Below are positions 1 to 40,972 of a stretch of DNA of 40,972 nucleotides, piece after piece (position 1 is the first letter of the stretch; every line of letters starts with the position of its first letter). The DNA is from Cellvibrionaceae bacterium (GTDB taxonomy: Bacteria; Pseudomonadota; Gammaproteobacteria; Pseudomonadales; Cellvibrionaceae). The DNA is taken from contig JAHQVY010000008.1 of the NCBI GenBank assembly GCA_019634095.1, positions 1 to 40,972 of the forward strand. Reading direction: 5' to 3'. The notes below the pieces were generated by a model, which made no database searches, was not told the origin of the DNA, and saw only the letters and a list, made by a program, of their open reading frames with translations. A program made the translations under genes and the position numbers.

Positions 1-682
1 ACGCGACAAGCTTGCGCTCATGTTTTCGTGCCTTTTACTTAACAAGTCTAGACGGAATAATTAACGGGTTGCCTGAATTTTAGCGCCGAAAATATCACCA
101 TTAACTGCGACAATCGCCGTGGCGCATCGCTGTAAGGACGGAGATGGCATCCTTACTGCGTTCTCGACACAACAGCTAGATAAAGAAAAACCTAGAATGA
201 GCACCTAACCCCGTTTCGAACCCGCTGTGACTATCTGCCAACAAGTTGGTCGCGGGTTGAACCTGGCTTGTCTTTCTATCTGCCAAGCGATTAGTTTAAA
301 CACCGCAACAGGTATGCTTGACTTGTTGCAGATTATCCTAAATTAATCAGTTGGAACTACTGCGGACGCCCAATGAACTGAAATTAAAGCGTTTTTTCAA
401 TTTTGCGGCTGCACCCGCAGAGTGACTGCGAATTTGCCGCAAAAGTTAAAAAATTCACTCTAATTTCAGCCCCTTGAACGCCCTCGCTACGATCCAACTG
501 ATTAACTTAGGATTATCAGCGCATTTATGGGCGGCGATGGCCGAGGCAAGCCCTGCACCCCCAGCTTTTTGCGGCTGTTTCTCAGCTTTAATCGCGCAGG
601 CCCCTTTGAACCGTTTTTTTGGTTGACCGCGGCGCGCGGCTTCGGTATTTTGCCGCGGTGGACTTTGCCCCTGGAGCAAACT
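1..682. other. Gene-free stretch upstream of xseB
   Basis: I find no convincing gene here. Two simple inverted repeats are visible. One is a 7-bp stem at 132-138/150-156 with an 11-nt loop. The other is a 9-bp stem, TTTTGCGGC at 401-409 with its complement at 436-444. Neither is followed by a T-run, so neither looks like a standard terminator. A 74-codon minus-strand reading frame at 455-679 begins with TTG, lacks a ribosome binding site and resembles no family I know, so I do not call it. Confidence 0.6.
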
Positions 683-922
683 TTGACTGAGAAAAATTCG
701 CAGACGGTCGATTTTGAAAAATCGCTAACCGAGCTTGAAACGTTGGTGAATACCCTTGAGAAAGGCGATTTGAGCCTCGAAGATTCCCTAAAAACTTTCG
801 AGAAAGGCATCCAGCTCACCCAGAGCTGCCAAAACGCACTGAAACAAGCTGAGCAGCGCGTGCAAGTGCTAATGCAAGGTAAAGATGGCGAGCTCGAACT
901 GCAAGATATGGATGCCGAATAA
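683..922 (+). CDS. xseB: Exodeoxyribonuclease VII small subunit
   Basis: XseB is the small subunit of exodeoxyribonuclease VII, which with XseA degrades single-stranded DNA to oligonucleotides in the cytoplasm. The 79-residue product has the family pattern: [12 protein letters not shown] near the N-terminus, then [19 protein letters not shown], then a helical segment with the typical [12 protein letters not shown]. The same frame is open back to 527, but the upstream residues are not XseB-like. I place the start at TTG 683 because GGAG at 673-676 lies 6 nt upstream and the length then matches the usual ~80 residues. It lies 226 nt before ispA, wider than the tight xseB-ispA spacing common in relatives. 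Confidence 0.93.
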
Positions 923-1148
923 ATTACTCACCTGCCTCCGATCTCCCCATACCTCGAGCAAAACCGAAGCCTGAGTTTTTTTGGTGAAGATTGGTTGGCA
1001 GTGTGCCGCCGCACAGGGCTTGCTAGGAAATAACACCGTGGTGCCACACCGACTACAAAGCGCGAAGCAACCCTATGGTTTAGTTATCTAAGAGCCTGTA
1101 ATTTAAAGCGTTTAGATAAAACAATTCAATTTGATAGCCCGGGTAAAA

Positions 1149-2042
1149 ATGTCCACTCCCTTTATTAGTTCCTACCGGCAGCGCACTGCGCAGGCTTTGC
1201 AGCGCGCAATTGACGCTTTAAAGGACTCGTGCCCAGCCACAGAAAACGGCCAGCTCTTCGAGGCCATGGCCTACGGGCTGCTCAACGGCGGCAAGCGCAT
1301 TCGTCCACTACTGTGTTACGCCGCCGCTCTGGCCGTCGGCAAAGTGAGCCCGGCAACCGATACCTTTGCGGTCGCTCTGGAGTGCATACACGCCTACAGC
1401 CTGATTCACGACGACCTGCCCGCGATGGACGACGATGCCCTCAGGCGCGGTCAGCCCACTTGCCATATCGCGTTTGACGAAGCCACCGCTATTCTCGCTG
1501 GCGACGGACTGCAAAGCCTGGCGTTTGAAGTCATTTGCAACGCGCCACAAATTCCGCCGCCGACCGCCTTAGAAGCCTGTCGCCTATTGGCAAAGGCGTC
1601 CGGCGCTCAAGGCATGGTCCTAGGGCAAGCAATTGATCTAGCTGCAGTAAACACTCACTTACAGCTAGATACCTTGTCCTATATGCACAGCCGCAAAACT
1701 GGTGCGCTGATCGAGGCCAGCGTGCTTTTGGGGGCGATATCGGCGGGAGCTAGCGATGCGCAGCGCAGCGCTCTGCAGGCCTTTGCGCAAGATGTCGGCC
1801 TAGCATTCCAAATTCAGGACGACATTATCGATATCACCTCTGACACGCAAACCCTGGGCAAAGCCCAGGGAGCCGATGCCTCGCGCAATAAGCCCACCTA
1901 TGTGTCGCTGCTGGGCTTAGAAGGCGCCAAGCAAAAAGCCGCTGCGCTCTTCGACAGCAGTATGAAAAACATTGCCGAATTCGGCCAGGAGGGCGCACAC
2001 TTGGGAGAGTTGGCCAAGCTGATCGTCACGCGCAGTCACTGA
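1149..2042 (+). CDS. ispA: Farnesyl diphosphate synthase (geranyltranstransferase)
   Basis: IspA condenses isopentenyl diphosphate with dimethylallyl and then geranyl diphosphate to give farnesyl diphosphate, the precursor of ubiquinone and undecaprenyl carriers. The 297-residue protein carries GGKRIR (residues 47-52), the first Asp-rich motif DDLPAMDDD (88-96) and the second, DDIID (224-228). The spacing is typical of short-chain trans-prenyltransferases. The frame opens with TTG at 1131, but I choose ATG 1149: GGG at 1141-1143 is a weak ribosome site and the family usually begins close to this point. dxs, commonly the next gene, is not here; hisI follows after 124 nt. Confidence 0.95.
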   Translation: MSTPFISSYRQRTAQALQRAIDALKDSCPATENGQLFEAMAYGLLNGGKRIRPLLCYAAALAVGKVSPATDTFAVALECIHAYSLIHDDLPAMDDDALRRGQPTCHIAFDEATAILAGDGLQSLAFEVICNAPQIPPPTALEACRLLAKASGAQGMVLGQAIDLAAVNTHLQLDTLSYMHSRKTGALIEASVLLGAISAGASDAQRSALQAFAQDVGLAFQIQDDIIDITSDTQTLGKAQGADASRNKPTYVSLLGLEGAKQKAAALFDSSMKNIAEFGQEGAHLGELAKLIVTRSH

Positions 2043-2166
2043 GCGCTCGCGTGCGTAAAACCTGGGCTCGGCCCCACCGCAATTGTCAAAGAAGCGTGCC
2101 AGTCCAGTGGCAGATAAAGTAAACTAGCCGCGAACTGTATTAATATAGCAATAAGTAAGAGCCATT

Positions 2167-2556
2167 ATGATAGCGAAATCCTATATCGATGAGATAAAGT
2201 GGAACAGTGACCAGCTAGTGCCCGTTATTGCACAAGACCACCTGAGCGGCAAAATTTTAATGATGGCCTGGATGAACCCCGAGGCCCTAGCCGCTACGGT
2301 GGATCGAGGCGTGGCCGTATATTGGTCTCGGTCGCGGCGGCAGCTATGGCGCAAAGGCGAAAGCTCTGGTCACACTCAACGGGTAATGTCGATACACCTC
2401 GACTGCGACGCCGACGCCGTCATTTTAAAAGTTGAACAACAGGGCGGCATTGCCTGTCATACCGGACGGCAATCGTGCTTTTACCGCGAACTGCGCGACG
2501 GTGAATGGACAAACGTTGAAGAGGTTTTAAGAGACCCCAAAGAGATATACTCATGA
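2167..2556 (+). CDS. hisI: Phosphoribosyl-AMP cyclohydrolase
   Basis: HisI opens the adenine ring of phosphoribosyl-AMP, the third step of histidine synthesis. This is the stand-alone form (129 residues), as in pseudomonads, not the HisI-HisE fusion of enterics. Visible signatures are [17 protein letters not shown] (residues 53-69), the metal-binding DCDAD (79-83) and the zinc cysteines in CHTGRQSC (97-104). The last codons overlap hisE by 4 nt (ATGA), implying translational coupling of the two consecutive-step enzymes. Confidence 0.97.
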
Positions 2557-2885
2557 ATGATATTCTCGCGCAATTAGATCTTGTGCTTGCTCAGCGCAAA
2601 GCGGAAGCTAAACCCGATGAATCCTATGTGGCGCAACTGCATCATAAGGGTTTGAACAAAATACTGGAGAAAGTCGGGGAAGAGGCCACCGAGATGATTT
2701 TAGCGGCCAAAGACAGTGAGGCCAATAAGGAAGTGCAGCATGTGGTGGCGGAAACTGCAGACCTGTGGTTTCACACGATGGTCATGCTGTCTCACTTGGA
2801 CATTGATAGCCAGGCGGTACTGCAAGAGCTCGCCCGGCGCTTCGACTTGTCCGGCTTGCAAGAAAAAGCGGCAAGAAATCGCTAA
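2553..2885 (+). CDS. hisE: Phosphoribosyl-ATP pyrophosphatase
   Basis: HisE removes pyrophosphate from phosphoribosyl-ATP, the second step of histidine synthesis, and its product is the substrate of the upstream HisI. The 110-residue protein has the all-alpha MazG-like NTP pyrophosphatase pattern, with [13 protein letters not shown] and ETADLWFH carrying the acidic metal ligands. It starts inside the hisI stop codon. The gap of 189 nt to tatA holds a plausible separate promoter. The hisI-hisE-tatABC order is the pseudomonad arrangement. Confidence 0.97.
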
Positions 2886-2960
2886 GCGTGTATGATTTGC
2901 CATATTTGAGTGCTGCGGCAACACATAGTGATGCCGGCTGCATATAAGTTAAACCCAGGT

Positions 2961-2989
2961 TTGACCCTTTTCCTGTCAGCGTATGCAAT
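2961..2989 (+). promoter_or_regulatory. Candidate sigma70-type promoter for tatABC
   Basis: TTGACC (2961-2966) and TGCAAT (2984-2989) are separated by 17 nt, matching 5/6 and 4/6 of the -35 and -10 consensus. The site lies about 85 nt upstream of tatA in the hisE-tatA gap, so tatABC may be transcribed independently of hisIE. Found by eye only. Confidence 0.4.
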
Positions 2990-3074
2990 GTAACCTCAAG
3001 ACAGGGGCTCAACTCTGGCCCAGAGCGCGCCACAAGCGCTTTTATTTGTCTACTAGTTTAGTTGGAGAAAAATT

Positions 3075-3314
3075 ATGGGTATTGGCGGCATCAGTATTTG
3101 GCAACTGCTAATAATTCTCGCTATCGTACTGGTTTTATTCGGTACCAAACGACTGCGCGGCTTAGGTGGTGATTTGGGCAGCGCGATCAAGAGCTTCAAA
3201 AAAGCCGTATCGGAGGAGGAGGACAAAGAGCCTCAGAAAAAAGTTGCCGATGACGCAACCATGGACAACACCGCCGAAGTAAAACAGTCTGCGGAAAAAC
3301 AAAAACAGTCTTAA
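3075..3314 (+). CDS. tatA: Sec-independent translocase subunit TatA
   Basis: TatA forms the protein-conducting assembly of the twin-arginine pathway, which exports folded, often cofactor-bearing proteins across the inner membrane. The 79-residue protein has one N-terminal membrane helix (about residues 7-21), the hallmark FGTKRLR hinge, an amphipathic helix with [15 protein letters not shown], and a charged, disordered tail. GGAG at 3064-3067 sits at good distance before the ATG. It leads a tatA-tatB-tatC unit with a 12-nt gap to tatB. Confidence 0.97.
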
Positions 3315-3326
3315 CTGGCATATACC

Positions 3327-3944
3327 GTGTTTGATGTGGGATTTTTTGAATTAATTGTTATCGCGATCATCGGTCTGTTCGTTATAGGGCCCGAGCGTCT
3401 GCCCGGCGCTATTCGCTCGGTGGCGATGTGGGTTGGTCGCGTGCGCTACTTTATTAGCGAAACGCGCTCCGAATTTGAAAAACATATCGGGGCCGACGAT
3501 ATTCGCCGCGAGCTGCATAATGAACAGGTTATGCGATCGTTAGAAGCCCTCAAGAAATCGAAGCAAGATCTCGAAGACAGCATTAACGCCGGCACGCAAA
3601 ACAGTATTTTGCCCCCCAGCGAAGCCGGTTCAGATCGGGACCAAGACTTACCCGATGCCTATCCTCACGACGCCAGTGGGCAGGCAATTACCGGCAGCGG
3701 GAGCGCGCCCGGGCCACTCAGCAAAGAAGCGGTAGTGGCCACAGGCAACACCGAGAGTTCAGAAGCAAATCACGCAACCAATAGTCGACAAGCCGCCACG
3801 CACACGGCAAGTGACGCACAGAAAGCTGGCGACGAATGGTCGGATCGCGATGAAGAATGGCTGGATCGAGAGATAGACGCAGCGACTCAAACCGCTCCCC
3901 CCGCCATAGATCTAAAAAACAACGCAGCAAGCTTGAAAAAATGA
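3327..3944 (+). CDS. tatB: Sec-independent translocase subunit TatB
   Basis: TatB joins TatC to make the receptor for twin-arginine signal peptides. The N-terminus shows the membrane helix (about residues 5-20) with the conserved Glu in FFELIV and the GPERLP hinge, then an amphipathic helix. The roughly 150-residue remainder is hydrophilic and acidic, and the total of 205 residues is longer than the ~170 of E. coli. The start is GTG with only a weak ribosome site. The stop overlaps tatC by 4 nt. Confidence 0.95.
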   Translation: MFDVGFFELIVIAIIGLFVIGPERLPGAIRSVAMWVGRVRYFISETRSEFEKHIGADDIRRELHNEQVMRSLEALKKSKQDLEDSINAGTQNSILPPSEAGSDRDQDLPDAYPHDASGQAITGSGSAPGPLSKEAVVATGNTESSEANHATNSRQAATHTASDAQKAGDEWSDRDEEWLDREIDAATQTAPPAIDLKNNAASLKK

Positions 3945-4717
3945 CCCAAAAAGTCCAAGAGGAAGAACTCGAATCGCAGCCCCTGGTGCAGCATCTCATT
4001 GAATTGCGCTCACGCTTACTGCGCGCTTTACTTGCGGTACTGGTTGTGTTTTTGGCGCTATTTAACTTTTCTAACCAAATTTACGACTTTATATCCGAGC
4101 CGTTACAAGTTTTTTTACACGAAGATGCTCAGATGATCGCCACCGATGTGGCCTCCCCTTTCCTCACCCCCTTTAAATTGACGATTTTTTGCAGCGTGGT
4201 GATAGCAATACCGTTTATTTTCTACCAACTGTGGTTATTTATTGCGCCAGCCATGTACAAAAACGAAAAAAAGCTGGCGCTGCCTCTGTTTGCCAGTAGC
4301 GTGCTTTTGTTTTACTTGGGTATGAGCTTCGCTTATTTCGTGGTCTTTCCATTGGTGTTCGGATTTTTTACTTCGGTAGCGCCGGAAAGCGTCACTGTGA
4401 TGACCGATATTAGCAAGTATTTGAGCTTCGTTATAAAATTGTTTTTTGCTTTTGGTTTTGCCTTTGAAATTCCCGTTGCCACCGTTTTGCTGGCTACAGC
4501 CGGGGTTATTTCACCGCAAAACTTGGCAAAAAAGCGCCCCTATGTAGTGGTAGCCTGTTTTGTGGTCGGCATGCTGCTCACTCCGCCAGATATTATTTCG
4601 CAGGCCTTGCTGGCACTACCAATGTGGTTACTGTTCGAGCTGGGTATTATATTCAGCAAAATTATTCTGCGGAATAAACAACAGCCCGGACCTGATACCG
4701 ATACCGCCGCAGACTAG
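3941..4717 (+). CDS. tatC: Sec-independent translocase subunit TatC
   Basis: TatC is the six-helix membrane core of the Tat receptor and binds the twin-arginine motif on its cytoplasmic face. The 258-residue protein shows the N-terminal HLIELRSRLLRA signature, six hydrophobic segments (roughly 26-45, 75-98, 112-133, 160-182, 193-208, 213-232) and the conserved acidic residue in the first cytoplasmic loop (MYKNEKK). The frame is open to 3857, but ATG 3941 overlaps the tatB stop as ATGA and begins exactly where TatC similarity begins. The C-terminal tail is short and acidic. Confidence 0.97.
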   Translation: MTQKVQEEELESQPLVQHLIELRSRLLRALLAVLVVFLALFNFSNQIYDFISEPLQVFLHEDAQMIATDVASPFLTPFKLTIFCSVVIAIPFIFYQLWLFIAPAMYKNEKKLALPLFASSVLLFYLGMSFAYFVVFPLVFGFFTSVAPESVTVMTDISKYLSFVIKLFFAFGFAFEIPVATVLLATAGVISPQNLAKKRPYVVVACFVVGMLLTPPDIISQALLALPMWLLFELGIIFSKIILRNKQQPGPDTDTAAD

Positions 4718-4768
4718 CCAAACCGCGCCGCAGGCTTAGTCGCCGCCCCTGCAATCTGCACCCGGTCT

Positions 4769-4798
4769 ACCGCCGCATCAAACCCAATGCGCGGCGGT
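4769..4798. terminator. Possible terminator hairpin between tatC and the WYL regulator
   Basis: ACCGCCGC (4769-4776) can pair with GCGGCGGT (4791-4798) around a 14-nt loop, in the 101-nt gap between convergent genes. Only a short T tract (TTT) follows, so it may be a weak bidirectional terminator or simply a hairpin. Confidence 0.4.
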
Positions 4799-4818
4799 TT
4801 GCGCCAAGCTTGCACCAT

Positions 4819-5532
4819 TTATTCGCTTTTCGCATCGCCATCGTGGCTAGCGCATTGCCGCTGCAAGGCCATAAAGTTATCCAGCGAACAGGTTTTACTT
4901 ACCAGAAAATTGGTGCTGGTCTGCCGGAACTGTTTAATCCTATCGAGGCGAAATACCCGGTAATCGCCGCGTAATTCACACCAGGCCACCAAGGTCCAAG
5001 CGCTGCCCCAAAAAAATAAACCCAAGGGCCAAACTCGCCGCCGACTCGGGCAATGCTGGGCATCTTCATAGTCGATTTCGACAATCAAGCGGCGTTGAAT
5101 CGCCTCCCGCAGGGTTGCACTGTGTTCGGTAAATTGCGCACCCGCTTGGAGATCCGGCACTCGAATCGCGGTGGTTTCTTCAATTTCCCGCAGATGTGCG
5201 GGCAGTACTGCGAGAATTTTATTAAGTGCGCTGCTGGCTGAAGCCGCCAACTGACGATCACTCCAATTGCGCACCATTTTTGCCCCCAGCAGTATCGCCT
5301 CGACCTCGTCGCGATCGAACATCAGCGGCGGGCACTCAAAGTGTCGCTGGATGCGATACCCCACCCCCGCCTCACCTTCGATGGGCACGCCAGAGGCCGT
5401 AAGCGATTGCATATCACGGTAAAGGGTGCGCTCAGATACGCCCAATTCCAACGCCAGTTGTTTGGCAGTGAGCACTGTTCGCCGATTACGTAGCAGATTG
5501 ACGATCTTAAAAAGTCGTTCAGCTTTATGCAT
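4819..5532 (-). CDS. YafY-type HTH and WYL-domain transcriptional regulator
   Basis: The 237-residue protein has an N-terminal winged helix-turn-helix (about residues 5-58, with LALELGVSERTLYRDMQSL) and a C-terminal WYL-type ligand-sensing domain (about 140-215). The usual WYL triad reads W-T-L here (AWTLVAWCE), followed by the conserved arginine-rich FRLDRI. Such proteins bind DNA as sensors of nucleotides or other small ligands, and the regulon cannot be told from sequence alone. It stands alone, convergent with tatC and divergent from the proline iminopeptidase gene. Two direct repeats ACAGGAAC (5599-5606, 5612-5619) in the divergent gap could be its operator. Confidence 0.85.
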   Translation of the reverse strand: MHKAERLFKIVNLLRNRRTVLTAKQLALELGVSERTLYRDMQSLTASGVPIEGEAGVGYRIQRHFECPPLMFDRDEVEAILLGAKMVRNWSDRQLAASASSALNKILAVLPAHLREIEETTAIRVPDLQAGAQFTEHSATLREAIQRRLIVEIDYEDAQHCPSRRRVWPLGLFFWGSAWTLVAWCELRGDYRVFRLDRIKQFRQTSTNFLVSKTCSLDNFMALQRQCASHDGDAKSE

Positions 5533-5814
5533 AAGCTAACCTTATAAAAGCAAAGAGTCCATAAGTGGCACTGCGGGCTCACTGCAGCTTCAGATTTTAC
5601 AGGAACGACCTACAGGAACTGCCGCTGCCAACTGAGCGGCAAAGACCCGGCGATCTCAAACCGCTCGACAGGCCAAACTCGCAACAAACCGGCAAAGCTA
5701 GCCATCCACCCCAAGGGCTGCGTGTTTCGGATTGTCGATGAATCTCCCGCACCCACGATGCGCTTCAATGCTAAACTTTTGAAATAGGACTAGTCGAATT
5801 GTTAGGCGCTAAAA

Positions 5815-6786
5815 ATGAAAATTCTTTACCCAGATATCAAGCCCTACGCGACCCATGCGCTAGCGGTGGACAATATTCATACGCTACATGTGGAAGAATG
5901 CGGCTCGAAAAGCGGTATTCCGGTATTATTTCTACACGGTGGCCCAGGTTCTGGTTGTAGAAGCCTGTACCGGCGCTATTTCGACCCCGATAAATACCGC
6001 ATCATCTTATACGACCAGCGCGGCGCTGGCCGCTCTTCTCCTCACGCCTGCTTAGAAGACAATACCACCCAGCACCTTTTGGACGATATCGAGAAAATCC
6101 GCCAACATTTAAAAGTAGAGCAGTGGATGTTGCTGGGTGGATCATGGGGTTCTACCCTGGCATTGCTCTATGCACAGCGGCAACCCGAAAAAGTGCTTTC
6201 CATGATTCTAAGAGGCGTGTTTCTTGGCCGCCAACAGGATTTACAGTGGTTTTATCAAGGCGGAGCCGCACGCATTTTCCCCGACTACTGGTCTGAGTTT
6301 ATTCAACCAATTCGCACAGGCGAGCGCGACAATATAATCCAGGCCTACTACAAACAACTTAGCAGCGCCAATGAGATTGCCAGAATGCACGCGGCAAAAG
6401 CCTGGTCTTTATGGGAGGGCCGCTGCGCCACGCTCAGGCCAAGCCCGGAAGTTGTCAGCGTTTTTTCCGAACCTCACTTAGCGCTTTCCCTTGCACTTAT
6501 CGAAACACACTTTTTTGTTAATCACTGCTTTATCGAGGAAAATCAAATTCTTCAACACAGCGACGCCTTAAAAGACATACCCGGCGTAATTATACATGGT
6601 CGCTACGATATGGTTTGCCCGCTGGAAAATGCGGTGTCGCTCTACAATCAATGGCCCGACGCACAGCTGCAAATCATCCGCGATGCGGGCCATTCGGCAC
6701 AAGAACCCGGTATTGTTGACGCATTGGTAAAAGCCACCGATAAAATGGCAAAACAATTATCGGGCAACCCGGACATCTGCGGCTAG
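5815..6786 (+). CDS. pip: Proline iminopeptidase (alpha/beta hydrolase, S33)
   Basis: This cytoplasmic peptidase removes N-terminal proline from peptides. The 323-residue protein has the S33 oxyanion-hole motif HGGPGSG (41-47), DQRGAGRS (67-74), the nucleophile elbow GGSWGS with Ser110, Asp265 in GRYDMVCP and His293 in AGHSAQEPG, a complete catalytic triad. The length matches the ~315-320 residues of the bacterial Pip family. It is divergent from the WYL regulator with a 282-nt gap and convergent with the membrane-protein operon downstream, so it is probably monocistronic. Confidence 0.95.
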   Translation: MKILYPDIKPYATHALAVDNIHTLHVEECGSKSGIPVLFLHGGPGSGCRSLYRRYFDPDKYRIILYDQRGAGRSSPHACLEDNTTQHLLDDIEKIRQHLKVEQWMLLGGSWGSTLALLYAQRQPEKVLSMILRGVFLGRQQDLQWFYQGGAARIFPDYWSEFIQPIRTGERDNIIQAYYKQLSSANEIARMHAAKAWSLWEGRCATLRPSPEVVSVFSEPHLALSLALIETHFFVNHCFIEENQILQHSDALKDIPGVIIHGRYDMVCPLENAVSLYNQWPDAQLQIIRDAGHSAQEPGIVDALVKATDKMAKQLSGNPDICG

Positions 6787-7025
6787 CCAGCTGCGTAGCT
6801 TTAGAGGGAAATCGATACAGCGATTAGTAGGCCGAGGGCTATCTAGTCAAGACAGTAAGCTGACAATGAGTGCAGATTGCGAGTACCAGAGGATTGTGTA
6901 CAGGGCTCAACTGTCTAATTCGACAGCTCATAAGAGCACTGCGCACTCAACACCTTAGTGACAGCTCTATCTACTCTATCTAAAGCCGCACAGCCAAACT
7001 GGAAGCCAAGCAGGCAGCCAACACT

Positions 7026-7697
7026 TCACGTAATATCGCCCTTCAAGCGGTATCCCTCAAAGCGTATATCAATTGATACCGCCTCAGCAGGCTCAGGGTC
7101 GGTATCTACCACCGCCGGCACGGGCGGTGGCGGCTCGACAATCGGTGCGGCGGGAAGCGGCTCTTGCTCGGTGTCGCTTTGCGCCATCTCGCGAATTTCT
7201 TGCCAGCGGCGACGAAAGGCGGGCGAACTGCCAATTTCGTAACCGCTATCGAGTTTCTCCGCATTGCGCTCAATTTCCGACGACAGTTCGGCCCGCAGGC
7301 GGCTTTTTTTATTGGCCTGCTTTAAAGAGCTCTCGTACTGTTGCATTAACTCGCCTAACTGTTGTTTCGATGCATCGCCACTGCCTTCAAGAGCCTCAAT
7401 TTCCCTGCGCAAAACCGCGTTTTCGGTGTCGATACGCTTTTTTTCGGCAACCACGTCTAAATATTTATCGACATTGAGGTTGTAATCGCCAATCAAACGG
7501 TTCTTTTGATTCCGCAGTAAGAAAATTGCCAAACCCGCTGTAGCAAAAACAGCCACAACCGAAATGATTTTCCTAAAACCGCCGGGCAAAAATAATGCGA
7601 GCATGCCCGCACACACCACGGCCATAACCACAATAATCAGACCGCTGGGGCTGAAGAGAACATTGAAAAACGACATTGGGTTAATATGCAGGTCCAT
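7026..7697 (-). CDS. Uncharacterised two-helix membrane protein with coiled coil
   Basis: I do not recognise a family. The 223 residues contain two hydrophobic segments (about 16-33 and 40-60), a long Lys/Glu/Ala-rich coiled-coil-like region (about 72-150) and a proline-rich, acidic tail (about 180-205). It is the last gene of a three-gene unit: its ATG shares one base with the stop of the preceding membrane protein (TAATG), so the two are almost certainly co-translated. With the upstream amidase it could be an inner-membrane partner, spanin-like or a scaffold, but that is inference from context only. Confidence 0.75.
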   Translation of the reverse strand: MDLHINPMSFFNVLFSPSGLIIVVMAVVCAGMLALFLPGGFRKIISVVAVFATAGLAIFLLRNQKNRLIGDYNLNVDKYLDVVAEKKRIDTENAVLRREIEALEGSGDASKQQLGELMQQYESSLKQANKKSRLRAELSSEIERNAEKLDSGYEIGSSPAFRRRWQEIREMAQSDTEQEPLPAAPIVEPPPPVPAVVDTDPEPAEAVSIDIRFEGYRLKGDIT

Positions 7698-8170
7698 TAG
7701 ATATCTTCCTCTTCATCATCGTAATTCGGGTGCTGCAAGGTAGACTGCTGGTTATCCACATAACCCATTGCCGATGCAGCGGACTGCACCCCGGCTACTC
7801 TGCCGCCGCCAGCGCCTTGCTGCGTGGTCATCATTTTCTCTTGTAACTTTCTATGTGCCCGCTGCTCATGGTGGTTGTCGTAGGAAGAGCGCCGCAGGTA
7901 ATAGGTACCGGCAAGGGTAAACACCGAAGAACAAATCCCGAGAATAATCAGCTGCGCATTACTGTTGAAACTTTGCATTAATTCAACGAGGGCATTTGAT
8001 TCCTCCCGAGACAAGTTTTGCCCACTGACCATGGCCAAGCTATTAAGCCCCAACCAAATAACTAGCATGACCAGCAGGGCGAGAATCACCACAACCAACA
8101 TCGTCATAATGAAATCGGGTCGCCCTTTACTGTTATTGAGAAGAAAACTACTGGGTGTTAAATTTGACAT
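7697..8170 (-). CDS. Uncharacterised two-helix small membrane protein
   Basis: I do not recognise a family. The 157-residue protein has two strong hydrophobic segments (about 22-42 and 73-91) separated by a polar loop, a His/Arg-rich stretch, a glycine-rich segment (GAGGGRVAG) and a very acidic tail (DDEEED). A strong ribosome site, GGGGGA, precedes the ATG, and the amidase gene ends 11 nt upstream. Size and topology recall class II holins, but the long hydrophilic tail is unlike most of them. Its function is unknown. Confidence 0.75.
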   Translation of the reverse strand: MSNLTPSSFLLNNSKGRPDFIMTMLVVVILALLVMLVIWLGLNSLAMVSGQNLSREESNALVELMQSFNSNAQLIILGICSSVFTLAGTYYLRRSSYDNHHEQRAHRKLQEKMMTTQQGAGGGRVAGVQSAASAMGYVDNQQSTLQHPNYDDEEEDI

Positions 8171-8181
8171 GACTTTTCCCC

Positions 8182-8763
8182 CTAGAAACCGACGTAATTA
8201 CCGATACCAACGGCGATAGCTTTGCCGATATCTTGTCTAAAATTTGCGCTAAGCGCCTTGGCGCGATCTTCCGGGTTGGTGATAAAACCGACCTCGACCA
8301 ACACCGCAGGCGGCGCAGTGTTGTGAATAAAAGCCAAACGGCGACCGAGCTGCGCGGTGGTTTTATAGCCTCGGCCACGCAATTTAATAATTCCACTTTG
8401 CTCTACCGATTCAGTAATAGCCTTCGCCGCCGACTCACCGCGGGTACTGCCCTCGGCATAAAATACCTCAAACCCCTGCGCTTTTAAGTTGCCTGCAGCA
8501 TTGTAATGCACAGATAACGCGAGGCTGACAGGGTAAACATGATGGGCCTCGTTAATTAAGCCGGCGCGAGAACGCAGGCTGATATCATAATCCCCATCAC
8601 GGGTAAGGAATACACGAAAATCTTGGCTCTGGCCATAGAGGTTGTGCATATACCCATACACCTCTTCACCGGTTAACAAATTCAACTCTTTTTCCACGGC
8701 TGCACCGTGAACAGCCCCAGGCTTACTCCCGCCGTGGCCATAATCTAAGACTAAATTTATCAT
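8182..8763 (-). CDS. N-acetylmuramoyl-L-alanine amidase, Amidase_3 family, no signal peptide
   Basis: Amidase_3 enzymes are zinc hydrolases that cut the bond between N-acetylmuramic acid and L-alanine in peptidoglycan. The 193 residues comprise just the catalytic domain. Zinc ligands are His10 (DYGHGG, where DPGHGG is usual), Glu24 (VEKELNL) and His86 (SVHYNA); the catalytic Glu is 157 (VEVGFITN). No signal peptide, AMIN domain or SPOR domain is present, unlike the housekeeping AmiA/B/C enzymes, so export must depend on a partner. It leads a unit with two small membrane proteins, an arrangement that recalls phage endolysin-holin cassettes. Confidence 0.9.
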   Translation of the reverse strand: MINLVLDYGHGGSKPGAVHGAAVEKELNLLTGEEVYGYMHNLYGQSQDFRVFLTRDGDYDISLRSRAGLINEAHHVYPVSLALSVHYNAAGNLKAQGFEVFYAEGSTRGESAAKAITESVEQSGIIKLRGRGYKTTAQLGRRLAFIHNTAPPAVLVEVGFITNPEDRAKALSANFRQDIGKAIAVGIGNYVGF

Positions 8764-9334
8764 CTACTTTTTACCTGCGAAAATATCAATATTTAGCAAC
8801 GCCAAGCAATTCGCTGCCAGTGCACCACTTTGCGCTAACCCAGCCTCGTTGCCACAGACCCGCCCGTACGCCCTTGCTGTTGAAAAAATCGACTGCCCGG
8901 TGTGTGCATTGAGCACCCGATATTAGTCGAAAAGCGTGCCTCAAGCTACGCTCATCTCGTTTGCGCACCAAAGTCTAAATCTGTCGCTACATTTCAGCAC
9001 GGATTTTCCATTCTAAAGCATTGCTTAAAATAGCGCTTAACAACCTAATCGCCATAGAAGCAAAAAAATCACATTGATCTGCCGATATACTACCCCGAAT
9101 GAAACAAACAATATTTCTTTATTCCAAACCCATTATTCCGAAGACATTATCTCGAAAACAAGGTGAAGCTCGTCCTTACCGGCCCACACCCAAACTCCTG
9201 CTGATACCGGTGCACACAGAGAGTATTTTTTTTCTTTGCACGGTTTCTAGGGGCGAAGCAATATACCACTGCACGCGGCGGCAACGCGCAGAGCCAATCA
9301 TTGAGCGCCGCCACATGGCGCGCAGCAATCGCCG

Positions 9335-9363
9335 TTGTCGACAATCATTAATCCCTTTATAAA
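9335..9363 (+). promoter_or_regulatory. Candidate sigma70 promoter inside a gene-free stretch
   Basis: TTGTCG (9335-9340) and TATAAA (9358-9363) are separated by exactly 17 nt. The predicted start of transcription is near 9370, and no coding frame follows. It may drive a non-coding RNA or the long leader of the gene at 10051. Confidence 0.5.
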
Positions 9364-9367
9364 CTGC

Positions 9368-9610
9368 GGGTAGTGTCGCCAGCAGCCATAGGGGCAGCCG
9401 GCGTGACGCCGGGGCTAAAACTCAACGGCCGCAGAGGGTTAAGCAGCTTGCAAAGCGCTGAGACCTACGCACGAAAAAAGGCCTAGCAATGCCAAGTAAG
9501 GCGATACGCCCGCTAGCTGGTTATAACCTTGTAACGAGAGAGTGCTTACCCAGCAAAGCGACTACCGCTGCTCACCCCTAGGGACCAGCGTGATAGAATC
9601 CGATTTTTTT
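9368..9610 (+). ncRNA. Candidate structured non-coding RNA of unknown class
   Basis: Starting just after the promoter, GGG..GTGTCGCC (9368-9380) can pair with GGCGATAC..CCC (9500-9511). Inside this long-range helix is a tight hairpin, CCGGCG-TGA-CGCCGG (9398-9412). Downstream, CGCTG (9566-9570) pairs with CAGCG (9586-9590) around a nested CCC-CTA-GGG, and a seven-T run lies at 9604-9610. I compared it from memory with tmRNA, RNase P RNA, 6S RNA and 4.5S RNA and found none of their hallmark sequences. The ends and the call itself are inference. Confidence 0.3.
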
Positions 9611-9873
9611 AGAGCAATGGGCATTTGTTCACTGTAAAATGAGCGGCGGATATGACTATTATTTAACCTAGGCATGAGGTGGTTTAAAACAAACCTAAAA
9701 GGGCGTAAAACGGGAACCACTGAGTTTATCCGCCTTAACGGCGGAATGAACCAGCAGCGTAAAAGCCAGCTAAGTGCGTGTAAGGCAAGCCGCTCCTTGT
9801 GACAGAAAAAACGGCGAACCACAGAGCAAAAGCCAGTATCCAAGCAGAAAGAGAGAACACTCTCAGTTTCAAG

Positions 9874-9966
9874 CCCCCAGTTTTAAGCCTTAAACGGCAG
9901 GGTGGCGAACTTTACGCAAACTATTTACTGCGTGCGGGCTGACAACAAAGGGGCTTAAACTGGGGG
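9874..9966. repeat. Long inverted repeat upstream of the DUF-like membrane protein
   Basis: CCCCCAGTTTTAAGCC (9874-9889) is the reverse complement of GGCTTAAACTGGGGG (9952-9966) apart from one extra A. The 62-nt interior contains a further 5-bp stem, ACGCA/TGCGT. It lies about 85 nt before the TTG start at 10051. It could be a leader structure, a small mobile-element remnant or a processing site. Confidence 0.7.
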
Positions 9967-10050
9967 GTATGCTTTCTAAGTTTCCGCTTAGTAAACGACA
10001 ATACTAGAGTAAAAACCATCCTCGCATGGCGCGTTTTTGGAGAGAGATTC

Positions 10051-10785
10051 TTGAGCGAAGAAAAAAAACCCGTAGAACTTGTCGTCGGCAGTTTAATTGT
10101 TAAAAAAAACGCTTTAATTTACGAAAACCAGGCAATACAAATCAACACCTTGACCGCAATTTGGATTGACGACTTAAGCGTAATTAAAAAAAACCCGTTC
10201 CCCAACTTGATAAAGATTGTGGCTCCACTGGCGGGTTCCATCGTTGCTGCGGGTTTGGTGCTCCAAGAACCTATACTCATGGCTGTAGGTATTATAATGG
10301 CTTCAATAGCGATTGCTCGCTACACCAAATATGTGCCAAAGGCTAAAAAACCTCGCTTTGCTTTGGGTATTGAGAAAGCCTCGGGAGAATGCATTTTGTT
10401 TCCCAGCGCCAATAAGGATGCTATCGATAAAGCGGCAAACGCTCTATTCGACTCTATATCTAGCAAAGAAAATCTACATGAAACCTTTGTTTTAAATGTG
10501 AACAAGAAAGTTCCCATGAAAAAGTCGGTGGGCTCAAAAATGTTCAATAAGAAAAAGCCTGCTGCACCGAAATTTTACGCGAAAAAACCCAGCGAAAAAC
10601 TGGTCGAAAATATTGAAACACTGAAGCCCAAACCACCAGAACCAGAGCCGGCACCTGCACCGGCACCCGAACCAGAGCCCGCTGCACCGGCGCCAGCAGA
10701 ACCGGAAACCAAGCAAACAAAACGCAAACAAGCGGCCGATGCGGCAAAGAAGGCGGAAAATTCAAAAGACACAGCCGGAACTTAG
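10051..10785 (+). CDS. Two-helix membrane protein with Pro/Ala-rich tail (DUF6232-like)
   Basis: The 244-residue protein has a short N-terminal segment followed by INTLTAIWIDDLSV, a membrane hairpin (about 52-71 and 74-91), a compact beta/alpha-looking region to about 135, and a Lys-rich then Pro/Glu/Ala-rich C-terminus (about 189-220, repeats of PEPAPAP type). The N-terminal half reminds me of the DUF6232 membrane family, but this is a tentative resemblance. The start is TTG, supported by GGAGAGAG at 10039-10046. It stands alone, convergent with the fructokinase gene. Function unknown. Confidence 0.75.
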   Translation: MSEEKKPVELVVGSLIVKKNALIYENQAIQINTLTAIWIDDLSVIKKNPFPNLIKIVAPLAGSIVAAGLVLQEPILMAVGIIMASIAIARYTKYVPKAKKPRFALGIEKASGECILFPSANKDAIDKAANALFDSISSKENLHETFVLNVNKKVPMKKSVGSKMFNKKKPAAPKFYAKKPSEKLVENIETLKPKPPEPEPAPAPAPEPEPAAPAPAEPETKQTKRKQAADAAKKAENSKDTAGT

Positions 10786-10862
10786 CACCCTATTCTAAGC
10801 CGAAATCCTGGCGGGTTAACCACCTTGAGCAGCGAGTTGATAAGCTCGACTCCCCGAGCGTT

Positions 10863-11747
10863 TTATGGGGCATACTGGTTAAGCAAAAAAGAACCTAGTG
10901 GTCCGGCGTCGCCTTCAAGCGCGGGCAACACCAAGTAGTCTTGAAGATCTTCCACAGCATTTATGCCATGCACGTAGCCATTAATACGAGAAATTAAATT
11001 TTGCCTAACTTGTTTTAAAAGCGCCTCACTGGATACCCCGCCACCGCAAATTATGCGCTGTGGTGAAAACAACAACATTAAATTGTGATAAAACTGACTC
11101 AGATATCGAGCTTGCAGGGCCCAGGGGGCGCTATCTTTGGGAAATTGGTTGAGCGGTTTGCCCCAGCGCATAGCAATAGCCTTGCCACTGGCTAGCCCCT
11201 CTGCACAATTGGCGTGAAAAGGACAGGCAGAGGTAAACGCTAAGTCTGTTTCATCTCGCGGCAGCGCAATATGGCCCATTTCAGGGTGCCCGCGTCCCTT
11301 TAACGCTTTGCCATCAATGAAAGCACTGCCACCAATACCCGTGCCTACCGTTACATAAATAAAGTTGTTAAGGTCTTTGCCAGCCCCAGCTGTATATTCG
11401 GCCAATGCCGCTGCGTTAACGTCGGTATCGATAATAACTGGGCACTGAAACTTTCTAGAAAAGTACGTATAAATATTGAAGTTTTTCCAACCGGGCTTAG
11501 GCGTATTTTGTAGTGCACCGTAATGGTTAGAGCCAGGTACGATGTCGACAGGGCCAAAAGCGCCAACACCAATACTCGCGATTTTAGGGAACGTCTGAAG
11601 AAATGTCGCTACCTCATCAAGAGTTTCATTTGGGGAAGTGGTGGGAATTATTTTTTTCTCGAAAGAAGCGAGCTGCCCCCGCTGCCCCACCAGACAAATG
11701 GTTTTTGTACCACCGAGTTCAATACCGGCTATTAATTCGTTACTCAT
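10863..11747 (-). CDS. ROK-family fructokinase
   Basis: ROK kinases phosphorylate hexoses with ATP. The 294-residue protein has the phosphate-binding GIELGGTKT (8-16), the catalytic Asp109 in DTDVNAAA, GTGIGGS (135-141) and the ROK zinc motif: His159 with C-PFH-AN-C (Cys175, His178, Cys181) followed by EGLASG. That CPFHxNCxEGLASG form is typical of fructokinases such as Mak/ScrK-type enzymes, so fructose-6-phosphate is the expected product. It sits beside the glycogen genes and could feed hexose phosphate toward glucose-1-phosphate, but an intervening 411-nt gap suggests separate transcription from glgA. Confidence 0.9.
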   Translation of the reverse strand: MSNELIAGIELGGTKTICLVGQRGQLASFEKKIIPTTSPNETLDEVATFLQTFPKIASIGVGAFGPVDIVPGSNHYGALQNTPKPGWKNFNIYTYFSRKFQCPVIIDTDVNAAALAEYTAGAGKDLNNFIYVTVGTGIGGSAFIDGKALKGRGHPEMGHIALPRDETDLAFTSACPFHANCAEGLASGKAIAMRWGKPLNQFPKDSAPWALQARYLSQFYHNLMLLFSPQRIICGGGVSSEALLKQVRQNLISRINGYVHGINAVEDLQDYLVLPALEGDAGPLGSFLLNQYAP

Positions 11748-12158
11748 ACGACTTACCTCGATTATTGACTACCGAAAAAAATTGCTGCGTTTGCTCGCGG
11801 CACTGACGATTAAATCGCTCGCACTGGCTGCAAAGTACAAACAAAACAGCGCCACTTAGGTGCCGAGCCTAAACAATAAAAGTATTAGGGTTGCGTCAAT
11901 GAAGGTTCTTAGCAAGGCGCGACAAAACAAATTCGGCACGCCATTTTAGGCGCACCGGCACAGCCGAGAGATATAGTAACGCGGTTTATGGTGAAGCCCA
12001 AGACACTGTAAAATACTAGGCGACCTCACCACAACTTAGGCTCGATAGCTCAGACAGCACCCCGGTTAACTATGCCGGCTTGCGGCGTGCAACAAATGCA
12101 AATCACTGGTTTAAATGAAGGCATCGTCGCCCAATCACTGACAAGATTCAATATCTCT
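11748..12158. other. Gene-free stretch between fructokinase and glgA-distal ORF
   Basis: I see no gene. The only recognisable item is a 41-bp segment (11885-11925) similar to the end of the inverted-repeat element at 14167-14333. The promoter of the fructokinase gene is presumably within the first 150 nt, but I could not pick out a convincing one. Confidence 0.5.
11885..11925 (-). repeat. Degenerate partial copy of the 14167-14333 element
   Basis: By eye, 34 of 41 positions match the reverse complement of 14263-14303, including the uninterrupted run GCAAGGCGCGACAA at the right end. The two copies are in opposite orientation. The terminal inverted repeats of the full element are not present here, so this is a fragment or an internally decayed copy. 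Confidence 0.6.
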
Positions 12159-12371
12159 CTACTGCAGTCCGCAACCGTCTAAGCCGGTGATTACCTGCGG
12201 TATATTTTCTTCCCCTGCAGAATTAGATACGTAATCTGTGAAGCGGGTAACAATCAAATTAAATGCCAGCAATACACCACCGACGGCAATACCGACAAGT
12301 GATGGCGGCATTGCCCCCTTAGACGGCCGCTTAGAACATTGACGATTCTCGCGGAGGGAATCGTATTTCAT
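12159..12371 (-). CDS. Hypothetical small membrane protein downstream of glgA
   Basis: The 70-residue frame starts at an ATG 15 nt after the glgA stop. It has a basic N-terminus (KRPSKG), one hydrophobic segment (about 24-42, LVGIAVGGVLLAFNLIV) and a polar C-terminal tail. I know no homologue. Position directly behind glgA suggests co-transcription, but the ribosome site is weak and the frame is short, so it may not be real. Confidence 0.45.
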   Translation of the reverse strand: MKYDSLRENRQCSKRPSKGAMPPSLVGIAVGGVLLAFNLIVTRFTDYVSNSAGEENIPQVITGLDGCGLQ

Positions 12372-12386
12372 CCGGCGCTGCTTAGT

Positions 12387-13988
12387 TTAGTTCTCACGCC
12401 CTGAAGCGGCATATTCAGTATGAGGCATATCGTACAAGCACTCTAAGTACTGCTTTGCGCTGTCATCCCAACTGAAGCGTGCAGCCAGAGCCTGGCTGCA
12501 CAGCGATTTCCAGGCATTGGCGTTGCCAAAGAAAAGCTTTAACGCATCCTGATAAACTTTGAACAGCTGCTCAGCTTGATCGGCGGCATTATAACCGCTA
12601 AAACTAAAACCATTCACCTTGGCTTGCACAGTGTCTTTTAAACCGCCAACGCTATTAACGAAACAGGGCTGACCGGCACGCATCGCCTGCATTTGGCTAA
12701 TCCCGCAAGGCTCATAGGAACTCGGCATTAAAAATAAGTCGCCAAACTCATAGAGGCTGTCGGAAAGCGTGCTGGAATACCCGTTCAGAAAAATAAAATT
12801 TTCGTATTTACCGGCCACTCTTAATAAAAAATTTTCCAAGGCTGTGTCACCGCTGCCCAACAAAAATAACGTCCCGCGATCGCCGAGTGCATCCAACATA
12901 CTCTCAAGTGTCGTCTTTCTGCTAGCACCGATATACGTGTGAAGCAGGCGATATTTCTGCTCGGTTACTCGTCCGATAGAGGTAATATTCATTTTGCCCG
13001 TTTGCTTCTGCCTCGACCATTTTTCCACGCGCTTATGCGCCATCCAATGCGCAGACTTCAGTTGTGGTGAGCGGCTGGCCCAATCTTCAATAGCGCGATG
13101 CAAAACGCGACACAGTTGCTTAGTATCCGGCTGGGTGCGCTTTGCAAACTCGGGGTATTCGCAGCCATTCAAAATACCCAATAAATCGCCGGTAAGAGCG
13201 CGGGCTTTCAAGTCTTTTTCCAAGCCCTCACCGCCATAAATACCCATTTCATGGTCGCTGGGTTTCAGTATTTCCTCGGCATAAGACGGTGATACCGTAT
13301 GTACTTTGTCTGCCAATAAAATAGCCGCACGCATCGGGTTAATACAGTCGGGATAACGCAAATCTTTCACGTAATCCAAATCCAAGGCTAAGCCGGGAAA
13401 CCAGGACACCATTGAAGAGCTATCGCGACGCAAGGGCCGTATGCCCTGCATAGCCAGGTTGTGAATTGAGAAAACAGTTTTTATATCACGCAAGGATTTA
13501 TAGCTGCGGCTGTAGCGAAGCAATATCAACAAAAATGCCGAATGCCAATCGTGACAATGCAGAACATCGGGCCGGGTAATAACACCCAATTTTAATGCCT
13601 CCGCAGTCGCCTGGCAGAACAGGGCGAATTTAGTGGCATCGGTGGCAAAAGGGCCCTCGTCATCGTCGCAATAAACCATCTCACCTTTTTCAGAAAAGCC
13701 TGTAGCGTGGTGCAGAACGAATTGTCGCACCCCCGGCTTACCCTGTTCGCTGGCAAGTAATAACTCCACATTTAAACGTTTGCCGGCAAAACGGACTTCG
13801 AATTCCGCAACAATACGCATTCCCGCTAAACGCGATAAAAAACCATAGGAAGGTACGAGTACATCAACCGTTTGATTGTGCCGGGTTAAGGCCGTAGGCA
13901 AGTCGCGAATCACATCGCCCACGCCGCCAACTTTGGCGCCGGGCAGGGCGTCATTCTCTGAGGCTACCATCAAGATACGTTTTTGCAT
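12387..13988 (-). CDS. glgA: Glycogen synthase (ADP-glucose), GT5
   Basis: GlgA transfers glucose from ADP-glucose to the non-reducing end of alpha-1,4-glucan in the cytoplasm. The 533-residue protein shows the GT5/GT-B pattern: the N-terminal ADP-glucose-binding Lys19 in AKVGGVGDV (KTGGL in E. coli), HCHDWHS (144-150), FSIHNLAMQG (173-182), SIGRVTEQK (337-345) and the C-terminal EPCGISQ with Glu426. It is longer than the ~477 residues of E. coli GlgA, partly through an insert around 285-330. The ATG at 13988 lacks an evident Shine-Dalgarno sequence, and a tandem-repeat array lies immediately upstream. GlgC, which makes its substrate, is the gene before it. Confidence 0.94.
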   Translation of the reverse strand: MQKRILMVASENDALPGAKVGGVGDVIRDLPTALTRHNQTVDVLVPSYGFLSRLAGMRIVAEFEVRFAGKRLNVELLLASEQGKPGVRQFVLHHATGFSEKGEMVYCDDDEGPFATDATKFALFCQATAEALKLGVITRPDVLHCHDWHSAFLLILLRYSRSYKSLRDIKTVFSIHNLAMQGIRPLRRDSSSMVSWFPGLALDLDYVKDLRYPDCINPMRAAILLADKVHTVSPSYAEEILKPSDHEMGIYGGEGLEKDLKARALTGDLLGILNGCEYPEFAKRTQPDTKQLCRVLHRAIEDWASRSPQLKSAHWMAHKRVEKWSRQKQTGKMNITSIGRVTEQKYRLLHTYIGASRKTTLESMLDALGDRGTLFLLGSGDTALENFLLRVAGKYENFIFLNGYSSTLSDSLYEFGDLFLMPSSYEPCGISQMQAMRAGQPCFVNSVGGLKDTVQAKVNGFSFSGYNAADQAEQLFKVYQDALKLFFGNANAWKSLCSQALAARFSWDDSAKQYLECLYDMPHTEYAASGREN

Positions 13989-14000
13989 TCTATTTGATTC

Positions 14001-14050
14001 AACTATGTTCGACTATGTTCGACTATGTTCAACTATTATGTTCAACTATC
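14001..14050 (-). repeat. 10-bp tandem direct repeats in the glgA leader
   Basis: On the coding (minus) strand the unit is GAACATAGT(T/C). Three head-to-tail copies occupy 14001-14030 without gaps, followed by a copy with a 3-bp insertion (14031-14043) and a partial copy to 14050. The 10-bp period matches one turn of the helix. The array ends about 12 nt before the glgA ATG, where the ribosome site should be. Confidence 0.85.
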
Positions 14051-14166
14051 TTAAACTATTGTTAGTATTTATTGGTCAAGAGATTGGCCCGTTTTAATTA
14101 ACCGCAAGAAGCGGGAGCGCCATCCTTAACTTGTTACAATTTTAGCATCATGATAATTTTCGGTGT

Positions 14167-14333
14167 TATATACCCAAAACACTTGAGATTTAGGCCTTAG
14201 GAGCACGCCCCTAAGTGCCCTTGGCGGTGTTGCTCCGCATTAAATAGACTGGCTATTCTGCGTTGTCGCGCCTTGCCAAGAACGAAAATTGACGCACTCC
14301 TAACACCTAAATCTCAAGTGTTTTGGGTATATA
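14167..14333. mobile_element. MITE-like element with 28-bp perfect terminal inverted repeats
   Basis: The 28 bp at 14167-14194 (TATATACCCAAAACACTTGA then GATTTAGG) are the exact reverse complement of 14306-14333. With about five mismatches, mostly transitions, the arms extend to roughly 43 bp. The element is 167 bp long with no coding capacity and could fold into one long hairpin. Its outermost bases are TA-rich, consistent with insertion at TA, as in IS630/mariner-derived MITEs, but that family assignment is inference. It lies between glgC and glgA. Confidence 0.8.
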
Positions 14334-14436
14334 TGCTAAGCGCCCTAACTTTTGCTGCCTCTTCCGGGTTTTAAATTATTGACCTAGGTGAACGGTGGCC
14401 GAGCTATGTGTAAGCATACAGCGGTTAAAGCGCAGC

Positions 14437-15711
14437 CTAATCTCTCCGACTACCCCCTGGTTGACCGAGCATTTCTTGAGAGACAACCACCACGCCATTT
14501 TTGGTAACGCGAAAGCCTCTAGCTCGATCATGTTCGTGGTCGAGGCCAATGACCATACCCTCTGGAATAATACAGCCGGCATCAATAATGGCTTTATGTA
14601 CTTTGGCATGACGGTGAATTTGACAGCTGGGTAGAACCACACTTTGGTGCACATCCGTGTAGGAATGCACCCTGACATTGGAGAACAACAAGCTTTGCTC
14701 GACGCTGCCGCCAGAAATAATGCAACCGCCAGACACCATAGAATCCACCGCATAACCGCGACGATCATCGTCATTGAAAACAAATTTAGCCGACGGCAAA
14801 TGTTTTTGATACGTCCAAATCGGCCAATCTTCATTGTACAAATTTAATGCAGGTGAAGGCGAGACCAGCTCCATATTAGCCTCCCAAAATGAATCTAGCG
14901 TACCCACGTCGCGCCAGTAAGACGGAGAGTTGGTACCGTGGTCACGAAAACGGTAGGCGTGTACACCACAATCGTCAATAATCGAGGGAATAATATTTTT
15001 ACCGAAGTCATGCTCGGAATCTTCTATCTCCGAATCTTTACGCAGTTGCTCAAACAAAAAATCGGTATTAAATATGTAGTTACCCATAGACGCAAGAGTC
15101 ATACCTGGGGCATCGGCAAGCTCTGTGGGATTTTGCGGCTTTTCATCAAATTTAATAATGCGATTGTTTTCATTTACCGTCATAACGCCAAAAGCACCCG
15201 CCGCTTCCGCAAGCGGTACTTCGATACAAGATACCGTTAAATCTGCGCCACTTTCTACATGGTATGCCAGCATTGAGCCGTAATCCATTTGATAAACATG
15301 GTCACCAGAGAGCACCAACACATACTTGGGCATTTCGGCGCGAATAATATCGATATTTTGATAAATGGCATCGGCAGTCCCCTGATACCAATTCGGCGAG
15401 TAACGCTGAGACGCAGGTAGAATCTCAACGAATTCCCCAAGCTCTTTTCTAAAGTGCCCCCAACCTCGAATAAGATGGCGAATAAGCGAGTGTGCTTTGT
15501 ATTGAGTAAGCACACTGACGCGGCGAATACCGGAGTTGACACAATTCGATAGTGGGAAATCGATGATACGAAATTTACCACCGTAGTGTAACGCCGGTTT
15601 TGCTCGCCAATCGGTAAGCTCATGCAGGCGACTGCCTCGACCACCAGCTAAGATAAGGGCCACAGTATCGCGAGTAAGTCGACTCACATAGCGGGAGTTG
15701 GGATCAAGCAT
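14437..15711 (-). CDS. glgC: Glucose-1-phosphate adenylyltransferase
   Basis: GlgC makes ADP-glucose and pyrophosphate from glucose-1-phosphate and ATP, the committed and normally allosterically controlled step of bacterial glycogen synthesis. The 424-residue protein has the nucleotide-binding GGRGSRL (23-29), the [19 protein letters not shown] segment (36-54) that in relatives contacts the activator, WYQGTADA (108-115) and SGDHVY with the metal-binding Asp137. A C-terminal left-handed beta-helix follows. GGAG lies 7 nt before the ATG. Three 17-bp direct repeats precede that ribosome site. It is separated from glgP by 0.9 kb and therefore probably has its own promoter. Confidence 0.97.
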
Positions 15712-16628
15712 TCAATATCTCCTAAGCTCAAAAATATATCGGTTCGACTAACGCTATTCAAACAGCAAGCTTATTCAAACAACAAACTTATTCAAACAAC
15801 AAGCTAGGCGAACATAAAAGAGGACTGTTCAAAAAAGGCATAACGAACACTATTGTCGCAGCCCCGGATAATTAACATGCACTATTTAATATTAGCTGCG
15901 ATATTGGCCAGCGAGAGTGTCTATTTTTTTGATTTATTCATACCCGTAGCGACATAGCGGCAATTAAATTATTCGGCTTCTCCCCCACAGCGAAAGCCTA
16001 TGCCAAGCGGCATGACCAGCGCTTCAAGCAGTCTAATTATGCGTTCCATTCATAATTTTGAGTTCTGTGTAGGCCCGCAAAACGCTCATTAACAAGGCTG
16101 CCCTATCGACGCCCCGCTGACGCAGTATTCTGCTCTAAACCACCGCAACCACTAGAGCGGCTTGGCCTGCTTGTTATCAGACACAGAAGCCCGAAACCAA
16201 GAAAATGGCACTGGATGAATTTTTGAATAAACTCTGCAACGATTTTTTTTAATACTCTTTGAGGTGCAGAAGTCACAACTACAGGCTCACAACGACAGAG
16301 CAAGAATAAAGCTTATTATAATAAAGCATGAAGCAAGCCACATTCGCAAGCAAAAGCAAGGCAACCATTGAGCTACATCAATAAACCTCACCTCGACATT
16401 CCTTATCGCACGATCAGTGCAAGGTATCCCGTGGAGCACGCCACCTCCTTTATCCATTGTGCTCTCCACCTTAAATACAGGGCTGCTCTACCTTGTCGCC
16501 ATTCGCTGAAGACCAAAAAGTGCGCGGCAAACCCAAATTAATGCAACACATAGGATATAGAGACTTGCACAGCGTTAAACCGTTTGCGGTCCGTCTTTGT
16601 ATCTGTGGCATTCATTTGACACACTGTG
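15712..16628. other. 0.9 kb gene-free stretch between glgP and glgC
   Basis: Short minus-strand frames at 16103-16303 and 16287-16469 lack good starts and family resemblance, so I do not call them. The glgC-proximal end holds three 17-bp repeats (15754-15803). An exact TATAAT is present on the minus strand (16315-16320) without a recognisable -35 box. No clear terminator follows glgP; a weak ACCG-TTTG-CGGT hairpin lies about 50 nt beyond its stop. Confidence 0.5.
15754..15803 (-). repeat. 17-bp direct repeats in the glgC leader
   Basis: On the coding strand the unit reads (C/T)TTG(T/C)TGTTTGAATAAG. Two copies are in exact 17-bp register (15770-15786 and 15787-15803) and differ at one position. 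A third, 16-bp copy with two differences occupies 15754-15769. The array ends about 42 nt upstream of the glgC ATG. Confidence 0.8.
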
Positions 16629-19079
16629 CTAAATAATCTTCCAAATATCCCTTGCATACTCGCTAATGGTGCGATCGCTACTAAACTTGGCGCTGCTCGC
16701 GGTATTAATAATGCTGGATTTACACCAGCCGTTGCGATCTTCAAAGGCCGCAGTCGCTAACTTTTGAGAATCGACATAACTGCGAAAATCTGCAGCGGTC
16801 ATCCAAGGGTCTGACGGGTTGCGAATAGCCCAAATAAGCGGTTCGAAAATGCCCGGCTCAAACATGCTGAAGTGACCGCATTCGAGTAAATTCACCACCC
16901 GCTTTAGGTCTTCGTCTTGTTCAATTAAATAATTGGGGTCATTTTGTATTCTAAAATTGCCGATTTCTTCAACTTTTAACCCAAATAAAAAGAAGTGCTC
17001 GGCTCCCACAGCGTCCAAAATTTCAATATTGGCGCCATCGTAAGTGCCAATAGTCAGTGCCCCGTTCATCATAAACTTCATGTTGCCAGTGCCAGAAGCC
17101 TCTTTGCCTGCCGTGGATATCTGTTCCGACAAGTCTGTGCCCGGGCAGATAATTTCCATTGAGCTAACACGGTAGTTGGGGAAAAATACCAACTTGAGAT
17201 ATTCAGAGGCCTTGCTGTCGGAGTTAACAACATGAGCGACATTATTAGCCAACTTGATAATCAATTTTGCCAGCGCATATCCCGGCGCGGCCTTGCCGCC
17301 AATAAGCACACAACGCGGCTTAATACCAGCCACATCACCGCGGGTAATACGATCGTAGAGATGGATAACATGCAGGATATTTAACAACTGCCGCTTATAC
17401 TCATGAATGCGCTTAACTTGAACATCAAAAATTGCCTCGGGATCGAAGTCAACATTGCACACTTGTTTAACCAGGTTGGACAATCGCACTTTATTATTGC
17501 GCTTAATATGCAACCACCGCTCACAGAAAGAGGCGTCGTCAACATAAGCACGCAATTTACCTAATTGCGACAAATCGCTAACCCAAGCCTCACCTATGGA
17601 TTCATTGAGCAGTGCGCTCAAACCCTTATTACAGTGTGCCATCCAACGGCGCGGCGTAACACCATTGGTTTTGTTATTAAACTTCTTCGGCCATAGTTCA
17701 TAAAAATCTCGGAACAACCCGGTGGTCAGCAAATGGGAATGAAGACCAGCCACCCCATTGACAGAGAAACTACCCACTATCGCCAAGTAAGCCATCCGCA
17801 CGTGCGGCTCTGGTCCTTCTTCGATAATCGACATACGTTGTTGACGAGCAATATCGCCCGGCCATTTTTGTGCCACCTCGGCAAGGAAGCGAGCATTAAC
17901 TTCATAAATAATATCCAATAGCCGCGGCAAAAGCTCTTTCATTAATCGCACCGACCATTTTTCTAGAGCTTCCGGCAACAGCGTATGGTTGGTGTAAGCC
18001 ATGGTCTTCTTGGTAATATCCCAGGCGCTGTGCCAAGACAGTTTGTGTTCGTCCATTAGCAGGCGCATCAACTCGGCCACCGCCAGGGTGGGATGCGTAT
18101 CGTTTAGCTGAAAACAATGATAGTTGGCGAATTCGTCGAAGTTCTCGCCGCGCTTAGCCACCCAGTCTGCGATAACATCTTGCAAGCTTGCCGAAGCGAG
18201 GAAATACTGTTGCCGTAATCGCAGCTCTTTGCCGCTTTCGCTAGCGTCATTTGGGTACAACACCATCGTGATTTGCTCGGCGAGGTTTTTCTGGGCCACC
18301 GCATCGGAATAATCACCTTCGTTAAACTCTTGCAGATTAAACTCATCAGATGCGGCTGCTTTCCACAAACGTAGTGTATTCACCCTGTTGTTGCGGTAGC
18401 CGGGTATAGGCATATCGTACGCTACCGCCAACACGTTTTGCGTGCCTACCCAGCGCGCGCACTGTTTACCGCTGTCGTTAATATAAAACTCGGTATAGCC
18501 GTAAAATTTTACGGTTCGCGTATGGTCGGGCCGTTCTATCTCCCAGACATTGCCATCAATTAACCAGTGATCGGGCTGTTCCACCTGGCGACCGCTATGT
18601 AAACTCTGATGAAACATACCGTACTCGTAGCGAATGCCATAGCCGACAACGGGCAAACCCAAACTTGCGCAACTATCCATAAAACACGCAGCCAAACGGC
18701 CCAGGCCACCGTTGCCCAAGCCGGCATCTTTCTCTTTTTCTTCGATACCCTCTAAGCTGCAGCCAAATTCCATTAGCGCGTTGCGGGCTGGCTCTTCCAT
18801 GTCGAGGTTCAAAATGGCATTGGATAAGCTTCTTCCTAGCAAAAACTCCAAAGACAGGTAAAACACTTTGCGCGTGTCTTTGCGTTGTTCTTCTTCCGCC
18901 GTGAAGCTCCAACGCTCCATCAAACGGTCGCGAACAGTGTAAGAAATAGCGGGCAGCATATAGGGAGAGTTTGGAGCGCTATCGAAGCGGCCTAAAGTAT
19001 ATTTATAGTGCCTATGGAGATCTTGTTTTACTTGTTCAGCCTCGTTACCCAAGGAAGGTTCTCTCTTCGATGATGCCAT
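16629..19079 (-). CDS. glgP: Glycogen/alpha-glucan phosphorylase
   Basis: GlgP releases glucose-1-phosphate from the non-reducing ends of glycogen by phosphorolysis, using pyridoxal phosphate. The 816-residue protein is full length for GT35. It has GLGNGGLGRLAACFMDS near the N-terminus, RIHEYKRQLLN, and the pyridoxal-phosphate site EASGTGNMKFMMNGA with Lys668. The frame is open to a TTG at 19094, but I choose ATG 19079 because GGAG lies 6 nt upstream and the product then starts MASSKRE. It follows glgX by 20 nt, so debranching and phosphorolysis are co-expressed. Confidence 0.97.
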   Translation of the reverse strand: MASSKREPSLGNEAEQVKQDLHRHYKYTLGRFDSAPNSPYMLPAISYTVRDRLMERWSFTAEEEQRKDTRKVFYLSLEFLLGRSLSNAILNLDMEEPARNALMEFGCSLEGIEEKEKDAGLGNGGLGRLAACFMDSCASLGLPVVGYGIRYEYGMFHQSLHSGRQVEQPDHWLIDGNVWEIERPDHTRTVKFYGYTEFYINDSGKQCARWVGTQNVLAVAYDMPIPGYRNNRVNTLRLWKAAASDEFNLQEFNEGDYSDAVAQKNLAEQITMVLYPNDASESGKELRLRQQYFLASASLQDVIADWVAKRGENFDEFANYHCFQLNDTHPTLAVAELMRLLMDEHKLSWHSAWDITKKTMAYTNHTLLPEALEKWSVRLMKELLPRLLDIIYEVNARFLAEVAQKWPGDIARQQRMSIIEEGPEPHVRMAYLAIVGSFSVNGVAGLHSHLLTTGLFRDFYELWPKKFNNKTNGVTPRRWMAHCNKGLSALLNESIGEAWVSDLSQLGKLRAYVDDASFCERWLHIKRNNKVRLSNLVKQVCNVDFDPEAIFDVQVKRIHEYKRQLLNILHVIHLYDRITRGDVAGIKPRCVLIGGKAAPGYALAKLIIKLANNVAHVVNSDSKASEYLKLVFFPNYRVSSMEIICPGTDLSEQISTAGKEASGTGNMKFMMNGALTIGTYDGANIEILDAVGAEHFFLFGLKVEEIGNFRIQNDPNYLIEQDEDLKRVVNLLECGHFSMFEPGIFEPLIWAIRNPSDPWMTAADFRSYVDSQKLATAAFEDRNGWCKSSIINTASSAKFSSDRTISEYARDIWKII

Positions 19080-19099
19080 TCTCATCTCCACCAATACAT

Positions 19100-21259
19100 T
19101 TAGTTAGATTCACTTGATAATTCGTTGCTAGCATATTCGGCAACCCAAAGCTGTAAACTTTTTGCCTGCAATGGAGTAACCTCTCCCAAGAGCAATTCAC
19201 TTACTTCCGGGGTGCCGTCCTGCGTCGAGGTGTCTATCAAACCATGCCATTGAGTAACATCCGATAAGAACGGCAAAGTAAAGTTCTCTGTATTTACACT
19301 AGCATTAAATAAGATTATAAGTGTGCCGCGAGATTTTGCTTCGGCTACAGTCTTCGGGCGATGTTCCAAAATCCACCCCAGGGTTTTAAGTTGATTATCC
19401 CGCCAATCGGACTCATCCATCAATTTGCCCGACATGTGAATCCAATGCACCTCATATTGGGTTTTGTTGCCCAATTGTTGCGGTTTGTGAATGTAGTGTT
19501 TAGACGTCAATATCGGGTATTGATTCCGCAGCGCAATCAAATACCGAACAAAAAGCTGTAAATCGCTTTCATTTTTTTCGTAGTTTCGCCAGTCAATCCA
19601 ATTAATAATATTATCTTGGCAATAGGCGTTATTGTTTCCGTTTTGGGTTCGGTTCATTTCATCACCGGCAAGCAGCATTGGCGTGCCCTGAGACAAAAAT
19701 AGAGTCGCGAGAAAATTCTTTTTTTGGCGATTGCGAATATCATTGACAACTTCGTTATCTACCTCTCCCTCTTCACCGTAGTTGTCGCTGTAATTTGCAC
19801 TGTGGCCATCGCGGTTTTGCTCTCGATTCGCCAAATTGTGGCGATGCTTGTAAGTCACCAAATCGTGTAGGCTAAAGCCATCGTGGCTGGTCACAAAATT
19901 AATACTCGACGAGGGCCCGCGACCGTTTCGCTCGAATAAATCACTCGACCCGTGAATTCTTCGCGCAAATTCTGGCAAAATGCCATCGTCACCGCGCCAA
20001 AAACGCCGAATGGTATCGCGATATCTATCATTCCACTCCGACCAGCCATTAGGATAATTTCCCACTTGATACCCGCCTGGACCGATATCCCAAGGTTCTG
20101 CAATCAGCTTACTCCGCGCCAAAATCGGGTCTTGGCGGATAGCGTCAAAAAAACCGCTACCGGGGTCGAAACCAAAAGACTCTCGCCCCAATACCGTCGC
20201 TAAATCAAAACGAAAGCCGTCCACTCCCATATCGGCAGCCCAGTAACGCAAACTGTCCATCACCATTTGCAGCACACGCGGATGCTTAACATTTAAGGTA
20301 TTGCCGCAACCCGTATCATTCACATAATAACGGGGATCGTGAGCATTCAAACAATAGTAGGATGCGTTATCGATACCCTTAAACGATAAGGTGGGCCCCA
20401 AGTGATTGCCTTCAGCAGTGTGGTTGTATACGACATCTAATATTATTTCTAAGCCAGCATCGTGATATACATCAACCATTTGCCGAAATTCATGCGGCGA
20501 GTTGTTGGTCATGTACGCGGTGTGCGGCATAAAGAAATGCAGGCTGTTGTAACCCCAGTAATTACTCAGTCCTTTCGCTATCAAGAAATGCTCATCAATA
20601 AACCCGTGCACCGGCAGCAGCTCCACTGACGTAACGCCGAGGCTCTTGATGTACTCAATGACCTTGGGATGCGACAAACCTTTAAACGTGCCCCGGTCGC
20701 GTATCGGCAGGGCAAGATTTAACTGGGTAAACCCACGTACATGAGTCTCGTATAAGATGGTATTGGACCAGGGGATCAGCGGCTTGTAATGGCTATTTAG
20801 GCTAAAATCTTCGAGACTAGCACTACCAATAACCACACTCTTGGGTACAAATTTGGCATTGTCACGCGTATCAATGGCCAAATCTTTCTGCTCACTGTCC
20901 ATGTCGTAGCCATAGCAAACATTACTCCAGCGAAAACTGCCTGCAATTTTTTTTGCGTAGGGGTCGATAAGCAATTTATGAGGATTAAAGCGGTGGCCTC
21001 GTTCGGGTTCGTAGGGGCCATAAACGCGAAAGCCATACAACTGCCCCGCTTCAATATTCTCTACAAAGCAGTGCCACACCTGATCGGTAAAACCAAGCAT
21101 GTCTAGGCGGATAATTTCCACCATACCCGATTCATCGAACAGACATAATTCAACTTTTTCTGCATGAGCGGAAAAAATAGAAAAATTAACGCCGGCCTCG
21201 CAAAGGGTTGCGCCGATTGGATACGGCGAACCTTCCGTAACTGTATATCCTCGTCTCAT
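19100..21259 (-). CDS. glgX: Glycogen debranching enzyme (GH13 isoamylase-type)
   Basis: GlgX hydrolyses the alpha-1,6 branches of limit dextrin left after phosphorylase action. The ~719-residue protein has an N-terminal CBM48 domain (about 10-115) and a GH13 barrel with the nucleophile Asp352 (GVDGFRFDLA), acid Glu388 (KLIAEPWDIGPGGYQVG) and Asp460 (TSHDGFSLHD). The AEPWD and GGYQVG sequences are typical of GlgX/TreX. A TTG two codons upstream (21265) is an alternative start; neither has a strong ribosome site. It lies 33 nt after glgB. Confidence 0.96.
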   Translation of the reverse strand: MRRGYTVTEGSPYPIGATLCEAGVNFSIFSAHAEKVELCLFDESGMVEIIRLDMLGFTDQVWHCFVENIEAGQLYGFRVYGPYEPERGHRFNPHKLLIDPYAKKIAGSFRWSNVCYGYDMDSEQKDLAIDTRDNAKFVPKSVVIGSASLEDFSLNSHYKPLIPWSNTILYETHVRGFTQLNLALPIRDRGTFKGLSHPKVIEYIKSLGVTSVELLPVHGFIDEHFLIAKGLSNYWGYNSLHFFMPHTAYMTNNSPHEFRQMVDVYHDAGLEIILDVVYNHTAEGNHLGPTLSFKGIDNASYYCLNAHDPRYYVNDTGCGNTLNVKHPRVLQMVMDSLRYWAADMGVDGFRFDLATVLGRESFGFDPGSGFFDAIRQDPILARSKLIAEPWDIGPGGYQVGNYPNGWSEWNDRYRDTIRRFWRGDDGILPEFARRIHGSSDLFERNGRGPSSSINFVTSHDGFSLHDLVTYKHRHNLANREQNRDGHSANYSDNYGEEGEVDNEVVNDIRNRQKKNFLATLFLSQGTPMLLAGDEMNRTQNGNNNAYCQDNIINWIDWRNYEKNESDLQLFVRYLIALRNQYPILTSKHYIHKPQQLGNKTQYEVHWIHMSGKLMDESDWRDNQLKTLGWILEHRPKTVAEAKSRGTLIILFNASVNTENFTLPFLSDVTQWHGLIDTSTQDGTPEVSELLLGEVTPLQAKSLQLWVAEYASNELSSESN

Positions 21260-21292
21260 AGACAATCTATTTCTTTTAAACGAAAAAATTTT

Positions 21293-23494
21293 TTACCCTT
21301 CGTGCAGAAACACAATGGTGGACAAGGCAGGAAGATCGACACAGAGTGAAAACTCGCGGTGCTGCCAAGGCTGTTGCTCGGCATTCACGCCGCCGCCATT
21401 ACCTTTATTACCGCCCGCAAAATGCTCGCTATCGGTATTTAGCACCTCGCGATAAAAACCTTCTTTTTCGACACCAATACGATAGCTATTGCGCTCTACC
21501 GGCGTAAAATTACTTATTACAACAACAAAGCTCTCACTGGTATTTGCGTGACGACTAAAAGAAAAAACAGAATTGTGCCGGTCATCTGCCTCTATCCATT
21601 CAAAACCCTCTGCTTGAGCATCCATTTCGTGCAATGCCGGTGTCTCGCGGTACAGGAAGTTCAATTCTCGCACCAAGTTTTGCACGCCCTCATGCTGCCC
21701 CAGGTCTAGCTGGTGCCAACACAAACTGTTTAGATAATCCCACTCCGGACCTTGGGCAAATTCATTGCCCATAAACAGCAATTTTTTTCCCGGATGGCAC
21801 CACATATATGCGTAGTAGGCCCGCAAATTGGCAAACTTCTGCCAGGCATCCCCAGGCATCCGCGCCAATATCGAACCTTTGCCGTGCACCACTTCATCGT
21901 GACTCAAAGGCAAAATAAAATTTTCGCTGAAGGCATACAGCAAACTGAAGGTCATATCGTTGTGATGATACTGGCGATATACCGCTTCTTTGCTGATGTA
22001 TTCCAAACTGTCGTTCATCCACCCCATGTTCCACTTGTAACCAAAACCAAGCCCGCCTTGATAGGTTGGGCGAGACACGCCAGGCCACGCAGTAGATTCT
22101 TCCGCCACCATCATGGCGGTGGGGAAATTTTTATAGATTCTTTCATTTAATACGCGCAGAAAATCGATCGCCTCGAGATTTTCTCGTCCACCGAAGCGAT
22201 TGGGAATCCACTCGCCGTCGTCGCGGCTGTAATCTAGATACAACATGGAGGCAACCGCATCCACCCTAAGACCATCAATATGGTACTCGTCCAACCAGAA
22301 CAGCGCATTCGCCATCAGATAATTAGCGACTTCTCTGCGACCATAGTTAAATATATACGTATTCCAATCGGGATGAAAACCTTGGCGGTCGTCTTGGTGT
22401 TCGTAAAGCGGCGTGCCGTCAAAACGCCCCAAGCCATGCGCATCAGTGGGAAAGTGACCTGGCACCCAATCAATAAGCACCGCCAAATCGGCCTGATGGC
22501 ATTGATCGATAAAATATTTAAAATCGTCCGGGGTGCCGAATCGCGACGTCGGCGCATAAACGCCAATCGGCTGATAGCCCCAAGAGCCATCGAAGGGATA
22601 TTCAGAAATCGGCATTAACTGCAAGTGAGTAAACCCCATTTCCTTTGCATAGGGAATCAGGTCCCGAGCGAGCTCACGATAACTTAAATATCGGTTTTTT
22701 TCTTCAACCACGCGGCGCCATGAACCGAAATGGACTTCGTAGATAGAGATCGGACGATCCACGGAAGTAAACTTCACCTGTCTATCTCGCCAATCCTGAT
22801 CGTTCCATTGGTAAACCGATAAATCGGCTATACACGAGGCTTGCTCCGGCGGTACTTGTGCATAAAACCCATAGGGGTCGGCCTTGTGGGGCAGCAAATG
22901 GCCTGCGGCATCAAGCAACTCATATTTGTACAATTGCCCGGGCCCGAGTTCGGGAATAAACAACTCCCAAACGCCACTTGGAAAATGTTTGCGCATCATA
23001 TGCTTGCGGCCATCCCAATAATTAAAATCACCGACAATAGAAACACGCATAGCATTTGGTGCCCATACCGCGAATCGGCAACCCGATACACCGTCTTGAG
23101 TAACCAAATGAGCCCCTAAAAATTTATAAGCAGCTTCGTGAGTACCCTCGCCGAAAAGATAGAGATCATCTTCACCGATGGCAGGGCCAAAGCGATACGG
23201 GTCCTCTATAATTTCCGAAAAATCGCCATAGGTAACGCGCAAAAAATATTTAGATTCCAGACCGATTCTAGCAATGCCAATAAAAAAACCCGCGTCATCT
23301 ACTTTAGCAAGATTAACCAACGGCTTTTTTGAGTTGTAGTCGAGCACTTCTACCCTTTCCGCTCGAGGGAGGAAAACACGAATTTCCGTTTGATTGTCAC
23401 ATATAGGGTGCGGGCCTAACACCGAAAAAATATCTTGATGACGGGCATTAATTATTTGTTGAATATCTTCGTGTTTTACGCTATAGCTTAACAA
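21293..23494 (-). CDS. glgB: 1,4-alpha-glucan branching enzyme
   Basis: GlgB cuts alpha-1,4 chains and re-attaches the fragment as an alpha-1,6 branch. The 733-residue protein is the long form with two N-terminal CBM48-like modules (about 20-105 and 130-225), a GH13 barrel with the nucleophile Asp412 (DGLRVDAVASMLY), acid Glu465 (MMVAEESTAWP) and Asp533 (LPLSHDEVVHGK), and a C-terminal beta domain. The start is TTG at 23494 with GGAG 7 nt upstream; no ATG is available nearby in frame. malQ ends 76 nt upstream. Confidence 0.97.
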   Translation of the reverse strand: MLSYSVKHEDIQQIINARHQDIFSVLGPHPICDNQTEIRVFLPRAERVEVLDYNSKKPLVNLAKVDDAGFFIGIARIGLESKYFLRVTYGDFSEIIEDPYRFGPAIGEDDLYLFGEGTHEAAYKFLGAHLVTQDGVSGCRFAVWAPNAMRVSIVGDFNYWDGRKHMMRKHFPSGVWELFIPELGPGQLYKYELLDAAGHLLPHKADPYGFYAQVPPEQASCIADLSVYQWNDQDWRDRQVKFTSVDRPISIYEVHFGSWRRVVEEKNRYLSYRELARDLIPYAKEMGFTHLQLMPISEYPFDGSWGYQPIGVYAPTSRFGTPDDFKYFIDQCHQADLAVLIDWVPGHFPTDAHGLGRFDGTPLYEHQDDRQGFHPDWNTYIFNYGRREVANYLMANALFWLDEYHIDGLRVDAVASMLYLDYSRDDGEWIPNRFGGRENLEAIDFLRVLNERIYKNFPTAMMVAEESTAWPGVSRPTYQGGLGFGYKWNMGWMNDSLEYISKEAVYRQYHHNDMTFSLLYAFSENFILPLSHDEVVHGKGSILARMPGDAWQKFANLRAYYAYMWCHPGKKLLFMGNEFAQGPEWDYLNSLCWHQLDLGQHEGVQNLVRELNFLYRETPALHEMDAQAEGFEWIEADDRHNSVFSFSRHANTSESFVVVISNFTPVERNSYRIGVEKEGFYREVLNTDSEHFAGGNKGNGGGVNAEQQPWQHREFSLCVDLPALSTIVFLHEG

Positions 23495-23570
23495 ACTTGT
23501 GCTCCGTAGATAAAATTTAATTTTTAGCTGCTGCTTTCTAATTTGAGGCTAGGGTAAAGCTTGGCGCAAG

Positions 23571-25748
23571 TTAAGATAAATTAGAGCGGATAGAATTAAT
23601 TTCTGTTAGCAGATTTTTAGTTTCTTCCGACGCAAATATTTCTGAAATAGTTTTCGAAATTTTTCGCTGCCAATTGGGGTATTCCTTAAAGGTACCTGGT
23701 ACATTGACTGGCGCATCCATCATTATCAAGTCTTCCAGCTGGATTGCAAAAATTTGCGAATTTACTTTAGCCCCATGTTTCAGCACCGATTCCACAAGCG
23801 CCTTATCGACATCTTTCTGTGTATCCTCGCATTGCCAACCTAGAGGTAAATTGCCTCCCTCATTAAGCAAGTCCAGCACCTGCCCCTTCTCGGCAATCCT
23901 CTGCTGCAATGCCTGGGCGTAAGTCACACCCTCCTCAAAAATATTTAACTTGTCACGCAACTCTAAGTCGCTACCACTCCACCAACTGAGCAAGGTCGGC
24001 ACATCGTGATTGTTAATCATAGCCAATGCGCGCGCTGCATACTCACCTGGCGGTCGGAACCTGTCATGGGCCGATTTTTCAAAATAGAATACTTTATTAG
24101 AGAAAATATGATTTTTAGCCATCGCCTCGCGAAATTCATCGGGCACGACCCCCAAATCTTCGCCGATAATCAAACACTTATTGCGCTGGCTTTCCAAAAC
24201 AAGAATACCGAGCATCTCTTCAAAGGGGTAGTAAACATAGGCGCCATGATCGGCGGTTTTACCCGGTGGACACCACCATAAGCGCATTAAACTCATTGCG
24301 TGGTCAATACGCAAAGCACCGCACAGCGACATATTTTCACGCAGTAAATTAATAAAATGCTCGAAACCGCTCTGCCTGAGATTAGCCGGGTCAATTGGAG
24401 GTATCCCCCAATTCTGACCTTGTTCAGCCAGCGGATCGGGGGGCGCTCCAACCGAGGCATTGCGGCAAAACAAGTTTGGATTACTGCTCACTTCAGAGCC
24501 AGAGCCGTCGGCACCAACCGCCAAATCCCTTATTAAACCCAGTGCCATCCCCTGACTTTTAGTAAAATTTTGCAGTTCTCCAAGCTGGCAGTGAGCGATC
24601 CACTGCAAATAGCTGTGAAACAATATGGTCTCTTGGTGCTGCTCGATCAAATCGCTCGCACCGTTATCGGCAAAGGCTTGCTCCAGTTCAGCGCGGCTTA
24701 TCAAAATTATGTGGCGGTTGTTAACCCAGCGCTTGTTAGCGCCTTCATAGAGCGAGTATATTTTTAAGACATCCCCGGATAGGACACAGTAATCTAAAAA
24801 TCGCTGGCCGCGATCGGTGCGGTTTTCGATATTCTCCCGGTAGAAGCAGTCGTACATCCGCTCAAACACCTGGTACTTCAAATCGGATACACGCGCATAA
24901 TCGACATTTGCAGTGCTGCGCAGGGCTTCAATTTCCTGTGTGCGGGCCGTTGTTTGGTCGGCACCTTCTTCGGCTACGCAGGTCTTAAATTCGGGCTCCC
25001 TCATGGGATCGATATAGAGCGTGCAGAGGAAACGCCTGTCTGATGGGCTATAGGGCGAAAAGCTGTGTTTTATATCTGGGGATAGAGCGTGCAAAGGATT
25101 TAAGCCGATCATGTCGGCACCCAATTCCGCCAACGCCGTCGCTAGCTTTCGCAGCGAACCGAAATCACCAATACCCCAGTCACTCTCAGTCCGCAAAGTG
25201 TAGAGCTGGATAATAACCCCCCAACTGCGCTTCTCCATGCGGAACACTTCTGGCAAGTAAGCAGATTGTGGAATAACCGCCAAGGTCGTCGATCGACTCT
25301 GCTCACCGCAACTTACACTTAAACGGTAATAGCCCATTTTTAGATTGGGGATACTATAAAACCTGCGCGTATAACGGGTTCCCTGATATAGATAGTCGCC
25401 AACTTCGCGCAACGTCGACGGCTGTAACAAACCCTGGCGAGGTTCGCGATCTTCATCAATTAATTTCCACGTAAAAGTCTTATCTAAATCGTCTGGATGC
25501 AAATTGATATAAAAACCGCCGCCCTCACCCTCTTTGGAAAGCACGAATTCCGGAAACCAATTCAACCAAGGTGCCACGTCTAGGCTAAAGGCCGCCTGCG
25601 ATACTTTATCCGGAGAATCGACATCGACTCCCATGGCTGTCAATAATGCCAGACGGTTTTCTAGCGGCAGGTGAACCGTTTCGCCGCGATAGTTACAAAA
25701 CTCCGCTGCTATTCCTCGCCAATAAAACAAACGGTCCAGATCACTCAT
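23571..25748 (-). CDS. malQ: 4-alpha-glucanotransferase (amylomaltase, GH77)
   Basis: MalQ moves glucan segments between maltodextrins, making chains long enough for phosphorylase and releasing glucose. The 725-residue protein resembles the long proteobacterial GH77 form with an N-terminal accessory region (about 1-165). The barrel carries the nucleophile Asp482 (LRIDHAMSL), acid Glu530 (IIGEDLGVVP) and Asp582 (NNHDVPT). It is the first gene of the malQ-glgB-glgX-glgP run and so may define the operon promoter, for which an exact TATAAT lies at 25882-25887. Confidence 0.96.
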   Translation of the reverse strand: MSDLDRLFYWRGIAAEFCNYRGETVHLPLENRLALLTAMGVDVDSPDKVSQAAFSLDVAPWLNWFPEFVLSKEGEGGGFYINLHPDDLDKTFTWKLIDEDREPRQGLLQPSTLREVGDYLYQGTRYTRRFYSIPNLKMGYYRLSVSCGEQSRSTTLAVIPQSAYLPEVFRMEKRSWGVIIQLYTLRTESDWGIGDFGSLRKLATALAELGADMIGLNPLHALSPDIKHSFSPYSPSDRRFLCTLYIDPMREPEFKTCVAEEGADQTTARTQEIEALRSTANVDYARVSDLKYQVFERMYDCFYRENIENRTDRGQRFLDYCVLSGDVLKIYSLYEGANKRWVNNRHIILISRAELEQAFADNGASDLIEQHQETILFHSYLQWIAHCQLGELQNFTKSQGMALGLIRDLAVGADGSGSEVSSNPNLFCRNASVGAPPDPLAEQGQNWGIPPIDPANLRQSGFEHFINLLRENMSLCGALRIDHAMSLMRLWWCPPGKTADHGAYVYYPFEEMLGILVLESQRNKCLIIGEDLGVVPDEFREAMAKNHIFSNKVFYFEKSAHDRFRPPGEYAARALAMINNHDVPTLLSWWSGSDLELRDKLNIFEEGVTYAQALQQRIAEKGQVLDLLNEGGNLPLGWQCEDTQKDVDKALVESVLKHGAKVNSQIFAIQLEDLIMMDAPVNVPGTFKEYPNWQRKISKTISEIFASEETKNLLTEINSIRSNLS

Positions 25749-25881
25749 AGTCGCCCCGAAAAATCACTTTTAAGCTAGCAGCAAAGCTGTCTAATTGTCT
25801 GAGAGGCGATGCACTATGCAAGCTGAATGCCAACGCCCAAGGCGCTTCACCAAGAGCTCAACAAGAGTAAATTGCCCCTGA

Positions 25882-25887
25882 ATTATA
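25882..25887 (-). promoter_or_regulatory. Possible -10 box for the malQ-glgBXP operon
   Basis: The minus strand reads TATAAT here, about 135 nt upstream of malQ. The hexamer 16-18 nt further upstream does not resemble TTGACA, so if real this promoter would need an activator. Confidence 0.3.
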
Positions 25888-25977
25888 GTAGCAGACTTAT
25901 TTAACATGTTGGGCGGAAAGCACCAGTTACAAGCAATGGCAACCCGCAAAGACAACTTTTGTACTTTCGCCAGACAA

Positions 25978-26010
25978 AAAAAAACACCAGCCTAAGACTG
26001 GTGTTTTTTT
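25978..26010 (-). terminator. Rho-independent terminator after rplQ (bidirectional)
   Basis: A 13-bp stem (25978-25990 with 25998-26010, core ACACCAG/CTGGTGT) closes a 7-nt loop and is flanked by A9 on the left and T7 on the right. It therefore has a T-run on both strands. It begins 22 nt beyond the rplQ stop and ends the S10-spc-alpha superoperon. Confidence 0.93.
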
Positions 26011-26032
26011 AAGCTGACCGCCGCTTCAGACG

Positions 26033-26437
26033 CTAAGCTTCAGACTTTTCCTCGGCAATGGGCAAATCGGGAGTGTCTTCAGGACGATCCACCAATTCAA
26101 CATAAGCCATTGGCGCTTTGTCACCGGCTCGGTAGCCACACTTTAAAATTCTCAAGTAGCCGCCGGGACGGTTTTCATAACGCGGACCTAACTCACCAAA
26201 CAGTTTACCCACGGTGGCCTTGTCTCGAATTCTTGAAAAAGCCAAGCGCCGATTGGCGACGCTGTCTGCCTTCGAGAGAGTGATAAGTGGCTCGGCGTGC
26301 CTTCTTAGCTCTTTCGCCTTCGGCAGAGTAGTTTTGATCAATTCATGCTCAACCAAAGACGCCACCATATTGCGAAACATGGCTTTTCTGTGAGCACTGG
26401 TTCTATTTAACTGACGTCCACTATGACGATGACGCAT
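26033..26437 (-). CDS. rplQ: 50S ribosomal protein L17
   Basis: L17 is a large-subunit protein lying near the end of the polypeptide exit tunnel. The N-terminus [20 protein letters not shown] is the family signature. The 134 residues are slightly more than the 127 of E. coli because of an acidic C-terminal extension ([15 protein letters not shown]). It is the last gene of the alpha operon, 52 nt after rpoA, and is followed by a strong terminator. Confidence 0.98.
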
Positions 26438-26489
26438 GACTGTAACCCTTTTTTGACTTGCGATATCCGCAAGCAGTTTACATTAACTT

Positions 26490-27479
26490 CTAATCGTTAG
26501 TTTTCAAGCTGGCTGGAGGCCAGTTTTCTAATCTCATTCCCAGAGACAGCCCACGCGAGGCGAGAATATCCTTAATTTCAGTTAGGGATTTTTTACCCAG
26601 GTTCGGCGTTTTCAACAGCTCGACTTCGGTGCGCTGAATCAAATCACCAATGTAGTAAATATTTTCGGCTTTCAGGCAGTTAGCAGAGCGCACTGTAAGC
26701 TCAAGATCATCTACCGGACGCAACAACACGGGGTCAATCTGATCTTCTTTTTTCTCTGGCTCGGCTTCCTTCTCCCCTTCAAGATCCACGAATACCGCTA
26801 ACTGCTGCTGTAAGATGGTGGCAGCACGTCGAATTGCCTCTTCCGGATCAATCGTTCCATTGGTCTCTAAATCGAGAATCAGCTTATCGAGGTCGGTACG
26901 CTGCTCGACACGGGCACTATCCACGGTGTAAGACAAGCGTCTCACTGGGCTGTACGAAGCATCGAGGTGCAGTCGACCAATAGCACGTGTTTCTTCTTCC
27001 CCCGAATTCCGGGAATCGGCGGGTTGATAACCGCGACCGCGGGCAATGGTCAAACGCATATTGAGTGACACGTCAGCGGTAATATTTGCCAATACTAAGC
27101 TTGGGTTAACAATCTCAACATCGTGATCCAACTGTATATCTGCGGCCGTTACGACACCGGGTCCACGCTTGTTTAAGGTGAGAACAGTTTGATCTTTACC
27201 ATGCAAGGTGACAGCAATATTCTTTATGTTCAGCAAAATTTCTATTACATCTTCCTGAACACCTTCAATTGCGCTGTACTCATGCTGCACGCCTTCAATT
27301 TCAACTTCTGTAACAGCGCAACCCGGCATTGAAGACAGCAAGATACGTCGCAAGGCATTGCCAAGAGTGTGTCCAAAACCGCGCTCGAGGGGCTCTAAAA
27401 CAACTTTGGCTCGGGTCGGCGCAACTTCAGTAACATCGATATGACGCGGAGTTAGAAATTCATTAACAGCAATCTGCAT
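26490..27479 (-). CDS. rpoA: RNA polymerase subunit alpha
   Basis: RpoA dimerises to nucleate RNA polymerase assembly, and its C-terminal domain binds UP elements and activators. The 329-residue protein has the N-terminal dimerisation domain (about 1-235, with [18 protein letters not shown]) and, after an acidic linker ([13 protein letters not shown]), the C-terminal domain with [11 protein letters not shown] containing the DNA-contacting arginine, and [12 protein letters not shown]. Length equals that of E. coli. It lies between rpsD and rplQ as usual. Confidence 0.99.
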
Positions 27480-27521
27480 AGAAACCTACCTATTTGTTTA
27501 ATATCCCTTACCATTTTTCGT

Positions 27522-28142
27522 CTACTTGGAGTAGAGCTCGACAATCAGGTTCTCATTAATCTCGGAGGGCAAATCGGCGCGGTCGGGAACGCGTTTAAAA
27601 ACACCTTCTTTCTTGTCCCCGTTCACTTCAACCCAATCCACTTCAGCGCGCTGAGCTGAAATATTCAAAGCGCTTTGTATGCGAAGTTGATTCTTGGATT
27701 TCTCGCGTACAGCCACAACATCGTTCTCTTGAATTTGATAAGACGGAATGTTGAGTGTCTTACCATTAACAAGTATTGCTTTGTGTGACACTAACTGGCG
27801 AGATTCTGAACGGGTAGCGCCGAAGCCCATACGATATACCACGTTATCCAGGCGACACTCGAGAAGCTTGAGCAAGTTTTCACCTGTCGCACCTTTACGA
27901 CGTGCAGCCTCTTTATAGTAGCTTCTGAACTGTTTTTCCAGAATACCGTAGGTACGGCGAACTTTTTGTTTTTCGCGCAATTGCACGCCGTAGTCAGATA
28001 AGCGACCACGCCGCTGGCCGTGTTGGCCGGGGCCATTTTCAGCTTTACACTTCGACTCAAGCGGACGAACGCCGCTTTTGAGAAAAAGATCAGTTCCCTC
28101 TCTGCGTGAGAGTTTACAAGTCGGTCCAATATAACGAGCCAT
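27522..28142 (-). CDS. rpsD: 30S ribosomal protein S4
   Basis: S4 is a primary 16S rRNA-binding protein and, in E. coli, the translational repressor of the alpha operon. The 206-residue protein begins [16 protein letters not shown] and contains the S4 RNA-binding domain (about 96-160, [20 protein letters not shown]). The length matches the family. Only 12 nt separate it from rpsK. Confidence 0.99.
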
Positions 28143-28154
28143 CTATTCCCCTCC

Positions 28155-28550
28155 TTATACTCTGCGCTTTTTGGGTGGGCGACAACCATTATGAGGAATG
28201 GGCGTCACATCAGTGATATTGGTGATTTTATAACCTGAATTATTCAAGGCTCTTACCGCAGATTCCCGTCCGGGTCCCGGTCCTTTCACTTCAACATCTA
28301 AATTTTTTAAACCGTAATCTTGAGCAGCTTGACCCGCGCGCTCCGCGGCCACCTGAGCCGCAAAAGGCGTGCTTTTTCGCGAACCGCGAAAACCAGAACC
28401 GCCAGCAGTGGCCCACGACAGCGTATTACCCTGTCTATCGGTGATAGTGACAATGGTATTGTTAAAAGACGCATGAACATGCGCGATACCATCGACCACT
28501 GTCTTCTTAACTTTTTTCTTTGTTGCGGATTTACCACCTGGCTTAGCCAT
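28155..28550 (-). CDS. rpsK: 30S ribosomal protein S11
   Basis: S11 forms the platform of the small subunit near the mRNA exit and E-site. The 131-residue product shows the family core ([19 protein letters not shown]) and the nearly invariant C-terminus [12 protein letters not shown]. The N-terminus is lysine-rich. It sits 46 nt after rpsM. Confidence 0.99.
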
Positions 28551-28596
28551 GTTTTACCTTCCCAACTCGATGAATTAAATGACGCGTATACAACGA

Positions 28597-28953
28597 CTAT
28601 TTTTTGATAGGTTTGCGCGGGCCTTTGCGGGTGCGAGCGTTCGTCTTCGAGCGCTGTCCGCGAACCGGCAGATTGCGGCGATGTCGGATGCCCCGGTAAC
28701 AACCGAGATCCATTAACCGCTTAATATTCATGTTAACCTCTCTGCGCAAGTCACCCTCGACGGTAATTTTCGCGATTTCACCTCGAACTTTCTCCAAGTC
28801 CTGCTCGCTTAATTCACCAATCTTGGTCGACTCTGCAATTCCGGTTGTGGCACAAATATTTTTCGCGATCGTTTTACCTATCCCGTAGACATACGTCAGG
28901 GAGATAACGGCATGCTTGTGATCTGGTATATTGACACCAGCGATACGAGCCAT
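28597..28953 (-). CDS. rpsM: 30S ribosomal protein S13
   Basis: S13 contacts the large subunit and P-site tRNA from the head of the small subunit. The 118-residue protein starts [20 protein letters not shown], has the helix-two-turns-helix YVYGIGKT, and ends in the basic tail [10 protein letters not shown] that reaches the P site. It is the first gene of the alpha operon and is preceded by a 231-nt structured gap after rpmJ. GGAG precedes the ATG. Confidence 0.99.
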
Positions 28954-28982
28954 TCAGATTACTCCAACTAGATATGATATTC

Positions 28983-29059
28983 AGTGCTGACAGCGCTAAT
29001 CGCCACCCCTCACCCTAAAAATGGTGGCGAAGGATAACTGCATCAGCACAAAAAAACAA
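28983..29059 (-). promoter_or_regulatory. Alpha-operon leader region: candidate promoter and nested hairpins
   Basis: Within the rpmJ-rpsM gap the minus strand carries TTGTTT (29054-29059) and TATCCT (29030-29035) with 18-nt spacing, a weak promoter candidate. Nested stems overlap it: GTGCTGA/TCAGCAC (28983-28989 with 29043-29049) and, inside, CGCCACC/GGTGGCG (29000-29006 with 29022-29028). In E. coli this position holds the alpha-operon promoter and the S4-binding pseudoknot. I could not align that pseudoknot by eye, so equivalence is inference. Confidence 0.4.
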
Positions 29060-29184
29060 TAGTTGAAAGATTTCTCTTTAAACGACAGTCAGCACATCCG
29101 ATTTATCGAGCGTGGAACTCGAAAGGCTTCTGTAACGAAAACTCGCTCCCAGACACCATACTGCTTACATCTCAATAAAACTCT

Positions 29185-29301
29185 TTAGCCTTGACGCTGC
29201 TTGTGACGTGGCTCTGCACTGCAAATAACACGCAGCACGCCTTTTCGCTTAATTAACTTACAGTTGCGGCATACTTTTTTAACTGAAGCTCGGACTTTCA
29301 T
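29185..29301 (-). CDS. rpmJ: 50S ribosomal protein L36
   Basis: L36 is a 38-residue zinc-ribbon protein of the large subunit. The product reads [20 protein letters not shown] and ends [12 protein letters not shown], nearly the E. coli protein. The zinc-ligand set (Cys11, Cys14, Cys27, His33) is present, so this is the zinc-binding form. AAGGAG lies upstream of two consecutive ATGs, and I use the second because its spacing and length fit. It is the last gene of the spc operon, 19 nt after secY. Confidence 0.98.
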
Positions 29302-29320
29302 CATTTTCTCCTTACAGGAT

Positions 29321-30658
29321 CTAGCGAGCGCCTCGCCCGTAACTTTGTAGGTTAGCTTTTTTCATTATCGAATCATACTGATGTGACATCAGGTGAGATT
29401 GTACCTGGGACATAAAATCCATCACCACCACTACGACAATAAGCAGCGAGGTGCCGCCCAAGTAAAACGGAATGTTAGCCGACACAACCAAAAACTGTGG
29501 TAACAAGGCAACCGCCGCTATATAAATTGAGCCCACTACGGTGAGCCGAGTTAAAACTTTATCGATGTATCTTGCCGATTGCTCTCCGGGACGAACTCCC
29601 GGAATGTAGGCACCGCCTTTTTTCAGGTTGTCGGCCACTTCTTTCGGATTGTACATCATGGCCGTGTAAACGAAACAGAACAGGACAATTAACACCGCAA
29701 AAATAACAAAATTCAAGGGCTGACCCGGTCCAATCGCCAAGGCAATTTCCTGGATTATCTCGCCGGTCTTCCCCTCGGCCGCACTGCCAAACCACTGGGC
29801 AATAGACGCAGGAAACAGCAATATACTACTTGCAAATATAACTGGAATCACACCGGCCATATTGATTTTCAAAGGCAAGTGGCTGGTCTGGGCAGAGTAA
29901 GCCTGGCGACCCGCTTGGCGACGCGCATACTGTATCGTGATGCGACGCTGGCCGCGCTCCATACGCACCACAAACCAAACGATAGCAACAGCGGCAAAAC
30001 CGATGGCAAGCAGAGCTAATAAATGCAAATCGCCCGTTTTCGCACTTTCGAAGGCCTGACCAACCGCTGTGGGCAAACCCGCTACAATGCCGGCAAAAAT
30101 AAGCATTGAGATACCGTTGCCAATTCCGCGCTCAGTAACTTGCTCGCCAAGCCACATCATAAAAACCGCACCGGTAATTAACGACACCACTGCAATCAGA
30201 TAAAAACTAAACATTGGCACACCTGCGTAGGCCATGCCCTGACCCGCCATACCCGCGACCATGGCGAAAGCCTGCACCGCGGCAATGCCCACTGTTAAGT
30301 AACGCGTGTATTGACTTATTTTTCTTCGACCCGCCTCCCCTTCTTTCTTGAGCTGCTCTAAGGAGGGCGTCAAAGCGGTCATCATTTGCATAATAATCGA
30401 CGCGGAAATATAGGGCATAATCCCCAACGCCAAGATACTCATGCGCTCCAGGGCACCGCCCGAGAACATATTGAACATGCCCAAGATAGTGCCTTGGTTC
30501 TGATTGAACAACTGGGCAACCTGCTCCGGGTCGATCCCCGGCACCGGGATATGAGTACCTAAGCGATATACCACAATCGCCAAAAATAAGAACTTCAAGC
30601 GCGCAAACAGCTCGCTCAAACCCTTCTTATTACCCGACTGCATGCCTTGCGTGACCAT
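29321..30658 (-). CDS. secY: Protein translocase subunit SecY
   Basis: SecY is the channel-forming subunit of the SecYEG translocon in the inner membrane. The 445-residue protein shows ten hydrophobic segments, the first-helix signature [15 protein letters not shown], the plug-region [20 protein letters not shown], and [17 protein letters not shown] in the first large cytoplasmic loop. The start ATG at 30658 has AGAGAG upstream; an ATG five codons in is an alternative. It lies between rplO and rpmJ, the universal spc order. Confidence 0.98.
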
Positions 30659-30702
30659 TAGTCTTTCTCTCTAACATGGGGGAAGATAGCGGCTTGCGCT
30701 GA

Positions 30703-31137
30703 CTATTCCTCGACTTTTCCACCCGCGGCTTCAATAGCTGACTTCGCCCCTTTCGTCACCGCCAAACCTTTGACTGTAACGGGCTTTTTCAACTCACCGG
30801 AAAGAAAAATCTTTGCTCGTTTGATGTTTTTTGTTATCAAGTTGGCGGAACGAAGTACCTCGAGGTCGATGACCTCTGCTTCGATACTGTTCAGCTCCGA
30901 CAGACGAATCTCGGCGGAAACAGTACTAACTCGACTCGAAAAACCGTACTTTGGCAAGCGCTTTTGCAAAGGCATTTGTCCGCCTTCGAAGCCCGGCCGA
31001 ACTCGACCACCCGAACGCGACTTTTGCCCCTTATGGCCACGACCGCCAGTCTTGCCCAGACCACTGCCGATACCGCGACCCACGCGGTGCTTTTCTTTTC
31101 CACGACTAGGTGCTGGACTCAGAGTATTTAATCGCAT
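30703..31137 (-). CDS. rplO: 50S ribosomal protein L15
   Basis: L15 stabilises 23S rRNA late in large-subunit assembly. The 144-residue product has the typical glycine- and arginine-rich N-terminal half ([20 protein letters not shown]) and the globular C-terminal half ending in [11 protein letters not shown]. Length equals that of E. coli. It starts 4 nt after the rpmD stop. Confidence 0.99.
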
Positions 31138-31141
31138 CTTT

Positions 31142-31324
31142 TCAGCCTTCTACCTTAACCATGTAGTGAACTTTGTTAATCATTCCACGAACGGAGTCGG
31201 TGTCTTCCACCTCCACCGTGTGTCCAATTTTGCGCAAACCCAAACCCACTAGACAGGCTTTATGGGCCTTCAGGCGATGCGCTGCACTTTTAACTTGCGT
31301 TACTTTAACTGTCTTCTTTGCCAT
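31142..31324 (-). CDS. rpmD: 50S ribosomal protein L30
   Basis: L30 is a small protein of the large subunit. From ATG 31324 the product is 60 residues ([20 protein letters not shown], then [20 protein letters not shown]), matching the family length of 59-60. An upstream in-frame ATG at 31339 would add MSIGA and has a slightly better GAGAA ribosome site, so the extended start cannot be excluded. Confidence 0.95.
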
Positions 31325-31364
31325 GGCGCCAATGCTCATTAAATTCTCAAAGCGTAAAATCGCT

Positions 31365-31874
31365 TTAGTTTAATATTTCTTCAACACTTTTCCCGCGCTT
31401 CAACGCAACGGATTCTGGCGAGGCCATCGCCCGCAACGCCTCGAATGTCGCCCTAACCACATTGACTGGGTTGGTTGAGCCGTAACATTTTGAAAGGACA
31501 TTTTGCACACCGGCTATTTCTAGCACAGACCTCATAGCGCCACCGGCTATCACACCAGTACCTGGCGACGCAGGCTGCATAAATACTTTAGAAGCTCCAT
31601 GCCGACCCTTAGTGGGGTATTGAATGGTATCGCCGTTTAGCTCTACCTGGATCATATTGCGGCGTGCTGATTCCATCGCTTTTTGTATTGCAACAGGAAC
31701 CTCGCGTGCCTTACCGCGACCGAAACCCACTTTGCCGTTACCGTCGCCAACCACTGTTAGCGCAGTAAATGCGAAAATGCGTCCACCTTTTACAGTTTTT
31801 GCAACACGGTTAACTTGTACCAGCTTCTCTTGTAAACCTTCGGCGGCGCCTTTTTCTTTATCTGCATCTGACAT
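31365..31874 (-). CDS. rpsE: 30S ribosomal protein S5
   Basis: S5 acts in decoding fidelity and helicase activity at the mRNA entry. The 169-residue protein has the double-stranded RNA-binding-like domain ([20 protein letters not shown], about 38-57) and the C-terminal domain with [15 protein letters not shown]. The N-terminus is acidic and variable, as in the family. It lies 14 nt after rplR. Confidence 0.99.
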
Positions 31875-31888
31875 AAGATCAATCTACC

Positions 31889-32239
31889 TTAGAATTCCAG
31901 TCCACTTTCACGCGCTGCATCTGCGAGAGCTTTGATACGGCCATGATATTTAAACCCGCTGCGGTCGAAAGAGACCTCTGTGACACCGGCTGCCTTTGCG
32001 CGCTGCGCAATAAGCTTACCCACTTCAACGGCTGCGTCAGCATTTCCGGTTTTGCCACTGCGCAGGCTGCCTTCTAGTGTTGAAGCGCTGGCCAACACCT
32101 TGTCACCCTCTCCAGAAATCACCTGGGCATAGATATGACGTGGCGTACGGTTGATACAAAGACGCAAGGCTTTAAGTTCGCGAATCTTGGCCCGAGTTCG
32201 TGTTGCGCGTCGCAGTCTAGATTGTTTCTTTGAATTCAT
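31889..32239 (-). CDS. rplR: 50S ribosomal protein L18
   Basis: L18 binds 5S rRNA with L5 and L25 and docks it on the large subunit. The 116-residue protein has a basic N-terminus ([12 protein letters not shown]) and the conserved C-terminus [20 protein letters not shown]. It lies in the standard rplF-rplR-rpsE order. Confidence 0.99.
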
Positions 32240-32272
32240 AATTTTAAACCCAATTCCGACTAAGCTTTTAGC

Positions 32273-32806
32273 TTACTTCTTCTTAGCTTCTTTTCTGCGT
32301 ACATACTCGTCTGCGTAGCGAACGCCCTTGCCTTTATACGGCTCGGGAGGTCTGTACGCGCGAATTTCCGCGGCGACCTGTCCTAAAAGTTGCTTGTCGG
32401 CACTTTTCAAAACAATTTCGGTTTGCGAGGGGGTTTCCGCTTTAACTCCCTCTGGCAACTCATAATCAATCGGATGAGAGAAGCCCAGTGTAAGATTGAT
32501 ATTCTTACCTGCAGCCTTTGCGCGATAGCCCACTCCGATAAGTTGCAGCTTTTTCTCGAATCCCTTGCTGACGCCAGTCACCATGTTATTTACCAGGGCG
32601 CGCATAGTGCCAGACATGGCCTTAGCAACTTTTGAATTGCTCCGCGCAGCAAAAGTAATGACGTTATCTTCCTGTTTCACTTCAACAGTTTCGTGAATCT
32701 GAATCGACAAATTACCATTGCCGCCTTTCACACTCATTTCGCTGCCGTTCAGCTTTGCCTCGACGCCGGAGGGCAGCTCAATTGGATTGTTCGCAACGCG
32801 AGACAT
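32273..32806 (-). CDS. rplF: 50S ribosomal protein L6
   Basis: L6 lies at the factor-binding region near the sarcin-ricin loop. The 177-residue protein shows the duplicated fold with [20 protein letters not shown] (about 72-91) and the signature near the C-terminus, [20 protein letters not shown]. Length equals that of E. coli. It follows rpsH by 30 nt. Confidence 0.99.
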
Positions 32807-32836
32807 AACAAATACCTGTGGGAATATGTGTAAACT

Positions 32837-33229
32837 TTAGAATACGGTGCAAATAATCTCGCCGCCTATACCCGCAGTGCGCGCGGCTCGATCGGTCATA
32901 ACGCCTTTACTGGTAGAAACTACTGCGATACCTAAGCCACCCCTAACAGAGGGCAATTCGTCCTTGCCAGCATAGGCGCGTAAACCAGGTCGGCTGAAAC
33001 GCCCCAACTCGGAAATCACCGGCTTGCCATCAAAGTATTTAAGAGTCACTAGCAGGGTAGGCTTTTCGCTACCTTCCACGACTAACTCACTAATATAACC
33101 TTCTTCTTTCAAGACGCGGGCGATATTAACCTTTAATTTCGATGATGGCATCGATACACTCTCTTTGCCCACCATTTGCGCATTGCGAATGCGCGTCAAC
33201 ATATCGGCTACTGGATCTTGCATACTCAT
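32837..33229 (-). CDS. rpsH: 30S ribosomal protein S8
   Basis: S8 binds helix 21 of 16S rRNA and in E. coli represses the spc operon by binding a mimic of that site in the mRNA. The 130-residue protein begins [18 protein letters not shown] and ends with the C-terminal signature [20 protein letters not shown]. It lies between rpsN and rplF. Confidence 0.99.
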
Positions 33230-33253
33230 TGAATGTGTCCTCTATTTTTTGCC

Positions 33254-33559
33254 TTACCAGCTAGCCTTGACCAAGCCCGGCACATCGCCACGCATTGCGG
33301 CTTCGCGCAATTTGTTTCGGCACAGGCCGAACTTGCGATAGACCCCGTGGGGGCGACCAGTCACTTGACAGCGTCGCTGACCGCGACTGGCACTTCCGTC
33401 ACGCGGTAATTTTTGCAACTTCTGCACCGCCTGCCAAACCTCGTCGTCGCTCGACTCGGTGCTAGCGATGATAGCCTTTAACTCGGCACGCTTTTGCGCG
33501 TCCCTTTCGACCAATTTCGTGCGCTTCAATTCGCGATTAACCATCGATTTCTTAGCCAT
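33254..33559 (-). CDS. rpsN: 30S ribosomal protein S14, zinc-free type
   Basis: S14 is a late-assembling head protein of the small subunit. The 101-residue form with [20 protein letters not shown] and [18 protein letters not shown] is the long, zinc-independent type found in E. coli; the CxxC pairs of the 61-residue type are absent. It lies 11 nt after rplE. Confidence 0.98.
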
Positions 33560-33570
33560 TGTGCGAAACT

Positions 33571-34110
33571 CTACCCTTTAAACGGAAAATTAAACGCTTT
33601 CAACAAGGCTTTGCCTTCCTCATTGTTGCGCGCAGTGGTGGCGATGCAGATATCTAAGCCGCGCAGTTTATCAACCTTATCGTAATCGATTTCTGGGAAG
33701 ATAATTTGCTCGGTCACACCCATTGAAAAGTTGCCTCGGCCATCGAATTGTTTCGGACTAATACCGCGGAAATCTCTTATACGCGGAATGGCGATGCTAA
33801 CCAGGCGATCGAGAAATTCATACATTCTCTCGCGACGCAAAGTCACTTTACAGCCTACGGGCCAACCTTCACGCACTTTAAACGCTGCTACCGACTTTCT
33901 AGCCTTAGTAACAATAGGCTTTTGACCGGCAATTTTCTCCATATCGGCAACGGCGTTCTCAAGTACTTTCTTATCGCCAATAGCTTCACCGACACCCATA
34001 TTGATGGTGACCTTGGTGATGCGTGGAATTTCCATTACGTTCTTTAGCCCGAGCTCTTGCTTTAATTTCGGCGCCAACTCTTTCAGATAAACTTCTTTCA
34101 ATCTAGCCAT
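33571..34110 (-). CDS. rplE: 50S ribosomal protein L5
   Basis: L5 binds 5S rRNA and contacts P-site tRNA. The 179-residue protein, the standard length, carries [20 protein letters not shown] and [20 protein letters not shown]. It follows rplX by 17 nt. Confidence 0.99.
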
Positions 34111-34127
34111 GTCTATTTCTCAGCCAA

Positions 34128-34445
34128 TTAAGCGTCTACCGCTTCCCCACTGGATTTAAATACGCGAATTTTCTTTCCATCCTCCAACACCTTAAAACCA
34201 ACTCGATCAGCTTTGCTGGTGGTGCTGTTATAGATAGCCACGTTGGAAGCGTTAATCGGCGCCTCCTTTTCGATAATCCCGCCCGGGATATTCATCTGCG
34301 GGTTGGGCTTTTGGTGCTTCTTAATCATCTGTATACCGGATACCAGGAGGCGTTCATCGGCGAGCACTTTGTTTACTCTGCCGCGTTTGCCCTTGTCTCG
34401 ACCGGCAATAACAATCACTTCATCGTCTTTTTTAATCTTGCGCAT
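34128..34445 (-). CDS. rplX: 50S ribosomal protein L24
   Basis: L24 initiates large-subunit assembly. The 105-residue protein has the KOW motif at its N-terminus ([19 protein letters not shown]) and the KKHQKPN segment typical of the family. It lies 22 nt after rplN. Confidence 0.99.
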
Positions 34446-34467
34446 CGCTTTACCCTATCCCGGCCAA

Positions 34468-34836
34468 TCAAATAACTTCTGGCGCCAAAGAAATAATTTT
34501 CATAAACTTTTCACCGCGAAGCTCGCGCGTCACAGGCCCAAAAATACGGGTGCCTATGGGGGCCTCTTGGTTGTTCAACAATACTGCCGCGTTGTCATCA
34601 AAGCGAATTAGGCTGCCATCGGGACGGCGCACACCCTTTTTGGTTCGCACAACAACGGCTTTCATCACTTGGCCTTTTTTGACTTTACCGCGTGGAATGG
34701 CTTCTTTAACCGTAACCCGGATAACATCTCCCACTCGCGCATAACGACGATGTGAGCCGCCGAGTACCTTGATGCACATCACTCTGCGGGCACCGCTATT
34801 ATCGGCTACTTCTAAAAACGTTTGTGTCTGTATCAT
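34468..34836 (-). CDS. rplN: 50S ribosomal protein L14
   Basis: L14 forms an intersubunit bridge and binds the silencing factor RsfS. The 122-residue product begins [20 protein letters not shown] and contains [20 protein letters not shown], both near-invariant. It is the first gene of the spc section; the 60-nt gap from rpsQ is A+T-rich on the coding strand (TATAAATATGG), but I see no matching -35 box. Confidence 0.99.
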
Positions 34837-34896
34837 CGTCTAGCTCCAAACTTACTCACTGCGCTAACCTAAGCGGTGCCATATTTATACTTAATT

Positions 34897-35163
34897 TTAA
34901 ACTTGCGTTGCTTTCTCTTCGATTTTCACCAAAGCCCAGGACTTGGTTTTCGAAAACGGACGCGACTCAGCAATGGTGACTGTATCGCCAATGCCGCACT
35001 GGTTGTCCTCATCGTGCGCTTTCAACTTTGAAGACTTACTCACATACTTTCCATAAACCGGATGCTTAACGCGGCGCTCCGTCAATACGACAATTGACTT
35101 ATCCATTTTGTCGCTAACAACTCTGCCAGTTAGCGTACGTACGAGTTTTTCTGATTCTGACAT
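34897..35163 (-). CDS. rpsQ: 30S ribosomal protein S17
   Basis: S17 is a primary 16S rRNA-binding protein of OB fold. The 88-residue protein has [20 protein letters not shown] and [18 protein letters not shown]. It is the last gene of the S10 section, 15 nt after rpmC. Confidence 0.99.
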
Positions 35164-35178
35164 TTGAATTACCTACGC

Positions 35179-35373
35179 TTACTTTGCTGACTTTTGACGC
35201 AAAACGGTTTTGATTCGCGCGATATCACGCCGGGTCTCTTTAACCAGGTGTGTCTGGTTCAGCTCGCCGGTGGACTTTTGCATACGCAACTTAAATTGTT
35301 CTTGAAGCTTGTTTTCAAGCTCGGTAGTTATCTCATCGACTGATTTTTCTACAAGTTCTTTTGCACTAATCAT
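35179..35373 (-). CDS. rpmC: 50S ribosomal protein L29
   Basis: L29 is a two-helix protein at the exit tunnel that forms part of the SRP and trigger factor docking site. From ATG 35373 the product has 64 residues ([15 protein letters not shown], then [20 protein letters not shown]), the family length. That ATG overlaps the rplP stop by one base (TGATG). A GTG one codon upstream is an alternative start. Confidence 0.97.
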
Positions 35374-35786
35374 CACATCACCGAACGTTTAACAAAAGTT
35401 GTCAGTACAGGCAGCTTTGCCGCCGCCAAACTAAAAGCTTCTCTGGCTAGCTCCTCGGAAACCCCTTCGATTTCATACAGCACCTTTCCTGGCTGTATTT
35501 GGGCAACCCAGTATTCTACATTACCCTTACCTTTACCCTGCCGAACTTCCAATGGCTTCTCGGTAATCGGCTTGTCTGGAAATACGCGAATCCATATTTT
35601 ACCGCCACGTTTAATGTGACGGGTCATAGCCCGGCGAGCCGCCTCTATCTGCCGCGCGGTAACCCTGCCGCGTGCGGTCGATTTTAAACCGAACTCACCG
35701 AAACTCACTTTCGAACCACGATGAGACAGGCCACGGTTTCGCCCTTTCTGTTGTTTCCTAAATTTTGTGCGCTTTGGCTGTAGCAT
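35373..35786 (-). CDS. rplP: 50S ribosomal protein L16
   Basis: L16 contacts A-site tRNA and helps organise the peptidyl transferase region. The 137-residue protein begins [19 protein letters not shown] and has [20 protein letters not shown]. The arginine in the stretch WIRVFPD is the site hydroxylated by YcfD in E. coli. It shares one base with rpmC at its stop. Confidence 0.99.
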
Positions 35787-35836
35787 TTGCTTAACCCTTA
35801 ACTGATCTCATCAACACCTACGAAAATCGAAGGATA

Positions 35837-36517
35837 TTACTTTGCGTTTTTTGAATTCTTTTTTTGGTTAGCTTCAACTTCTTCTAAACCACCGATTATC
35901 TCGCCTTTGAAGATCCATATTTTTACACCAATTATGCCGTAGGTGGTCGCTGCTTCCGCAGTTGCATAATCGATATCGGCCCGCAGGGTATGCAGCGGGA
36001 CACGACCTTCGCGGTACCATTCGGTGCGTGCAATTTCGGCACCGCCCAAACGACCACTCACTTGAATTTTTACTCCCTGAGCTCCCTGTCGCATTGCGTT
36101 CTGCACGGTTCGCTTCATTGCGCGGCGAAACATGACACGTCGCTCCAGCTGCTGGGCAACCGATTGAGCTGCCAACATTGCATCTAAATCGGGTTTGCGA
36201 ATCTCTTCGATGTTGATATGAACCGGCACTGCCATTAACCGACTAACTTGCGCTCTCAATTTCTCAACGTCTTCGCCCTTCTTGCCAATCACAATCCCCG
36301 GACGAGCAGTGTGTATGGTCAACTTAGCGGTATTCGCTGGCCGCTCGATATCAATTCGACTCACCGAGGCATGCGATAAAACTTTCTGTATATAATCGCG
36401 AACTTTCAGATCCGAGTTAAGTTTACTCGCGTATTCCTGCTTACCGGCATACCACGTGGAGGTGTGTTTTTTAACAATACCCAGTCGAATGCCCGTAGGA
36501 TGTACTTTCTGCCCCAT
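35837..36517 (-). CDS. rpsC: 30S ribosomal protein S3
   Basis: S3 lines the mRNA entry channel. The 226-residue protein begins [20 protein letters not shown], has a type II KH domain with the GKKG loop ([16 protein letters not shown], about 73-88), and a C-terminal domain with [20 protein letters not shown]. It starts 12 nt after rplV. Confidence 0.99.
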
Positions 36518-36529
36518 AAGTTCGCTCTC

Positions 36530-36862
36530 TTACTGATCCGCTACTTTAACTGTGATGTGGCACGTGCGTTTTAAAATTCGGTCGGCACGACCTTTTGCAC
36601 GCGGTCTAATTCGCTTCATGGTTAAGCCTTCATCCACAAATATGGTGGATACCTTCAACTCGTCCACATCTGCGCCTTCATTGTGCTCTGCGTTAGCAAT
36701 AGCAGACTCGAGGACCTTCTTTATGATGACAGCGCCTTTCTTGGTGCTAAATGCAAGTAGGTCCAAAGCCTCTTCAACCGACTTGCCGCGAACCTGATCG
36801 GCAACAAGTCTTGCCTTCTGAGCTGACAGGCCTGCACCACGTAATTTTGCTGCTACTTCCAT
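36530..36862 (-). CDS. rplV: 50S ribosomal protein L22
   Basis: L22 has a globular surface domain and a loop reaching the constriction of the exit tunnel. From ATG 36862 the product is 110 residues ([20 protein letters not shown], then [20 protein letters not shown]), equal to E. coli. The frame is open far upstream into rpsS, but GGAGG lies 7 nt before this ATG. An adjacent ATG one codon earlier is an alternative. Confidence 0.97.
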
Positions 36863-36878
36863 CATCTCACCTCCGCGC

Positions 36879-37154
36879 CTAGCGCTTCGCTTTCTTATCG
36901 GCAGCGTGGCCACGATAAGTTCGCGTCGCTGCAAATTCACCCAGTTTATGGCCAACCATCTCTTCGTTCACCAGCACAGGCACGTGTTGACGACCGTTGT
37001 GAACAGCGATGGTTAAGCCAACCATTTCTGGCAAAATCATTGAACGTCGCGACCAAGTTTTTATAGGGCGACGATCATTCTTTTCCGCAGCAATCTCTAC
37101 TTTTTTCAGTAGATGATGGTCGACAAATGGACCTTTTTTCAGTGAACGTGGCAC
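36879..37154 (-). CDS. rpsS: 30S ribosomal protein S19
   Basis: S19 lies in the head of the small subunit next to S13. The 91-residue product begins [20 protein letters not shown] and has the family pattern [19 protein letters not shown] and [16 protein letters not shown]. It lies 29 nt after rplB. Confidence 0.99.
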
Positions 37155-37183
37155 CGGTTCTTCCCCTCTAGTAAATTTGCCGA

Positions 37184-38011
37184 TTATTTCTTGTTACGGC
37201 GACGAACAATCATATTATCTGTGCGCTTATTTTTACGCGTTTTATACCCCTTCGTGGGTACTCCCCAAGGCGTTACTGGGTGGCGTCCACCCGATGTGCG
37301 ACCTTCACCACCTCCATGGGGGTGATCGACTGGGTTCATCGCTACGCCGCGAACGGTTGGGCGTACACCGCGCCAGCGCTTGGCGCCCGCTTTACCAATC
37401 GAACGCAAACTGTGCTCACTATTTGACACCTCACCAATAGTAGCGCGACAGTCGGAAAGCACTTTTCGCATTTCACCACTGCGTAAACGCAAGGTTGCAT
37501 GAGCGCCTTCGCGGGCAACCAACTGCACTGATGCACCCGCAGAACGGGCAATTTGCGCACCTTTACCGGGCCGCAATTCAATACAGTGAACAACGCTACC
37601 CACTGGAACATTGCGCAGCGGCAGGCAGTTACCAGGCTGAATCGCCACTTGATCGCCGGACTCTATCTTGTCACCGGCCTTCAAACCTTTGGGTGCAATA
37701 ATGTAGCGACGCTCCCCGTCTGCATAGCAAACTAGCGCGATGTTTGCCGTGCGGTTGGGATCGTATTCCAGGCGTTCCACTTTAGCGGGCACACCATCTT
37801 TGTTTCTTTTGAAGTCAATTACCCGGTAGTGCTGCTTGTGTCCACCGCCAACATGGCGAGTGGTGATCCGGCCCGAATTATTACGTCCGCCAGACTTCGA
37901 CTTCTTCTCTAACAGCGGCGCATGAGGCGCACCTTTATGCAAGTCGGGGTTGACTACACTAACGACAAATCGTCGACCGGCTGACGTGGGCTTACGCTTA
38001 ACAATTGGCAT
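37184..38011 (-). CDS. rplB: 50S ribosomal protein L2
   Basis: L2 is needed for subunit association and peptidyl transferase activity. The 275-residue protein has the OB-fold core and the highly conserved C-terminal [20 protein letters not shown] containing the functionally critical histidine. The basic tail ([14 protein letters not shown]) is typical. It lies 13 nt after rplW. Confidence 0.99.
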
Positions 38012-38024
38012 AATCTTTCACTCC

Positions 38025-38324
38025 TCAGTCAGCGGCTACGGAAAAATCAATTTCTTGGCCTTGCGCCAACCTAACATAGGCTTTTTTCCAGTCACTGCGA
38101 CGGCCTATGCCATGTTTAGTACGCTTGGTTTTGCCTTTGACATTTAAAATTTGAACTGCTTCCACCCGCACATCAAACATTTTTTCGACAGCGGCTTTCA
38201 CTTCAGGTTTAACAGCATCAGAGACTACACGGAACACAACCTGATTAGCCTCATCACCTGCCACCGCTGATTTCTCTGAAACAACGGGCCCTAACAATAT
38301 CTTGTATAGACGTTCCTGTTTCAT
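38025..38324 (-). CDS. rplW: 50S ribosomal protein L23
   Basis: L23 is the docking point for trigger factor and SRP at the tunnel exit. The 99-residue protein has [20 protein letters not shown] and [20 protein letters not shown]. Its ATG overlaps the rplD stop by 4 nt, so translation is probably coupled. Confidence 0.99.
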
Positions 38325-38935
38325 ACTAGCGCCTCCTCAAGCTTTTTGATTGCCCCAACAGTCACGAGAACTTTTTCGAAACGAATCAAGCTTACAGGGT
38401 CAACACCCTGGGTATCACGCACATCTACTTTATGAAGATTGCGTGCCGCCAGGTATAAACTCTCGTTGACGTCTTCGACGATAATCAAAACATCGGATAT
38501 ATCGAACTCGGCCAGTTTATGCACAAGTTCTTTAGTTTTCGGTGCGCTGACTTCAAACTGCTCCACCACGACTAAGCGCTCTTGGCGAGCTAGCTCCGAA
38601 AGAATGCATCGCAGTGCAGCACGATACATTTTCTTGTTTAACTTCTGGTCATGGTCACGGGGCTGCGCAGCAAAGGCCACGCCACCGGTTCGCCATATGG
38701 GGCCTCGTGTGGTACCGGCGCGAGCGCGACCGGTGCCTTTCTGGCGCCAAGGCTTTTTGCCACCGCCAGAAACAGCGGCGCGATTTTTCTGTGCTTTTGT
38801 TCCTTGTCGAGAAGCTGCCATGTAGGCAACTACTGCTTGATGGACAAGGTCTTCGTTAAATTCTTTGCCAAAGGCAACTTCAGACACAGCCAAGGTGCCA
38901 CTCGCACCTTGCGGTGTTGCTATATTTAACTCCAT
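38321..38935 (-). CDS. rplD: 50S ribosomal protein L4
   Basis: L4 reaches into the exit tunnel; in E. coli it also represses the S10 operon. The 204-residue protein has [20 protein letters not shown] at the start of the tunnel loop (about 56-75) and the family C-terminus. The frame is open to a TTG at 38950, but GGGGGAA lies 6 nt before ATG 38935, which gives the usual N-terminus MELNIA. It follows rplC by 20 nt. Confidence 0.98.
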
Positions 38936-38955
38936 GGTCAATTCCCCCAAAAAAC

Positions 38956-39600
38956 TTACGCTTTGTTACGAGCTTTAACGGCTGGACGGATGATGACATC
39001 ACCACCTGGAGCGCCAGGTACCGATCCCTTGATCAGTAATAAACCGCGATCGACGTCTATCCGAACAACTTCCAGGTTTTGAGTAGTGACTCGTTCTGCG
39101 CCAAGGTGACCAGACATTTTCTTACCGGGGAACACCCGGCCAGGAGTTTGACATTGCCCCAAAGAACCGGGGGCGCGGTGTGACAATGAGTTACCGTGGG
39201 TAGCGTCTTGGGTCGAAAAGTTCCAGCGCTTAACAGCACCGGCGAAGCCCTTACCCTTAGAAGTGCCAGTGACGTCGACTTTTTGGCCGGTTTCGAATCG
39301 CTCAACAGTTAGCTGAGCGCCTACTGCGAACGACTCTTCAGATTCGTTGCGAAGCTCGAAAATATTGCGGCCAGCTTCAACTTGCGCTTTGGCATAATGC
39401 CCTGATGCAGGCTTGTTAACACGGGAGGCGCGACGCGACCCTACAGCTACTTGAACAGCATTGTAACCGTCGGTTTCTACGTTTTTGACCTGAGTGATGC
39501 GATTGGGCTCAGCCTCAATCACAGTGACAGGGATAGAATTTCCGTCGTCAGTAAATATACGTGTCATGCCGCTTTTGCGGCCGACTATTCCAATCGTCAT
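38956..39600 (-). CDS. rplC: 50S ribosomal protein L3
   Basis: L3 binds near the 3' end of 23S rRNA and extends toward the peptidyl transferase centre. The 214-residue protein begins [16 protein letters not shown] and contains [20 protein letters not shown], including the glutamine methylated by PrmB in E. coli. The 128-nt gap after rpsJ is wide for this operon and contains a CTGCAG-CTGGG-CTGCAG hairpin. Confidence 0.99.
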
Positions 39601-39728
39601 TTTTTTTAACCTCTCAGTGTACGGGGCTTTAACCCGCTATGGCCGCTCATTTCAAAGCGTTACACACCTGCAGCTGGGCTGCAGACACTTATTTGGAGTT
39701 GTTTCAGAATCGTTCTCTCTCCGCCGTT

Positions 39729-40040
39729 TTAGCCCAGACTAATCTGAACCTCTACACCCGCAGCGAGATCTAATTTCATTAGCGCGTCGACAGTTTTTTC
39801 TGTCGGCTCTACAATGTCTAGCAACCTTTTATAGGTTCGAATTTCATATTGATCTCTCGCATCTTTATTAACATGAGGAGAAATCAATACGGTAAAACGT
39901 TCTTTGCGAGTGGGAAGAGGAATAGGTCCCTTTACCTGTGCGCCGGTACGTTTAGCGGTATCAACTATTTCCTGAGTTGAAGCGTCAATCAATTTATGAT
40001 CGAAGGCCTTCAAACGTATACGTATACGCTGATTCTGCAT
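39729..40040 (-). CDS. rpsJ: 30S ribosomal protein S10 (NusE)
   Basis: S10 is a head protein of the small subunit and, as NusE, pairs with NusB to bind boxA RNA in transcription antitermination. The 103-residue product starts [19 protein letters not shown] and has [20 protein letters not shown], nearly invariant. It is the first gene of the S10 operon. A strong promoter and a boxA-like sequence lie in the 70-110 nt upstream, and tuf, usually the neighbour, is missing. Confidence 0.99.
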
Positions 40041-40061
40041 TTGAACCGAACTCCAAATAAT

Positions 40062-40073
40062 TTTTAAAGAACA
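40062..40073 (-). promoter_or_regulatory. boxA-like antitermination element in the rpsJ leader
   Basis: The coding strand reads TGTTCTTTAAAA, 10 of 12 positions of the E. coli rrn boxA TGCTCTTTAACA. From memory, pseudomonad rRNA operons carry a version nearly identical to the one here (TTGTTCTTTAAAAATT). It lies between the predicted transcription start and the rpsJ ribosome site, so it would be present in the mRNA. Confidence 0.55.
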
Positions 40074-40118
40074 ATCGGCGCAGGCAACCTCTGACAGCCC
40101 TGCCGAAATGAGGGCGCA

Positions 40119-40147
40119 ATTCTAATGAGCGCCTAATGAGCTGTCAA
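40119..40147 (-). promoter_or_regulatory. Sigma70 promoter of the S10 operon
   Basis: On the minus strand TTGACA (40142-40147, perfect) and TAGAAT (40119-40124, 5/6) are separated by 17 nt. Upstream is an A+T-rich tract (AAAAAATATGGAATAATTTG) that could serve as an UP element. The predicted start near 40112 gives a leader of about 70 nt. Confidence 0.85.
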
Positions 40148-40414
40148 CAAATTATTCCATATTTTTTAAAAAGCTTTACTCTCTCTATAAGCTTCTGTTC
40201 TCGCGTAGTTTTTTCCCACGATGTCGCGCTTAACGCGACCTTGAGGAGCCATGTGAAAACAAGCGCAACTACAACGAGAAACAGGCGCCCCAAGAACTGA
40301 CTATAGATTCAGCGAAGTGTGGACTGCGAAGCCCAAATATTTAGCTAACAAGATACAATAATGACTTTACCAAGTTACTAGCACTGCCTGAAAATCGAAC
40401 GAGAGATATGTTAT

Positions 40415-40972
40415 ATGGACCAGTTAAAGCCGGTGATCAAGCCCCTATTAATCTCATTGGTCATATTTGCCCACAGCGGCTTTGCGAATACCCCCCTACA
40501 ACAAGCAAAGGCCCAGCTTAGCACTTACGAAACCTCCCTAAAGCAAATTGGTTCGAAGGTTCAAACCATTGATGAACAAATTCAGCACTACCAAACTAAA
40601 ATCAGTAACGCGAAAAGCGATGTTGCAACTGCAAAAATTGAGCTCGAAGCGGCACGCAGCGCTTTAATTCAAGCCAGGCATGATAAATCAGACAAAGCCG
40701 CGAGAAAATTAGAACTGGCGCAGAAGAAATACGACATCACACAGCTCGGTTATCAGAATCGCGAAAAAAGACTTTCGCGCCTAGAAAGAAAATTAGACGC
40801 AATGAAAGCCGACAAGGAAAAACTCATGAGTCGCAGCGCAGCAGCGCAAGCCCAACTTAAGGCTCAAGCTAATAAGGTGATTAAACTCAGCTCTGCGGCG
40901 GCGCAAAGACCTTCACCGGCGGTGGCGCAGAAAGCTGCAGCACCAGCCAAAGCAGCTGTACCCATTGGCTTG
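40415..40972 (+). CDS. Exported coiled-coil protein, C-terminus beyond the window
   Basis: The first 186 codons are visible and open at the window end. MDQLKPVIKPLLISLVIFAH, followed by SGFAN, looks like a Sec signal peptide cut near residue 25. Residues about 28-165 are rich in Lys, Glu, Gln and Ala with heptad-like spacing, an extended coiled coil, followed by an Ala/Pro-rich segment. GAGAGA (40401-40406) precedes the ATG at 8 nt. A periplasmic or envelope protein is likely, and I recognise no family. It is divergent from rpsJ. Confidence 0.8.
   Translation, partial: MDQLKPVIKPLLISLVIFAHSGFANTPLQQAKAQLSTYETSLKQIGSKVQTIDEQIQHYQTKISNAKSDVATAKIELEAARSALIQARHDKSDKAARKLELAQKKYDITQLGYQNREKRLSRLERKLDAMKADKEKLMSRSAAAQAQLKAQANKVIKLSSAAAQRPSPAVAQKAAAPAKAAVPIGL

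Follow-up and report, generated by a model that had tools for sequence, protein, structure and literature searches.

Tracing a signal-less amidase gene and its two downstream neighbours through bacterial genomes, we found that the three genes are a real unit. All 12 loci that carry the middle gene (A) have the amidase gene (AMI) upstream of it and the third gene (B) downstream, and they fall into two phyla; 11 of the 12 were found through A, so the 12/12 count is conditional on A, with AMI and B searches in Calditrichota serving as reverse tests. Because the trio recurs in two distant phyla away from recognisable virus genes, it is probably a bacterial wall-opening or self-lysis device. Whether this chromosomal operon opens the wall in the manner of a phage holin/endolysin cassette is, in our judgement, an evenly balanced question. 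The operon is compact, is conserved in both phyla and encodes two unannotated membrane proteins, and it touches two open questions: by what route signal-less murein hydrolases cross the inner membrane when no phage is involved, and how widely programmed lysis is used for release.

Layout and recurrence of the operon

The window, meaning the whole 40,972-nt stretch analysed here, is the entire contig 8 of a 3.39-Mb MAG in 370 contigs that is 68% complete. The minus-strand gene order is AMI (8763-8182), A (8170-7697) and B (7697-7026), with the following features:

8182 to 8763, minus strand: AMI, signal-less Amidase_3 (N-acetylmuramoyl-L-alanine amidase, PF01520), 193 aa, with an in-frame TAG before its ATG
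7697 to 8170, minus strand: A, two-helix membrane protein, 157 aa, C-terminus DDEEEDI, conserved in 12 loci
7026 to 7697, minus strand: B, 223 aa, with two close hydrophobic segments, a long predicted coiled coil, a Pro-rich linker and a C-terminal GYRL-like motif, conserved in 12 loci
7695 to 7699, minus strand: TAATG stop/start overlap of the A stop (7699-7697) and the B ATG (7697-7695)
7700 to 7714, minus strand: last five codons of A (GAA-GAG-GAA-GAT-ATC), a Shine-Dalgarno-like stretch for B

The original prediction, made from the window alone, gave the span (7026-8763) exactly and the layout correctly, with an 11-nt gap between AMI and A and a 1-nt overlap between A and B, which reads TAATG; all three genes are on the minus strand. 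Neighbours checked against Pfam are a WYL-type regulator, an alpha/beta hydrolase (prolyl-aminopeptidase-like by reading) and a ROK kinase, and reading of the ORFs added tatC, glycogen and ribosomal genes. The further statement that no other phage genes lie nearby also holds on reading the window's ORFs, these three neighbours being Pfam-checked. At 11 loci of 23 other hydrolase-bearing genomes, none of the trio genes occurs within 1.5 kb downstream of the hydrolase gene, and the genes found there vary. By this comparison, the trio appears to have been added at the window site.

Other features of this genome are recorded here as observations. The ~1.3 kb upstream of the operon (8764-10050) hold no convincing gene, and beyond them a plus-strand gene (10051-10785) encodes a 244-aa protein with a Pro/Ala/Glu-rich tail and a weak, below-cut-off match to DUF6232 (7.6e-4). 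A perfect CTGT-N8-ACAG palindrome, which we take to be LexA-box-like, lies at 6911-6926 between the convergent ends of the operon and the hydrolase gene and may be there by chance; LexA-like control of the operon through it was rejected, as it lies downstream and not upstream, where a promoter element would be. Contig 69 of the same MAG carries a separate 475-aa amidase-like frame (E 3.2e-7).

The distribution of the trio is patchy. A search of 120 family members detected A and AMI only in the window's own genome and in Teredinibacter sp. ISS155 (A, E 5.4e-34; AMI, 5.7e-55), where B is present too; a third A row (E 0.0035), a frame with stops, is noise. A 369-genome draw from the class returned only the window's own genome. 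In 244 genomes of the order, the B search yielded, apart from the self-match, four rows at noise level (E 0.003-0.008). Searching genome contigs with A retrieved at least Teredinibacter and three Calditrichota MAGs; as this contig search used two short patterns only, the trio may be spread more widely outside the two phyla than is recorded here. In Calditrichota, the A profile matches 10 of 40 genomes with one copy each, and B, as well as AMI at E<1e-80, is found in the same 10 genomes; in G724, AMI is split across two contigs. An eleventh genome (G725) carries the first 67 AMI residues at a contig end, the operon was not found in the remaining 29 of the 40, and the other four AMI rows are weaker (E 4.2e-24 or above) and belong to frames of 357-912 aa.

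Recurrence outside prophages had been set in advance as the test of a dedicated system, and it was observed: 12 loci in two phyla, with no neighbour read as a phage gene. The trio is therefore not confined to prophages, and both membrane proteins co-occur with the amidase. No phage gene was recognised on reading the neighbours of the loci, ten of these neighbours being checked against Pfam, although some locus contigs measure only 3-8 kb and carry little information on this point. Nor was a cargo gene common to the loci seen among the neighbours read, and no broken frames of AMI, A or B were seen except at contig ends.

Several neighbours are recorded here. In three Calditrichota loci (L015, L016 and L029), dinB lies directly upstream of AMI on the same strand (Pfam check on the L029 copy), ahead of a quartet made up of the trio and a fourth gene, C, hinting at damage-linked expression. 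In two near-identical loci, a 279-aa protein with a hydrophobic N-terminus is encoded upstream of AMI (L034:7539-8378 and L035:4228-5067); its L034 copy has no Pfam family. The Teredinibacter locus has a Zorya-like variant ~1.2 kb from its quartet (L013:588-7478), comprising a 370-aa coil protein and three further proteins. One is MotA-like by reading and has no PADLOC match; PADLOC assigns the second, which is MotB/OmpA-like, to ZorB (9.2e-15) and the third, a helicase of 1424 aa, to PDC-S37 (3.7e-26).

Such neighbours raise the possibility of a phage defence or suicide system, in which infection or damage would lead the membrane pair to release AMI, or AMI would cut wall precursors at the inner face, so that the cell dies ahead of phage release. 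Three observations fit this idea: the scattered distribution, A and AMI having turned up in just 2 of the 120 family members; the Zorya-like MotB/helicase set; and the placement of dinB, a damage-tolerance (translesion) polymerase gene, directly upstream in three loci. However, AMI, A and B have no PADLOC match at E 0.01, the conserved unit includes no sensor gene, and outside Teredinibacter the neighbours read as housekeeping genes and not as defence islands. We consider a defence or suicide function improbable.

The amidase and its membrane partners

AMI matches Amidase_3 (PF01520) with E=1e-35 over residues 5-188, at 123.7 bits against a cut-off of 27. It has His10, Glu24, His86 and Glu157, which from knowledge of the family we take to be the zinc ligands and the catalytic Glu, and all four are invariant in the 11 aligned operon amidases; neither the alignment nor the tree includes the L030 copy, which is truncated where its contig stops. 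The window protein is 34-47% identical to AMI from 10 other operon loci. A hydrophobic export signal is absent from 11 of 11 operon AMI proteins in a mean Kyte-Doolittle scan, where the criterion was a 19-residue segment with a mean of >=1.6. In the window, an overlooked N-terminal signal is ruled out by the in-frame TAG codon directly 5' of the ATG. The initial description of AMI as a bare Amidase_3 domain with its zinc and catalytic residues but no export signal is borne out by the domain match, the four residues, the scan and this TAG. A SAR endolysin was rejected, as AMI has no N-terminal signal-anchor helix or other hydrophobic segment. From its sequence, then, AMI is predicted to be an enzymatically active, signal-less murein hydrolase. 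Its best-scoring solved relative is CwlV (E 1.2e-23), and LytH and AmiC are also among its solved relatives.

An enzyme of this kind could in principle stay in the cytoplasm for murein recycling, trimming imported or precursor fragments with A and B as transporter or sensor. The missing export signal would suit such a task. Against it, known cytoplasmic recycling amidases such as AmpD belong to Amidase_2, and neither A nor B, with roughly two helices apiece, matches a transporter family above cut-off; we give this possibility very little credence indeed.

A has two hydrophobic segments in the window (20-38 and 74-92). The second exceeds the hydrophobicity threshold only in the window and Teredinibacter copies, the 10 Calditrichota copies having the first segment only. 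Conserved features of A are, in order, an NSKGxPDF-like N-terminus, the hydrophobic stretches, a segment rich in RR and, in 12 of 12 loci, a final ED[I/V] at the C-terminus. Charges in the window and Teredinibacter copies suggest that both ends of A would be cytoplasmic. Class II holins have two transmembrane helices with both termini in the cytoplasm, and A is longer than is usual for small holins. The window's A reaches no Pfam or NCBIfam cut-off and has no convincing PHROG; it scores 18.1 bits against MFS_2, below the cut-off of 27. No holin match for A was found among PHROG or Pfam families, the best PHROG rows (E 0.02) not being holins.

B has two hydrophobic segments in the window (19-37 and 43-61), followed by long helices and a Pro-rich tail. 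Its topology is ambiguous, as the short hairpin loop and the stretch that follows are both basic. A five-sequence model of A gave a helical hairpin (mean pLDDT 61.6), and one of B, also from five sequences, gave helices 41-105 and 109-149 at low confidence (58.1). The hydrophobic segments and the B model agree with the early description of two membrane proteins of two helices each, one with a coiled coil and a Pro-rich tail. Structure prediction, proposed at the same stage as a check, supported the helices and, with such low mean pLDDT, supported only those.

The junction between A and B is conserved as well. The two genes overlap by 1 nt (TAATG or TGATG) in 9 of 12 loci, with spacings of +1 nt in L033 and L035 and of 96 nt in L031, and in every locus except L031 (11 of 12) the tail of A contains a GAGGAGG-like stretch 7-9 nt ahead of the B start; AMI-A gaps range from -8 to 218 nt. 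Conservation of ED[I/V] need not indicate a protein docking site, since the same codons double as a ribosome-binding-site-like stretch for B, and the proposal of a docking peptide is weakened by this Shine-Dalgarno-like stretch in 11 of 12 loci. In L031, however, where 96 nt separate A from a B gene that has a ribosome-binding site to itself, A still ends in SEDI, one case favouring a protein-level role for the tail of A. The GYRL-like tail of B, [GD][YFH][RH]L, is found in 12 of 12 loci, including the window, where no C gene follows, and is not accounted for by ribosome-binding-site overlap.

The window's B reaches no Pfam or NCBIfam cut-off and has no convincing PHROG. Some other B proteins have weak NCBIfam matches, to TraP (2.7e-6, 2 of 12 members), to the TC0500 inclusion protein (2.1e-5, 4 of 12) and to the coiled-coil hydrolase PcsB (best 3.3e-5, 4 of 12 loci), all absent for the window's B. 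The best rows against the spanin-like phrog_89 and phrog_312 come from Teredinibacter B (E 1.4e-3 and 1.6e-3), with weaker ones for the other copies, and they rank alongside equally strong coiled-coil matches; Rz-like matches span E 0.001-0.1. We read these weak family matches as probable coiled-coil similarity. Kinship of B with TraP, TC0500, PcsB, SLATT_6, UPF0242 or Rz-like proteins was set aside as probable similarity at the level of coiled coils or hydrophobicity, the Pfam families among them being below cut-off.

The fourth gene, C, follows B in L013, L015, L016, L029, L030 and L033 and comes after an inserted gene in L017 (7 of 12 loci); this insert (L017:2691-3191) encodes 166 aa with hydrophobic stretches by reading, and the C alignment omits the L017 copy, which is truncated because its contig stops there. 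B has no C next to it in the window or in L031, L032 and L035, and the L034 contig ends too early to tell. In the L031 genome (G726), C is unlinked, on another contig, near a methylenetetrahydrofolate reductase (MTHFR) gene as in L016. It was not found in the window's genome, G751 or G725, and G748 and G749 gave weak rows only; with the MAG 68% complete, its absence from the window's genome may reflect incompleteness. C has a signal-peptide-like N-terminus, a coiled coil and a C-terminal hydrophobic helix. Its profile matches EnvC weakly (E 0.05), a designed helix bundle scoring better, and one C protein (P0007) matches PADLOC entries at 8.5e-4 and 1.3e-3 only, over the coil. Judged from sequence, each of A, B and C seems to represent a family without annotation.

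With C in the picture, the operon could also encode a non-lytic wall-remodelling complex. A and B would hold or restrain AMI at the inner membrane, AMI would be passed to the periplasmic wall under control during growth, division or envelope assembly, and C would be its periplasmic activator (EnvC activates AmiA/B). A settled rather than fast-moving setting is suggested by one copy per genome, by dinB in three Calditrichota loci and by MTHFR near C in both G726 and the L016 quartet, and the weak PcsB match of B, the weak EnvC match of C and the presence of LytH and AmiC among solved AMI relatives lean the same way. Yet the two weak matches are only at coiled-coil level, and all 11 AMI proteins scanned lack a hydrophobic export signal, unlike periplasmic amidases of this kind. 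Moreover, C is missing beside B in the four loci named above and was not found in the genomes G000 and G751. The patchy distribution also speaks against such a role, since 29 of the 40 Calditrichota yielded no operon and 118 of the 120 family members neither A nor AMI. We judge wall remodelling unlikely.

Phage and viral relatives of the amidase

Tblastn of B and A against 50,697 phage records at E 1 gave no match, and neither did tblastn of the L015 Calditrichota A against 72,556 plasmid records. Viral-contig searches with B, A and a single AMI returned no relative, whereas the AMI alignment returned 431, of which the best 80 were kept. ORFs at these 80 viral amidase loci include no match to A or C and one row for B (E 0.039); for C they are the whole of the phage and viral evidence, A and B being covered more fully. 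When 152 same-strand TM ORFs beside 70 of the 80 viral amidases were compared with the membrane proteins, the probability reached at most 19.4% against A and 18.9% against B. Phage records matching AMI are at most 35% identical among the 25 matches listed of 121.

We built a tree from 11 operon AMI, the 25 best-scoring of the 80 viral amidases and four of five cellular amidases (L130 left out). The operon AMI form one group (99/95) apart from the 25 viral amidases, and this group splits into a gamma pair (100/98) and nine Calditrichota sequences (99/96). Their nearest sampled neighbours are viral (L036 and L049, support 95/87 and 92/57). With viral rows selected for their similarity and so few cellular sequences, phage ancestry of AMI is a lead only.

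These viral neighbours in the tree make a phage origin of the enzyme plausible, and the whole operon might then be a remnant, or the lysis module, of a prophage lineage missing from databases. Several results oppose this. No phage structural or replication gene was recognised on reading the loci (some neighbours Pfam-checked), the 80 viral loci gave nothing for A or C and the single row for B, the phage records gave nothing for A or B, and no broken AMI, A or B frame was seen apart from contig ends. We rejected a prophage remnant as the main reading on the first of these points together with the missing A and C matches, and regard it as very improbable.

Viral contigs themselves illustrate what an Amidase_3 can do beside membrane proteins. 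L042 has a PHROG holin (9.3e-17) by its Amidase_3, and L049, on reading, places its Amidase_3 gene side by side with genes for a small TM protein and a TM-coil protein, these two without a PHROG; Amidase_3 and TM sets can thus serve as lysis cassettes. Separately, in L071 (6546-6833) and L072 (4734-5021), a two-helix protein directly follows the viral Amidase_3, and its DDSGKVS before helix 1 recalls the NSKGxPDF of A; it has no PHROG and was not among the best alignments to A.

Proposed wall opening compared with known systems

We favour wall opening of the holin/endolysin type since a signal-less AMI needs the membrane to be opened or crossed and a two-helix gene adjoins AMI and overlaps the next gene. 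AMI, lacking a signal peptide, would be synthesised in the cytoplasm as a working murein amidase. Its neighbour A, an inner-membrane protein presumably encoded on the same message, would let or drive AMI across the inner membrane in a holin-like role. B, whose translation would be tied to that of A by the overlapping start, would build or gate the membrane assembly. Where C is present, it might carry this assembly on into the periplasm and perhaps substitute for a spanin. The outcome would be lysis of some cells or local opening of the wall for release. We infer the roles of A, B and C as well as the enzyme activity, the membrane crossing, the lysis, the trigger and the cargo.

The original comparison with an endolysin-holin-spanin cassette stands for the gene layout; the holin and spanin roles found no convincing sequence match. 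A simple lipobox scan of nine operon regions gave three unrelated small ORFs and no shared Rz1-like gene. A stronger proposal is that A, as a new family of two-helix proteins, and the translationally coupled B move folded AMI through the inner membrane on demand as a dedicated machine that does not come from a known phage cassette; we hold this tentatively, as a possibility short of an even chance. With the same reserve, the machine may be a non-phage wall-opening, self-lysis or release system of Calditrichota and the gammaproteobacterial family of Teredinibacter. A release device for phage-tail-like injection systems was also considered and is unsupported as a general partner, the sheath PF04984 being found in 2 of 10 trio and 2 of 30 trio-less Calditrichota (2 of 11 and 2 of 29 with G725 added to the trio genomes).

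In the listed titles and abstract openings of literature on Calditrichota, Teredinibacter, signal-less amidases and domesticated cassettes, we found no description of the operon; the prophage enzyme of PMC10803476 is an Amidase_2.

Several known systems share part of the design. LytH-ActH and the FtsEX-EnvC-amidase complexes likewise place an Amidase_3 under membrane or coiled-coil partners, but those amidases are exported or anchored outside, and no kinship between their partners and A or B is known. CwlC, from Bacillus, is a signal-less bacterial amidase of mother-cell lysis, and CwlV, of the same type, is the best-scoring solved relative of AMI; in contrast to these, AMI has no binding domain, has other gene partners and occurs in diderm hosts. 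Phage Amidase_3 endolysin cassettes (L042, L049, L071) also have an Amidase_3 beside small TM proteins, with a TM-coil protein too in L049, whereas the operon amidases form a separate group (99/95) and alignments of viral neighbours to A and B stay at or below 19.4% and 18.9% probability.

The closest parallel in organisation is type 10 secretion, for which two papers describe signal-less endolysins that depend on a holin and are encoded in clusters outside prophages in Serratia and Yersinia (PMC10847048; PMC9527704). Serratia ChiW/ChiX and Yersinia HolA-PepB-Rz-Rz1 resemble the operon in lying outside prophages and in pairing a murein enzyme that has no signal with small membrane proteins (PMC10847048; PMC9527704). 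A, B and C, however, have no convincing holin or spanin match, and with no recognisable holin or spanin found we do not class the operon as a T10SS. It also differs in its enzyme, an Amidase_3 where the known type 10 secretion systems use other enzyme types, in its gene order (enzyme-A-B-C) and in having no linked cargo or regulator seen. We regard the operon as a variant whose working principle is already known and whose membrane parts appear to be new.
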